From: an uncultured Pelagibacteraceae bacterium
Lineage (GTDB): Bacteria > Pseudomonadota > Alphaproteobacteria > Pelagibacterales > Pelagibacteraceae
Reading direction: 5' to 3'
Length of the DNA stretch: 64,000 bases
Assembly: GCA_902594655.1 (NCBI GenBank)
Contig: CACJMW010000002.1
Location: 38,518-102,517, forward strand
Shown: positions 1 through 64,000 of the stretch, piece by piece
Position numbering within the stretch: position 1 is the stretch's first letter
Layout of the letters: each line of letters begins with the position of its first letter
Translations under genes and position numbers: made by a program
The notes under the pieces: generated by a model
Seen by the model: only the letters and a program-made list of their open reading frames with translations
Told to the model about the DNA's origin: nothing
The model's database searches: none

Positions 1-495
1 TTCAGTTAAATGTAAAAATATTCCACTTAAATAATGTCTTGTCTCATCATTAGAAACCGAAAACTTACATTTATTTAGAAGTTTAAGTATTGTTTTGGAG
101 TTAAGTTTAAATTCGTTTTCACTAAAGTTCTCCTCTGTGATAGGAAATTCTGATGCTTTAAGGCAATTCAAATTAAATGAAGATTTATCTGACTCTAAAT
201 TTATTTTATTCTCGTTTATTAAATTAAAATTTATTTTTTTTTCGTTACTAAATTTTCTAACTATATCATACAGTGTTGAGCAAGAAGTTGTGGTTTCGCC
301 CTCTTCTATTATTTCAATATTCGAGATATTTTGTATAAAAATTAAATCTAAATCTGTTGCAGTGATTTTAAGACTTTTGTCTTTGGACTCAATTAAAACA
401 TTAGATAAAATAGGCAAAGTACTTCTTTTCTCTATCACACCTTGACAGTAATTTAATGAGTTCTGCAAATCCTTTTGATTTACACTAAATTTCAT
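1..495 (-). CDS. dnaN: DNA polymerase III subunit beta (sliding clamp), truncated by window edge
   Basis: Reverse-strand reading from ATG at 495 gives MKFSVNQKDLQNSLNYCQGVIEKRSTLPILSNVLIES..., a typical DnaN N-terminus; open to position 1; overlaps the dnaA stop by 11 nt. Confidence 0.93.
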   Translation of the reverse strand, partial: MKFSVNQKDLQNSLNYCQGVIEKRSTLPILSNVLIESKDKSLKITATDLDLIFIQNISNIEIIEEGETTTSCSTLYDIVRKFSNEKKINFNLINENKINLESDKSSFNLNCLKASEFPITEENFSENEFKLNSKTILKLLNKCKFSVSNDETRHYLSGIFLHLTE

Positions 496-1912
496 CGCCG
501 TTTTTGTATAAAATTTTATTTTTAAGGTTATCTATTTTTATATTTAATTCATTATCTTGTTTTCTTAATTTTTCGATCGTTTTTACAGAATGTATAACTG
601 TTGTATGATCTCTATTCGAAAAACATCTACCAATTTCAGGTAGGGACTTTGATGTCAGCATTTTAGCTAGGTATATTGCTGTTTGTCTAGGCCTAACTAA
701 ATATCTTGATCTTCTTGATGAAAGCATTTCGTTCTTACTTATTTTAAAACTTTGACAAACCATTGTCTGAATATCGTCAATGGTTACTTTATTTTCATTA
801 ATGTTTAATAAATCTTTTAATATAATCCTTGTTTCAGATAAATTAGGAACTCTATTATATATTCTAGAAAAGGATACAATTCGATTTAATGCACCTACTA
901 GTTCCCTCACACTTGATTTTATTTCTAAACATATAAAATTTTGTACATCTTCGGAAATATCTATTTTATTACTATTTAAAATACTTAGATCTGATATTTT
1001 TTTCTTCACTATTTCTGCCCTCAAATTTAAATCTGGATTTTGAATATCAACAACTAAGCCCCCTGAAAATCTTGATCTAATTCTTTCTTGGATTCTGCTT
1101 AATTTATTCGGAGGTCGGTCTGCAGTTAAAACTATTTGAGACCCTTTATCTAATAAAGTACTGAATGTGTGAAAAAATTCCTCTTGCAAGGCTTCTTTTC
1201 CATTCATGAATTGAATATCATCAATCAATAATACATCTGTATTTCTAAAGTAATCTTTGAATTTAATCATTTCATTTGATTTGATTGATTTTACAAAATG
1301 ATACATGAATCTTTCTGCAGAAATAAACATAACTTTTTTATCTTTTTTAAGACTAAAACCAATAGAATTTAATAGATGAGTTTTGCCCATACCTACACCT
1401 GAATATAAATAGAGAGGATTATAGTTAGAAATACTTTCTGTAACTTTTTTAGAAGCTTCGTAAGCAAGGTTATTACTTGAGCCAACTACAAAATTATCAA
1501 AATTTTTGTTTGGATCAATTCTATTATATTGACCAAAAGAATCTTTGGTAAAAGCTAAATTTGCATCAATAACATTACCAGTGTTATTTATTACATTAGA
1601 AGTATTATTTTCATCGAGTGTAATTTTTGAAACAGTATTTATTTTAAATTCAATTCTATTAATGTTTTTATTATGAGATTTAATAATCTGAATAACATTA
1701 TCTAAATATCTTGAGGTAATCCAATCCCTAATAAATCTTGTAGGAACAGAAATCAACAAATTGTCTAAGTTAATTTCTAGAAGATTCATTTTTTTTAACC
1801 AGCTTTCGAAAACATCATTTCCAAATTTTGTTTTAAAATCTTCTTGAACTAGGTCCCAATTTAAAGTTTCATCTTTTTTTTGATTTAAATTTTGATTAAG
1901 TGAATTTTTCAT
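485..1912 (-). CDS. dnaA: Chromosomal replication initiator protein DnaA
   Basis: Walker A (YSGVGMGKTHL), Walker B (VLLIDDIQF), C-terminal DnaA-box binding signature (GRCFSNRDHTTVIHSVKTIE). Confidence 0.97.
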   Translation of the reverse strand: MKNSLNQNLNQKKDETLNWDLVQEDFKTKFGNDVFESWLKKMNLLEINLDNLLISVPTRFIRDWITSRYLDNVIQIIKSHNKNINRIEFKINTVSKITLDENNTSNVINNTGNVIDANLAFTKDSFGQYNRIDPNKNFDNFVVGSSNNLAYEASKKVTESISNYNPLYLYSGVGMGKTHLLNSIGFSLKKDKKVMFISAERFMYHFVKSIKSNEMIKFKDYFRNTDVLLIDDIQFMNGKEALQEEFFHTFSTLLDKGSQIVLTADRPPNKLSRIQERIRSRFSGGLVVDIQNPDLNLRAEIVKKKISDLSILNSNKIDISEDVQNFICLEIKSSVRELVGALNRIVSFSRIYNRVPNLSETRIILKDLLNINENKVTIDDIQTMVCQSFKISKNEMLSSRRSRYLVRPRQTAIYLAKMLTSKSLPEIGRCFSNRDHTTVIHSVKTIEKLRKQDNELNIKIDNLKNKILYKNGDEI

Positions 1913-2149
1913 TCAAACCTTTTAAATCTTAAATAATTATTTTATGCAAATGATAAATTTTATTTTATAAAAAAAAATGTAATCCTTAATTGAAAATTTT
2001 TTTTTAAAAATAAAATCTTAGATTGAATTGGTTTTTAAAAAAAATAGAGGTTGTAAATTTTATTATTAAAAGTTATATCAAATTTGTTTACTTAATATTT
2101 TATATATTTAGTATTTAGAGATACAAATAAATACAACTAGTTGATTCAA

Positions 2150-2410
2150 TTAAAGAGCGTTAACTCTTTTTGTGATCCTTGAGACATTTCTTGACGCATT
2201 TTGTTTTTTAATTACGCCAGTTTTGGCAATTTTCATCAACTCAGAATTTAGTTTTGGTAGAAATACCAAGGCCGCTTTTTTATCTTTTTTTTCAATTAAA
2301 AGGTTAATTTGCTTAATTGCATTTCTATATCTGCTTTTTCTAGACTTATTAACCAAAGTCTGTCTTTGGATTCTTCTGTTTGTTTTAATTGCTGATTTAG
2401 TATTCGCCAT
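2150..2410 (-). CDS. rpsT: 30S ribosomal protein S20
   Basis: MANTKSAIKTNRRIQRQTLVNKSRKSRYRNAIK..., 86 aa, next to dnaA as is common in alphaproteobacteria. Confidence 0.95.
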   Translation of the reverse strand: MANTKSAIKTNRRIQRQTLVNKSRKSRYRNAIKQINLLIEKKDKKAALVFLPKLNSELMKIAKTGVIKKQNASRNVSRITKRVNAL

Positions 2411-2461
2411 CTGCGCGATTGTATAGCTTGCTTATTTTATATGGTCAATTAATTTTTTTAA

Positions 2462-3325
2462 TCATTTTTGGCAATTATTACACATGTAAGTAGACCTATT
2501 TGAAATATTTAACTTTATAATTGTGCCTGAGCATAATTTATTTTTACACTTTTCATTTTCTCTGTCATACGCTCGAAATTCTTTCTGATATGTGCCTTGA
2601 CTACCTTTTATAGAATAAAAGTTATTTATCGTCGACCCTCCCTTTTGAATTGCATGTTTAAGTACTTTTTTTGAATAGAATATAATCTTATTTATTTCTT
2701 TATCAATTAGTTTGCCAGACAATTTAAGTGGGTTTACTTTTGAAAAATTTAAAATTTCATTTGCGTATATATTGCCAATTCCAGATACAAAACTTTGATC
2801 AATTAAAGTATTTTTAATGTTTTTTGTTTTTTTATAAAAGTAATTTCTTACATACTTTAAATTAAAATTCTTTCCAAATGGTTCAGGGCCAAATCTTCTA
2901 AAATAATTTTTTAAATTTTTTTGCCCTTTGATAAGTTTAATAAACCCAAACTTTCGAGGATCATTAAAAATGATTGAAAAACTTTTAAAATTAAAAAAAA
3001 TATGATTATGTTTTTTTGGAAGATTTTTTGAATGATAAAAACTTAAATTTGTATTTTGAGGATTGTATTTATTTTTTACTATATGTAATGTACCTGACAT
3101 TCCTAGATGAACTATTAAAAACAAATTATTTTTAAACTCAATGACAACATATTTTGATATTCTATTGACATTTAAAATTTTAAGATGAGACAATTTTTTT
3201 GATAGGTTTTCAGGAACTGGAAATCTTAGTTTTTTATTTTTAACTATTATTTTTGATAAACTTTTATTTAGTATATATTTTTCTAGTGACTGTTTTACTA
3301 CTTCTACTTCTGGTAATTCTGGCAT
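2462..3325 (-). CDS. mutM: Formamidopyrimidine-DNA glycosylase
   Basis: MPELPEVEVVKQSL N-terminus, C-terminal zinc finger (CKNKLCSGTI...YMCNNCQ). Confidence 0.95.
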   Translation of the reverse strand: MPELPEVEVVKQSLEKYILNKSLSKIIVKNKKLRFPVPENLSKKLSHLKILNVNRISKYVVIEFKNNLFLIVHLGMSGTLHIVKNKYNPQNTNLSFYHSKNLPKKHNHIFFNFKSFSIIFNDPRKFGFIKLIKGQKNLKNYFRRFGPEPFGKNFNLKYVRNYFYKKTKNIKNTLIDQSFVSGIGNIYANEILNFSKVNPLKLSGKLIDKEINKIIFYSKKVLKHAIQKGGSTINNFYSIKGSQGTYQKEFRAYDRENEKCKNKLCSGTIIKLNISNRSTYMCNNCQK

Positions 3326-3360
3326 ATCAGACTATATTAATAAAAAATTTAAAAATAAAT

Positions 3361-4065
3361 ATGCAACAAAAGCTACAAAATACAAAAAATCTAGTATCTG
3401 ACGTATTTGATAAAGTTTATGATAAATATGATCTAATGAACAATTTAATGTCTTTGGGTGTTCATAATTCTTGGAAAAAACAATTGATATATTCTATGAA
3501 ACCAAAAAGGAATAAAAAATTAATAGATGTTGCATGTGGTACTGGTGATATTGCAAAATTATTTTCTGATGCAACATACAGTAAATCAAAAGTACAATGT
3601 GTTGATCCAAATAAAAAAATGGTTTCGCTTGGAAAAAGAAAACTAAGAAATTATAAAAATATAAATTGGAAAATTGCATCAGCTGAGAAGTTGCCGTTTG
3701 AGGACTCACAATTTGACTATTATGTCATCAGTTTTGGTTTAAGAAATACAAAAAATTTAAATAAAGCTTTATCGGAAGCATTTAGGGTATTAAAAAGGGG
3801 AGGAAGATTTTTTTGTCTAGAATTTTCTAAAATTAACAACGATTATTTAGATTTTATTTATAAGAATTATTCAAAGTTAATACCAGTAATTGGTGAATTA
3901 ATTGTTGGGGATAAAAAACCATATGAGTATTTAATACAAAGTATTAATGAATTTGTTGATCAAGAACAGCTACTTCAATTAATGAAGAAAAGTAGATTTG
4001 ATAAATGCACTTATTTAAATTTAAATGGTGGTATTGTAGCATTGCATAGTGCTTGGAAAATATAA
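3361..4065 (+). CDS. ubiE: Ubiquinone/menaquinone biosynthesis C-methyltransferase
   Basis: VFDKVYDKYDLMNNLMSLGVHNSWK, DVACGTGDIA SAM motif; start placed at internal ATG 3361 because upstream codons of the ORF lie in mutM antisense. Confidence 0.93.
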   Translation: MQQKLQNTKNLVSDVFDKVYDKYDLMNNLMSLGVHNSWKKQLIYSMKPKRNKKLIDVACGTGDIAKLFSDATYSKSKVQCVDPNKKMVSLGKRKLRNYKNINWKIASAEKLPFEDSQFDYYVISFGLRNTKNLNKALSEAFRVLKRGGRFFCLEFSKINNDYLDFIYKNYSKLIPVIGELIVGDKKPYEYLIQSINEFVDQEQLLQLMKKSRFDKCTYLNLNGGIVALHSAWKI

Positions 4066-5627
4066 TGATAAGAAAAATAATAACTTTATTTAAAATTGGA
4101 AGAAAACTAGCTTTATCTGATGCTTTAAATATAGTTTCAAAAGTTTATAAAGTCCCAATCTTAATAAAAATTTTTTTTAGTGTTTTAGGCCTTTTTGGAA
4201 AAAAAAGCTTTAATCAAAATTATAACGAAGAGGAGAGACTATGCAGATCAATGGAGTCTATGGGAATTACATTCATAAAACTTGGTCAATTTTTAGCAAC
4301 AAGACCCGATATTATTGGAGAAAAATTATCAGAACAATTACAAACACTACAAGATAAAGTGCCAGCATTTTCAAGAGATCTTGCTTTAAATGAAATTAAA
4401 TATGGAGTCGGTATTGATAATTATAAAGATTATTTAAATATTTCTGAACCAATCGCTGCTGCTTCTATTGCACAAGTACATAAAGCTCAAATAAAACATG
4501 ATGGAATTTTAAAAGAAGTAGCTATTAAAGTTTTAAGACCAAATATTAAAAAAGTCTTTAATGAAGAAATAGAGGCATTAATGCTACTTGCTTATTTGAT
4601 TGAGTCATTAATAAAAAAAACAAAAAGGCTAAAGCTTTTAGAAGTTGTTTTTTTATTAAAAGAAATAACAAATCATGAAATGGATTTGAGATTTGAAGCT
4701 GCGGCAGCAAATGAATTTTATGAAAATACAAGAAACGATGTTGGTTTTAAAATTCCAAAAATATACTGGAAGCTTACAAGCGATAATGTTTTAACCTTAG
4801 ATTGGGTTGATGCTATTTCGATTAGAGAGGTAAAAAAAATTAGTACTCTTGGTGTTAATCTAAAAAAGTTGGCAAGAGATATTATTCAACACTTTCTAAG
4901 ACATGCAGTTAGAGATGGATACTTTCATGCAGATATGCATCAAGGAAATTTACTTGTAGATAATAGTGGACAATTAATTTTTATTGATTTTGGTATTATG
5001 GGTAGAATTGATAAAATAAATCGGAGATTTTTAGCAGAAATATTATATGGATTTATTAAAAGAGATTATAAAAAAGTAGCTCAGGTGCATATAGCTGCAG
5101 GCCTAGTGCCTCAAAATGTTAATTCTGAGGAGTTAGCACAAGCTTTAAGATCAATTGGTGAACCAATATTTGGTCAATCAGTAAAGGATATTTCTGGGGG
5201 GAAATTACTTAAACAATTATTTGATATAACGGAAAAGTTTAATATGCAGACACAACCACAATTACTTTTACTTCAAAAAACAATGGTAGTTGTGGAAGGT
5301 GTTGCAAGAAAACTAGATCCTGATGCAAATATATGGGAAATATCTCAGCCAGTTTTGGAAAAATGGCTTAAAGATACAAAAGACCCAATAAATGAAATTG
5401 GAAATATTTTAAAAAATACCTCTGAAGTTTTAAAAAAGCTACCTGACTTACCTCAAGTGATGGATAAAGCAAATCAAGCCTTGACCTTTTTCGCAAGTGG
5501 ACAAATTCCGCAAAACTCTAATACTTACTCATCTTTAAATGAAAAAAAAAACGAACTAAAATCTTTCAAAAATCAAAGTATTATTGGTTTAATATTTCTT
5601 GTAATTTTATCGATCATAGTATTTTAA
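4065..5627 (+). CDS. ubiB: UbiB/ABC1-family protein involved in ubiquinone biosynthesis
   Basis: KxGQ motif (FIKLGQFLATRPDI), AAAASIAQVH-like motif, atypical kinase core (YFHADMHQGNLLV, IDFGIMG); starts by TAATGA overlap with ubiE. Confidence 0.93.
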   Translation: MIRKIITLFKIGRKLALSDALNIVSKVYKVPILIKIFFSVLGLFGKKSFNQNYNEEERLCRSMESMGITFIKLGQFLATRPDIIGEKLSEQLQTLQDKVPAFSRDLALNEIKYGVGIDNYKDYLNISEPIAAASIAQVHKAQIKHDGILKEVAIKVLRPNIKKVFNEEIEALMLLAYLIESLIKKTKRLKLLEVVFLLKEITNHEMDLRFEAAAANEFYENTRNDVGFKIPKIYWKLTSDNVLTLDWVDAISIREVKKISTLGVNLKKLARDIIQHFLRHAVRDGYFHADMHQGNLLVDNSGQLIFIDFGIMGRIDKINRRFLAEILYGFIKRDYKKVAQVHIAAGLVPQNVNSEELAQALRSIGEPIFGQSVKDISGGKLLKQLFDITEKFNMQTQPQLLLLQKTMVVVEGVARKLDPDANIWEISQPVLEKWLKDTKDPINEIGNILKNTSEVLKKLPDLPQVMDKANQALTFFASGQIPQNSNTYSSLNEKKNELKSFKNQSIIGLIFLVILSIIVF

Positions 5628-5634
5628 TTTCAAA

Positions 5635-6846
5635 ATGGAAAATTTGATAAACAAAAAAATACTGTTAGTAATTTGTGGAGGAATAGCTGCATATAAGTCT
5701 TTAGAATTAATTAGAATCTTTAAAAAAAATAAATGCCAAGTTAAAACTATTCTTACTAGAGGAGCTTTGGAATTTATAACTCCTCTATCAGTTAGTTCTC
5801 TTTCTAATGAAAAAGTTTATACAAATTTATTTGATTTCAAAAATGAAGCAGAAATGGATCATATATCTTTGTCAAGATGGGCGGATTTAGTATTATTCGC
5901 TCCCGTTACAGCAAATAAAATTGCTCAATTAAGTAATGGTTTAGCTGAAGATTTAGCTACTACTATTGCTTTAGCTTCAGATAAGGATATTTTCCTTGTG
6001 CCAGCAATGAATGTAAGAATGTGGGAGAACACCATAACAAAAACTAATATAAAGAAACTTGTTAATTCGAACTATAAAATTATAGGTCCAGACATTGGTG
6101 AAATGGCTTGTGGAGAATATGGCTCTGGAAAATTTTCTGATCCTGTCAAAATTTCAAATGTATTAAATGATTATTTTAAAAGTATTCAAGGGAACAAAAA
6201 ATTCAAAGCACTTGTAACTGCAGGACCAACTAGAGAGTATATTGATCCAGTAAGATTTATAACAAATAGATCATCTGGAAAGCAAGGTTATGCAATTGCA
6301 AAAGAGCTACAAAAAAATGGTTTTCAAACTACACTTATCTCTGGACCAACGAATCTTGTATCGCCAGATGGCCTTAAATTAGTTAACGTTAACAGTGCGA
6401 ATGAAATGTATGAAAAAACTATTGAACACCTTCCAGTGGATGTAGCCATATTTGCAGCTGCGGTTGCAGACTTTAAAATGAAAGAAATAAGTAATTTTAA
6501 AATCAAAAAAGAAAATCTGTCAAATCTAGAAATAGAAAAAACTAAAGATATTCTTGGTCATACTTCAAAACATAACAGTATAAGACCTAAACTTGTTATA
6601 GGATTTGCCGCAGAAACAAATAATTTGAATGAAAACTCAAGAAAAAAATTGATTGAAAAGAATTGTGATTGGGTTGTTGCCAATAATGTATCAAATAAAG
6701 AAATAGGATTTGATAGCGACTACAATGAAATTAAAATATTTAACAAAAATAATCAAAATATTGATAATATTTCTTTTAATACTAAGGAAATGATTGCTAA
6801 AAGGTTAGTAGAAAAAATTTCTAACGAACTTAAAGCAAATGGTTAA
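5635..6846 (+). CDS. coaBC: Bifunctional phosphopantothenoylcysteine decarboxylase/phosphopantothenate-cysteine ligase
   Basis: CoaC flavoprotein N-term (ILLVICGGIAAYKSLELIR, PAMNVRMW), CoaB C-term (VTAGPTREYIDPVRFITNRSSGKQG). Confidence 0.94.
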   Translation: MENLINKKILLVICGGIAAYKSLELIRIFKKNKCQVKTILTRGALEFITPLSVSSLSNEKVYTNLFDFKNEAEMDHISLSRWADLVLFAPVTANKIAQLSNGLAEDLATTIALASDKDIFLVPAMNVRMWENTITKTNIKKLVNSNYKIIGPDIGEMACGEYGSGKFSDPVKISNVLNDYFKSIQGNKKFKALVTAGPTREYIDPVRFITNRSSGKQGYAIAKELQKNGFQTTLISGPTNLVSPDGLKLVNVNSANEMYEKTIEHLPVDVAIFAAAVADFKMKEISNFKIKKENLSNLEIEKTKDILGHTSKHNSIRPKLVIGFAAETNNLNENSRKKLIEKNCDWVVANNVSNKEIGFDSDYNEIKIFNKNNQNIDNISFNTKEMIAKRLVEKISNELKANG

Positions 6847-7276
6847 AATCCTTTTTAAAAAATTAAATTCAAAAGTTAAGCTACCAAAATATAAAACTGA
6901 TGGCTCTTCTGGAATGGATCTAATGGCTTTTATAAACAAACCTATTTCAATAATGCCGCAAAAATCTGAACTAATACCAACTGGTATATCTATTGCAATC
7001 CCAGAAAATACAGAAGTCCAGATTAGACCAAGATCTGGATTAGCGGCTAAAAATTATATTTCTGTTTTAAATACCCCTGGCACAATTGATAGTGACTATC
7101 GTGGAGAATTAAAAGTTATTCTCTATAATTATGGAACTAAAGAATTTATAGTTAATAATGAGGATAGAATAGCTCAAATGGTGTTAGTTCCAGTAATCAA
7201 AGCTACTTTTGAAGAAGTTGAACAATTACCAGATACAATTAGAGGTGATGGTGGTTTTGGATCTACAGGAAAATGA
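6839..7276 (+). CDS. dut: dUTP diphosphatase
   Basis: Trimeric dUTPase motifs: DGSSGMDLMA, RPRSGLA, GTIDSDYRGE, RIAQMVL, GDGGFGSTG. Confidence 0.95.
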   Translation: MVKILFKKLNSKVKLPKYKTDGSSGMDLMAFINKPISIMPQKSELIPTGISIAIPENTEVQIRPRSGLAAKNYISVLNTPGTIDSDYRGELKVILYNYGTKEFIVNNEDRIAQMVLVPVIKATFEEVEQLPDTIRGDGGFGSTGK

Positions 7277-8025
7277 GTAGATTAAACAAAAATTATCTTG
7301 ATAGATATTCTAGACAAATTGTTTTAAAAAATATTGGTATATCTGGCCAAAAAAAAATTAGTTCATCAAAGGTTTTTATTGTTGGTGCAGGAGGACTTGG
7401 ATGTCCAATTGCTAATTTGTTATGTCGAGCAGGTGTAGGTGAAATTGGCGTAATAGATCATGATAAAGTTTCTTTATCAAATTTAAACAGACAAACTTTG
7501 TATAATACAAGTGATATTAACAAATTTAAAGTTTTAGTATTGAAGCAAAAACTTAAAAAAATTAATCCTTTAGTTAAAATTAACATATATAAAAAAAAAA
7601 TTAACGAAAAAAATATAGATAATTTAATTTCAAAATATCAAATTATTGTTGATGCTTCTGATAACTTTAATACTAAATTCTTACTAAATAAAAAATCTAT
7701 TAAGTACAAAAAAAAACTAATTGTAGGTGCAATTAGTAAATTTGACGGGCATATTTTCGTATTCAATTTTATGAATAAAAAAAGTACATGCTTGAAATGT
7801 TTTTACCAAGAAAAGCCTTCTGATGAAATTTTAAACTGCGACCAAGAAGGAATACTTGGAACGAGTGCAAGTGTGGTTGGATCTTTGCAAGCTAACGAAA
7901 TTTTAAAAGCAATTATTGGATCAAAAAATGTTTTGGAAAATTCAATATTGATTTTAAATACATTTAATTTAAAGATAAGAATTGTTAAATTCAGGAAAAT
8001 TAAAAATTGTATATGCGACCTATAA
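7273..8025 (+). CDS. HesA/MoeB/ThiF family adenylyltransferase (E1-like)
   Basis: YSRQIVLKNIGISGQKKI, VGAGGLGCPIANLLCRAGVG nucleotide-binding motif, DHDKVSLSNLNRQ, CxxC pairs. Confidence 0.85.
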   Translation: MSRLNKNYLDRYSRQIVLKNIGISGQKKISSSKVFIVGAGGLGCPIANLLCRAGVGEIGVIDHDKVSLSNLNRQTLYNTSDINKFKVLVLKQKLKKINPLVKINIYKKKINEKNIDNLISKYQIIVDASDNFNTKFLLNKKSIKYKKKLIVGAISKFDGHIFVFNFMNKKSTCLKCFYQEKPSDEILNCDQEGILGTSASVVGSLQANEILKAIIGSKNVLENSILILNTFNLKIRIVKFRKIKNCICDL

Positions 8026-8462
8026 TTATTTCCATTACTTTTTTTTTAGTGATTTTTTTAACACAAATTAGTTTTGCTGAAGAATTTTTAATGTTAAAAA
8101 ATAACAAAGTAAATGTCAGATACGGTCCAAGTTTTGAACATCCAATTAAATATGTTTATTTAAAAAAATATTTGCCTATAAAAATTATTGATAAAAAAGA
8201 AAATTTTAGAAGAATAATTGATCATAAACATAACAGTGGATGGATACACACTTCTCAGTTAAAAAAATCCTCCTCAGTTATTTTAACAGAAAATCAGTTT
8301 ATATTTAATAAACCTACTCAATTTTCAAAACCAATTGCTGTTGCTAAAAAGGGTAAACTTATTTTAATTTCAAAATGCAAAGATAATTGGTGTAAAACCA
8401 AAAATGAAAGTATCTCGGGATGGCTTTTATTTAATAATTTTTGGGGAAAATTGCCTAATTAA
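8007..8462 (+). CDS. SH3-domain-containing secreted protein
   Basis: N-terminal signal peptide; NVRYGPSFEHPIKYVYLKKYLPIKIIDKKENFRRI..GWIHTSQL, bacterial SH3 pattern. Confidence 0.7.
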   Translation: MYMRPIIISITFFLVIFLTQISFAEEFLMLKNNKVNVRYGPSFEHPIKYVYLKKYLPIKIIDKKENFRRIIDHKHNSGWIHTSQLKKSSSVILTENQFIFNKPTQFSKPIAVAKKGKLILISKCKDNWCKTKNESISGWLLFNNFWGKLPN

Positions 8463-9048
8463 AAGGATCCTCTAAAACACAAGCCACAAGATGAACTCTT
8501 GCTTGCTCACCGCCATTAAAAAAATTATGAAATTTTTTGTTATTTGTGATTGTTGCTGTTCCATCAGCAGGCATATGTTTAGCAACGTTTTCGATTACCA
8601 TCATGCATCCTTTGTTAGTGACAATTGGTATATGTAATCTGGGTTCTGGATCTTTATGCCAACTCAAGGTGGATCTAGGTTCTTTTAACAAAAGTCTTAC
8701 TCTGCCAAGTTTGAACTTGGCTTTTAAAGTCTCATAAACTTCTTTAAAATAGGTGTTCTCAAACTCTGGAACAAGCTCAGTATATTTTGACTCATCTATA
8801 TCTATATCTCTTGAAACTTCTTTTCCTGTCTCATCAGCTATTGTCCAGTATTTTCCTCTTACATTATTGCCCTCAACAGAGCTTTTGTCATTTGGAACTC
8901 TATTGAGCGAGATAGCACCAAAATGCGTTACACCAGGAGACTTAAATTTTTTTATCTCCAAAACTTTTTCAAGATCTTTTCTTAGTTTTGAAATATCAAA
9001 TTTTAAATCTGGTACTTGATAAAAATCTTCAAAACTCATTTCCGCCAT
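8455..9048 (-). CDS. Aspartyl/asparaginyl beta-hydroxylase-like 2OG-Fe(II) oxygenase
   Basis: SWHKDPEPRLHIPIVTNKGCMMVIEN...FHNFFNGGEQARVHLVA: HxD...H facial-triad style and RLHIPIVTN motif. Confidence 0.6.
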   Translation of the reverse strand: MAEMSFEDFYQVPDLKFDISKLRKDLEKVLEIKKFKSPGVTHFGAISLNRVPNDKSSVEGNNVRGKYWTIADETGKEVSRDIDIDESKYTELVPEFENTYFKEVYETLKAKFKLGRVRLLLKEPRSTLSWHKDPEPRLHIPIVTNKGCMMVIENVAKHMPADGTATITNNKKFHNFFNGGEQARVHLVACVLEDPFN

Positions 9049-9062
9049 AAGTTTATTCCTTG

Positions 9063-11285
<2,223 letters not shown>

Positions 11286-11327
11286 CTATTTATTAAAAAT
11301 ATATGATTTAAAATAATCAAAGTCAAG

Positions 11328-11350
11328 TAGTTTAGAATGATTATAAACTA
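11328..11350. promoter_or_regulatory. Putative Irr/Fur-superfamily operator upstream of katG
   Basis: TAGTTTAgaatgattaTAAACTA, perfect 7-bp inverted repeat ~55 bp from katG start; its reverse complement differs from the 11767-11789 site at 2 of 23 positions. Confidence 0.65.
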
Positions 11351-11767
11351 GATATTCTTAGAAATTTTGAATGTTACTTCTATATCCTCAATTTTTTTTC
11401 CACTTGGAGGCGTTGGTATTTTCTTCAATTCAACTTCTTCACTATTTATATCAATAAGTTCTTTTGTTTGCTCATCATAAAAGTGGTGATGCAAAGAGGT
11501 ATTTGTATCATAGAATGAATTTTCATTTCCTAAATTAATTTCTTTTAAGTAACCTTTTTTTTGAAATGCATGTATTGTATTATAGACAGTTGCTAATGAA
11601 ATTTTTTCATTGTGGAGATTTTTAATAATTTTCATTAGATCACTAATTGAAAAATGAAAAGTTTTATCTCTATCAAAAAGGGCTTCGCAAATTTTAATTC
11701 TTTGTTTTGTAGGTCTTAACCCAGAATTTCTTAGTTTTTTTATATAATTTGCTTCACGGTTAGACAT
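11348..11767 (-). CDS. irr: Fur-family transcriptional regulator, Irr-like
   Basis: LRNSGLRPTKQRIKICEALF, ISLATVYNTIHAFQKKGYLKEI, SFYDTNTSLHHHFYDE, IPTPPSGK: Irr-type signature motifs. Confidence 0.8.
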   Translation of the reverse strand: MSNREANYIKKLRNSGLRPTKQRIKICEALFDRDKTFHFSISDLMKIIKNLHNEKISLATVYNTIHAFQKKGYLKEINLGNENSFYDTNTSLHHHFYDEQTKELIDINSEEVELKKIPTPPSGKKIEDIEVTFKISKNI

Positions 11768-11789
11768 AGTTTATAATAGTTCTAAACTA
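11767..11789. promoter_or_regulatory. Putative Irr/Fur-superfamily operator in the irr-fabA divergent region
   Basis: TAGTTTATAATAGTTCTAAACTA palindrome starting at the irr start codon and ~48 bp upstream of fabA. Confidence 0.65.
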
Positions 11790-11836
11790 TAGTAATGTTA
11801 TATTTGCTCTAAATCAAGTATTAAGGTTACACTTTT

Positions 11837-12337
11837 ATGAAAAAAAACTCCTATTCTTACGCTGAATTAATAAACTGCGGGGAAGGCAAACTATTTGGGG
11901 CAGGAAATGCAAAATTACCGCTCCCTCCGATGCTGATGTTTGACAGAATAACTGAAATTAGTGAAAATAAAGGTGCTTATAAAAAAGGAATAATTAAAGC
12001 TGCATTGGATATTAAAGATGATTTATGGTTTTTTAATTGCCATTTTAAAGAGGATCCTGTTATGCCAGGATGCTTGGGTTTAGATGCTATGTGGCAATTG
12101 GTTGGTTTTTACCTTGGTTGGTTAGGAAACCCCGGAAGAGGAAGAGCGCTTGGTGTTAGTAATGTAAAATTCACTGGTGAAGTTCTTAAAAATGTCAAAA
12201 TCGCTACATATGAGATTGATATGAAAAGAATACTTATTAAAGGAGAAACTACTGTTGGTCTAGCAAATGGTATATTGTCTGCTGATGGAAAAAAAATTTA
12301 TTCAGCAGAAAACTTAAAAGTAGGTTTGTTTAAATAA
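11837..12337 (+). CDS. fabA: 3-hydroxydecanoyl-ACP dehydratase/isomerase
   Basis: [42 protein letters not shown] active-site motif. Confidence 0.96.
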
Positions 12338-13548
12338 TGAGAAGAGTGGTAATTACAGGACTGGGTATAGTTTCGTGCCTTGGAAATAATCAGGAAGAGG
12401 TAAAACAATCATTATTTACTTCGAAATCTGGAATTTCTTTTTCTGAGGAATATAAAGAACATAATCTTAAAAGTCACGTTCATGGAAAACCAAAGATAAA
12501 ACTTGAAGATCATATTGATAGAAAAACAATTAGATTTATGGGATCTGGATCTGCATATAATTATATTGCAATGAAAGAGGCAATCGAAGACTCTGGTTTA
12601 GAACAAAAAGATGTAAGTAATTTTAAGACTGGAATCGTCATGGGATCTGGGGGTCCTTCAATTGAAAATGTGATTTTAGCAGCCGATAAAACAAGAGCCA
12701 AAACTCCAAAATTGATGGGTCCATTTATAGTGCCAAGAACAATGGCAAGTACAGCGTCAGCAACTCTTGCTGTTCCTTTTAAAATTAAAGGAACAAATTA
12801 TACTATGAGTTCAGCATGTGCTACTAGTGGTCACTGTATAGGAAATTCAATGGAGCTAATTCAAATGGGTAAACAAGATATAGTTTTCGCTGGTGGCAGT
12901 GAAGAAATTCATTGGGCAATGACAGCTATGTTTGATGCTATGACTGCTTTATCATCAAAATATAATGATACCCCAGAAAAAGCATCAAGAGCATACGACA
13001 AAACAAGAGACGGATTTGTAATTGCTGGTGGAGCTGGTGTATTAGTGCTTGAAGAGTACGAAAGAGCTAAGTCTAGAGGAGCAAAAATTTATGCAGAATT
13101 AACAGGCTATGGAGCAACTTCAGATGGTTATGATATGGTAGCTCCATCAGGTGAAGGTGCAATTAGATGTATGAAAATGGCACTTGCAACATCAAAAAAT
13201 AAAATTGATTATTTAAATACACATGGAACTTCAACACCAGTTGGAGATATTACAGAATTAAATGCTGTTGGAGAAACATTTGGAACAGAAGTTCCAAAAA
13301 TTAGTTCAACAAAATCTTTATCTGGACATCCTTTAGGAGCAGCTTCTGTGCATGAAGCAATATATAGCTTAATAATGATGAAAAATAATTTTATTACAGC
13401 ATCAGCAAATATAAGTGATATGGACGAAGATGCTAAGAAATTCCCAATTGTTACACAAACAGAAAAAAATGTTGAACTAAATTCAGTTATGTCAAATAGT
13501 TTTGGCTTTGGTGGTACTAACGCAACTTTAATTTTTGAAAAGGTATAA
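12337..13548 (+). CDS. fabB: 3-oxoacyl-ACP synthase I
   Basis: [27 protein letters not shown] catalytic Cys, [31 protein letters not shown]. Confidence 0.96.
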
Positions 13549-14337
13549 ATGATGAACTTGATGAAAGGTAAAAAAGGTTTAATCATGGGGGTAGCAAACG
13601 AAAGATCTATTGCCTGGGGTATTTCTCAAAAATTAGCAGAAGCTGGTGCGGAACTTGCATTCACATATTTAGGTGATGCTTTAAAAAAGAGGGTTGTCCC
13701 ATTAGCAGAAAAATTGAATTCAAAAGTTACATTTAGTTGTGATGTAGAAAAAAAAGAGGATGTAGTTAAATTATTTGAAGATATAAAGTCTAGCTGGGGT
13801 GAAATAGATTTTGTTGTTCATGCAATTGCGTTTTCAGATAAATCTGAACTTTCAGGAGAATATTTAAATACTACAAGGGAAAACTTTTTAAGAAGTATGT
13901 TAATTTCTTGCTTTTCATTTACAGAAGTTGCAAGGGAAGCAGCAAAAATAATGAGGAAAAATGGGAGTATGATTACTCTTACGTATGAATCTACGAAAGC
14001 AATTCCAAACTATAATGTTATGGGAGTTTGCAAATCTGCATTAGAAGCGAGTGTGAAATATCTTGCGAGAGACTTGGGCACTAATCAAATCAGAGTTAAT
14101 GCTATAAGTGCAGGACCAATAAAAACATTAGCTGCATCAGCTATTGGAGACGCAAAATTTTTATATAAATGGAATGAAGATCACTCTTTCTTAAAAAGAA
14201 ATGTAGATATCCACGACGTTGGAAATTCTGCTTTGTACCTATTAAGTGACCTTGCGGGTGGAGTTACCGGGGAAATTCACTACGTGGACGCAGGTTACAA
14301 TAAAGTAGGTATGCCAGATCCAAAAAATATCACTTAA
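13549..14337 (+). CDS. fabI: Enoyl-ACP reductase (NADH)
   Basis: GLIMGVANERSIAWGIS, SAGPIKTLAASAIGD; SDR fold FabI motifs. Confidence 0.96.
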   Translation: MMNLMKGKKGLIMGVANERSIAWGISQKLAEAGAELAFTYLGDALKKRVVPLAEKLNSKVTFSCDVEKKEDVVKLFEDIKSSWGEIDFVVHAIAFSDKSELSGEYLNTTRENFLRSMLISCFSFTEVAREAAKIMRKNGSMITLTYESTKAIPNYNVMGVCKSALEASVKYLARDLGTNQIRVNAISAGPIKTLAASAIGDAKFLYKWNEDHSFLKRNVDIHDVGNSALYLLSDLAGGVTGEIHYVDAGYNKVGMPDPKNIT

Positions 14338-14339
14338 AT

Positions 14340-14450
14340 ATGTCTAAAAGATATAGCGGTAAATCATTTAAAGATTCTAGCGTAATGAAAAAAGCTAAAC
14401 TTTCTTTAAAGGAAAAAAGGAAATTAAAGAGAGAAAAGAGAAAAAAATAA
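14340..14450 (+). CDS. Small highly basic protein of unknown function
   Basis: 36-codon ORF, 2 nt after fabI stop: MSKRYSGKSFKDSSVMKKAKLSLKEKRKLKREKRKK*; absent from supplied ORF track (short). Confidence 0.45.
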   Translation: MSKRYSGKSFKDSSVMKKAKLSLKEKRKLKREKRKK

Positions 14451-14462
14451 GGGGCGTTCTGT
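14446..14462 (+). repeat. 17-bp direct repeat, left copy
   Basis: AATAAGGGGCGTTCTGT, identical to 15584-15600. Confidence 0.9.
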
Positions 14463-14508
14463 GTCCCCCGAGAACCAAATCATACCAAAATACCTAGGTT
14501 ATTGGAAT

Positions 14509-14574
14509 ACTTCATTGAAGACTTCATTGAGAGTTTGACCTTTTTTCAAAAACCCTGTTTCTAGACTTCATTGA
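14509..14574 (+). repeat. ACTTCATTGA iteron cluster, left (3 copies)
   Basis: ACTTCATTGA at 14509-14518, 14521-14530, 14565-14574. Confidence 0.85.
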
Positions 14575-14589
14575 GAATTGGGGTAAAAT

Positions 14590-15441
14590 TTGAATATGAA
14601 AAAAATAATAAGAATTAGTGAGCATGAGCACTATGAGGGTGAAGTCAAAGATGGAGACATACCTCATGGTCAAGGCATTCTTATAGATGAAAAAAGAAAA
14701 GTTAAGCATGAAGGAACTTTTAAAGATGGTTTTCGTGATGGACTTGCTACAGCAACCACTATTGATAAACAAGGAAACGAGATAAGACTTACAGGTATTT
14801 TTAACAAAGATAAATTCGGACCAGATTATGGTTTTTACGAATTACCAAATAATGAATTATATGAAGGTGAATTAAAAGATATGAATTTCCATGGAAAAGG
14901 AAAATATAGATTTTCAAATGGAATGATAAAGGAGGGAATATTTGAAAAAGGTGAAATTAAAAATGTAACTAAAGAATATCCCTTCATAGAATTTGCAGAA
15001 AAATATTTCAATATATTTTTAAAAGAAACTAAACCAAAATTAAAAAATGATGGCGAGTGGATTTTTACTAGTCACCCCTCTAACGAATATCAAAAACTAG
15101 TTAGAGAAAATTATTTTTTAAAAGATTTTATAAGGGAAATAATCCAAGATAACTGTAAGTCCTTATTAGTTGCATTAGAAAAATTTAACATAAAATATGA
15201 TTACAGTTTTGACACAAATCAATCTACAAATATTAATAAAATAACTTATGAAGATGGATCAAAATATAGTGGTGGAATGATCGATAATAAAAAGCATGGT
15301 CAAGGAACCATAATATTTGCGAATGGAGATAAATTTGTAGGTGAGTGGAAAAATGACAAAATGAATGGTAGAGGAACTTTAATATTATCAAATGGAGAAG
15401 AAAAAGTTGGTCTTTGGAAAGATGGCGAACTTGTTGAGTAA
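14590..15441 (+). CDS. MORN-repeat protein
   Basis: Repeated YEGEVKDG..HGQG / YEGELKDMNFHGKGKYRFSNG / YSGGMIDNKKHGQGTIIFANGDKFVGEWKNDKMNGRGTLILSNGE; MORN blocks at both ends with a non-MORN centre. Confidence 0.85.
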   Translation: MNMKKIIRISEHEHYEGEVKDGDIPHGQGILIDEKRKVKHEGTFKDGFRDGLATATTIDKQGNEIRLTGIFNKDKFGPDYGFYELPNNELYEGELKDMNFHGKGKYRFSNGMIKEGIFEKGEIKNVTKEYPFIEFAEKYFNIFLKETKPKLKNDGEWIFTSHPSNEYQKLVRENYFLKDFIREIIQDNCKSLLVALEKFNIKYDYSFDTNQSTNINKITYEDGSKYSGGMIDNKKHGQGTIIFANGDKFVGEWKNDKMNGRGTLILSNGEEKVGLWKDGELVE

Positions 15442-15510
15442 ATATTAATTTACTTTTTTATAAATCTTATAGATGCATCTACGCGTATAACGGTCAAATA
15501 TTGTTTTCAA

Positions 15511-15543
15511 ACTTCATTGAAACTTCATTGAACCTTCATTGAA
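15511..15543 (+). repeat. (A)CTTCATTGA iteron cluster, right (3 copies at 11-bp spacing)
   Basis: acttcattgaaacttcattgaaccttcattgaa; three TTCATTGAA cores at 15513, 15524, 15535. Confidence 0.85.
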
Positions 15544-15583
15544 TTTTATTTTTAGAAAATTAGTGTGGATAAGGGAATCCTTT

Positions 15584-15600
15584 AATAAGGGGCGTTCTGT
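15584..15600 (+). repeat. 17-bp direct repeat, right copy
   Basis: AATAAGGGGCGTTCTGT, identical to 14446-14462. Confidence 0.9.
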
Positions 15601-15614
15601 TGCCAGGTGCCCCT
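15588..15614 (-). terminator. Putative pnp terminator hairpin
   Basis: Minus strand AGGGGCacctggcaacagaacGCCCCTTATT directly after the pnp stop; 6-bp GC-rich stem. Confidence 0.55.
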
Positions 15615-15626
15615 CCTAAATTTTGA

Positions 15627-17699
15627 TTATACTGCTGCTTGTTTAATTGAGAGTTTAACTTTTCCTCTGTCAAATCCGATAACTTTCACTTTAACTTCGT
15701 CACCTTCTTTAACAACATCAGTTACTTTGGCCACTCTTTTATCAGCAAGTTCAGAAATGTGAACAAGCCCATCCTGCTTTCCTAAGAAATTTACAAATGC
15801 TCCAAACTCCATAATTTTCATTACTTTACCATTATAAATTTTGTTCATTTCTGGTTTTGCAGTTAAATCTTTGATCATTTGCATTGCTTTATTTCTAGCC
15901 TCTTCATCAGGTGCAGCAACAGTCACTACTCCTTCATCATTGATATCAACTTTGGCTCCAGAAAGTTCAACAATTTCTCTAATTGTTGCTCCTCCTTTTC
16001 CAATAACAGTCGCAATATCCTTTTTATCTACTGATATTTTTTCCATTTTTGGAGTATGTTTACCAACGCTATCTCTAGATTTCGCAAGAGCTTTGTTCAT
16101 TTCACCTAAAATATGAATTCTTCCATCCTTAGCTTGATTTAATGCCTGTTCCATAATTTCAAATGTAATACCTGTTATTTTAATATCCATTTGAAGAGAT
16201 GTTATTCCATCTTTAGTTCCAGCAACTTTAAAGTCCATATCGCCTAAATGATCTTCATCTCCAAGGATATCTGATAAAACACTGAAATCATCACCTTCTT
16301 TAATCAAACCCATCGCAATACCTGCAACAGGTTCTTTTATTGGAACACCTGCATCCATTAATGCTAGTGATGTTCCACAAACTGTTGCCATTGATGAAGA
16401 ACCATTTGATTCAGTAATTTCTGAAACTATTCTAAATGTATAAGGAAATGTTTCTTTTGATGGCAAAGATGAGTTTATTGCTCTCCATGCAAGCTTTCCA
16501 TGTCCTATTTCTCTTCTACCAGTTCCAATTCTCCCAGTTTCCCCTACTGAAAAAGGTGGAAAATTATAATGAAGCATGAATCTTTCTTTCTGTAAACCGT
16601 CTAAACTTTCAATTTTTTGTTCATCATCTGAAGTTCCAAGAGTAGTTGTTACAATTGCTTGTGTTTCTCCTCTTGTAAATAATGCCGAGCCATGAACTCT
16701 AGGTAGAATTCCAACTTCACACATAATTGGCCTTACATCTAACAGTCCTCTTCCATCTATACGTTTTTTGTTCTTAAGAATATCAGTTCTTACAATTGTT
16801 TTTTCTAATTTTTTTAATTCAGAATTAACATCTAAATCTGTAATTTCCTGATTCTCCTCATAAAGTTTTTTAGCTTTATCTGTAATCTCTGAGATCATGT
16901 TTGATCTTTCTTGTTTATCTATTGTCGAGAAAGCTTTCTTAAGATCTGATGTAAACTCAGTTTCTAATTTCTTTTTTACTTCAGAAACATCTTTTTTTTC
17001 AATAATCCATTCAGATTTTTTACATTCTTTTGCTAAATCCTCTATCATTTTTATCACAGGAACAAATCCTTCATGACCAAATTTCACTGCATTAAGCATT
17101 TCCTCTTCGGTCAAACCATTTGCTTCAGACTCTACCATAAGAACTGCATCTTTAGTTCCTGCCACTACTAGGTCTAATTTTGAATTTTTAAGCTCTACTT
17201 TAGAAGGGTTTAAAACATACTTTCCATCAATAAATCCAACTCTTGATGCTCCTACAGGTCCAAGGAATGGCATTCCTGAGATTGCCAAAGCTGCTGATGA
17301 AGCAATAATTGATAAAATATCTGCCTCATTTTCTTTGTCATAAGAAATTACTGTTGGAAGTACTTGCACTTCATTTTTAAATTCATCTGGAAACAAGGGT
17401 CTAATAGGTCTATCAATCAATCTAGAGATTAATGTTTCGCTCTCAGTTGGTCTTGCTTCTCTTTTAAAATAACCTCCAGGAATTTTTCCTGCAGCATAAT
17501 ATTTTTCTTGATAATTTACTGACAAAGGAAAGTAATCCACATCTGGATTTACTTTTTTTGCTCCTACAGCAGTAGCCAATACTACTGTTTCACCACACTG
17601 TGCAATAATCGCACCATCGGCCTGTCTCGCAATTTTTCCTGTTTCTAAACTTATCTTTTTTCCAGCTACTTCAATTTCTTTCTTTACTATTTTAAACAT
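15627..17699 (-). CDS. pnp: Polyribonucleotide nucleotidyltransferase
   Basis: [14 protein letters not shown]-like motif ([17 protein letters not shown]), KH and S1 domains at C-terminus; 690 aa. Confidence 0.97.
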
Positions 17700-17948
17700 T
17701 TATTTCCTTAAATTTAATTTCGAAATTACTTCTTTATATGTTTCCATCTTATTTTTTTTCAAATAATCTAATAATTTCTTACGTTTATTTACTGCTTTAA
17801 TCAATCCAACTGATGAGTGTTTATCTTTTTTAAATTTTTTTATATGTTCTGATAAATTCTCAATTTTAGCTGTTAATTGTGATATCTGCATCTCTGATGA
17901 TCCAGTATCCTTACTATGTCTTGCTATATCTTTCATTTTTTTCTCCAT
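17700..17948 (-). CDS. rpsO: 30S ribosomal protein S15
   Basis: DTGSSEMQISQLTAKIENLSEHIKKFKKDKHSSVGLIKAVNKRKKLLDYLKK. Confidence 0.95.
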   Translation of the reverse strand: MEKKMKDIARHSKDTGSSEMQISQLTAKIENLSEHIKKFKKDKHSSVGLIKAVNKRKKLLDYLKKNKMETYKEVISKLNLRK

Positions 17949-17954
17949 ATTTTT

Positions 17955-18320
17955 TTATTTTTGTGTTTGCCTAATTAAATTTTCAATTTTTTCAGCATAA
18001 TCAAATGAATCATCATTAACAAAAATTAACTTTGGTAGAAATTTAACCATTATTTTTTTTGATAATACTTTTCTGATAACAAATGAAAATTCTTTTAATT
18101 TTTCAATAATTATTTCTTTATCTTTTCCTCCAAGTGGAATTACATAAATTTTTGCAGTCTTTAGATCTGGGCTCATTCTTACTTCAGTTACAGTAATAGA
18201 TTTAGTATCTAAATCAGAAATTTTAGTTTCTTCCTTTAAAAAAACCATACTTAATGCTTGTTTAAGCATTTCTCCTACTCTTAATTGTCTTTGTGATACC
18301 GGTTTTCCTAATTTACTCAT
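17955..18320 (-). CDS. rbfA: Ribosome-binding factor A
   Basis: SQRQLRVGEMLKQALSMVFLKE, ITVTEVRMSPDLKTAKIYVIPLG; operon position after infB. Confidence 0.92.
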   Translation of the reverse strand: MSKLGKPVSQRQLRVGEMLKQALSMVFLKEETKISDLDTKSITVTEVRMSPDLKTAKIYVIPLGGKDKEIIIEKLKEFSFVIRKVLSKKIMVKFLPKLIFVNDDSFDYAEKIENLIRQTQK

Positions 18321-20536
18321 GAAGTTATTTGTCTTTCTATAGTTTTTGATTTATAGACTTCAATAATATCTTTAATTTGAAAATCATTAAAGTCTTTAAC
18401 TGATATTCCGCATTCTAAGCCTGCATTAACTTGTTTAACCTGATTTTTTTCCCTAAATATTGAACCAACCTTTCCGTTAAATACTATTGATCCATCTCTA
18501 ATTATTCTAGCATTTGAGTCTTGGTTTATCTCGCCGTTTAAAACCTTAGATCCTGCAACTTTGCCTACTTTAGAAACTTTGAATATATCTAATACTTCAG
18601 CTGTACCTGTAATTTCCTCGTTGATTTCTGGGGCTAATAATCCAGACATTCTTTTTTTTATATAATCAATTAATTCATAAATTATATTAAATGACTCTAT
18701 CTTTATGCTTTCTTTTTCTGCCAATTTTTTGGCTTCCTTACTGGGTTTTACATTAAAAGCAATTACCAAAGCATCTGAAGCTTTTGCAAGGGTTATGTCT
18801 GTTTCGGTCACCATTCCAATATCAGCAAGTAGTATTTTTGTTTTTACTTCGTCGTGTTTTATGTTTGTTATCGCAAATTTGATTGCTTCTGAAGACCCGT
18901 GAACATCAGATTTAATAATAATATTTAATTCCTCAGAAGTTTTTTGACTGAATGCATCATCTTTTTTTGCAAAACTTAAAGTTTTTGTCCCCTCTTTAGC
19001 CTCATTTACTCTCGCTTCAGACAAATTTTTTGCTTCTTTTTCCGATGATAGTACTAAAAAATCATCTCCTGCATTTGATGCTCCATTTATACCTAATACC
19101 TCAATTGGAGTAGCTGGATCAGCAACCTCTATACTCTTTCCTTGATCATTAATTATTGCTCTAACTTTTCCCCATTTTTTTCCACTTACAAAATAATCTC
19201 CTTTTTTTAAATTGCCCGAGGTAACTACAATATTTACAACAGGACCTCTGCCAATATCAATTTTAGACTCTAGAACTATACCTTTTGCCTCAGATTCAAA
19301 TTCTGTTTTTAGATCTAAAAGTTCTGCCTGAAGGAGAATTGACTCTATTAATTTATTCAAATTTTCTTTTGTTTTTGTTGAAATTTCTATCATTAATGTA
19401 TCACCAGATAAATCTTCAGCAATTAATTCGTGTTCTAATAATTGATTTTTTATTTTTTGAGGATCCGCCTCTGGAAGATCACATTTATTTATAGCTACTA
19501 CAATTGGTACCTTTGCTGCTTTTGCATGTTTAATTGACTCAATTGTTTGAGGTTTAACCCCATCATCTGCTGCAACAACCAATACTACTATATCTGTTAG
19601 TTTTGATCCTCTTGCCCTCATTTCAGTAAATGCAGCATGACCCGGTGTATCGATAAAAGTTATTTTTTTTTCATCTTTAGTTATTTGATAAGCTCCAACA
19701 TGTTGTGTAATGCCTCCATGTTCACCTTCTACAACATTTGCTTTTCTTAAAACATCTAGTAAGGAAGTTTTTCCATGATCTACGTGCCCCATCACTGTAA
19801 CTATAGGTGGCCTTGATTTTAAGTTCTCGTTCTTTGTCTCTTTAATTTTTTTGATTATGTCTTCTGCTTTCTCTTCCTTAATAGGATTATGTCCAAATTC
19901 TTTAACTAAATACTCTGCGATATCACTATCTATTGCATGATTTATTGTAGCTTTAACACCCATTGATAATAGGTGTTTAATTAGATTACTTGATTGCTCA
20001 CTCATCCTATTTGCTAATTCTCTGATTGTGATAGTTTCCGGTATCGAAACTTCTCTTTTAACAGGTTTATATTCTTGTTTATCAACCTTTATTTGTTCTC
20101 TGCTCTCTTTTTGTCTTGCTCTCCGTATCGAAGCTAAACTTCTACCTCTTATTTCTACCCCATCTTCATCGCTGAGGGCTCTTGAAATTGTAAGTTTAAG
20201 TTCTCTTTTTTTTATATTACCTTTATCTTTATTTTCCTTTGGTGCTTCACCTTTCAATCTTTTTGTTGCTCTTTGTTCAGCAAGTTTCCTTTTTTCAAAA
20301 TCAGAGATGTCTTTTTTTGGAAAGAAAGATGCAGAAGTTTTCTTTATTAAAATATTTGACCCTGGTTTATTAAAGCTATCCCTTGAAGAAGATGATTTAA
20401 AAAATTTTTTCTTTTGAAAAGATTTATTATTTTTAATTATAACTGTGTTTTTTGCTTTTGATTTTGCTTGCTCTATATTAGTTATAGTTTTTTTTGCGTT
20501 TCCAGATATTGAAAGTTTTAATTTTTTTTTGTCCAT
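18317..20536 (-). CDS. infB: Translation initiation factor IF-2
   Basis: VTVMGHVDHGKTSLLD, DTPGHAAFTEMRARG, NKCDLP GTPase motifs. Confidence 0.97.
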   Translation of the reverse strand: MDKKKLKLSISGNAKKTITNIEQAKSKAKNTVIIKNNKSFQKKKFFKSSSSRDSFNKPGSNILIKKTSASFFPKKDISDFEKRKLAEQRATKRLKGEAPKENKDKGNIKKRELKLTISRALSDEDGVEIRGRSLASIRRARQKESREQIKVDKQEYKPVKREVSIPETITIRELANRMSEQSSNLIKHLLSMGVKATINHAIDSDIAEYLVKEFGHNPIKEEKAEDIIKKIKETKNENLKSRPPIVTVMGHVDHGKTSLLDVLRKANVVEGEHGGITQHVGAYQITKDEKKITFIDTPGHAAFTEMRARGSKLTDIVVLVVAADDGVKPQTIESIKHAKAAKVPIVVAINKCDLPEADPQKIKNQLLEHELIAEDLSGDTLMIEISTKTKENLNKLIESILLQAELLDLKTEFESEAKGIVLESKIDIGRGPVVNIVVTSGNLKKGDYFVSGKKWGKVRAIINDQGKSIEVADPATPIEVLGINGASNAGDDFLVLSSEKEAKNLSEARVNEAKEGTKTLSFAKKDDAFSQKTSEELNIIIKSDVHGSSEAIKFAITNIKHDEVKTKILLADIGMVTETDITLAKASDALVIAFNVKPSKEAKKLAEKESIKIESFNIIYELIDYIKKRMSGLLAPEINEEITGTAEVLDIFKVSKVGKVAGSKVLNGEINQDSNARIIRDGSIVFNGKVGSIFREKNQVKQVNAGLECGISVKDFNDFQIKDIIEVYKSKTIERQITS

Positions 20537-20546
20537 AAGTCATCTC

Positions 20547-22100
20547 TCAATCTTTGTAAACTATGTTTCTTGCTTGCATAATTAAATTATCTGCTTCCTC
20601 TCTAGTCAGAGCAAAGTCCTCTAAAAAACCTTTTATTTTTACTTTTTCGCCATTTACAACATCATAAGTTCCAGTTAACTCATCAGATGCAAGATCTGCA
20701 AAGTCAACTAAAGTTAAAATTTTTTGTTCTCCTAAGGTCACCAGCATACCAGGCGTTAATCCTGGAAGATTTATTAGATCACTATCAAGACCTAAACTCT
20801 TAACTCTATTTGAAATTTCCTCCTGATCCTTTTGATAAAACTCCTCTGCTCTTTCAATTAATTCCTTTGCGGTTTCCTCTTCTATACCTTCAATTTTAGT
20901 TAAACTTTCCGTTTTACTATCCTTAATATCTTCTATCGAAGAAAAACCTTCAGCGACAAGTAGTTGGCCTAGAGTTTCATCTAATTCTAAATTTTTGACA
21001 AAATTATCTGTCTTTTCTTTAAATTCTATTTGCCTTCTTTCGGAATCCTCTTGATCTGTTAGAATGTTAATTTCATGACTTAACAATTTTGTTGCTAATC
21101 TGACGTTTTGTCCTCTTCTTCCAATTGCTTTACTTAAATTTTCATCTGTTAATATAACATCTATCTTTTTTTGGTTGTTATCAATATTCACTCTAAGTAT
21201 TTCTGCAGGTGACAAAGCGCTCGCTGCTACAATAGCTAAATCCTCTGACCAGTTTACTATATCAATTTTTTCTCCCTGAAGCTCATTTACTACAGCCTGA
21301 ACCCTACTACCACGCATACCTACACATGCACCTACTGGGTCTAAGGAATTATCTTTAGCTTTTACACATATTTTTGCTCTGCTACCTGGATCTCTTGCAG
21401 ACGAAATTATTTCTATTAAACCATCATAAATTTCTGGAACTTCTAATATAAATAATTTTTCCATAAATTTGGGGTGGGCTCTTGAAAGGAAAATTTGTTG
21501 TCCTCTTTGTTCTCTTCTTACATCTAAACAATATGCTTTTACTCTATCTCCCGCTTTAATATTTTCTCTAGGTATCATTTCATTTTTCTGTATGATCCCT
21601 TCTGCTTTACCAAGATCTACAATTACATTCCCAAATTCTAATCTTTTTACAATACCACTTAAAATAGTATCTTTTTTTTCAATAAAATCGTTAAATTGTC
21701 TATCTCTTTCTGCCTCTCGAACATTAAAACTAATAACTTGTTTGGCTGTTTGTGCAGCAATTCTTCCAAAATCGAATGATGGCAATACTTGAAGTATTTC
21801 CTCACCAACTTTTTTTTCTTTATTCTTTTCATCTATGTTAACAGCTTGCTCTTGGCTAATTTCGGTATTTGGATTCTCTGGATTTTCTGCAATTATCAAT
21901 TTTCTAAAAATTTCAATATCACCGTTGTCTCGATTGATATTTACAACAATTTCATTTTCTGATCCAAACTTGGATCTTGCAGCTTTTGCTATACCTGTTT
22001 CCATAGAATTAATTATTAGTTCTTTATCTATTGATTTTTCTAAAGCTACAGCTTCAGCTATTCTAAGTAATTCTAATTTATCCGCTCTTCTATTTAACAT
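20547..22100 (-). CDS. nusA: Transcription termination/antitermination protein NusA
   Basis: S1/KH motifs (GACVGMRGSRVQAVVNELQGEKIDIV, AIGRRGQNVRLA); start set to ATG 22100 (MLNRRADKLELLRIAEAVALEK) preceded by GGAGA; the ORF track extends to 22151. Confidence 0.95.
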   Translation of the reverse strand: MLNRRADKLELLRIAEAVALEKSIDKELIINSMETGIAKAARSKFGSENEIVVNINRDNGDIEIFRKLIIAENPENPNTEISQEQAVNIDEKNKEKKVGEEILQVLPSFDFGRIAAQTAKQVISFNVREAERDRQFNDFIEKKDTILSGIVKRLEFGNVIVDLGKAEGIIQKNEMIPRENIKAGDRVKAYCLDVRREQRGQQIFLSRAHPKFMEKLFILEVPEIYDGLIEIISSARDPGSRAKICVKAKDNSLDPVGACVGMRGSRVQAVVNELQGEKIDIVNWSEDLAIVAASALSPAEILRVNIDNNQKKIDVILTDENLSKAIGRRGQNVRLATKLLSHEINILTDQEDSERRQIEFKEKTDNFVKNLELDETLGQLLVAEGFSSIEDIKDSKTESLTKIEGIEEETAKELIERAEEFYQKDQEEISNRVKSLGLDSDLINLPGLTPGMLVTLGEQKILTLVDFADLASDELTGTYDVVNGEKVKIKGFLEDFALTREEADNLIMQARNIVYKD

Positions 22101-22111
22101 TTGATTTCTCC

Positions 22112-22138
22112 AAAAAAAAATGGGCCGAGGCCCATTTT
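22112..22138 (-). terminator. Rho-independent terminator/attenuator hairpin between metK and nusA
   Basis: AAAATGGGCC-GA-GGCCCATTTT perfect 10-bp arms; minus strand continues into T9 immediately before the nusA SD. Confidence 0.85.
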
Positions 22139-22194
22139 GAAATTTCAACAATGTGAGGCAAATATAGATATTTTTTTTATATTTTCAACTTTAT

Positions 22195-23364
22195 TTACTT
22201 ATTGAAAATATCAGCTTTATCTGTTTTTTCCCAAGAAAATTCACCATTTTTCTCTGGATCTCTTCCAAAATGACCGTAGGCTGCTGTTTTTTCGTAGATT
22301 GCCTTATTTAGACCAAGCATTTCTCTAATTCCTCTGGGGCTTAAATCAAAGTTTTCTTTTATTAATTTTTCAACATGTCTATTTTTTTCTTCATCATTTT
22401 CAAAGAGGTCTACATAAATAGATAGAGGTTTTGATACTCCTATTGCATAAGCCAATTGAATTAAACATTTTTCTGAAATTTTAGATGCAACAATATTTTT
22501 TGCTAGATACCTAGAGGCATACGCTGCTGATCTATCAACCTTCGTGGGATCTTTTCCTGAAAATGCTCCTCCTCCATGCGGTGCCGCACCACCATAAGTA
22601 TCTACAATAATTTTTCTTCCAGTTAATCCACTGTCTCCATCTGGACCTCCAATTACAAAATTGCCAGTAGGATTTACATAAATTTCTTTTTCATCTAATC
22701 CATTCAAAAGTGATTTTGGAATTGCTTTTTCTATATAGGGCTTAACTAATTCTCTTACTTGAGTTTGATTAACGTCAGCAGAATGCTGCGTTGAAATAAC
22801 TACAGATTTTACATTCGCGGGAACTCCTTCTTTATATTCAATGGTTATTTGGCTTTTTGAGTCTGGTTCAATATTTTTAAGTTTCCCTGATTTTCTATCT
22901 TCAGCCATTAATCTTAGAATTTTATGAGAATAATGTATCGGCGCAGGCATTAAAACTTCAGTTTCGCGGCAGGCATAACCAAACATAATTCCTTGATCAC
23001 CAGCTCCTTCATCTTTATTTCCAGAAGCATCGACCCCCATTGCAATATCTGCAGATTGAGAATGAAGATGACTTTCTATCTTTGTAGCGTCCTTCCATGT
23101 AAAGCCTTCTTGGTCGTATCCAATATCTTTAATGCATTCTCGAACTTTTTGTATTAATTCATCTTTTTTTATTTCTGGTCCTCTTACCTCGCCTGCAAGA
23201 ACAACTTTATTTGTAGTAGTCAATGTTTCACAAGCAACCCTGGAGTTTGGATCTGCACCCAAATACGAGTCAACTACCATATCTGATATTCTGTCACATA
23301 CTTTATCCGGATGACCTTCGGATACTGACTCGCTAGTAAAAAGATAGTTTTTTAAATTATTCAT
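22195..23364 (-). CDS. metK: S-adenosylmethionine synthase
   Basis: [51 protein letters not shown]. Confidence 0.97.
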
Positions 23365-24907
23365 TTTTTATTTTTTTAAATGAAAATATAAAAAAAATAT
23401 ATAACAAAATAATCAAAAAATAGATTTTATTTCCATATGTGGAAAAAATGGTCTTATCAACATTTACAATTTCTTTTATTGATATAACACCCTCATTACC
23501 AATATTTACCATATCTAATATTGCGCCGGAAGGGTCGATAATTGCAGAAATTCCGTTATTTGCAGACCTTAGAGTGTACTTTCCGTATTCTATAGATCTG
23601 AAGATGCTATGAGCAAAATGTTGATATGGTCCAACTGAACTTCCAAACCATCCATCTTCAGATATATTTACTATAATATTATAATCATTATCATCGGATA
23701 ATTTGCCTGAATAAATAATTTCATAACAAATTAATGGTAACATTTTTATTGTTTTTTTTTCATTTAACTCAAATAATTTCCTCTCTGTGCTAGCTGAATA
23801 AGATTGATAATTATTAGTCAAAGATCTCAGTCCAATTTTAGATAGAATATTCTCTAATGGGAGAAATTCACCAAAAGGTACTAGTTTATTTTTATAATAT
23901 TGGTAAATAAGATTTGCTTCATTATCAATTATAGAAAAAGAATTATAAAATTTTTTTTCACCATTTTCAAAAATATCATCATTAATTCCTAAAATAATTC
24001 TGTGATTTTTTGAAAATGATTTTTTTAATAAATAATCATATTCAAATTTTAGAGATCTTAAATTTATATTTGGTATAACGCCCTCTGGCCAAATAAAAAT
24101 TGTATCATCTTGAGAATTTGGGTTGCTCAAATTAATTAATTTAATTAAAATTTTTTCATCATCTAAATTTGAATAAAATCTCTCAATTGGAATATTTGTT
24201 GATAAAATTTTTATTTCAGCTGGAAGTAAATCCGATTCAATTTTTCTAAAGTCATTTATTTTAAGACTTCCATATAAGTACGTAAATATGAAAATTACTA
24301 TTACAAAGGAAAACCCTAATATCTCATGTTTTTTTCTGCTTAAGTATAAAATTGATGGCACAGAAAAAAATGTAATTAAAATTGTATTAAATGCATAAAT
24401 ACCAACTACGGAAGTAATTTGAATAATTTTAATGTTTTCTAGAAAAGAATATGCAAAAAGGTTCCACGGAAAACCAGATAAAATTAATCCTCTTATAAAC
24501 TCAAAAAATCCTAATATTAATGAAAATGTTAAAATATTTGTAAATATTCCTTTTGGAAAAAATAAAAACTTAAATATCAAAAAAGCCATAGCGAAGAACA
24601 GGCTTATAAAAGCTGGTATAAGAATAATTGCGAAAGGAATTAAAAAAATAAAATTCTTATCATATAAAAGTGAGAGGGGTATCCAGTACAGGTTTGATAC
24701 AAAATATCCAAACCCGAAGAAGTATCCATAAAAGAAAAAATTTTTTAAATTTTTATCCTTATTTTTGAATAAAAATATAAATAACAAACTAAATGTTAAA
24801 AAGTTTATTAACCAATAATTATATGGTGGTAGGCTGAAAGAAGAAAAGACCCCAAGAAGGAAAATATATGAGTTTTCAAAAAAGTTTTTGTATTTTTTAA
24901 AAATCAA
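23357..24907 (-). CDS. lnt: Apolipoprotein N-acyltransferase
   Basis: Multiple TM segments plus nitrilase domain ([47 protein letters not shown]). Confidence 0.92.
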
Positions 24908-24908
24908 A

Positions 24909-25367
24909 CTAACCCTTTACCTTTTTAAAGATTTTATTTTCTATAGAATTCATTGCCCTATATTCCTTATCAGTTCTATGGTCAAAATTAAGTAGATGTA
25001 AAAATCCGTGAATGAATATTTTAATAAACCCATTTCTATAGTTACTTTTGTTATTTTTTGAAAATTCCTCAAAACTTATGACAATATCGCCTAAATAAAA
25101 TTTTTTATTTTTCATATTTTTTTTCAAATTTTTATTGTTGAAAAATGGAAATGAAAGTATATCTGTTGGTTTATTTTTTTTTCTAAATTTCTTATTTAAA
25201 AACTTTATTCTGCTATTGTTTGTCAATAATACAGTAATATATACTTTCCTATATGTAAATTTATAACGACCTGGTAATTTTGATAGAATTTTTTTTATTT
25301 GATCTTTTGGATTTTTAATTATCTTTTTCCAGTTCTTGGCCTCAACTAGAACATCAGCTTCAATCAT
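24909..25367 (-). CDS. ybeY: Endoribonuclease YbeY
   Basis: NKKFRKKNKPTDILSFPF, FIHGFLHLLNFDHRTDKEYRAM metal-binding motif. Confidence 0.92.
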   Translation of the reverse strand: MIEADVLVEAKNWKKIIKNPKDQIKKILSKLPGRYKFTYRKVYITVLLTNNSRIKFLNKKFRKKNKPTDILSFPFFNNKNLKKNMKNKKFYLGDIVISFEEFSKNNKSNYRNGFIKIFIHGFLHLLNFDHRTDKEYRAMNSIENKIFKKVKG

Positions 25368-26367
25368 TATCTTGTTTTTTGGAATAAGCTTTTACAATTT
25401 TTGAAACTAATGGATGTCTAACCACATCTCTATGATCAAAATCTACAATTGAAATCTCATCTAAATGGCCAAGTATTTTTTTTGACCTATCCAAACCAGA
25501 AAAATTTTTATTAGGCAAATCAATCTGCGTGGGATCACCATTTATTACAATCTTTGAGTTTTCTCCGATTCTAGTTAAAAACATTTTAATCTGTGTATCA
25601 GTTGCATTTTGTGCTTCATCTAAAATAGCAAAAGAGTTTTTTAAAGTTCTACCTCTCATAAAAGCTAGTGGAGCAATTTCAATATCTCCTACTTCAATTT
25701 TTTTTTGAATTTTCTCAAAATCTAACAAGTCATATAAAGAATCATATAAAGGCCTTAAGTATGGATCAACTTTCTCTCTCATGTCTCCGGGCAAGAAACC
25801 AAGCCTTTCACCTGCTTCAACAGCCGGTCTAGATAAAATTATTCTTTCTATCTTTTTGTCTAACAACATTGTTAGAGCCACTGCAACTGCTAAAAAAGTT
25901 TTACCTGTTCCTGCTGGCCCTGAAGATATTACTACATCGCTATTTCTTAGTGCTTTTACATAACTCTTTTGTTTTTCAGATCTTGGAATTACTGATTTTT
26001 TGGGTGTTTTAATTATGTAATTTATATTTACTTTTGTTTTATTATTTTCGTCTATCATAAATTTATTAATTGACGAAATTATATCTTTTTTTTCTACTGT
26101 TCCATTAATAATATATTGATCATACAAAAAAGTGATTGCATTTTTAACAACCTCATTTTTATTTTGATCATTTTTTAAAATTATTGAGTTACCTCTAGAA
26201 TAAATTGATGTATTCGTTATTTTTTCTAACTCTTTAATATTATTATTAAACTCACCTGACACCCCAAGTAAATCCTCATTATTTGAGAAAATTATACTAA
26301 TTGTATTATTTTCTGAATAGACAAACTTTAAATCTGATTTTTTTTCTTTAGAAATAGTATTATTCAA
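25360..26367 (-). CDS. phoH: PhoH-family ATPase
   Basis: VISSGPAGTGKTFLAVAVAL, RPAVEAGERLGFLPGDMREKVDPYLRPLYD, ILDEAQNAT. Confidence 0.93.
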   Translation of the reverse strand: MNNTISKEKKSDLKFVYSENNTISIIFSNNEDLLGVSGEFNNNIKELEKITNTSIYSRGNSIILKNDQNKNEVVKNAITFLYDQYIINGTVEKKDIISSINKFMIDENNKTKVNINYIIKTPKKSVIPRSEKQKSYVKALRNSDVVISSGPAGTGKTFLAVAVALTMLLDKKIERIILSRPAVEAGERLGFLPGDMREKVDPYLRPLYDSLYDLLDFEKIQKKIEVGDIEIAPLAFMRGRTLKNSFAILDEAQNATDTQIKMFLTRIGENSKIVINGDPTQIDLPNKNFSGLDRSKKILGHLDEISIVDFDHRDVVRHPLVSKIVKAYSKKQDND

Positions 26368-26368
26368 A

Positions 26369-27700
26369 TTATGCGGCCTTCATGTTATTATTAATTTTTC
26401 CAAAAAGCGTATTTTGGTTACTATTTTCTATTTTAACTTTTACTATTTTTCCAATATCCCGTTTATCTGCTTCTAATATAACTGAATTTAAATACTCATT
26501 TCTACCAAAGAATTTCCCTTGATGCTCTATTTTATTCTCCACAAGTACATCTATTTCTTTATGCTCTAAAAATTTATTATGGTTGATTTGATTTTTGAAC
26601 AACAAAGATTGTAGTTCAATTAATCTTTCTTTTGAAATATTATTGTCTACCTCTTTTAATTTTGATGCTTTAGTACCTGGACGAGAACTAAAGATAAATG
26701 AAAATGAATTTATAAATTTTATTTCTTTGACAAGTCTTATAGTTTGTTCAAAATCAGATTTCTCTTCTCCAGGATAACCTATTATAAAATCACTAGATAA
26801 TTTAATTAAAGGATTGATTTTAATTAATTTTTTATAAATATTTATATAGTCTTCTACCTTATGTTTTCTGTTCATAAGTTTTAAAACTTTGTCAGAACCA
26901 GATTGGATTGGCAAATGAATAAAGGGCATCAATTTCTTATTAGTTTTGTAACATTCAATTAAATCTTCTGACATGTCTACAGGGTGTGAAGTTGTATATC
27001 TAATCCTTTTTAATTCATCAAACTTTTCAAGTTCGTTTAATAAATTTGAAATTTTTAATTCATTATTATTTTCATAAAAACTATACGCATTTACATTTTG
27101 ACCTAATAATGTAATTTCTTTTGCTCCGTTCTTAATTAAATCCTCCGCTTCTTTTAAAATAGTTTTAAATGGTCTTGAGCACTCTGGACCTCTTGTATAT
27201 GGAACAACACAAAAATGGCAGAATTTATCACATCCTTCTTGAATTGTTAAAAATGAGGATATATTACTATCTGAATTTTTTATTTTGTCTAGAAAATCAA
27301 ATTTGGAAATTGTATCAAATTCTGTTTCAGTCTCTTTTTTATTTTTCTGAAAATTATTCAAAATTTTATTAATCTTGTGATATGATTGAGGTCCAATGAC
27401 TACATCAATGAAGGGTTCTCTTTTTAACATTTCCTCATTTTCTGCCTGAGCAACACATCCTGCGACAATCATTATAGGTTTTTTTTTATTTAAATATATT
27501 TGTTTAATTCTTCCAACTTCATGAAAAACTTTTTCTTTTGCTTTATCTCTAATATGACACGTATTAATAACATAACAATCTACATTGTTTTGGTCTTTAG
27601 ATTTTTCGTAACCAATATCTTTAACTAGATCTGTTATTCTATTGCTGTCATACACATTCATTTGACAGCCGAAGGTTTTAATAAATATTTTTTTATTCAC
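26369..27700 (-). CDS. miaB: tRNA-2-methylthio-N6-dimethylallyladenosine synthase
   Basis: IKTFGCQMNVYDS, radical-SAM CDKFCHFCVVPYTRGPE. Confidence 0.95.
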   Translation of the reverse strand: MNKKIFIKTFGCQMNVYDSNRITDLVKDIGYEKSKDQNNVDCYVINTCHIRDKAKEKVFHEVGRIKQIYLNKKKPIMIVAGCVAQAENEEMLKREPFIDVVIGPQSYHKINKILNNFQKNKKETETEFDTISKFDFLDKIKNSDSNISSFLTIQEGCDKFCHFCVVPYTRGPECSRPFKTILKEAEDLIKNGAKEITLLGQNVNAYSFYENNNELKISNLLNELEKFDELKRIRYTTSHPVDMSEDLIECYKTNKKLMPFIHLPIQSGSDKVLKLMNRKHKVEDYINIYKKLIKINPLIKLSSDFIIGYPGEEKSDFEQTIRLVKEIKFINSFSFIFSSRPGTKASKLKEVDNNISKERLIELQSLLFKNQINHNKFLEHKEIDVLVENKIEHQGKFFGRNEYLNSVILEADKRDIGKIVKVKIENSNQNTLFGKINNNMKAA

Positions 27701-28107
27701 TTATTTTTTTTTACACCATAAAGTTCTAACTTATGATCTACAAGTTCGTAGCCATATTTTTCAGCAACTTTTTTCTGTAACTTTTCAATTTCTTCATCTA
27801 CAAATTCAATTATTTCACCTGTTTTGACATCAATTAAGTGATCATGATGACTTTCGCTCAATTCTTCGTACCTGGCTTTACCTCCTTTAAATTCATGTTT
27901 AGCTACAATGCCTGACTCCTCAAAAAGTTTTACAGTTCTATAAACAGTTGCAATACTTATTTTAGAATCTATTTTTGAAACCCGAGTATATAATTCATCC
28001 ACATCAGGATGATCGGTTGCTTCAGACATAACTTTAGCAATTATTTTTCTTTGCTCAGTAAGCTTTACCCCTTTTGTTAAACATTTTTGCTCTATCGTTT
28101 CAGTCAT
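27697..28107 (-). CDS. fur: Fur-family transcriptional regulator (second paralog)
   Basis: GVKLTEQRKIIAKVMSEATDHPDVDELYTRVSKIDSKISIATVYRTVKLFEESGI; metal-binding HHDH. Confidence 0.85.
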   Translation of the reverse strand: MTETIEQKCLTKGVKLTEQRKIIAKVMSEATDHPDVDELYTRVSKIDSKISIATVYRTVKLFEESGIVAKHEFKGGKARYEELSESHHDHLIDVKTGEIIEFVDEEIEKLQKKVAEKYGYELVDHKLELYGVKKNK

Positions 28108-28116
28108 AATAAAAAA

Positions 28117-28494
28117 TTAATTTAAATATTTTGGTTGAATAAAAGCTTTTGTCAACCTTCCTTCTTTTAATAATTCAATCAAAATATTGTGGTTATTATT
28201 AGTTATTTGGTCTGAGTAATAACCATACAAATTAATATTTTTAACAGTCTTAATTGCTTTCGCAAGACTGATTGCTGATCTGATACTGGTATATTTACCT
28301 GGTCCCTGATTTACAAAAACATTATCAATTGTGGATAAATCAATATTTTTTTCTGAAAGAAAGTTAAAAACTAAATTTACCAATTCGTCAAAGTTTTTTC
28401 TACAGTTATCATGCTTAATATTATATTCTTTATCATTATACATGATTTTTAAAAAAATTATTTCCCCAGCAGTATCTATAATCAAATTATTCAT
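28117..28494 (-). CDS. tsaB: TsaB-like tRNA threonylcarbamoyladenosine biosynthesis protein (short)
   Basis: LIIDTAGEIIFL, VNQGPGKYTSIRSAISLAKAI; N-terminal ASKHA-like half only (125 aa). Confidence 0.75.
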   Translation of the reverse strand: MNNLIIDTAGEIIFLKIMYNDKEYNIKHDNCRKNFDELVNLVFNFLSEKNIDLSTIDNVFVNQGPGKYTSIRSAISLAKAIKTVKNINLYGYYSDQITNNNHNILIELLKEGRLTKAFIQPKYLN

Positions 28495-29506
28495 ATTATT
28501 TTTAATTCATATTGAAATAGCATATTCAAATGAAAGTTATAATAAATATTTTGCAAATGAGAAAGGAATTGTTTCTATAATGTATCATAGATTTAACGAG
28601 ACTAAGTATCCATCTACTAATATTCAGATGGATATTTTTAAAGAACACATAAATATTATTAAGGAAGGCGGCTATGAATTTTTAAATCCGAATTCACTTT
28701 CTGAAATATTTTTTGTTGAAAAGAAAGAAAAAAAATTTTTATTGACCATAGATGATGGTTATGTGTCTTTTTATAAAAATGCTTGGCCTTATCTTTTAGA
28801 AAATGAAATACCTTTTTTAATTTTTATATCAACAGAAGCTGTTGGAAAAAATGGCTATATGAATTGGGATCAAATAAAAGAGATTGAAAAATATGATTTT
28901 GTTTCTATTGGAAATCATTCACATTCACATGATTATTTAGTAAATTTTGATTTCAATGATTTTAAAAATGATATTAAAAAATCTATAAATATATTTAAAA
29001 ATAATTTAGGTTATAATCCTATTTTTTTTTCATATCCATTTGGAGAATGGAGTTCAGATCAGAAAAAGATTATAAGTGAAAATTTTGATTTTGCGTTTGG
29101 TCAACATTCTGGAGTAATTGATCTTAATAAAGATCAATATGAATTACCAAGATTTCCAATAAATGAAAAATATGGAAACCTAGAGAGATTCAAATTTATA
29201 GTAAACCTTTTACCCTTCCAATATAAAAAAGTTTTCCCTGAAGAAAAAATAATAGATGAAGATAACCCTCCTGAAATGAAAGTAGAATTTTTTAAGGATC
29301 AAGAAATTAATAATATTAACTGTTTTTCAAATGAAGGTACCGGTTGGGATAACTCAAAGTTGCAGATCGAAAACAATGTTTTAAAAATTAATTTTCGTGA
29401 CAAATTTAAACAAAGGAGAGGAAGAATTAATTGCTCTATAAAAGATAAAGATGGATGGAGATGGTTTGGTGTTCAATTTATTCTAAAAAATATAAAAGAA
29501 AATTAA
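28442..29506 (+). CDS. Polysaccharide deacetylase family protein with extra C-terminal domain
   Basis: NodB-type TIDDGYVSFYKNAWPYL, IGNHSHSHDYL, FSYPFGEWSSDQ; signal-like N-terminus from ATG 28442; exact start uncertain. Confidence 0.8.
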   Translation: MIFKKIISPAVSIIKLFILFLIHIEIAYSNESYNKYFANEKGIVSIMYHRFNETKYPSTNIQMDIFKEHINIIKEGGYEFLNPNSLSEIFFVEKKEKKFLLTIDDGYVSFYKNAWPYLLENEIPFLIFISTEAVGKNGYMNWDQIKEIEKYDFVSIGNHSHSHDYLVNFDFNDFKNDIKKSINIFKNNLGYNPIFFSYPFGEWSSDQKKIISENFDFAFGQHSGVIDLNKDQYELPRFPINEKYGNLERFKFIVNLLPFQYKKVFPEEKIIDEDNPPEMKVEFFKDQEINNINCFSNEGTGWDNSKLQIENNVLKINFRDKFKQRRGRINCSIKDKDGWRWFGVQFILKNIKEN

Positions 29507-30651
29507 ATCAGATTTTTAATAGCTTCGCTACTTGGTAGAATTTTAACATCGTCAAAATCAGTTAATGAGTTTTGTTCAATAATTTTTTTTAAAGTTTCTG
29601 TATATTTTTTCCCAGTTTCAGCATAATTATCTAAATAATTTACTAACTCCAAACTATTTAAATTACCTTCATTATCTCTTTGAATTGCTCTAGCGTATCG
29701 CATTTTTTTATAAGAGTTATGAGTATTTAGGTTTCTTGCATATGCTCTAACAGATGATTTTAATACATTAAACATCATTACTTTGTGGGTTGTTCCCGCC
29801 TCAGCAGCGGCTGGCTTAATACCTTTATCGGTATATGTCCACTGTCCAAATAAAGCGTTGCCCTCAAGTGCAAATCTTGATGTACCCCATCCGGTCTCTT
29901 TTGCGGCTTGAGCAATTGCCATGGATACTGGGATTATATCCATTCGTCTTTTTAAAGTTGGTATATCTTTTTTCAAAACACCGTATTGTTTAAATTTCTT
30001 ATTTAACCATTCATTATCTGAATTAGAATTATTGTTTTTATTTAAAATAGCAAAAAGTTTTTTTCTATCTAAAAGTATTTTATTATTCTCCTCTAGTATA
30101 AGTGGCAAAACTATTTGGATAAATAATTCTTTTCTTTTTTTAACATTTTGAATTTCCTTCAACTCATATGGAAGCTTGCCTATTTCCACGGGTTTTGCAA
30201 TTTTATTTAATCTAACATCTCTTAAATTATAATTTGTATCTTCAAAAAGTTGATATAGGACTGAAGCATTCAATCTTACTCCACTTTCAAGCGAATCCTC
30301 CTCGGTGACTTCACCATATAACTCCTGATAAACTAAATCTTGATCACTATCATTTTCATCATTTAAATCTAAATCTAATGATTTACCCTCTAAAACTAGA
30401 GATAATTTTTTATTTGATGCATTTTCAATTTCGGGGTTAGGTGTAAATATTTTGCTTAAGTATGTATGTGTTGGAGGTAGTAAATAAAAAAATAAAATAA
30501 TTAATAATGAGGCAAACGAAATTTTATATAAATTTATTAAACTATTTTTTTTATTTAAAACTGATTTTCTCGATATTAAAAAACCTTTTTTTAAAAGAAT
30601 TTTCCTTAAAGATTTAATGTCTATAGATTTTAATGAAACACCTTTAAGCAT
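29503..30651 (-). CDS. Bax-like N-acetylglucosaminidase-domain protein
   Basis: PVSMAIAQAAKETGWGTSRFALEGNALFGQWTY; N-terminal TM anchor. Confidence 0.8.
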   Translation of the reverse strand: MLKGVSLKSIDIKSLRKILLKKGFLISRKSVLNKKNSLINLYKISFASLLIILFFYLLPPTHTYLSKIFTPNPEIENASNKKLSLVLEGKSLDLDLNDENDSDQDLVYQELYGEVTEEDSLESGVRLNASVLYQLFEDTNYNLRDVRLNKIAKPVEIGKLPYELKEIQNVKKRKELFIQIVLPLILEENNKILLDRKKLFAILNKNNNSNSDNEWLNKKFKQYGVLKKDIPTLKRRMDIIPVSMAIAQAAKETGWGTSRFALEGNALFGQWTYTDKGIKPAAAEAGTTHKVMMFNVLKSSVRAYARNLNTHNSYKKMRYARAIQRDNEGNLNSLELVNYLDNYAETGKKYTETLKKIIEQNSLTDFDDVKILPSSEAIKNLI

Positions 30652-30655
30652 AATA

Positions 30656-31204
30656 TTAATTATTAATTGGAATAACTTCAGTAACCTCAGGAATATAATG
30701 TTTTAGTAAGTTTTCAACACCTTGTTTTAAGGTCATAGTAGAGCTTGGGCATCCTGAGCAGCTTCCTTGCATTTCAACTTTTACTTTGCCATCTTTATAT
30801 TCTTTAAATTTAATATCTCCCCCATCCCTTGCAACAGCGGGTCTTATTTTTGTTTCCAATATTTTTATTATTTTTTCTTCAATTTCATCCAAATTTTCTG
30901 TTTTATTTTTTTCTTTTGAACTTTCATAAACATGTTTTTTTCCACTTGAATAATATTCGTTTATAAATGAAATAATAATATGTTTTATTTCATTCCAGTC
31001 TTTATCAGAATTTTTGTTGACAGATAAAAATTCATCTGAAAGAAAAATTCCTGTAACTCCATTTACCGATAATATGTTTCTGATAAGTTCGTTTGAAGTC
31101 TGAGACTTTTCTGTAAATTCTACAGGTCCTGATAAGGAAACTTTCTCGCCAGGTAAAAATTTAAGTGAATTTGGATTTGGTGTATTTAAAGTTTGTACGA
31201 ACAT
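30656..31204 (-). CDS. NifU-like Fe-S cluster scaffold protein
   Basis: IRPAVARDGGDIKFKEYKDGKVKVEMQGSCSGCPSSTMTLKQGVENLLKHYIPEV; Nfu N-terminal domain present. Confidence 0.9.
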   Translation of the reverse strand: MFVQTLNTPNPNSLKFLPGEKVSLSGPVEFTEKSQTSNELIRNILSVNGVTGIFLSDEFLSVNKNSDKDWNEIKHIIISFINEYYSSGKKHVYESSKEKNKTENLDEIEEKIIKILETKIRPAVARDGGDIKFKEYKDGKVKVEMQGSCSGCPSSTMTLKQGVENLLKHYIPEVTEVIPINN

Positions 31205-31251
31205 ATAATGTATATAAATACAAAATTTTTTTTTTAAAGAATTAATTATTA

Positions 31252-32253
31252 TTAAAAACCGATGATTTTTTTAATATTTATAATTTTTTTGTATGCAATT
31301 TCATTTGCTTTGTCTGCGCCATCTTTTAAAATTTTATCTATGAATGTTTCATCCTTTAATAATTTATTTGTTTCATAGGAAATTGGTGAGATTTTTTCTA
31401 CAACTAAGTTTGCTAATTTCTCTTTTAAATCTGAAAAATTTTTTCCAGAAAACTCATTAATTGTTTTGGTTAGTGGCTGATCACTAAGACTTGAATAAAT
31501 ACCTAACAAATTTTCTGCTTCTGGTCTTTTTGATAATCCATTTTCATTATCAGGTAATGTTTGGGTATCTGTTTTTGCCTTTTTGATTTTGTTTGAAATT
31601 TGGTCGCTACTGTCTGTTAAATTAATTCTACTTAATTCTGACGGATCTGATTTACTCATTTTCTTATTTCCATCTTTTAAACTCATTATTCTCGCAAAAT
31701 TTTTTTGTATTAATGGTTCGGGCGCAACAAAAAAATTGGGTGATTTGAAATCTAAATTGAACTTGTTTGCAATATCTCTAGATAACTCTAAGTGTTGTTT
31801 CTGATCCTCTCCGACTGGTACATGAGTTGCATCATAAAGCAAAATGTCAGCAGCCATTAGAATAGGATAAACGTAAAGACCAACGCTGGCTTTTTCTTTA
31901 TCTTTACCAGCTTTTTCTTTAAATTGAGTCATTCTATTTAACCATCCCATCCTTGCAACACAACTAAGAATCCATGAAGCCTCTGAGTGAGCTGGGACTA
32001 AAGATTGATTAAAAATTATACTTTTTTTGTAATCTAGACCACTAGCAATAAATGTTGCTGCTGTTTCTCGAATATTTTTTTTTAACTGAATTGGATCTTG
32101 ATTAATCGTAATTGCGTGAAGATCAACTACACAATAGATACATGAATTATTATTATCATTTTGTAAATTTACAAAGTTTTTTATTGCACCTATATAATTT
32201 CCAAGATGAAGGTTGCCTGTAGGCTGAACTCCAGAAAATATTTTTTTACTCAT
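31252..32253 (-). CDS. trpS: Tryptophanyl-tRNA synthetase
   Basis: [18 protein letters not shown] (HIGH-like), KMSKSDPS (KMSKS). Confidence 0.97.
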
Positions 32254-32257
32254 ATAT

Positions 32258-33787
32258 TTAATACTTTAATTTAATATCTGAATATTTAAAAGTTTTTGTT
32301 ATTAATGATATTGAGATATAAACTATGATAGTAATCACAACTAACAAAAATATAGTAAATAATTTAAATTCGCTACTGAATATTAAATATTCATAACATA
32401 AATTTATAAGAACTTTGAATAAATATATTGAGATTGTAGATACCAAGATTATTTTTAAATTTATAATATTAAAAATATTTTCGACACCAAAATACCTATT
32501 TGAATATAATTTTAAAAACAGCAAAAGAGCATTTATCCATGAAGATATAGTTGTTGCAATAGGTATAATAATAAATCCAACTTCATCAAAAAATGATATG
32601 CTTATTGAAATATTAATTACAACAGATATTAGAGAATAATGAAATGGAGTTTTTGTGTTATCTCTAGCAAATAAAAAAGTAGAAAAAACTTTAATAATTG
32701 CAAATGCAGGAAGGCCTAAGGCAAAATAATATAGCGCCCTTGCAGAATTTGATACACTTACTTCATCAAATGCTCCATAACCAAATAATGCAGATGTAAT
32801 TTCTTTTGAACCCACAACTAAAGCCATCGATGCTGGCAAACTTAAAAAAAGACATAATTCAAAAGCTTTATTTTGAATAAAGTCTACTTTGCTATTGTCG
32901 CTCATTTTTATATGCTTGCTTAAATTTGGCAAAATAACTGTACCAATTGCAATACCAGCAATTGCAAGATTAATTTGATAAATTCTATCTGCGTAATAAA
33001 GGTAAGATACTGCGCTTGCTTGAAAAGATGCAATAATCGTTCCAACAAGAATATTAATTTGTGTAACTCCAGATGAAAAAATTCCAGGTAAAAATTTGCT
33101 GAAGAATTTTTTTATTTTCTTTGTTATTTTTAATCTAAAACTTATGTTCGGTAAAAAATATTTTCTCGCATAGAAATAAACAAAAACTAATTGAATTAAC
33201 CCCGCAAATGATACTCCATACGACAAGTATATAACAAGTTTATCACTTGAATTTTTTTCGAAAAAAATAATTAAAATCAAAATTAAATTTAATATAATTG
33301 GTGCAGCTGCAGCTACACCAAACCTATTATGAGAATTTAAAATTGCTGAAAAAAATGATGCTAGACTTATAAAAAGTAAAAAAGGAAATGTTATACGAGT
33401 TAATAAAGTTGTCAGTTCTAATTTACTTGTGTCATCATAAAATCCTGGGGCAATAAGATATATAAAGCCAGGCATGAATATTTCGATAATTATTACTAAA
33501 AATAAAAGTGCTAACATTAAAAAATTGAAGGCATCATTGGCAAATTTTTTAGCTTTTACTTTTCCTTTTGTTAGCTCTGATGAATAACTGGGGACAAATG
33601 CAGCATTAAATGAGCCCTCTGCAAAAAGTCTCCTAAATGTATTGGGTATTCTAAAAGCAACAAAGAAGGCATCTGCAACTGGTCCTGATCCAAGATAAAT
33701 TGCAATTAAAACATCTCTTAAATAACCCAGAAGTCTGCTGATAATGACAAAGAAGCTGAATGTACCTGTTGACTTAATTAAGTTCAT
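32258..33787 (-). CDS. murJ: Lipid II flippase MurJ
   Basis: [30 protein letters not shown] signature; ~14 TM segments. Confidence 0.95.
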
Positions 33788-33837
33788 AAATCATATTAGT
33801 CTTAATTTAGCTCTATTTGTATATCTAATTAAATCAA

Positions 33838-36123
33838 ATGAAAAAAAATAAGGTTGAACATTACACTATTAAAGAGGCTTTAGATTTCCATTCCTTAGGA
33901 AAACCTGGAAAAATTGAGATTACACCCTCAAAACCTATGACAACTAAAAGAGATCTAGCGCTTGCCTACTCACCAGGTGTTGCTTCTCCAGTTTTAGAGA
34001 TTAGTAAAAACGCCAACTTAGCTTACGATTATACCTCTAAAGGAAATTTAGTGGCTGTTATAAGCAATGGATCTGCAATTTTAGGTTTGGGTAATCTTGG
34101 TGCGGCTGCTTCTAAACCTGTCATGGAAGGTAAAGCAGTACTATTTAAAAGATTTGCAGATATCGATTCGATAGATATTGAAGTTGATAGTAAAAATAAT
34201 GATGAAATAATTAATACGATTAAAAATATATCATCTACATTTGGAGGAATTAATTTAGAAGATATTGCTGCACCAGATTGTTTTATTATTGAACAAAAAT
34301 TGAAAAAAATAGTAGATGTACCTATTTTTCATGATGATCAACATGGAACAGCAATTATTACAACTGCAGCTTTAATCAATGCTTTAGATATTAATGGTAA
34401 ATCAATTAAAAAAGTTAAAGTAGTCGTTAATGGAGCTGGAGCATCTGCTTTGGCATGCACAGAACTGTTTAAAAAAACAGGTGTTAAACATGAGAATTTA
34501 ATTATGTGTGATCGAAAAGGTGTGATCTATAAAGGTAGGGATAATGTAGATCAATGGAAATCAAAACATGCTGTAAAAACAAAATTTAGATCTCTAAAGG
34601 AAGCAATTAATGGGGCAGACGTATTTTTAGGACTTTCAGCAAAAGACGCTCTTACCAAAGATATGGTAAAATCAATGGCAAAAAATCCTATTATATTTGC
34701 TTGTGCAAATCCTGATCCTGAAATTACACCAGAAAAAGTTGAGGAGGTTAGGAAGGATGCTATAGTTGCGACTGGTAGATCTGATTACCCAAATCAGGTT
34801 AACAATCTTATAGGATTTCCTTATATTTTTAGAGGAGCCTTAGATGTTAGAGCACAAACAATAAACGAAGAAATGAAAATAGCTGCTGCACACGCTATAG
34901 CCGATTTAGCAAAAAAGAGAGTTCCGGATGAGGTAGCCTCAGTAATGGGAGGGGTAAGACCAACCTATGGTAAAGAATATATTATTCCCTCAACTTTTGA
35001 TCCAAGGCTTATAAGTGTAATCCCTGTCGCCGTAGCTAAAGCAGCAATTAAGACAGGTGTTGCTAGAAAAAAAATAAAGGATTTTGATCTTTATGCTGAA
35101 CAGTTAAAAAATAGATTAGATCCATCTGTTACAGTTATGCAAGGAATAAACTCATTAATAAGAAAAAAACAAAAAAAAGTTGTATTTGCTGATGGGGAAG
35201 ATGAAAATAATTTGAAGGCTGCTATAGCCTTTAAAAATAGTGGATTAGGAATACCGATATTAGTTGCAAAAAAAGAATTGGTTAAAAAAAAATTAAAAGA
35301 AATTGGTTACAATGAAAACCTTGATATAGAAATTGTTAACTCTACTGATGCTAAAAAAAGAGATAAATACACAAAATTTTTATTTAAAAAATTACAAAGA
35401 GAACAAGGATTATTGGAAAGAGATTGTGATAAGCTAGTTAGAAATGATAGAGTTATATGGTCTACATGCATGGTATCATGTGGAGACGCAGATGCAATGG
35501 TAACTGGAAATACTAGGAGATATTCAGCCTCACTAGAAAAAGTCTCAACTGTAGTTAACGCAAGACCTGGAGAAATGGTTTTTGGTCTAAACTTAGTTGT
35601 AAATAGAGGAAAGACTGTTTTAATTGCTGATACAGCAGTTAATGAATGGCCAAATTCTGAACAATTAGCTAGTATTGCTATTTCTTCCTCCAGAATTGCA
35701 AGACTATTTGGTATGGATCCTAAAGTTGCATTCTTATCTCATTCAACATTTGGTCAACCGACAACTGAGAGAACTCTTAAAGTTAAAGAGGCTGTAGAAA
35801 TTTTAGATAAAAAGAAAGTAGATTTTAAATATGATGGGGAGATGCAACCTGATGTAGCTCTCGAAGAAATTTTCAAAGAACTGTATCCTTTTTCTGAAAT
35901 AGTTGGAAATGCTAATATATTAATTATGCCAGGCCTACATGCATCTGCAATTTCATTTAAGCTAATTAAAGCAATGAGTAGAGCAAAAGTAATAGGACCA
36001 TTGCTTATAGGATTAGCAGAACCAATAGAAATTGCACCACTTAGAACTTCAACATCTGAAATATTAAACCTTGCTTCTGTTGCAGCATACTCATCTGAAA
36101 TTATTGACTACAATAAAAAATAA
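33838..36123 (+). CDS. maeB: NADP-dependent malic enzyme with C-terminal phosphotransacetylase-like domain
   Basis: FHDDQHGTAII, GAGASALAC, C-terminal PTA-like region (VFADGEDENNLKAA, IADTAVNEWP); 761 aa. Confidence 0.93.
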   Translation: MKKNKVEHYTIKEALDFHSLGKPGKIEITPSKPMTTKRDLALAYSPGVASPVLEISKNANLAYDYTSKGNLVAVISNGSAILGLGNLGAAASKPVMEGKAVLFKRFADIDSIDIEVDSKNNDEIINTIKNISSTFGGINLEDIAAPDCFIIEQKLKKIVDVPIFHDDQHGTAIITTAALINALDINGKSIKKVKVVVNGAGASALACTELFKKTGVKHENLIMCDRKGVIYKGRDNVDQWKSKHAVKTKFRSLKEAINGADVFLGLSAKDALTKDMVKSMAKNPIIFACANPDPEITPEKVEEVRKDAIVATGRSDYPNQVNNLIGFPYIFRGALDVRAQTINEEMKIAAAHAIADLAKKRVPDEVASVMGGVRPTYGKEYIIPSTFDPRLISVIPVAVAKAAIKTGVARKKIKDFDLYAEQLKNRLDPSVTVMQGINSLIRKKQKKVVFADGEDENNLKAAIAFKNSGLGIPILVAKKELVKKKLKEIGYNENLDIEIVNSTDAKKRDKYTKFLFKKLQREQGLLERDCDKLVRNDRVIWSTCMVSCGDADAMVTGNTRRYSASLEKVSTVVNARPGEMVFGLNLVVNRGKTVLIADTAVNEWPNSEQLASIAISSSRIARLFGMDPKVAFLSHSTFGQPTTERTLKVKEAVEILDKKKVDFKYDGEMQPDVALEEIFKELYPFSEIVGNANILIMPGLHASAISFKLIKAMSRAKVIGPLLIGLAEPIEIAPLRTSTSEILNLASVAAYSSEIIDYNKK

Positions 36124-36124
36124 A

Positions 36125-36718
36125 TTAATTCTTTTGAATTCTCAAATCATCAACTAACAATATACTTGCGATTACATCTTCAACATCAAGTATCTGTTTT
36201 GCTTCATTTATAACTTCATCCTTTTCCTCTGAAGTTTCGGCTATTCCATAGATATAGATTTTTTTTTTGTAAGTATCTATGTTATAATTCACTGCTTTTG
36301 TATTTTTGTTGAATATTAAAGCAGATCTTAATTGAGATGTTATAAGTATATCTTTTGCTGATTGCTTAAAATTAAATTCATCTTTAATCTTTAAATCGTT
36401 TTTGACTGATCGTGCTCCTTTTATTTCCCAAGCCATTTTGGTTATATTTAACTTCTCCTCCACAGTGTCTACTTTCCCTGTAATAAAAATTCTTCCATCC
36501 AATATTTTGGTTTTAACATTAAGTAAATAACTTTTGTTCATTGATAATAGTTTAGCATCAAGACTTTTATCCATAATAGAGTCATCAATTTGAGTTCCCA
36601 GAGTTCGTGGATCCATTGCAACTGTCACACCAGTGCCAAATATTCCTGTTGAGGAGGTTCCAACACATGAGGATAGTAGTACTAATAATAACAAAGATGT
36701 TAATAATTTATTTTTCAT
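36125..36718 (-). CDS. dolP: BON-domain lipoprotein (DolP/YraP-like)
   Basis: Lipobox LLSSCVG, two BON repeats (VKTKILDGRIFITGKVDTVEEKLNI, NYNIDTYKKKIYIYGIAETSEEKDEVINEA); adjacent to rsmI. Start at MKNKLL. Confidence 0.75.
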   Translation of the reverse strand: MKNKLLTSLLLLVLLSSCVGTSSTGIFGTGVTVAMDPRTLGTQIDDSIMDKSLDAKLLSMNKSYLLNVKTKILDGRIFITGKVDTVEEKLNITKMAWEIKGARSVKNDLKIKDEFNFKQSAKDILITSQLRSALIFNKNTKAVNYNIDTYKKKIYIYGIAETSEEKDEVINEAKQILDVEDVIASILLVDDLRIQKN

Positions 36719-37559
36719 TTTTGATTTCAAGACAATAATTATAAATTTTTGATTTTGATATATTTTTTTCTTGAGATAATATGCGAACAATATCTTTTAC
36801 CGATTTATTTTGAATTAATTTTTTTATCTTTTTTTTATCCGATTCGTTCAAATTTTCCTTTTCCTGATGTTTTTTTTCTGAAATTACAACAGTAACTTCC
36901 CCTTTGGGATTAAATCCAAAATCATTAATTTCCGCAACTTTTCCCCTATAAAAACTTTCGTGAAGCTTGGTTAATTCTCTACAAATTAAGATTTCCCTTT
37001 CTGAAAAATATTCTTTCAGTAATTCGAATTTACCTTTCAATTTTTTAGCAGATATAAAAAAAATAATTGAACACTCAAAATTTTTAAATAATTCAAAATC
37101 TTTTTTAACTAGATTATCGGAGTTAGATAAAAAACCATGAAAGTAAAACTGGTTTGAAAAGCCTGAAATTGATAGTGATGTAATAACAGCTGAAGGACCA
37201 GGTATGGGAGTGACTTTGATGTTATCTTTTATACACTGATTTATTAATATTTTTCCCGGATCAGAAATTGTAGGAGTACCAGCATCACAAATTAAAGATA
37301 CTATTTTACCATCTTTTAAAATTTCAATTATTTTTTCTAAATTTTTTTTTTCATTAAATTTATGATATGAAATAATTTTATTACTTATTTTATAATGGGT
37401 TAATAATGTTTTAGATACTCTAGTATCTTCACAGAGCAGAATGTCGGATTGGCTCAGTATATCTATTGCTCGCAAAGTTATATCTTTAAGATTTCCAATA
37501 GGAGTTGAAACAATATAAAGACCATTAATAATCTTATTTTTGTCTTCTTTAAGTGCCAT
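36708..37559 (-). CDS. rsmI: 16S rRNA (cytidine1402-2'-O)-methyltransferase
   Basis: LYIVSTPIGNLKDITLRAIDIL, EDTRVSKTLL, SLICDAGTPTISDPG, TPIPGPSAVI. Confidence 0.95.
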   Translation of the reverse strand: MALKEDKNKIINGLYIVSTPIGNLKDITLRAIDILSQSDILLCEDTRVSKTLLTHYKISNKIISYHKFNEKKNLEKIIEILKDGKIVSLICDAGTPTISDPGKILINQCIKDNIKVTPIPGPSAVITSLSISGFSNQFYFHGFLSNSDNLVKKDFELFKNFECSIIFFISAKKLKGKFELLKEYFSEREILICRELTKLHESFYRGKVAEINDFGFNPKGEVTVVISEKKHQEKENLNESDKKKIKKLIQNKSVKDIVRILSQEKNISKSKIYNYCLEIKNEK

Positions 37560-37586
37560 ATCGTAGGCTATAATATTTAAAATAAA

Positions 37587-38738
37587 ATGAAATACTTAAT
37601 AAAATTTTATACAATACTAATATTTTCTATTTTTTTTAATTTGAACACATTTGCTGCTGATAAAATTAAAATCGGTTTAATAATTCCTTTATCCGGTGAA
37701 AGTAAAGAGCTTGGGGAGAGTGTCTTAAAATCAGTAAGACTTGCTATAAATGATATAAACGACAAAAAAATTATTATTGTACCAAAAGATAATAAAAATG
37801 ATCCAGAAAAAACTTTGGAAATTTCTAAAGAGCTATATGAACAAGGAATAAAAATAGTAATCGGACCAATATTTAAAAAAAATACAATAAAACTCAATCA
37901 ATTAAATAATGATATGATATTTTTATCTTTTACAAATAAAGTCTATGATTCAAAAGAAAATATAATAAGTGCGGGTGTTAACTCGATTTCGCAATTTAAA
38001 GCTATAAAAAAATTTCAAAACTTAAATGGAATTGAGAGGAGTTATTTATTCGCGCCCAATACAAATATTTTAGAAGAAATAGAAATTGGCATAAAAAAAT
38101 CAAAAATAAAACTAAAAGACAAATTTTTTTACGATCCAGATCCAACACTAATTACAAAACAAATTGAGGATGTGACAAGATATAGAATAAGAAAACAAAA
38201 TTTGGCAGATGAAATCAAAAGAGTGGAAAATTCAAATGAAGAAAACAAAGAAAAAAAAATATCTCAACTTGAAAAGCTTGATACTATAGGAGGAATTAAT
38301 TTTGATTCAGTTATCATAGCTGATTTTGAAGAGTCATTAAAAAGTGTCGCTACTTCTTTAATTTATACTGACATACCTCCTACAAGGGTTACCTACATAA
38401 CTCTAAACCAATGGTTTGATAAAAGTTTAATAAATGAAAACATGATTCAGCCTATATATTTTCCATCAGTTAACTATGAAAACTATTTAAATTATTTGGA
38501 TAAATATAATAAAAATTATGCAGGTAATTCGAATCAAATTGCTTTTTTAAGTTATGATTTAACTGGATTAGTTTATTATTTACTTTTCAAAAATAATTTT
38601 ACTATAAACAACGATATTTTTTATAAGAAAAATTCATTTAAAGGAAAAATAGGCATTTTTGAAATTAATAAGAATATAATCACTCATCAATTGAATTTTT
38701 ATACTATCGAAAATAAAAAAATTAAAAAAATTTTTTAA
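37587..38738 (+). CDS. Periplasmic-binding-fold protein, LpoA-like penicillin-binding protein activator
   Basis: Signal peptide, KIGLIIPLSGESKELGESVLKSVRLAIND; divergent from rsmI as in other proteobacteria. Confidence 0.7.
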   Translation: MKYLIKFYTILIFSIFFNLNTFAADKIKIGLIIPLSGESKELGESVLKSVRLAINDINDKKIIIVPKDNKNDPEKTLEISKELYEQGIKIVIGPIFKKNTIKLNQLNNDMIFLSFTNKVYDSKENIISAGVNSISQFKAIKKFQNLNGIERSYLFAPNTNILEEIEIGIKKSKIKLKDKFFYDPDPTLITKQIEDVTRYRIRKQNLADEIKRVENSNEENKEKKISQLEKLDTIGGINFDSVIIADFEESLKSVATSLIYTDIPPTRVTYITLNQWFDKSLINENMIQPIYFPSVNYENYLNYLDKYNKNYAGNSNQIAFLSYDLTGLVYYLLFKNNFTINNDIFYKKNSFKGKIGIFEINKNIITHQLNFYTIENKKIKKIF

Positions 38739-39321
38739 TTTTTTTAAATGCTTTGTATCTATGATCTATTTTTGTTTTCTTAGAAAATGACATTTGCCCG
38801 AAAGTAATTTTGTAACCGTTAGGAATAAATATAGGATCATAACCAAATCCGTTTTTACCTTTTGGTTTTCTTGACAATTGGCCTTCTACAATTCCTTGAG
38901 ACTGATAATATTTTTTATCTGGCCAATACATTGTTAGAGCGCAAACAAATCTACATTTAATTTTTTTATTAAATTTAATATTCTTTTTTTTTAATTCTTT
39001 ATAAACTTTTTCAATAGCTATTTTAAAATCAGACTTATTTCCCGCCCATCTAGCTGAATAAATTCCTGGCCTTTTACCTATTATGTCTATCTCTAAACCC
39101 GAGTCATCTGCTAAACAAATTTCGTTTGATTTTTTAGCAAAGTAACGAGCTTTGATGAGTGAATTTTCTAAGAATGATCTTCCATTTTCTTTTGGACTCC
39201 TAATTTTAAGTCCTTTTGGCGTATCTAATGTTATCTTGCTAGGTAATAATCTCCTAATTTCCCTTACTTTTCCATGATTATTAGTGCCAATAAATAATTT
39301 ATTAATTTTTTTTTTATACAT
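38722..39321 (-). CDS. rdgB: RdgB/HAM1 non-canonical purine NTP pyrophosphatase
   Basis: FIGTNNHGKVREI, ADDSGLEIDIIGKRPGIYSARWAG, GFGYDPIF. Confidence 0.94.
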   Translation of the reverse strand: MYKKKINKLFIGTNNHGKVREIRRLLPSKITLDTPKGLKIRSPKENGRSFLENSLIKARYFAKKSNEICLADDSGLEIDIIGKRPGIYSARWAGNKSDFKIAIEKVYKELKKKNIKFNKKIKCRFVCALTMYWPDKKYYQSQGIVEGQLSRKPKGKNGFGYDPIFIPNGYKITFGQMSFSKKTKIDHRYKAFKKIKKFF

Positions 39322-39356
39322 CTAGAAATTATGAATTTCCTTACCATATACCGATC

Positions 39357-39977
39357 ATGGAAAAAGAAAAGACTGAAGAGCAAAATATTAACACCACTGA
39401 AGACAGCTCCAATAAAGATGGGGACATACAAGAAACTTTAAATAAAGAACAAGAGGACGTGGTTAATAAGAGTCCTGAAGAAAAGATTTTAGAATTGGAA
39501 GAAAAAATTGTTAGACAATATGCTGAGATGGAAAACCAGAGAAGACGTTATGAAAAAGAAAAAGATGACGCCTTTGAATATGGTGGCTTCTCCTTTGCTA
39601 AAGAAACATTAAATTTAATTGATAATTTAGACAGATCGAAGGAAACTTTAGAAAATGATGAAAGTATTAAAAATACTGAGGCATTAAAAAAAATAATTAA
39701 TCACTTAGATATTATTTATAATGATATGATTTCAATCCTGAAAAAAAATAATATTCACCAGATTGAGTCGATTGGTAAAAAACTTGATCCAAACCTACAT
39801 CAGGCAATGATGGAAATTGAAGATGACACAAAAGAGAATGGAATAATTTTAAAAGAAATTCAAAAAGGATTTATGATGAAAGATAGGCTTTTAAGGCCCT
39901 CATTGGTTGGGGTATCAAAAAAAATTGAGAAAAAGGATCAAAATCCGAGTGAAAACAAGGAAAAAAAAAGTGGATAA
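39357..39977 (+). CDS. grpE: Nucleotide exchange factor GrpE
   Basis: AEMENQRRRYEKEKDDAFEYGGFSFAKETLNLIDNLDRS, C-terminal MMKDRLLRPSLVGVS; upstream of dnaK. Confidence 0.94.
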   Translation: MEKEKTEEQNINTTEDSSNKDGDIQETLNKEQEDVVNKSPEEKILELEEKIVRQYAEMENQRRRYEKEKDDAFEYGGFSFAKETLNLIDNLDRSKETLENDESIKNTEALKKIINHLDIIYNDMISILKKNNIHQIESIGKKLDPNLHQAMMEIEDDTKENGIILKEIQKGFMMKDRLLRPSLVGVSKKIEKKDQNPSENKEKKSG

Positions 39978-40026
39978 ATCCCTTGTAGATGGAAAAATTG
40001 AACATATATGAAATGGAGAAAAAAAT

Positions 40027-41946
40027 ATGAGTAAAGTTATTGGAATAGACCTTGGTACAACAAACTCTTGTGTAGCTATTATGGATGGTGCACAGGCTAA
40101 AGTATTAGAGAATGCTGAAGGAGCAAGAACTACACCATCAGTTGTAGCTTTTACAGATGAAGATGAAAAATTAGTTGGTCAACCAGCAAAAAGACAGGCT
40201 GTAACTAATCCAGAAAATACAATTTTTGCAGTTAAAAGATTAATAGGTAGAAACTTCGAGGACCCTACAGTAAAAAAAGATATTGAGACTGCTCCATATA
40301 AAATAATTAAAGCAGATAATAATGATGCTTGGATTGAGGCTAAAGGAAATAAATATTCGCCATCTCAGATATCAGCTTTTGTTCTTCAAAAAATGAAAGA
40401 AACAGCTGAAAAATATTTAGGTCAGGCAGTTAACAAGGCAGTAATTACAGTGCCCGCATACTTCAATGACGCGCAAAGACAAGCAACAAAAGATGCAGGC
40501 AAAATTGCTGGTCTGGAAGTTTTAAGAATTATTAACGAACCAACAGCAGCTTCGCTAGCTTATGGTTTAGATAAAAAAACAAACAAAAAAATAGCTGTGT
40601 ATGATTTAGGTGGCGGTACATTCGACGTATCTATTTTAGAGTTAGGTGATGGTGTTTTTGAGGTTAAATCTACAAATGGAGATACATTTTTAGGTGGAGA
40701 AGATTTTGACAACGCAATTGTAAATTATTTGTTAAGCGAATTTAAAAAAGAAAGCGGTATTGATTTAAAATCCGATAAACTTGCATTACAAAGACTTAAG
40801 GAAGCTGCAGAGAAAGCGAAGATAGAATTATCATCTGCAACTCAAACTGAAATAAATCTTCCATTTATTACAGCTGATAAAACGGGGCCAAAACATATAA
40901 ATTTAAAAATGACTCGAGCTAAACTTGAGGCATTAGTTGAGGATTTGATTTCAAGAACATTACCTCCATGTAAAACAGCTTTAAAAGACGCTGGACTATC
41001 AGCAAGTGAAATTGATGAGATTGTTCTTGTTGGTGGTATGACTAGAATGCCAAAAGTAATCGAGGAAGTAAAAAGTTTTTTTGGAAAAGATCCGAACAAA
41101 TCTGTAAACCCTGATGAAGTTGTTGCTATGGGTGCTGCCATACAAGCAGGTGTTTTGCAGGGTGATGTAAAAGATGTACTTTTACTAGATGTAACTCCTC
41201 TATCTTTAGGTATTGAAACATTAGGTGGCATTTCTACAAAACTCATTGATAAAAACACGACAATACCAACAAAAAAAAGCCAAGTATTTTCAACTGCAGA
41301 AGATAATCAGCCAGCTGTATCAATTAGAGTTTTACAAGGTGAAAGAGAAATGGCTACAGACAATAAATTGTTAGGAAATTTTGAACTAGTTGGAATTGCT
41401 CCAGCGCCTAGAGGAGTTCCACAAATAGAAGTCACGTTTGATATAGATGCGAATGGAATTGTTAATGTTTCAGCTAAAGACAAAGGAACTGGAAAAGAAC
41501 AAAAAATCCAAATTCAAGCTTCAGGTGGACTAAGCGATGAAGAAATTAATAAAATGGTTAAAGAAGCTGAGGCTAATAAAGATGCAGATAAGAAAAAAAG
41601 AGAAGCAGTTGATGCAAGAAATCAAGCTGATACTCTTGTTCATTCTACTGAAAAAAATCTTAAAGAACATGGATCTAAAGTTTCAGATGCTGATAAGAAA
41701 GTAATTGAAGATGCATCAGCTAACTTAAGAAATGCTTTAAAAGGAACTGACATAGAAGAAATTAAAAAGAAAACTCAAGATCTTGTTCAAGCATCAATGA
41801 AACTGGGTGAGGCAATATATAAATCACAACAAGGTGCTAAACCTGAAGATAAGAAAGATACAAATAAAGAGGATAAAAAAGACGATAATGTTGTTGATGC
41901 TGATTTTGAGGAAGTAAAAGACGAGAATAAAGAAAAAAGCGCTTAA
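40027..41946 (+). CDS. dnaK: Chaperone protein DnaK
   Basis: [31 protein letters not shown]; 639 aa. Confidence 0.98.
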
Positions 41947-41972
41947 AACAACTATTTGTCTATAATTAACTT

Positions 41973-43100
41973 ATGGCAAAAAGAGATTACTACGAAGTTT
42001 TAGGTGTTAATAAATCAGCTTCAGCAGATCAAATTAAATCGGCCTACAGAAAATTAGCAGTAAAATATCATCCAGATAAAAATCCAGATGATAAGGCAGC
42101 AGAGGATAAGTTTAAAGAGGCTTCTGAAGCCTATCATGTTTTATCAAATTCAGAGAGAAAACAAAGTTATGATAATTTTGGTCATGCCGCCTTTGAAAAT
42201 GGAGGCAGAGGTCAAGGAGGTTTTTCTAATTTTGATTTCTCAGAACACTTTTCAGATATTTTTGAGGATTTTTTTGGAGAAGGTTTTGGTGGAGGACGTA
42301 GAAGAGGAAGAAGAGCGAACTATAGAGGTTCTGATTTAAGATATGATTTATCAATTACTTTAGAAGAAGCCTATAAAGGCAAAAAACAAGACATTAAATT
42401 TTCTACATCTGAAAAATGTAATACCTGTAGTGGCAGCGGATCTAAACCGGGCCATGACGCAGGATCATGCTCAATGTGTGGAGGACGGGGCCAAGTAAGG
42501 TCAAGCCAGGGGTTTTTTACAGTTCAACAAACCTGTCCTCAATGCGGAGGAGCTGGTGAGGAAATAACTAATCCATGCACAAGTTGTGGAGGACAAGGAA
42601 AAAAACAAGCAACTAAAAGATTATCTGTTACAATTCCAAAAGGTGTTGATGATGGGACACGAATCAGGCTTTCTGGAAAAGGAGAAGCTGGCTCAAGAGG
42701 AGCGGGTAGTGGAGATTTATATTTATTTATAAATGTTCATTCTCATGAATTGTTTAAAAGATCAGATGAAAACTTATTCTTTGAATTCCCTATATCAATA
42801 GCTGATGCGGCACTTGGAACCTCGATTGAAATTCCAACAATCGATGGGAGTAAAGCAAAAATTAAAATACCAGCAGGTACTCAAACAGGAAAACAATTTA
42901 GATTAAGAGAAAAAGGAATGCCACATATGAGAGGTGGTGGATATGGGGATCTTTATGTTCAGGTAAATACAGAAGTTCCGGTTAGTTTAAATAGTGAACA
43001 AAAAGAATTACTTGAAAAGTTCAGAGAAATCGAAAACGATAAATCTAATCCAAGTATTAAAAAATTCTTTCAAAAAGCTAAAAGTTTCTGGAAAAACTAG
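41973..43100 (+). CDS. dnaJ: Chaperone protein DnaJ
   Basis: J domain with HPD, G/F region, four CxxCxGxG zinc motifs. Confidence 0.98.
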
Positions 43101-43137
43101 ACTAATTTATATAGTCTATTCATATTAATTCTATTGC

Positions 43138-43914
43138 ATGAAAAAAATAAAATTAGCAATCACTGGATGTATGGGAAGAATGGGTAAGCAGATAATTAAA
43201 TCTTCTAAATCCAACAAGGATTTTGTAGTTACTGTTCTTACTGAAAATAGATTAATTAAAAGAAAAATTGATGGAATAAATATTAGCTTAAATGATGAAA
43301 AAGCTTTTAAAAAAGCTGATGTTATAATTGATTTTACAATTCCTAAATGCACATTCGAAGTTTTAAAAATAGCAGCTAAATTGAGGAAAAGAGTGGTTAT
43401 AGGAACAACTGGTTTTACTAAAAAGGAAGAAAATTTGATTAAAAAATACTCAAGAAAAATACCTATTTTAAAAGCAGGAAACATGAGCATGGGTATTAAT
43501 CTATTAATGTATTTAACAGAGATTGCGTCTGCTTCACTTGGGAATAATTACCTAAGTAAAGTTTTTGAGGTCCATCATAGACATAAAAAAGATCATCCAT
43601 CAGGTACCGCCCTAATGTTAGGAAGAGGTATTGCAGTTGGTAAAAATAAAGATTTTTACAAATTAATAGGAAAAAAATTTTTAAATAAAAAATCTTTTCC
43701 TTATGGAAAAAAAATTAATTTTAATTCAATAAGAAAAGGAGAGATAATTGGAGAGCATGAAGTAAGGTTCTCTAGTGGAAAAGAGATTATTACTCTTAAT
43801 CATGAGGCATTTGACAGAGCTCTTTACTCTGAAGGCGCATTAACAGCTGCTAAATGGTTAAATAATAAGAAACCTGGTCTTTATTCAATGAGAAATCTAT
43901 TAAATTTTAAGTAA
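43138..43914 (+). CDS. dapB: 4-hydroxy-tetrahydrodipicolinate reductase
   Basis: AITGCMGRMGKQI, GTTGFTKKEE, EVHHRHKKDHPSGTAL. Confidence 0.96.
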   Translation: MKKIKLAITGCMGRMGKQIIKSSKSNKDFVVTVLTENRLIKRKIDGINISLNDEKAFKKADVIIDFTIPKCTFEVLKIAAKLRKRVVIGTTGFTKKEENLIKKYSRKIPILKAGNMSMGINLLMYLTEIASASLGNNYLSKVFEVHHRHKKDHPSGTALMLGRGIAVGKNKDFYKLIGKKFLNKKSFPYGKKINFNSIRKGEIIGEHEVRFSSGKEIITLNHEAFDRALYSEGALTAAKWLNNKKPGLYSMRNLLNFK

Positions 43915-44567
43915 TGAATGAATTTCAAAGAGCAAAAATTGTTCTTAAAATTTTAAATAAAACTTATCCAAAAACCCCTATCCCTTTAAAACATAGAAAT
44001 ATATTTACTTTATTAATTTCTGTTCTTTTATCCGCCCAATGTACTGACCTGAATGTTAATAACGTAACAAAAAGTATTTATCCAAAATACAATAAACCTG
44101 AGCATTTTGTTAAGCTTGGTAGAAAAAAGATTGAAAAATTAATTCGAAGCATAGGAATATTTAGAATTAAAGCCAAAAGTGTTTTTAATTTATCAAAGAC
44201 TTTAGTGGAAAAATATAAAGGCAAAGTTCCGAAAACTTTTGAACAGTTGGAAGAATTGCCAGGTGTGGGGCATAAAACTGCGAGTGTAGTTATGTCTCAG
44301 GGATTTGGTTATCCAGCATTTCCAGTGGATACACATATCCATAGACTTGCTCAAAGATGGGGGCTTACTAATGGAAAAGATGTAGTTCAAACAGAAAAAG
44401 ATTTAAAACGTTTATTTCCAAAAAGAAATTGGAATAAACTTCACTTGCAAATTATTTATTATGGCAGAGAATTTTGTAAGGCAAGAGAATGTTATGGAAT
44501 ATCTTGTAAAATTTGTACTAGTTGTTATCCTAATAGAAAAAAACCAATAAAAACTAAGAAAGCTTAA
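43914..44567 (+). CDS. nth: Endonuclease III
   Basis: LLSAQCTD, LPGVGHKTASVV HhH, C-terminal Fe-S cysteines (CKAREC..ISCKICTSC). Confidence 0.95.
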   Translation: MNEFQRAKIVLKILNKTYPKTPIPLKHRNIFTLLISVLLSAQCTDLNVNNVTKSIYPKYNKPEHFVKLGRKKIEKLIRSIGIFRIKAKSVFNLSKTLVEKYKGKVPKTFEQLEELPGVGHKTASVVMSQGFGYPAFPVDTHIHRLAQRWGLTNGKDVVQTEKDLKRLFPKRNWNKLHLQIIYYGREFCKARECYGISCKICTSCYPNRKKPIKTKKA

Positions 44568-44568
44568 T

Positions 44569-45498
44569 ATGAAAATTTTAGGAATAGGTAACGCGATAGT
44601 TGACGTTATTTGTAAAGTAGATGATAGTTTCATCACTAAAAATGGATTAACAAAAAGTACAATGAAATTAATTTTTGATGAAAATGAATTTAAAAAATTT
44701 TTAATTAATTTAAAAATTGAAAAAACTGTTTCTGGGGGTTCAGTTGCAAACTCTATAGTTGGCATGTCTCAGCTTGGTAGCAAAGTTGGTTTTATAGGTA
44801 AAGTTTCCGATGATGAGTTTGGAAGCAAATATGAAGAAGGTCTAAAAAAAGAAAATGTTGAATATTTTTATTCAAAAAAGAAAGAGAAGTTACCGACTGG
44901 AACATGTTTGATATTAGTTACTCCAGACTCTGAAAGGACTATGTGTACTTTTTTGGGGACTGCAGGAAAAATTAACGAAAATGACGTCAGATCTGATGCT
45001 ATTAAACAAAGTGATATAATATTCTTAGAGGGTTATCTTTGGGATGAAGGAGAACCTAAAAAAGCATTTGATAAAGCTATAAGCAACGCAAATAAAGTTG
45101 CTATGTCGCTTTCTGATCAATTTTGTGTGGACAGACACAAACCTCACTTTCTAGAATTAGTTAAAAATAAGTTGGATATAACATTTGCCAATGAGCAAGA
45201 AATTACATCATTAATTGAGGCTAAAAATTTTAATGAGGTTATCGACTTTTCAAAACAACTTGGCAAATTATTAGTTATTACAAGAGGAGAAAAAGGGGCT
45301 ATCGCAATAAATGGGGAAGAGGTTGTTGAATGTGATATTAAAAGAAACCTTAAAATTGTAGACCTTACAGGTGCTGGAGATCTTTTCGCTGCTGGATTTT
45401 TACACAGTTATGTAAATAATATGTCTATAAAAGAAAGTCTTGAAAAAGGTACTGAGATGTCGTCAAAAGTTATTCAACAAATTGGAGCGAGACTTTAG
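44569..45498 (+). CDS. PfkB-family carbohydrate/nucleoside kinase
   Basis: SGGSVANSIVGMSQLG, DLTGAGDLFAAGFL signature. Confidence 0.88.
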   Translation: MKILGIGNAIVDVICKVDDSFITKNGLTKSTMKLIFDENEFKKFLINLKIEKTVSGGSVANSIVGMSQLGSKVGFIGKVSDDEFGSKYEEGLKKENVEYFYSKKKEKLPTGTCLILVTPDSERTMCTFLGTAGKINENDVRSDAIKQSDIIFLEGYLWDEGEPKKAFDKAISNANKVAMSLSDQFCVDRHKPHFLELVKNKLDITFANEQEITSLIEAKNFNEVIDFSKQLGKLLVITRGEKGAIAINGEEVVECDIKRNLKIVDLTGAGDLFAAGFLHSYVNNMSIKESLEKGTEMSSKVIQQIGARL

Positions 45499-45600
45499 TT
45501 TTTTTCTTTTAAAGCTTCCTTTTCCTTTTTTAGGTTTAACTTTTTTTTGACTAAATTTTTTTGACAACAAATCTTTAGCAATGAAATTTCTTTTTTTCAT
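45463..45600 (-). CDS. Small basic ArfA-like (alternative ribosome-rescue factor A) protein
   Basis: Translated by hand: MKKRNFIAKDLLSKKFSQKKVKPKKGKGSFKRKKLKSRSNLLNNF*; KKGKGSF(x)RK motif resembles ArfA; start overlaps upstream regulator stop as ATGA. Not in supplied ORF track. Confidence 0.6.
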   Translation of the reverse strand: MKKRNFIAKDLLSKKFSQKKVKPKKGKGSFKRKKLKSRSNLLNNF

Positions 45601-46163
45601 TCTGAAAGTTTATACCCATTTTTCGTATTTATAATTAATTTATCGTCATCGAATTTATCTAATATTTTTTTTCTAAGACGATAGATATGGGTCTCTACAG
45701 TATGAGTTTCTAAATTTGCAGAGTGTTTCCAAACATTTTTTTGTAAATCCAATCTATTATTTTCATCTTTTGAATTATTAAGATAAACTAATAAATCAAT
45801 TTCTCTTTCTGTAAGTTTTAACGATAAATTTCCCTTTGAAATAATTCTAGAATTTGTATCAATTTTATAATTTGCTAAACTTATACTGGACTTAATTTCA
45901 TAATTACTTTTAGATAAATTAACATTAATTAACTGGAGTAAATTTTTGATATTTAATGCCCGTGAAAAGTAGATACAATTTTTGAATTGTTTATTCTTTT
46001 CAGAAGATATAATTAAAATTTGAGGATTTTTAGAAACCAAAGTATTAAATTCATCATTAAATTCGTTAAAATAAAAATAATTAAAACTTAATTCTGATTT
46101 AATCTCATTAAAAATTTCATATAATGCAGGTAGCTTAAATATAACTAAATCAAATTTGTTCAT
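45597..46163 (-). CDS. OmpR/PhoB-type winged-helix regulator with degenerate receiver domain
   Basis: C-terminal LSLKLTEREIDLLVYLNNS...TVETHIYRLRKKILDKFDDDKLIINTKNGYKL; N-term lacks a clear phospho-acceptor Asp. Confidence 0.75.
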   Translation of the reverse strand: MNKFDLVIFKLPALYEIFNEIKSELSFNYFYFNEFNDEFNTLVSKNPQILIISSEKNKQFKNCIYFSRALNIKNLLQLINVNLSKSNYEIKSSISLANYKIDTNSRIISKGNLSLKLTEREIDLLVYLNNSKDENNRLDLQKNVWKHSANLETHTVETHIYRLRKKILDKFDDDKLIINTKNGYKLSE

Positions 46164-46168
46164 ATGTT

Positions 46169-46663
46169 ATGATAATGAAGTTAAAACAAAACACAATTTA
46201 CATTGATGAGTTTAAACTAAAATGCGCTATAGGAAAAGGAGGAATAAAAAAAAAAATTAAAGAAGGAGATAAAATAACGCCTAAGGGCTTATTTAGTATT
46301 GGAGATTTATTTTATAGAGCAGATAGAATTGATAATTTTACAACAAAATTAACAAAAAAAAAAATTAAAAAAAATATGGGTTGGTGTGATGATCCTAACT
46401 CAAAAAATTATAACCGTTTGATTAAATTAAAGAAATATGATGAACACTCTTTTGAAAAATTATTTAAAAAAAGTGGAATATATGATTTTATTGTTCCAAT
46501 AAAATACAATTATTACAAACAAAAAAAAAATAAAGGGAGTGCAATATTCATTCATTTAACAAAAGATTATAAACCTACTTTAGGATGTGTAGCTTTAAAA
46601 AAAAAAGATTTTCTTATAATGCTTAATTTAATTGATAGAAAAACAAAAATTAAAATTTACTGA
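46169..46663 (+). CDS. L,D-transpeptidase (YkuD)-like protein
   Basis: TPKGLFSIGDLFYR, IFIHLTKDYKPTLGCVAL (H...GC catalytic pattern). Start may be 46175. Confidence 0.7.
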   Translation: MIMKLKQNTIYIDEFKLKCAIGKGGIKKKIKEGDKITPKGLFSIGDLFYRADRIDNFTTKLTKKKIKKNMGWCDDPNSKNYNRLIKLKKYDEHSFEKLFKKSGIYDFIVPIKYNYYKQKKNKGSAIFIHLTKDYKPTLGCVALKKKDFLIMLNLIDRKTKIKIY

Positions 46664-47322
46664 TTTCTTTTACCAAAAATTTTTGTCCCTATTCTAATGA
46701 ATGTTGTTTTATAATTTAATGCATCTAAATAATCATGAGACATACCAAGACTTATTTCTTTTAAACCCAACTCATCATTTTTACTTTTAAGTAGTGAAAA
46801 ATACTTTGATGCAGGTTGTCCAATCGGTGGAAGGCACATTAATCCTATTACATCTAAATTAATTTTTTTACATTCACTAACCAATTTACTTGTATCGGAT
46901 AACAATACTCCACTTTTTTGATGCTCCTCACCAATATTTACTTGTATAAATACTTTTATTTTTTTATTTTGTTTTTGTTGCTCGTCAGCAATTTTTTTAG
47001 CTAATTTTAGACTATCTACTGAGTGTATATAATCGAATATATTTGTGGCAAGTTTTACTTTGTTTGATTGTAGTTTTCCAATCATATGAAGTTTAATTTC
47101 TTTATTTTTATTTTTTATTTCTGTCCATTTAATTGCTGCTTCTTGAACTTTATTTTCACCAAAGTGTTTATGTCCATATTCTATTAAAGGGGCAATTACT
47201 TCTATAGGAAAAGTTTTAGATACCGCAATTATATTCGGTGAATAATTAGAATAATTCATTTCTTTAATCTTTTGCTTAACATTATTGTTTAAATCTATTA
47301 TGTTTTTAATGGTTACATGCAT
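46657..47322 (-). CDS. YggS-family PLP homeostasis protein
   Basis: IAVSKTFPIEVIAPLIEYGHKHFGENKVQEA, HMIGKLQSNK, GLMCLPP, LGMSHDYLDAL. Confidence 0.92.
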   Translation of the reverse strand: MHVTIKNIIDLNNNVKQKIKEMNYSNYSPNIIAVSKTFPIEVIAPLIEYGHKHFGENKVQEAAIKWTEIKNKNKEIKLHMIGKLQSNKVKLATNIFDYIHSVDSLKLAKKIADEQQKQNKKIKVFIQVNIGEEHQKSGVLLSDTSKLVSECKKINLDVIGLMCLPPIGQPASKYFSLLKSKNDELGLKEISLGMSHDYLDALNYKTTFIRIGTKIFGKRNQ

Positions 47323-47883
47323 ATATCAAAATATAAAAAGTATTACTTTATCGATGAATTTAATCCTATTCATTTAAAGAAATTAGACAAAAATATAACT
47401 TTAATATGGAGAAGTAAATACAAACAAGATAACCTTAAAGTTATAAGCAAACTGGCCAATTTTTGTAAGTTGAATAAAAGAAATTTATTCATAGCAAATA
47501 ACATAAAACTAGCGCTTAGATTAAATTTAAAGGGTGTATATATTTCTGCTTATAATAAAAGTTTTGAATTTAGCTCATGTAAATTTAAAAAAAATTTTAA
47601 AATTATTGGCTCAGCCCATAACTTATATGAAATTAATATTAAATTATTACAAAAGGCAAGTGAGATATTTATTGCACCTATTTTTAAAGATAAAAATAGA
47701 TCTGCTATAGGAATTCACAAGTGTAAGTATTTAAGAGAAAATAAAAAATTTCAATCTATTGCGCTAGGTGGGGTTAGTGAAAGAAACTTTAAGTTATTGA
47801 AACTAACTAATTTTATAGGATTTGCTGGAATTGATTTATTCAAAAAAAAAGGCCCCAAACATAATTCGGGGCCTCAATTTTAA
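47317..47883 (+). CDS. Thiamine phosphate synthase/TenI-like protein
   Basis: LFIANNIKLALRLNLKGVYIS, IIGSAHNLYEINIKLLQKASEIFIAPIFKDKN, IALGGVSERNF: divergent ThiE-like TIM barrel. Confidence 0.65.
   Translation: MHISKYKKYYFIDEFNPIHLKKLDKNITLIWRSKYKQDNLKVISKLANFCKLNKRNLFIANNIKLALRLNLKGVYISAYNKSFEFSSCKFKKNFKIIGSAHNLYEINIKLLQKASEIFIAPIFKDKNRSAIGIHKCKYLRENKKFQSIALGGVSERNFKLLKLTNFIGFAGIDLFKKKGPKHNSGPQF
47842..47874 (-). terminator. Rho-independent terminator for the porin gene, lying inside the 3' end of the convergent ThiE-like CDS
   Basis: AGGCCCC-aaacataattc-GGGGCCT stem; minus strand followed by T9. Confidence 0.88.
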
Positions 47884-47896
47884 TACTCTTAACTAA

Positions 47897-48835
47897 TTAG
47901 AATGAGAATGAAACTGCAAGAGCTTTATTTTCATCTGTAGCTGTTGAAGAATATCCTACGTTGTCAGCTTTTGTTAAATGAGCTTTAATACTCATAGAAC
48001 CCATTGTGTAAGCTACTTGGTAAGAAGTTGTTTCTTCATCAACTGACTGAGTGTCTCTGTCAGAAGTTGATCTGTCAACTGATACTGAAAGATCATCATT
48101 TACTGCAAAAGATGCACCGATGTGTGTACCTTCTGTGTCAGCAGATCCTGCAGCTGAATACTCAGATTGGTAACTTGTATAACCAAGTGTTAAACCACCA
48201 ACTGCATATGAAGCTGACATAGTCAACTCAGTTTGCTCGTTAGTTGGGTCACTAGGGTTAATATCACCTCTTGAAAGTGCAACAGTTAGACCGTCGATCA
48301 AGTCAGCTTTTTTAAGCTTAAGAACTACGTCTGTACCACCAGTTGCTCCTGGAGATGCGTTAACTACTACACCAAGACCAGCGATGTCAGCGTTGTGATA
48401 AGAGATATCAGTTGTACCTGTACCACCATCCGCAACGTGTTTACCAGTTTCAGATCCAACACCATTTGATAGCGAGTAAGACGCTGATCCGTACGTATTA
48501 GGTACTAAATCGTGGTGTCCACCGCTTGATGCTGCTGTTTGTATTTTGAATGTACCGTTTCCAGTATCAATAGCTACTGTTTGGTCATCAAATGGAGAGC
48601 TACCATCATCTAATTCGTAAGATGCAGTTACTGTCCATCCCATGTCAGTTTCGCCTGATCCACTTAGAGTAATACTGTCACCAAATGAAAATCTTTCACC
48701 AGTTACTTCATCACTATCTTTTGAAGAATAAGTGAATCCAGCACTACCAGAAGCAGACATTTCTAAAGCTTGAGCAGATCCAATTGCAAAAGTTCCTGCA
48801 AGAGCTGTCAAACCTACTTTTCTTAGTTTGTCCAT
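47897..48835 (-). CDS. Outer-membrane porin
   Basis: Signal peptide (MDKLRKVGLTALAGTFAIGSAQA), alternating beta-barrel strands, C-terminal aromatic (KALAVSFSF). Confidence 0.85.
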   Translation of the reverse strand: MDKLRKVGLTALAGTFAIGSAQALEMSASGSAGFTYSSKDSDEVTGERFSFGDSITLSGSGETDMGWTVTASYELDDGSSPFDDQTVAIDTGNGTFKIQTAASSGGHHDLVPNTYGSASYSLSNGVGSETGKHVADGGTGTTDISYHNADIAGLGVVVNASPGATGGTDVVLKLKKADLIDGLTVALSRGDINPSDPTNEQTELTMSASYAVGGLTLGYTSYQSEYSAAGSADTEGTHIGASFAVNDDLSVSVDRSTSDRDTQSVDEETTSYQVAYTMGSMSIKAHLTKADNVGYSSTATDENKALAVSFSF

Positions 48836-49072
48836 GTTTATACTCCTTTTTTATAATTAATTATAAACAGTGTACTTCTAGCAAATTATATTAAATTATC
48901 CCTGGATTTTGTTGAGTTTTGAATTAATTTTTAAAAAGTGTTGTATTTTTACATCATCCAAAAAGCTCTATTTTACTAGTTTTTACATTTTTAACAAATT
49001 TATACGAATTAATAGATTTTATTATAATAAACCCTATAAATTAATATAAAACTCTTGAGGGTATTTATAACA

Positions 49073-49657
49073 ATGAAATCAAGTCATTTACTTCACCAAA
49101 TTAAAAAAAATTTAATTACTATAACTACAATTTTTGTTCTTTCTGTTTTTCTACAATCTTGCGGTCCACTAAAATATAAGCCTGTTGATGCAAGAAAAGT
49201 CTCTCCGAATGCTGACGAAAGAGTTAAACGGAATATCGAAGAAGGAAGAGGATTTAGACTAATGAATAGAAAAGATAAGGATACTGCTTTTGCTAGTTCA
49301 AATTATTTATGGAGAGCAACTTTAGATACAATAGATTTCATGCCATTGGTTTCGGCAAATTATGGGGGTGGTATTATTATTACAGATTGGTATGCGGAAA
49401 ATAATAACCAAAATGAGTCTATAAAAATTTCAATAAGATTTTTAAGTAATGAGATAAGATCTGACGCAGTCAATATTAAAGTTTTTTTAAAACAGTGTGA
49501 TCAAAAATTAAATTGTGTAATTAATGAAAATAAGGGTGAGTTATCTGGTGAATTACTAGCAAGTATACTAAGAAAAGCAGCTATTTATGAAAAAGAAGGA
49601 ATTGAAAAAAATAAGAAAGATAAGCCGTATATAAACACTGATCTAAAAACAGATTAA
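49073..49657 (+). CDS. DUF3576-like lipoprotein
   Basis: Lipobox [55 protein letters not shown]; next to leuS. Confidence 0.75.
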
Positions 49658-49671
49658 TTTTATCAAAACAG

Positions 49672-52206
49672 GTGGAAAGATATAATTTCAAAACAATTGA
49701 AGAAAAATGGCAAAAGTTTTGGGATCTCAATAAAACTTTTAAAACACAGAGAAATATTAACAAAAAAAAATTCTATTGTTTAGAAATGTTTCCTTATCCT
49801 TCGGGAAAGATCCATATGGGACATGTTAGAAATTATACAATAGGAGATGTACTTTCTAGATTTAAGACTTTGAAGGGTTTTAATGTACTGCATCCAATGG
49901 GGTGGGATTCGTTTGGAATGCCAGCTGAAAATGCTGCAAAACAAAATAATCAAGATCCAAGAACATGGACTGAAAATAATATTAAAACAATGAAGAACCA
50001 ATTAAAGCAACTTGGGCTTTCTATAGATTGGGATAGGGAAATTTCTACATGTTCAGAAGATTATTACAAACATCAACAAAAATTCTTTATAGAAATGTTT
50101 AATAAAGGTCTAGTGTATAAAAAAGAAAACTATGTCAACTGGGACCCAGTTGATGAAACGGTACTAGCAAATGAGCAAGTAATTGATGGAAAAGGGTGGA
50201 GATCAGGTGCGGTTGTTGAGAGAAAAAAATTAAGTCAGTGGTTTTTTAATATATCAAAATTTGCTGATGAACTTCAAAATGAACTAGATAATTTAGATGG
50301 ATGGCCTAATAAAGTTAAAACTATGCAGCAAAACTGGATAGGAAAATCTTTTGGTTGCGAAATTGAATTTGAGGTAATTGGTGATAGTAAAATAGACAAA
50401 ATCAAATGTTTTACAACAAGACCTGATACGTTATTTGGATTTTCTTTTCTAGCTCTTTCAATAGATCACCCGGTATCAAAATTGTACGAAAATGATCAAA
50501 ATTTCTTAGAATTTAAGGAGAAGTGTTCAAAGACAGGCACCACAGAGGAATCTATTGCAAATGCTGAAAAAATTGGTTTTAAAACAAAACTCAAGGCTAA
50601 AAACCCGTTTGATGAAAAACAAACTGTACCTGTTTATTTTGCAAATTTTGTTTTGATGGATTATGGATTTGGTGCAGTTTTTGGATGTCCGGCTCATGAC
50701 CAAAGGGATTTTGATTTTGCAAAAAAATATAATTTAAATATTAAAACAGTTGTAAAACCTATAAATGAAAAAGACTCATTTAAAGTAACCGATGAAGCTT
50801 ATTCAGGTCAAGGAACTATAATTAATTCTAAATTTTTAAGTGGTCTAAAGGCCCCGGGTGAGTCTGTTATTGAAACAATAAAAATCCTAGAAGAAAAAAA
50901 AATAGGAAGAAAAAAAATCAATTTTCGATTGAAAGATTGGGGGGTTTCTAGACAAAGATACTGGGGGTGTCCAATACCAATTGTTTATGATGAAAAAGGT
51001 TCATATAAAGCTATACCTGAAAAATATCTGCCTGTTAAATTACCTGAAAATATTAACCTTAACATAAAAGGTAACCCACTTAGTAGTGTTGATAAATGGT
51101 GCAAAATTGAAATAGATGGAAAATCATATTTTAAAGAAACTGATACTCTAGATACTTTTGTTGACTCTTCCTGGTATTTTTTAAGATTTTGTTCACCAAA
51201 AAATGAAATTGAACCATTTAATTTAGACGATGTTAAATATTGGATGCCTGTGGATCAATATATTGGAGGGGTTGAGCATGCAATTTTACATCTTTTATAC
51301 TCTAGGTTTTTTATGAGAGCTATAGGGTACCAAAATGATAATTTTAACCTTAAAGAACCTTTTAAAGGATTGTTTACACAAGGAATGGTTTGTCATGAAA
51401 CATATAAAGATAAAGATAATAAATGGAGAAATCCTGATGAGGTTGAAACAGCAGATGGTAAAAATTACTTTTTAAAATCTGATGACTCACATAAAATATT
51501 AGTAGGACCATCGGAGTCGATGTCGAAATCAAAGAAAAACACTATAGATCCAGAAAAAATGATAAATCATTATGGTGCCGACTCAGTAAGACTATTTATA
51601 CTTTCAGACAGCCCACCAGAAAAAGATGTTCAGTGGTCAGATCAAGGGATGCTGGCATCTTATAAATTTGTTCAGAAATTATATTTGTTGAATGAAAAGA
51701 TGTTAAAGTTGATAGAGAAAGAAAAAAAAGAAGACTCTTTAAAACTTTCAAAATTTATAAATCAATACTTAAACAAAATTGAAAAAAATTTGGCAAATTT
51801 TAACTATAATGTCATAATTGCAAATATCCATGAAGCGTATAGTTTTTTTTATAAATTAAGTAATGATGAAATTAATTTTACAAATTTAAAAAATGATTAT
51901 TCCAAATTTTTAATTACAATAATGCCAGTTATGCCACATTTAGCTAGTGAATGTCTTGAAAGGTTAAATATGGATAGTAAGTCGTGGCCCAATTTAAATA
52001 AAAAATACTTAATTGAGGAAAATGTCACTATAGTTGTCCAATTTAATGGGAAAAAGAGAGGAACGATTGAAGCTATAAAAAATGTTTCAGAGCAAAATCT
52101 TATAAAAGATATTCAAAATAGTAAACTCTTTGATAAATTTCTAAAAGAGAATAAAATAAAGAAATATTTTTACGTTAAAGACAGACTTATTAATATTTTA
52201 ATATAA
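49672..52206 (+). CDS. leuS: Leucyl-tRNA synthetase
   Basis: [19 protein letters not shown] (HIGH), MSKSKKN (KMSKS-like), 844 aa; GTG start. Confidence 0.97.
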
Positions 52207-52208
52207 TT

Positions 52209-52670
52209 ATGAATAAAACTCAAAATATCATCATAATATTTTTTTTTATATTAATAACTAACTGTGGTTACACACCAATGCTAGCCACGAATGAAGAAAA
52301 TTTTTATATTAAAAACCTAATTCTAGAAGGCGATAGAAATATAAATATATCTATATCGAATAAATTAAAAAAATTTAAAATACCAAAAAAAAATTCCAAA
52401 GAATATAATTTAAATATCAATTCATTTTATAATAAAGAAATTGGAAATAAAGATGATAAGGGAAACCCCAAAAATTATAACCTTAAATTAAAAACTGAAA
52501 TTTTAGTTCAAACAAAAGATGGAAAGGAATTTAGTAAAAGTTTTAATAAAAGTATTTCTTTATCGGTGGAAGATAGCAAAAATAAAGAGAGAGAGAATGA
52601 AAAAAAATTTAAGAAAAGTCTTTCAAACATAATAGCAAAAGAAATATTATTCTATATTTCTAATATTTAA
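52209..52670 (+). CDS. lptE: LPS assembly lipoprotein LptE-like
   Basis: Lipobox ITNCGYTPM; located leuS-lptE-holA. Confidence 0.75.
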   Translation: MNKTQNIIIIFFFILITNCGYTPMLATNEENFYIKNLILEGDRNINISISNKLKKFKIPKKNSKEYNLNINSFYNKEIGNKDDKGNPKNYNLKLKTEILVQTKDGKEFSKSFNKSISLSVEDSKNKERENEKKFKKSLSNIIAKEILFYISNI

Positions 52671-52673
52671 ATT

Positions 52674-53660
52674 ATGATTATCAAATCATTTAATCTAAAT
52701 GATCTAAAAAATACTCAATCAAATATGTTTCTTTTTTATGGAGAAAATGAGGGATTAAAAGATGAGATAATTAGAAATTGTTTTCTAAAAAATTTTAATG
52801 GAGAAATAATAAAATATGATGAAAATCAAATCTTAGAAAATAGAAATAATTTTTACGAAGTTTGTTTGAATGAATCACTTTTTGGAGACAAAAAAATTAT
52901 TTTAGTTTCTAGAGTAACTTCAAAAATATCTGATATAGCCATAGAACTATCTGAAATAGAAATTCATAATAAAAAAATTATATTTAATTCAGGGAATCTG
53001 GAGAAAAAATCTAAATTAAGACAGTTTTTTGAAAAAGAAAAAAAATTAGTATGTACACCATTCTACCAAGATAATGCTGCCTCATTATATAAAATTGCTA
53101 ACGATTTTTTTAAGTCTAACAAAATTTTAATATCCAGTGAAAATATAAATTTAATTGTTGAGAGTTGCTCTGGTGACAGAAAGAATCTTAATAATGAAAT
53201 GGATAAGATTTTAAATTTTTCTTTTGGAAGAAAAAAAATAAACAGAAACGAAATTCTGAAATTAGTAAACTTATTTGAAGACGAAAACTATTTTGAATTG
53301 ATAGACAGTTGTCTTTCCAAAAACAATAAAAAAGTTTGCAAAATAATTAATAACAAGACTTTTAATAAAAACGAGTCTATCATTTTAATAAGAACGTTTC
53401 TCTCTAGATTGAAAAGGTTGATAGAACTAAAAAAATTAGAAGTACAACTAGGCAATGCAAAAGCTACAATTGATAATTTTAAACCTCCAATATTTTGGAA
53501 AGAAAGGCCTATTGTAGAGAAACAAATTGAAATTTGGTCAACAGAAATGGTTTATGATTTATTGGAAAAGGTTAATACTTTAGAGATAGGTTTTAAAAGA
53601 AATTCAAATTTATCAAACAATTTGGTTTATGACCTAATACTAGATACTTCTAATAATTAG
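52674..53660 (+). CDS. holA: DNA polymerase III subunit delta
   Basis: FLFYGENEGLKDEIIRN, SLFGDKKIILVSR, position after lptE. Confidence 0.85.
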   Translation: MIIKSFNLNDLKNTQSNMFLFYGENEGLKDEIIRNCFLKNFNGEIIKYDENQILENRNNFYEVCLNESLFGDKKIILVSRVTSKISDIAIELSEIEIHNKKIIFNSGNLEKKSKLRQFFEKEKKLVCTPFYQDNAASLYKIANDFFKSNKILISSENINLIVESCSGDRKNLNNEMDKILNFSFGRKKINRNEILKLVNLFEDENYFELIDSCLSKNNKKVCKIINNKTFNKNESIILIRTFLSRLKRLIELKKLEVQLGNAKATIDNFKPPIFWKERPIVEKQIEIWSTEMVYDLLEKVNTLEIGFKRNSNLSNNLVYDLILDTSNN

Positions 53661-54492
53661 CTTTTACTACCATTACTATCCTATCTAATTGATCTGTATT
53701 GTTGTATTCAAATGATAATGTTCCTTTGTTATTTTTTTTGTGAAGTATCTTTGCAACTAAACCTGTCTTTTCCACCAGGCTTTTCTCCAGAGCTTTAATG
53801 TTACTATCATTTGTAATTATCTTAAATTTTTTCGGTGATTTATATATCCTAACTAAATTCTCAGCTTGTCGAACTGATAATTTTTTATCAATTATTTTCT
53901 TTGCTATTTGATATCCATTATTCAATCCAACTAATATTTTAGCATGACCCTGGGATAACTTTTGATCCTCTATTAGTTTTATAATGTCAGTTGGAAGACT
54001 TAATAACCTTAAACAATTTGTTATATGGGCTCTGCTTTTTCCTATAAATTTCGCTACTTTATCTTGATCATACTGAAATTCATCAATTAATCGTTTGTAA
54101 CCATTAGCTTCTTCAATAGGGTTTAAGTCATCTCTCTGAACATTTTCTACGATAGCAAATTCTAATGACTTTAAATCATCTGCTTGTATTTCAACAATAG
54201 GCACATCGTGAAGTCCTGCGTTCTGAGCTGCTTGCCACCTTCTCTCGCCTGCAATAATTTCGTACTTATCATTTTGTTTTCTAACTACAATTGGTTGGAT
54301 TATTCCTCTCTGTCTGATTGAATTTGTGAGCTCATCCATCTGTTCTTTATTAAAATTTTTTCTAGGTTGAAACTTATTTCTTATAATCGAACTTATTGGA
54401 ACCCTATTTGATTTAACTGAAGATGTTGTATCACCGATTAAAGATGATAAGCCTCTACCTAATCCTTTTTTTAATTTAATTGTATTTGTCAT
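53650..54492 (-). CDS. parB: Chromosome partitioning protein ParB
   Basis: GLGRGLSSLIGD, IIAGERRWQAAQNAGL, VENVQRDDLNPIEEA. Confidence 0.96.
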   Translation of the reverse strand: MTNTIKLKKGLGRGLSSLIGDTTSSVKSNRVPISSIIRNKFQPRKNFNKEQMDELTNSIRQRGIIQPIVVRKQNDKYEIIAGERRWQAAQNAGLHDVPIVEIQADDLKSLEFAIVENVQRDDLNPIEEANGYKRLIDEFQYDQDKVAKFIGKSRAHITNCLRLLSLPTDIIKLIEDQKLSQGHAKILVGLNNGYQIAKKIIDKKLSVRQAENLVRIYKSPKKFKIITNDSNIKALEKSLVEKTGLVAKILHKKNNKGTLSFEYNNTDQLDRIVMVVKANY

Positions 54493-55289
54493 GCGGCACT
54501 CTCCATTATTTTTTCTTGGTTTATAAATTCATCAGTAAAACTAAAGTAGGATTTACTTCCAGGACAAGATTTATCATAAAGCAAAACAGGCATACCGTGG
54601 GAAGGTGCTTCGGATAATCTTACATTTCTTGGTACAACAGTTTCATATACTTTTTCTTTAAAATACTCTCGTGCTTCTTTTTCAACTTCACCTGAAAGTT
54701 TATTTCTTTTGTCATACATAGTTAAAAGGATTCCCCTTATTGAAAGATCTGGATTAAGATTATTTTTTATTCTGTCGATTGTTTTCATTAATTGTGTAAC
54801 TCCTTCTAAAGCGAAGAATTCTGTTTGAAGTGGTACTAGCAATGATTCGGAGCTTACTAATGCCATAATAGTTAAGAGGCTTAATGATGGTGGACAATCA
54901 ATCAATATATGGCTGTATTCTCCTCTAGAATTGTTTAAATACGCCATTATTTGCTCCTTTAGAATGAAGGCTCTTCTATTATCTCCAGCCGTTTCCACCT
55001 CTAAACCTGACAAATCTACATTGGAAGTTATCAAATCTAAATTTTCAAATTTTGTTTTTTCAATAACCTCCGAAAACTGTTTTGTTCCATTTAAAACACT
55101 GTAGATAGATTTTTCAGAGTTTTCTAAATTAGATAATCCTAGTCCCGTAGTTGCATTACCTTGTGGATCTAAATCAATTACTAAGACTTTTTTGTTTAAT
55201 AAGCTGAGTCCAGCTGCAAGATTAATCACTGTAGTAGTTTTTCCTACTCCTCCCTTTTGATTAATTATAGAAATTATTTTTTCTTTCAT
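54489..55289 (-). CDS. parA: Chromosome partitioning ATPase ParA
   Basis: INQKGGVGKTTTVINLAA, DLDPQGNATTGLG, LIDCPPSLSLLT. Confidence 0.97.
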   Translation of the reverse strand: MKEKIISIINQKGGVGKTTTVINLAAGLSLLNKKVLVIDLDPQGNATTGLGLSNLENSEKSIYSVLNGTKQFSEVIEKTKFENLDLITSNVDLSGLEVETAGDNRRAFILKEQIMAYLNNSRGEYSHILIDCPPSLSLLTIMALVSSESLLVPLQTEFFALEGVTQLMKTIDRIKNNLNPDLSIRGILLTMYDKRNKLSGEVEKEAREYFKEKVYETVVPRNVRLSEAPSHGMPVLLYDKSCPGSKSYFSFTDEFINQEKIMESAA

Positions 55290-55921
55290 ACTTTCTGTAA
55301 ATTTTTAATTTTTAATATCGTCGATTCTGAATTTGTTATGCTTTTTTTTTCATCGTATTCAAAATTCCAGTCTTTTAAAACGTCCTGCAAAAGTTTCTTT
55401 CCATTTTTTCCTAAGAATAAAATAACCTCTTTAAAATATTTAAAATTGTTATGTAGAAGATTAAAAATTACTGGAATAGGTTTGAATGCTCTTGCTACAA
55501 TTATGTCTGAACTTAAATTTTTTTCTTTAAAGATGTCCCTGTGCAATACTTCTACATTCAAATTGAATTTATTTGATACTTCTTTTAAAAAATTACTCTT
55601 ATGAAAACTTTTTTCGTAAAGTTTAAACTTCATTTTAGAATTTTTATGTTTCATTATAATTGCTAAAACTATTCCGGGCAAACCGGACCCCGATCCAATA
55701 TCAGTACAAATTGTTCTATTTAAATCAATTAAATCAACTATTTGTGCACTATCTATTATGTGTCTTTCTTTACAAATTTTTTCTGTATTTTTGCTAATTA
55801 GATTGATGCTTTTGTTTTTTTTTATTATAATTTTTCGAAACTCCTCTAAATCAGGAAATGTTTCACGTGAAACATCCAGAGGTTCTAAACAGGAATAATT
55901 TAAAATATTCGAATCAATCAA
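55286..55921 (-). CDS. rsmG: 16S rRNA (guanine527-N7)-methyltransferase
   Basis: LDVSRETF, CTDIGSGSGLPGIVLAI; in mnmG-rsmG-parA-parB order. Confidence 0.95.
   Translation of the reverse strand: MIDSNILNYSCLEPLDVSRETFPDLEEFRKIIIKKNKSINLISKNTEKICKERHIIDSAQIVDLIDLNRTICTDIGSGSGLPGIVLAIIMKHKNSKMKFKLYEKSFHKSNFLKEVSNKFNLNVEVLHRDIFKEKNLSSDIIVARAFKPIPVIFNLLHNNFKYFKEVILFLGKNGKKLLQDVLKDWNFEYDEKKSITNSESTILKIKNLQKV
55859..55874. promoter_or_regulatory. parS: parS centromere site
   Basis: TGTTTCACGTGAAACA, exact 16-bp consensus palindrome, within rsmG 5' region encoding VSRETF, ~1.4 kb from parB. Confidence 0.95.
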
Positions 55922-57789
55922 GCTATATGCTTAATAGACTTTCTTTTGACATGAGACAACAAAATATATACTGCTGCAGGTGTAATTCCATCTATTCTAA
56001 GGGCCTGACCAAGAGTTTTTGGCCTAATTTCATTAAACTTAGACTTAACTTCGTTAGATAATCCAGATAAATTGCTATAATTGATATTATCTGGTATTTT
56101 TAAATTTTCATCCCTTTTAAATGCTAGAATATCAGCATTTTGCTTGTTTAAATATCCTTTATAATGAGAGTTTATTTCTATTTGATCATCGATTTCACTT
56201 GAATATTTTGGTATTTCTGGCCAAATTTCCCTAATTTTATCAATATTAACCCCTTTTTGACTTAAAATTTGACTAGCATTTCTTAAGACACCGTCTTTCG
56301 CAACAATAATTCCATGTTTTGAAGCTTTAGATGGGCTTATTTTCAAATTAACCATCATTTTATCCATTTTTTTTAAATTAGATGATTTTTCAGCAAAAAT
56401 TAAAGATCTTTTTTTACTTACTAGGCCTATTTCGATTCCTCTCTTTGTTAAACGTAGATCTGCGTTATCAGCTCTTAAACTTAATCTGTATTCAGCTCTA
56501 GAAGTAAACATTCTATATGGTTCAGCTACACCTTTTGTAACTAGGTCATCTATCATTACACCAATATAAGCTTCTGATCTTTGTAATATGAACGGTTCGT
56601 CACCTTTAATTGACAAGGCTGCATTAACACCAGCAATTAGACCTTGCGCAGCAGCCTCCTCATAGCCAGTTGTTCCATTAATTTGACCTGCCATATAAAG
56701 ATTATTAATCTTTTTGGTCTCTAGAGTTAGAGAAAGCTCCCTTGGGTCTACAAAGTCGTATTCAATGGCATATCCAGCCCTAATTATTTTAACATTTTCT
56801 AAACCCTTGATTTTACTACATATTTCCTGCTGTATTTCGAACGGTAATGAAGTTGATATCCCGTTAGGATAAACTGTGTAATCGTCTAAGCCTTCGGGTT
56901 CCAGGAATATCTGATGTCTATGTTTATCAGAGAATTTAACGATTTTGTCCTCTATTGATGGACAGTACCGTGGTCCAACGCTTTTTATATTACCAGAATA
57001 CATAGCGCTTCTCTTAAGATTACTGGAGATTAACTTATGGACAGCTTCATTCGTGTAAGTCATACGACATGAGATTTGTTTATTTAAATTTTTTTTAGTT
57101 AGAAAAGAAAAGAAATAAGGAACCTCATCAGCATACTGTTCCTCTAAATTATGATAGTCTATAGTTCTAGAATCTAGTCTAGGAGGAGTACCAGTTTTCA
57201 ACCTTCCCATTTTAAAATTAAATTTTTTCAATTGGTCACTTAAACCTGCTGTAGGTTTTTCGTTATATCTACCAGCAGGGGTCTGGGTTTCGCCGATGTG
57301 AATAATACCATTCAAAAATGTGCCCGTTGTTAATATTAGCTTAGATGAAATAATTTTTTTACCTTGTTGTGTTATAAATCCTTTTACAGAGTTTTTTTCA
57401 AAAATAAACTCTATTACGGGATCAGAAAAAATCGTTAAATTACAGTAGTTTACAAGCTTTTGTTGCATATATTTTTTATATAATGATCTGTCGCTCTGTG
57501 TTCGGGGTCCTCTCACAGCCGGCCCCCTGCTTCTGTTAAGTAACCTAAACTGGATACCTGATTTATCTGCTACATCGCCCATAATTCCATCTAGAGCATC
57601 TATTTCTCTTACGAGATGACCTTTCCCTAATCCACCAATAGCAGGATTACATGACATTTCACCAATCGTTTCAAACTTATGAGTAAATAGCGCAGTATTA
57701 ACACCTAATCTTGCTGATGCAGCCGCAGCTTCACATCCAGCGTGGCCACCACCTATAATTACAACATCAAACTTAAATTCTTTTATCAT
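55918..57789 (-). CDS. mnmG: tRNA uridine-5-carboxymethylaminomethyl modification enzyme MnmG
   Basis: VVIIGGGHAGCEAAAASARLG, MSCNPAIGGLGKGHLVREIDALDG. Confidence 0.97.
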   Translation of the reverse strand: MIKEFKFDVVIIGGGHAGCEAAAASARLGVNTALFTHKFETIGEMSCNPAIGGLGKGHLVREIDALDGIMGDVADKSGIQFRLLNRSRGPAVRGPRTQSDRSLYKKYMQQKLVNYCNLTIFSDPVIEFIFEKNSVKGFITQQGKKIISSKLILTTGTFLNGIIHIGETQTPAGRYNEKPTAGLSDQLKKFNFKMGRLKTGTPPRLDSRTIDYHNLEEQYADEVPYFFSFLTKKNLNKQISCRMTYTNEAVHKLISSNLKRSAMYSGNIKSVGPRYCPSIEDKIVKFSDKHRHQIFLEPEGLDDYTVYPNGISTSLPFEIQQEICSKIKGLENVKIIRAGYAIEYDFVDPRELSLTLETKKINNLYMAGQINGTTGYEEAAAQGLIAGVNAALSIKGDEPFILQRSEAYIGVMIDDLVTKGVAEPYRMFTSRAEYRLSLRADNADLRLTKRGIEIGLVSKKRSLIFAEKSSNLKKMDKMMVNLKISPSKASKHGIIVAKDGVLRNASQILSQKGVNIDKIREIWPEIPKYSSEIDDQIEINSHYKGYLNKQNADILAFKRDENLKIPDNINYSNLSGLSNEVKSKFNEIRPKTLGQALRIDGITPAAVYILLSHVKRKSIKHIA

Positions 57790-57836
57790 ATGTTTAATTT
57801 ATTACTGATTCCAATTTTTACAAGCAAGGAGATGTA

Positions 57837-59168
57837 TTATTTTCCAATACAAAATTTTTCAAAAATCGATCCTAGAATCTCTTCAACATCAACTCTTCCA
57901 ACTATAGTCCCGATATGTCTTATTGATAATCTTAGGTCTTCTGCAGCTTTATCATAATCTTCACTATCTTTCTTTTTCAAAAAACTATTTATATGCTTGT
58001 GACACTCTTTTAGATGATGCCTGTGTCTCGATCTAGTAATTAGAATATCTTCGTTTCTTAAAAATTGTTTTTTAAGTTTTGATTTGATTTCATCAATTAC
58101 CTTATCAATATTTTTATTTTCTTTTATCGAAATTGTAATAGGAACTTTATTAGCTTTTAAGCTAACTGAATTAGATAATCCTAAATCAGATTTATTTATG
58201 ACTATAATAGATTTATCCGCAATCTTACTGTTAAAAAACCCTTTAAAATCAAGGTTTTTAGGGTCTAGTAAGACTATATTTAGATCTGCGTCCTCTGCTC
58301 TACTGATTGCTAAATTAACCCCCCTAGCTTCTATTTCATCATTAGATTCTCTAATACCAGCTGTGTCTGAGATTATGATTGGAAAACCGGCAATATCTAA
58401 GTGTACTTCAACTACATCCCTCGTGGTCCCAGCCTTCTCAGACACAATTGCTGCTTCTCTCTTTGAGAGATAATTTAATAAACTAGATTTACCTACATTT
58501 GGAGGTCCTATAATTGAAACTTTAAAACCCTCTCTAATTATCTCACCTGTTTTTTCATCATTTAGAGTTTCCTCTATTTCTTTTTTTATTTTTTCAACGT
58601 TTTGTTTTAGCTTTCTAGAAATATCAGCTGGTAGGTCTTCATCTGGAAAATCAATTTTTGCTTCGATTTCACCAAGTGCTTTGATTAATTCCTTCCTCCA
58701 TGAATTAAACCTATTAGAAGCAATACCCGACATTATTCTTAGAGCCTGTTTTCTTTGCAATTCAGTTTCTGCAGCTATTAAATCCCCAATACTCTCTGCC
58801 TTTAATAGGTTGATTTTTTTATTTTGAAATGCCAACTTAGTAAATTCTCCAGGCTCAGCAATTCTACAATTTTCAAAATTTTCTAAAATATTATGTAACT
58901 TAAGAACTACAGCTTTGCTGCCATGCGTATGTAGTTCTATCATGTCTTCTCCTGTATAGCTGTTTGGTCCTTTGAACCATAAAACTATTGCTTCATCGAC
59001 AAATTCATTTGTTTTTGGATCAATTATTTTTTTTAAAGTTGCTTGCCTTTCTTTTGGAAATTTTCCTTCTGTAATTTCCGTTAAAATGTGTTTTGATTTT
59101 ATGCCGGAAATTCTTATTACAGCTATTCCTGAAACTCCTGGGCCTGAAGACAAAGCATATATAGTCAT
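57837..59168 (-). CDS. mnmE: tRNA modification GTPase MnmE
   Basis: IGPPNVGKSSLLN, GTTRDVVEV, DTAGIR, C-terminal FCIGK. Confidence 0.97.
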   Translation of the reverse strand: MTIYALSSGPGVSGIAVIRISGIKSKHILTEITEGKFPKERQATLKKIIDPKTNEFVDEAIVLWFKGPNSYTGEDMIELHTHGSKAVVLKLHNILENFENCRIAEPGEFTKLAFQNKKINLLKAESIGDLIAAETELQRKQALRIMSGIASNRFNSWRKELIKALGEIEAKIDFPDEDLPADISRKLKQNVEKIKKEIEETLNDEKTGEIIREGFKVSIIGPPNVGKSSLLNYLSKREAAIVSEKAGTTRDVVEVHLDIAGFPIIISDTAGIRESNDEIEARGVNLAISRAEDADLNIVLLDPKNLDFKGFFNSKIADKSIIVINKSDLGLSNSVSLKANKVPITISIKENKNIDKVIDEIKSKLKKQFLRNEDILITRSRHRHHLKECHKHINSFLKKKDSEDYDKAAEDLRLSIRHIGTIVGRVDVEEILGSIFEKFCIGK

Positions 59169-59210
59169 AATTAGTTACTTTTAATTTTAAAAATATTATA
59201 TAATTTTTTT

Positions 59211-60047
59211 ATGATTATTTGGATAGCATCGTATCCTAAAAGTGGAAATACTTATATTCGCTCCTTTTTAAGTGCTTATTATTTTAGTAATAATGGAGTG
59301 TTCAGTTTTGACTTATTGAAGAAAATAGAACAATTCCCTGATATTCAGTTTTTTGATGGATTCATATCAAATAAAGAGGACGCAGCTAAAAATTGGTTAC
59401 CTATGCAAAAAAAGCTACTTTTCAATAAAAATGTCAAATTTCTCAAAACGCATTCTGCCTATGGCGCATTTGATAATTATCCTTTTACTAGCTCTGAGGT
59501 TACACTTGGAGCTATTTATATAGTTCGAGATCCCAGAAATATTATTTTATCTTTAATGAATCATTTTTCACTAAATGAGGATAAGGCTTTAGAAATGCTA
59601 TTTGATCAAAACCGAGGGATAAAATCTGAGGATAGTAATTATGCGTCTTATTCCTTTTTAAGTACATGGGCAAATCATGTAAAATCTTGGTCTAACATTA
59701 AAAGTTTTAAAACAATATTCTTAAAATATGAAGATTTAAAAGATGACCAAAATAAAATTTTACAAAATTTAATACATTTTATTAATACACTTCTTAATAA
59801 TAATAAAGGAATAGATTTTCAAAAATTTGAAAAAGCTTTGGAAACAACTAAATTTGATATTTTGAAGAAAAAGGAAAGTGAAAGCGGATTTCCTGAGGCT
59901 GTGATCTCAAAAAATCAAAAAAAGAATATACCATTTTTTAATATAGGTTTTCATAATGATTGGAAAAAAAATTTAAGTGACGTTACGGTTAAAAAAATAG
60001 AAAACAAATTTGAAAAGGAAATGAAGTTATTAGGATATATTAAATAA
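59211..60047 (+). CDS. Sulfotransferase-domain protein
   Basis: ASYPKSGNTYIRSFLSAY (5'-PSB-like), IYIVRDPRNIILSLMNHFSL (3'-PB-like), FLKYEDLKDD. Confidence 0.85.
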   Translation: MIIWIASYPKSGNTYIRSFLSAYYFSNNGVFSFDLLKKIEQFPDIQFFDGFISNKEDAAKNWLPMQKKLLFNKNVKFLKTHSAYGAFDNYPFTSSEVTLGAIYIVRDPRNIILSLMNHFSLNEDKALEMLFDQNRGIKSEDSNYASYSFLSTWANHVKSWSNIKSFKTIFLKYEDLKDDQNKILQNLIHFINTLLNNNKGIDFQKFEKALETTKFDILKKKESESGFPEAVISKNQKKNIPFFNIGFHNDWKKNLSDVTVKKIENKFEKEMKLLGYIK

Positions 60048-60056
60048 AGATTTTAA

Positions 60057-61328
60057 TTAACCTGGTTTATTCATCGAATTAAAGAAGTCAGCATTGCTTT
60101 TTGTATTTTTTAATTTCGAATTTATAAATTCAATTGCATCCATGGATCCCATTGGGGCTATTATACGTCTGAGAACATTCATCTTTTGTAGATCACTCTT
60201 ATCAAATAAGAGCTCTTCTCTCCTTGTGCCAGATTTTGTAATATCTATTGCTGGGTATATTCTTTTTTCTGAAATTTTTCTATCTAATATAGTTTCACTA
60301 TTTCCTGTTCCCTTAAACTCTTCAAATATTACCTCATCCATTCTGCTACCAGTATCTATAAGTGCAGTGGCAATAATTGTAAGGGATCCACCTTCTTCTA
60401 TGTTTCTGGCGGCACCAAAAAACCTTTTTGGTCTTTGTAAAGCATTTGCATCTACTCCACCTGTTAAAACTTTTCCAGAGCTTGGAACGACTGCATTATA
60501 TGCTCTCCCCAATCTGGTTATGGAGTCTAGTAGTATAACTACATCCTTTTTATGCTCAGTTAATCTTTTTGCTTTTTCTATAACCATCTCTGCTACAGCA
60601 ACGTGCCTTTGGGCAGGTTCATCAAATGTTGAACTTATAACTTCGCCCTTTACAGTTCGTTGCATGTCAGTAACTTCTTCTGGTCTTTCATCAATTAATA
60701 ATACCATTAGGTAGCACTCTGGATGATTTGCTGTAATAGAGTTTGCAATACTTTGTAAAATCATTGTTTTTCCAGCTTTGGGAGGAGAAATAATTAATGA
60801 TCTTTGGCCTTTTCCAATTGGACTTACTAGGTCTATAAGACGTGGTGTTAAATCAGGACTTTTTTCTACTTTTGTTTTTTCTGACTCCATTATCAACTGG
60901 CTGTTTGGATATAAAGGAGTAAGGTTATCAAAAGCTATTTTGTGTCTAACCTTCTCTGGTTCTTCAAAATTGATTTTACTTACTTGTAAAAGAGCAAAAT
61001 ATCTTTCTCCATCTTTTGGAGCTCTTACGGGTCCTTCGACTGTATCGCCTGTTCTCAGACCAAATCTTCTAATCTGACTTGGGCTAACATATATGTCATC
61101 AGGCCCTGGTAAGTAATTTGACTCCATGGCTCTTAGGAATCCAAAACCATCTTGAAGAAGTTGCAATACTCCACCTCCAGTAATTTCTTCACCTTTTTCT
61201 GCGTGTTTTTTTAAAATTGCAAAAAGAATTTCTTGCCTTCTTAGGGTGCTGGCATTTTCAATACCTAGTTTTTCAGCCTCGTCAATAAGCTGCTCTGATG
61301 TTTTTCCTTTTAATTCTTGAATGTTCAT
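60057..61328 (-). CDS. rho: Transcription termination factor Rho
   Basis: [50 protein letters not shown]. Confidence 0.98.
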
Positions 61329-61381
61329 GGGAGTTTTGTTTAGATGAGATTAATATAGTGTGATATTTTAAAATTACAAGC

Positions 61382-61816
61382 CTATAAAGGTTTAATTATT
61401 ACAATAAATACAATTAATATTAGCAATAAAGTTGGAACCTCGTTTATATATCTATAAAATTTAGCTGTTTTTGTGTTAGTTCTATTCTTGAGGTGTATTA
61501 AACATTTTCCTAAATATTCATGGTATCCTGATAAAATTATTACCAAAAAAAGTTTAATTTGCATCCACAAATTTGTTAAAACATCAAATCCATTTAAATA
61601 AATTAACACAATTCCAAATATCCAAGAAAAGAGCATTGCTGGCCTCATTATGTAATTGTACAGTCTTTGTTCCATGGTCTCAAAAATATCAGTAGTTTCT
61701 GTTTTTTCAAAGTTTTCTACATGGTATACAAAAATCCTAGGTAAATATAAGAGACCTGCCATCCACGAAATAACTGCTATTAAATGTAGAGACTTTATAA
61801 TTAAATATAAATTCAT
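61382..61816 (-). CDS. hemJ: Protoporphyrinogen oxidase HemJ
   Basis: SLHLIAVISWMAGLLYLPRIFVYHVE, 4 TM segments; next to hemH/hemE. Confidence 0.9.
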   Translation of the reverse strand: MNLYLIIKSLHLIAVISWMAGLLYLPRIFVYHVENFEKTETTDIFETMEQRLYNYIMRPAMLFSWIFGIVLIYLNGFDVLTNLWMQIKLFLVIILSGYHEYLGKCLIHLKNRTNTKTAKFYRYINEVPTLLLILIVFIVIIKPL

Positions 61817-62811
61817 TAGTTTAAATTTTTCTTAACAAGATGCTCTAATAATTTAATATGATCATCACTATCATTTAGACAAGATATAAATTCAAATTTA
61901 TCTCCACCAGATTTTTCGAAGCTCTCTTTTCCTTGAATCGATATTTCTTCAAGTGTTTCGACACAATCTGATGCAAACCCTGGTGATATTACTAAAACCT
62001 TTTTATTTCCTTCTTGTGGTAGTTTTTCCAAAGTCTTGTCAGTATAGGGCTGGAGCCATTCTTGGGGTCCAAATCGTGACTGAAAAGTTGTAATAATTTT
62101 AATTTCTTTAAATCTTTCAGAAATTAACCTCGTAGTTTTGTGACAATAGCAATGATATGGATCACCTTTTTCAAAATATTTCTTTGGAATGCCATGATAA
62201 GATGCAACTATTAAATCTGGTATCCAATTTATTTCACTTAATTTTTTATTAATGCTATTTACCAGAGCATCAATATATAAGGGTTCGGACTCATAGTGTG
62301 GCACTATTTGAATTGCTGGTTGCCACCTCATCTTCATTAATACTCTAAATACCTCATCACACACTGTTGCAGTAGTTGGTGATGCATATTGAGGGTATAA
62401 AGGAAAAATGATTAAGTTTTCACAACCTTTTTTTTGCATATCTTCTATCTTGCGACTAATACTTGGGTTTCCATATCTCATTGCAAAATCAACAATTAAA
62501 TTTTCATTTTTTATTCTTTGACTTAGTTTGTTTGCTTGCATTTCGGTATAAAATCTTAATGGTGATTTGTTTATGTCATTCATCCATATTTCCTTGTAAG
62601 CTTTGGCTGTTTTAGAAGGTCTAAAAGTTAATATAAATAAGTTTAGTATTACCTGCCAAATTATTGGATTTACTTCAATTACTCTTCTGTCAGATAAAAA
62701 CTCTTTTAAATATCTTCTGATATCCCACCAGCTGGTAGAGTCTGGGGTTCCTAAATTAATTAAGAGAACACCTGTTTTTCCGAAGCTTATTTTTGGATGA
62801 TCTTCATTCAT
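61816..62811 (-). CDS. hemH: Ferrochelatase
   Basis: VLLINLGTPDS, FPLYPQYASPTTATV, ASYHGIPKKYFEKGDPY, SPGFASDCVETLEEI. Confidence 0.97.
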   Translation of the reverse strand: MNEDHPKISFGKTGVLLINLGTPDSTSWWDIRRYLKEFLSDRRVIEVNPIIWQVILNLFILTFRPSKTAKAYKEIWMNDINKSPLRFYTEMQANKLSQRIKNENLIVDFAMRYGNPSISRKIEDMQKKGCENLIIFPLYPQYASPTTATVCDEVFRVLMKMRWQPAIQIVPHYESEPLYIDALVNSINKKLSEINWIPDLIVASYHGIPKKYFEKGDPYHCYCHKTTRLISERFKEIKIITTFQSRFGPQEWLQPYTDKTLEKLPQEGNKKVLVISPGFASDCVETLEEISIQGKESFEKSGGDKFEFISCLNDSDDHIKLLEHLVKKNLN

Positions 62812-63809
62812 TTAAAATCTTTCACATAATCAACCAATATCTTAACATTTTCTGGTTTTGTTTCGGGCAAAACACCATGTCCTAAATTAAAGATATATTT
62901 ATGATTTTTAAATATCTCTAAATATTTTTTTGCATTTTTTAACATGTCATTTTTATCTAACAACAGGTATTTTGGATCCATGCCACCTTGAATGGGTAAA
63001 TTTATACTTTCAGCAATTTTTTTTGGATCTATTGTATAATCAATACTGATTGCGCTAGGATTGACTATTTCGCAATATTTTCTATAGTTTTTAATATTTC
63101 TTGGAAAACAAATTACTTCTACGCCTAACTTTTTTGTAAATTGAACAATTTCTTTTGTTGGTTGGTATATATATTTCTCAATTTTATCCTCATCTAATAA
63201 GCCAGCCCAACTATCAAAAATCTGTATAAGAGAAGCTCCACTTTCGACTTGATTTTTAATATGAATTTTTTGAGCTTGTATAATTTTCCTTATCAAGTCA
63301 TCTTGGTGTGGATAATTGAATATATTTTCATCTATCTTTTTTTTTGGTGATTTTTTATTCAACATATAAACCATAATTGTCCATGTGGCTCCTGTAAATC
63401 CAATTAGGTCCTTGTTATTTAAGATGGCATCTTTAGATATTAACTTAATGAGTTCATAAATAGGATTTAGTTTTAGTGATATTTCTTCATCTGATTTAGT
63501 TAAAATATTTTTATAATTTAATTCTCCAAGTTTTGGCCCGAAATTTTTTTCAAATTCAACAAATTGACCTAAAGCATAAGGAATAAAAAGGATGTCAGAA
63601 AATATTATTAAAGCATCTAAATTAAACCTTTTTAATGGTTGAATGCTTATCTCTTTAGAAAGACTTGGGTTTAAACATAAATTAATAAAGTTACTATTCT
63701 TAGATCTAATTTCTCTAAATTCAGGTAAATATCTTCCAGCTTGCCGCATGAACCAGATAGGAGTACTATCTATTTTTTTACCTCTAATATAGTCTTTAAT
63801 AGTACCCAT
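62808..63809 (-). CDS. hemE: Uroporphyrinogen decarboxylase
   Basis: PIWFMRQAGRYLPEFREIR, FSDILFIPYALG, GFTGATWTIMVYM. Confidence 0.96.
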   Translation of the reverse strand: MGTIKDYIRGKKIDSTPIWFMRQAGRYLPEFREIRSKNSNFINLCLNPSLSKEISIQPLKRFNLDALIIFSDILFIPYALGQFVEFEKNFGPKLGELNYKNILTKSDEEISLKLNPIYELIKLISKDAILNNKDLIGFTGATWTIMVYMLNKKSPKKKIDENIFNYPHQDDLIRKIIQAQKIHIKNQVESGASLIQIFDSWAGLLDEDKIEKYIYQPTKEIVQFTKKLGVEVICFPRNIKNYRKYCEIVNPSAISIDYTIDPKKIAESINLPIQGGMDPKYLLLDKNDMLKNAKKYLEIFKNHKYIFNLGHGVLPETKPENVKILVDYVKDFK

Positions 63810-64000
63810 AAATAAATTAATAATAGTTTTATTGTTTTATATTATTATCCTGTGAATTAGTTTAATTAAATTTCATACACTTTTTTTCACATTTTTACCC
63901 ACAATAATAGCCACTCAAATTTCTATATTTACTCAATTTTTAAATAAAATTAACGATATTATTAAACATTAATATATTTTTTTCACTTGTTTAAATGTGT
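63810..64000. other. AT-rich intergenic region upstream of hemE, candidate for part of oriC
   Basis: No ORF; TTACCCACA (1 mismatch to DnaA box TTATCCACA) at 63895-63903; hemE-adjacent origins are known in Caulobacter; parS lies ~8 kb away. Continues past the window. Confidence 0.4.

Follow-up and report, generated by a model that had tools for sequence, protein, structure and literature searches.

The question raised by this locus is whether the lone MORN-repeat gene lying between fabI and pnp in a Pelagibacter (SAR11) draft genome (0.90 Mb, 71% complete) is the cargo of a discrete inserted unit and, if so, what could have placed it there. SAR11 bacteria are among the most abundant cells on Earth, and in their compact genomes resident mobile elements are rarely recognised. 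A sequence-only reading of the window (the whole stretch of DNA analysed, 64 kb long) had proposed such an insertion. On evidence that is comparative throughout, drawn mostly from incomplete draft genomes and from loci sampled by motif, the unit at 14446-15600 is very probably a non-autonomous, site-specific mobile cassette for which an integrase would be supplied in trans.

Table. Features of the cassette and its neighbours (positions in the window)
Feature	Position	Strand	Remark
fabI, left neighbour, 262 aa	13549-14337	+	ORF
Small basic lysine-rich ORF, 36 aa, between fabI and cassette	14340-14450	+	
Left 17-bp core copy (putative attL core), AATAAGGGGCGTTCTGT	14446-14462		
Small hairpin GGGG...CCCC re-formed by the element's left end	14451-14468		
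Left arm, P'-arm-like	14463-14592		conserved among 11 elements
Left iterons 1 and 2, ACTTCATTGA, 12-bp period	14509-14530	+	
Left iteron 3, 5' of cargo start	14565-14574	+	
Cargo: MORN-repeat protein, ~281 aa	14596-15441	+	PF02493, E 3e-21
Right arm, P-arm-like	15504-15583		conserved among 11 elements
Right iterons 1-3, 11-bp period	15511-15542	+	
Right 17-bp core copy (putative attR core)	15584-15600		
Complete tmRNA-type hairpin GGGGCACCTGGCAACAGAACGCCCC directly behind pnp	15589-15613	-	-15.4 kcal/mol
pnp, right neighbour, 690 aa	15627-17699	-	ORF, relatives known

Two identical 17-bp copies bound the unit exactly where they had been reported. They are the sole matches to the 17-mer in the window at up to three mismatches (0.12 expected), none of 100 shuffles yielded two matches, and the exact 17-mer is confined to this unit in the whole 0.9-Mb draft. 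The three-copy iteron cluster described for each end was likewise recovered: the window has seven CTTCATTGA words, of which six make up both clusters, at 14509-14518, 14521-14530, and 14565-14574 on the left and at 15511-15520, 15522-15531, and 15533-15542 on the right (the last starting with CC, not AC), and the seventh lies isolated at 27405 on the minus strand. The spacings given between repeat and iteron, 46 bp on the left and 41 bp on the right, are correct. Pfam agrees with the reading of the enclosed gene as a MORN-repeat gene, which most likely starts at the ATG at 14596 and stops at 15441; it is the single ORF of the unit, and the remark that no transposase or recombinase is present holds within these borders. 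A weak promoter-like match at 14562-14589 overlaps left iteron 3, and shuffles give more such matches.

The ends of the unit are direct repeats only, with no matching inverted pair of the IS or MITE kind, and phage-satellite (PICI/PICMI) genes are absent, as are the integrase and transfer genes that CIMEs also lack while retaining attL and attR, both present here. The sequence AGGGGCGTTCTGT is found at nearly all element ends compared, and the small left hairpin, folded alone, has energies of -7.4 kcal/mol (plus strand) and -7.2 kcal/mol (minus strand). On the fabI side, the TAA stop of the 36-codon ORF falls within the left repeat, that is, within the duplicated core. Homologues of this ORF with 80-91% identity occur in L254, L282, L120, and L105, and an att-type hairpin comes directly after it in L282 and L120. 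In relatives, fabI (90-92% identity) is convergent with pnp. A further motif, GCGTATAACGG, stands 5' of the right iterons in four units (the window, at 15478-15500, and L038, L217, and L229).

A sub-threshold alpha_tmRNA match on the minus strand at the right repeat, from an Rfam scan, is a real clue to the origin of the repeat; weak matches to rliF, Histone3, and CRISPR-DR16 were dismissed as chance. The 17-bp repeat includes the 3' hairpin sequence of the permuted tmRNA gene of SAR11 (Pelagibacter), the core GGGGCGTTCTGT being the reverse complement of ACAGAACGCCCC in that hairpin. The genome's own tmRNA gene (G000:C1:75712-76009, 223 bits) ends in the same hairpin that is formed by the right repeat and its next 13 bases. 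A direct repeat of the tmRNA 3' end bounds the unit, as it does ssrA islands, whose location it does not share, since it lies behind pnp and on a contig other than that of tmRNA. Joined without the element, the flanks read ...CGCCCCUUAUUUUUUU / GGGGCACCTGGCAACAGAACGCCCCTTATTTTTTT, a good intrinsic terminator (-15.4 kcal/mol), and because this is a hairpin of the tmRNA type, fabI and pnp probably converged on such a hairpin before insertion. In relatives, the fabI-pnp interval can be as short as 50 bp or exceed 1 kb. The suggested search for an empty site with a single repeat found one in G023, which has one intact hairpin and no second core behind pnp and belongs to a species different from that of the window. 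Neither a circular form nor a conspecific empty site was seen in the genomes compared, mostly incomplete drafts.

Units with such ends lie between fabI and pnp (the window, L115, L120, and L257), adjoin tmRNA (L114, L118, L122, L217, L238, L280, L281, and L287), or stand behind the RNase H gene (rnhA; L104 and L108). The same ends with other cargo, which the sequence-only reading had advised looking for, were found at all three sites (L115 at fabI/pnp, L118 at tmRNA, L104 and L108 at rnhA), and the discrete inserted unit with an att-like duplication that it envisaged is borne out by these ends bounding different cargo at other loci. What that reading had not recognised is the tmRNA origin of the repeat, the iterons as candidate arm sites, and how large the family is. 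Delimited from hairpin to hairpin (core to core), 54 non-redundant units span 0.24 to 7.5 kb with a median of 1.08 kb; some of the shortest may be remnants. Units often stand in tandem, as in the arrays at tmRNA, of which that in L287 has six cores.

The ACTTCATTGA subfamily comprises 11 units from different genomes with unrelated cargo. Among them, mean pairwise identity is 93-95% over the ~140 bp of the left end and 82% over the ~100 bp of the right end, whereas the outside flanks (43-48%, left flanks 43%) and the cargo (39-43%) are at background level. On the left, the core is followed after ~46 bp by an iteron, a second after a 12-bp step, a third after a ~44-bp step, and then the cargo; on the right, the cargo is followed by three iterons at an 11-bp step and, ~41-46 bp further on, the core. 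The 12-bp period recurs in other left ends, and other units have the same layout with other iterons (ACTTCGTGTA, ACTTCAATGTA, ACTTCATTGC, GTACATAGT, AGTGTGTGCA, CTTCGTAGTAA, CCCGTACA, and GTGACGCCA). The iteron type differs between elements and agrees between both ends of one element: the longest word common to both arms averages 10.8 bp within a unit and 8.1 bp between units (reached in 0 of 20,000 permutations), as predicted for cognate arm-type sites. Arm repeats of the same orientation stand on both sides of the core, as at lambda-type att sites, and judged by sequence the iteron clusters are laid out like integrase arm-type sites, for which they are candidates. Several iteron classes start with ACTTC, like half of a loxP arm (ATAACTTCGTATA), yet they are direct repeats, and the likeness is probably a coincidence. 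Separately, blocks resembling the left arm occur near a groEL-like gene without a tmRNA-type core (L105, L107, L109, L110, L111, and L113); most have ACATTCGCCTACATTCGCAT and then two to three ACTTCATTGA iterons, with a variable ORF next in some, and they are possibly a sister family with another target.

The cargo is diverse, and MORN, which had been put forward as the cargo of this unit, is one among many. No full-length relative of the window's MORN protein was found in 150 other Pelagibacter genomes, where matches cover chiefly its MORN repeats. Cargo ORFs run in one direction in 63 of 71 cases, and their Pfam matches include C5 and N6/N4 DNA methylases, an AlwI-type restriction enzyme, T5orf172, trypsin-like peptidases, polysaccharide lyases, DUFs, and three MORN proteins; none of the 71 is integrase-like by an integrase HMM that found its positive controls. 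One 7.5-kb unit with ACTTCATTGA arms (L229:488-7978) holds a restriction-modification set of a T5orf172 protein, a nuclease-helicase, an N6/N4-type methylase, and an AlwI-type endonuclease.

It is extremely improbable that the unit is not mobile at all, with the repeats being two terminator copies and the iterons regulator-binding sites of the MORN gene. The right core copy does keep a complete, strong terminator-like hairpin behind pnp, and similar iterons adjoin groEL without this core, as such a reading would have it; several loci with the same ends and unrelated cargo contradict it, the iterons lie 3' as well as 5' of the gene, and the MORN gene is missing from the 150 relatives. The proviso that both repeats might be simply a conserved terminator motif present at many unrelated gene ends was right insofar as the right copy belongs to a terminator-like hairpin and wrong insofar as that hairpin is no general terminator, occurring in the window's genome only at the tmRNA end and in this cassette. 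Terminator duplication without mobility was rejected on the shared ends at different loci.

The hairpin GGGGCACCTGGCAACAGAA, allowing up to two mismatches, occurs in 170 of 201 Pelagibacter genomes, and by hand count ~84 of the 201 (~40%) have at least two copies, of which tmRNA should explain one. Double ACTTCATTGA iterons were found in 14 of these 201 genomes. Across 84,980 species genomes, the iteron-gap-core pattern occurs at 44 loci, ~30 of them in Pelagibacteraceae with nearly constant spacing; the remainder are scattered among unrelated taxa, except L198 from an uncultured alphaproteobacterium, which is a real array adjoining tmRNA-like sequence.

For a mobile cassette, the mechanism proposed is as follows. 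Each end would present a copy of the core GGGGCGTTCTGT and an arm in which two to three 10-bp iterons are repeated directly every 11-12 bp, the iterons serving as arm-type sites for a lambda-like tyrosine integrase. The attP of a putative excised circle would read right iterons and arm, core, left iterons and arm (head-to-tail junction CCTTTAATAAGGGGCGTTCTGTGTCCCCCGAG), and the hairpin at the 3' end of the SAR11 tmRNA gene would serve as attB, as would copies of it elsewhere, here the pnp terminator. A helper integrase would bridge arms and core in the fashion of lambda integrase, recombining the core with the tmRNA-type hairpin, after which the host gene would retain the full hairpin and a smaller one would re-form on the opposite side. 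Since integration would leave a new core copy on the far side, further cassettes could stack into tandem arrays. The cassette would encode cargo only (here MORN), its integrase being provided by a relative that is autonomous or by a helper present only transiently, and one iteron class of cassettes would require one integrase class. Because iteron 3 lies just 5' of the cargo start codon, the integrase might, speculatively, also regulate the cargo.

Candidate enzymes are rare. Most Pelagibacter genomes have one PF00589 gene of ~307-325 aa; a tyrosine integrase of another kind stands directly at the tmRNA hairpin in two of 398 genomes (G161 and G266). The integrase-bearing element of G161 (L305:2154-8327) occupies 6.2 kb between two hairpins and has the look of an autonomous parent, whether plasmid-like or of the phage-satellite kind; besides small ORFs, it has a DUF5906 primase-helicase-like gene of 733 aa. 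At its left end it agrees at 93% with the initial 44 bp of the integrase-less units L281 and L122, and CGACCAAAT repeats are common to it and L122. GTGACGCCA/ATGACGCCA iterons occur in the integrase element of G266, whose right arm shares 91% identity along 91 bp with the right arm of L238, an integrase-less 5.4-kb unit with GTGACGCCA iterons at both ends. These arms and iterons, shared at the same tmRNA target, argue that an integrase able to serve integrase-less cassettes exists. In the model of the G161 integrase (mean pLDDT 88, pTM 0.57), three strands and a helix form an N-terminal module that is predicted to resemble arm-binding domains, and the best PDB matches are the Tn1549 and lambda integrases. 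Among 17 aligned homologues, R200 and Y313 are conserved, R281 nearly so, and H278 and H304 are nearly invariant.

An integrase-bearing relative with a matching arm was found for the GTGACGCCA class and none for the ACTTCATTGA class, neither among integrases from 398 genomes nor in IMG/VR; a short-lived or rarely integrated ACTTCATTGA helper would be a natural but unproven explanation. Iteron pairs occur on 13 IMG/VR contigs, where they look like coding sequence or isolated chance matches, and the 14-bp core occurs on 72, the 40 lowest-GC matches of which show no arm pattern; the one viral hit to the combined attP pattern is GC-rich and attributed to chance. No viral relative of the G161 integrase was found, and searches gave no meaningful match of element ends to phages and none of one left end to plasmids. 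P4-type integrases (PF13356), also considered as helpers, occur in three of 399 Pelagibacter genomes, at positions other than this site, and several other SAR11 integrases adjoin tRNA genes. Eight AT-rich viral contigs from IMG/VR (L292-L299) have apparent alpha-type permuted tmRNA genes with an identical 3' hairpin, through which a phage could itself provide a place of attachment; neither iterons nor cassettes were seen at these genes.

In another reading, an autonomous element inserted here, lost its integrase, and persists as a cis-mobilizable remnant that is now immobile. The unit has no integrase, the genome's one PF00589 gene (~318 aa) is xer-sized, hairpins are degenerate in some intervals (L257 and L120), and tandem CIMEs arising through decay are known (PMC5704250). 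Decay is expected to leave random fragments, whereas in the 54 units precise cores enclose a compact cargo, a single gene or a few, and the ends are conserved where compared. A 1250-bp element in L202 and L215 is 99.2% identical, the tmRNA flank 92.8%, and the other flank unrelated; the element is more alike than its flank, which points to a recent transfer with a putative passage of DNA between cells. A fossil origin of the window's unit is accordingly improbable.

Tandem single-gene cassettes with junction hairpins and a common cargo orientation also recall integrons, and a dispersed integrase might fold the hairpin as a single-stranded attC and so shuffle the cassettes. Against such shuffling, each element has iterons at both ends, unlike attC; the integrases found at the tmRNA site resemble those of lambda and Tn1549 rather than IntI, and an arm-binding module is predicted for them; and no recombinase ORF or attI/intI platform was found in or beside the arrays examined. 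This makes an integron-type process quite unlikely, and the SAR11 units differ from integron cassettes in their double-ended arm sites, lambda-type integrases, and target at the ends of host genes.

The trans-mobilized cassette has partial counterparts elsewhere. In Dehalococcoides, the vcr-GI are tandem islands behind tmRNA with a direct repeat of the gene's 3' end as their borders; among 31 ssrA islands, 15 have no integration module, and cis-mobilization was proposed for these, the integrase being a CcrB-family serine recombinase (PMC3146451). In contrast, most SAR11 units measure 0.3-3 kb, and an integrase is very rarely among their genes; their iteron arms match between the two ends, and hairpin copies behind pnp and rnhA are occupied as well. 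The Pseudomonas IntY islands I23, I44, and I55 share with them a position just behind tmRNA, direct-repeat ends, a tyrosine integrase, phage-defence cargo, and a lack of transfer genes. The islands differ in that a large backbone, with a shared region of ~18 kb, bears intY and alpA, and in that a jumbo phage transduces I55 (PMC12595487); the SAR11 cassettes have cargo only. CIMEs, which occur in tandem, retain attL/attR without integration or transfer genes, and are described as decayed ICEs/IMEs moving in cis with a neighbour (PMC5704250), are the class that the SAR11 units formally fit, from which they differ in being compact, with standardised ends, many cargoes, and usually no neighbouring integrase. 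Tycheposons are likewise cargo-bearing integrative elements found in streamlined marine bacteria, with RNA genes as their sites and tyrosine recombinases as their enzymes; they are tRNA-associated, span 4-200 kb, and carry a recombinase (PMC10872708), whereas the SAR11 units are ~1 kb, use the tmRNA-type hairpin, and have no recombinase aboard. What sets the SAR11 units apart from tmRNA islands and CIMEs is minimal size, cargo-neutral standard ends, several end-matched iteron classes, a scarcity of resident integrases, and the use of hairpin copies at protein genes. No prior description was found in the open-access literature searched, and this large cassette family is apparently undescribed so far.

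Being small and without a recombinase, such units would be missed by tools that seek integrases beside RNA genes. Tentatively, SAR11 may possess a distributed cassette system, in which integrases that are rarely resident would act in trans on enzyme-less cassettes of several arm classes with a common hairpin core, and streamlined genomes would obtain genes for phage defence and the cell surface from these cassettes; it would be a functional counterpart of the integron without its platform. The matched iteron classes amount to a specificity code, open to testing, that would pair an integrase with its cassettes, and, given the share of genomes with surplus hairpin copies, much of the gene-by-gene exchange in SAR11 may run through these cassettes.
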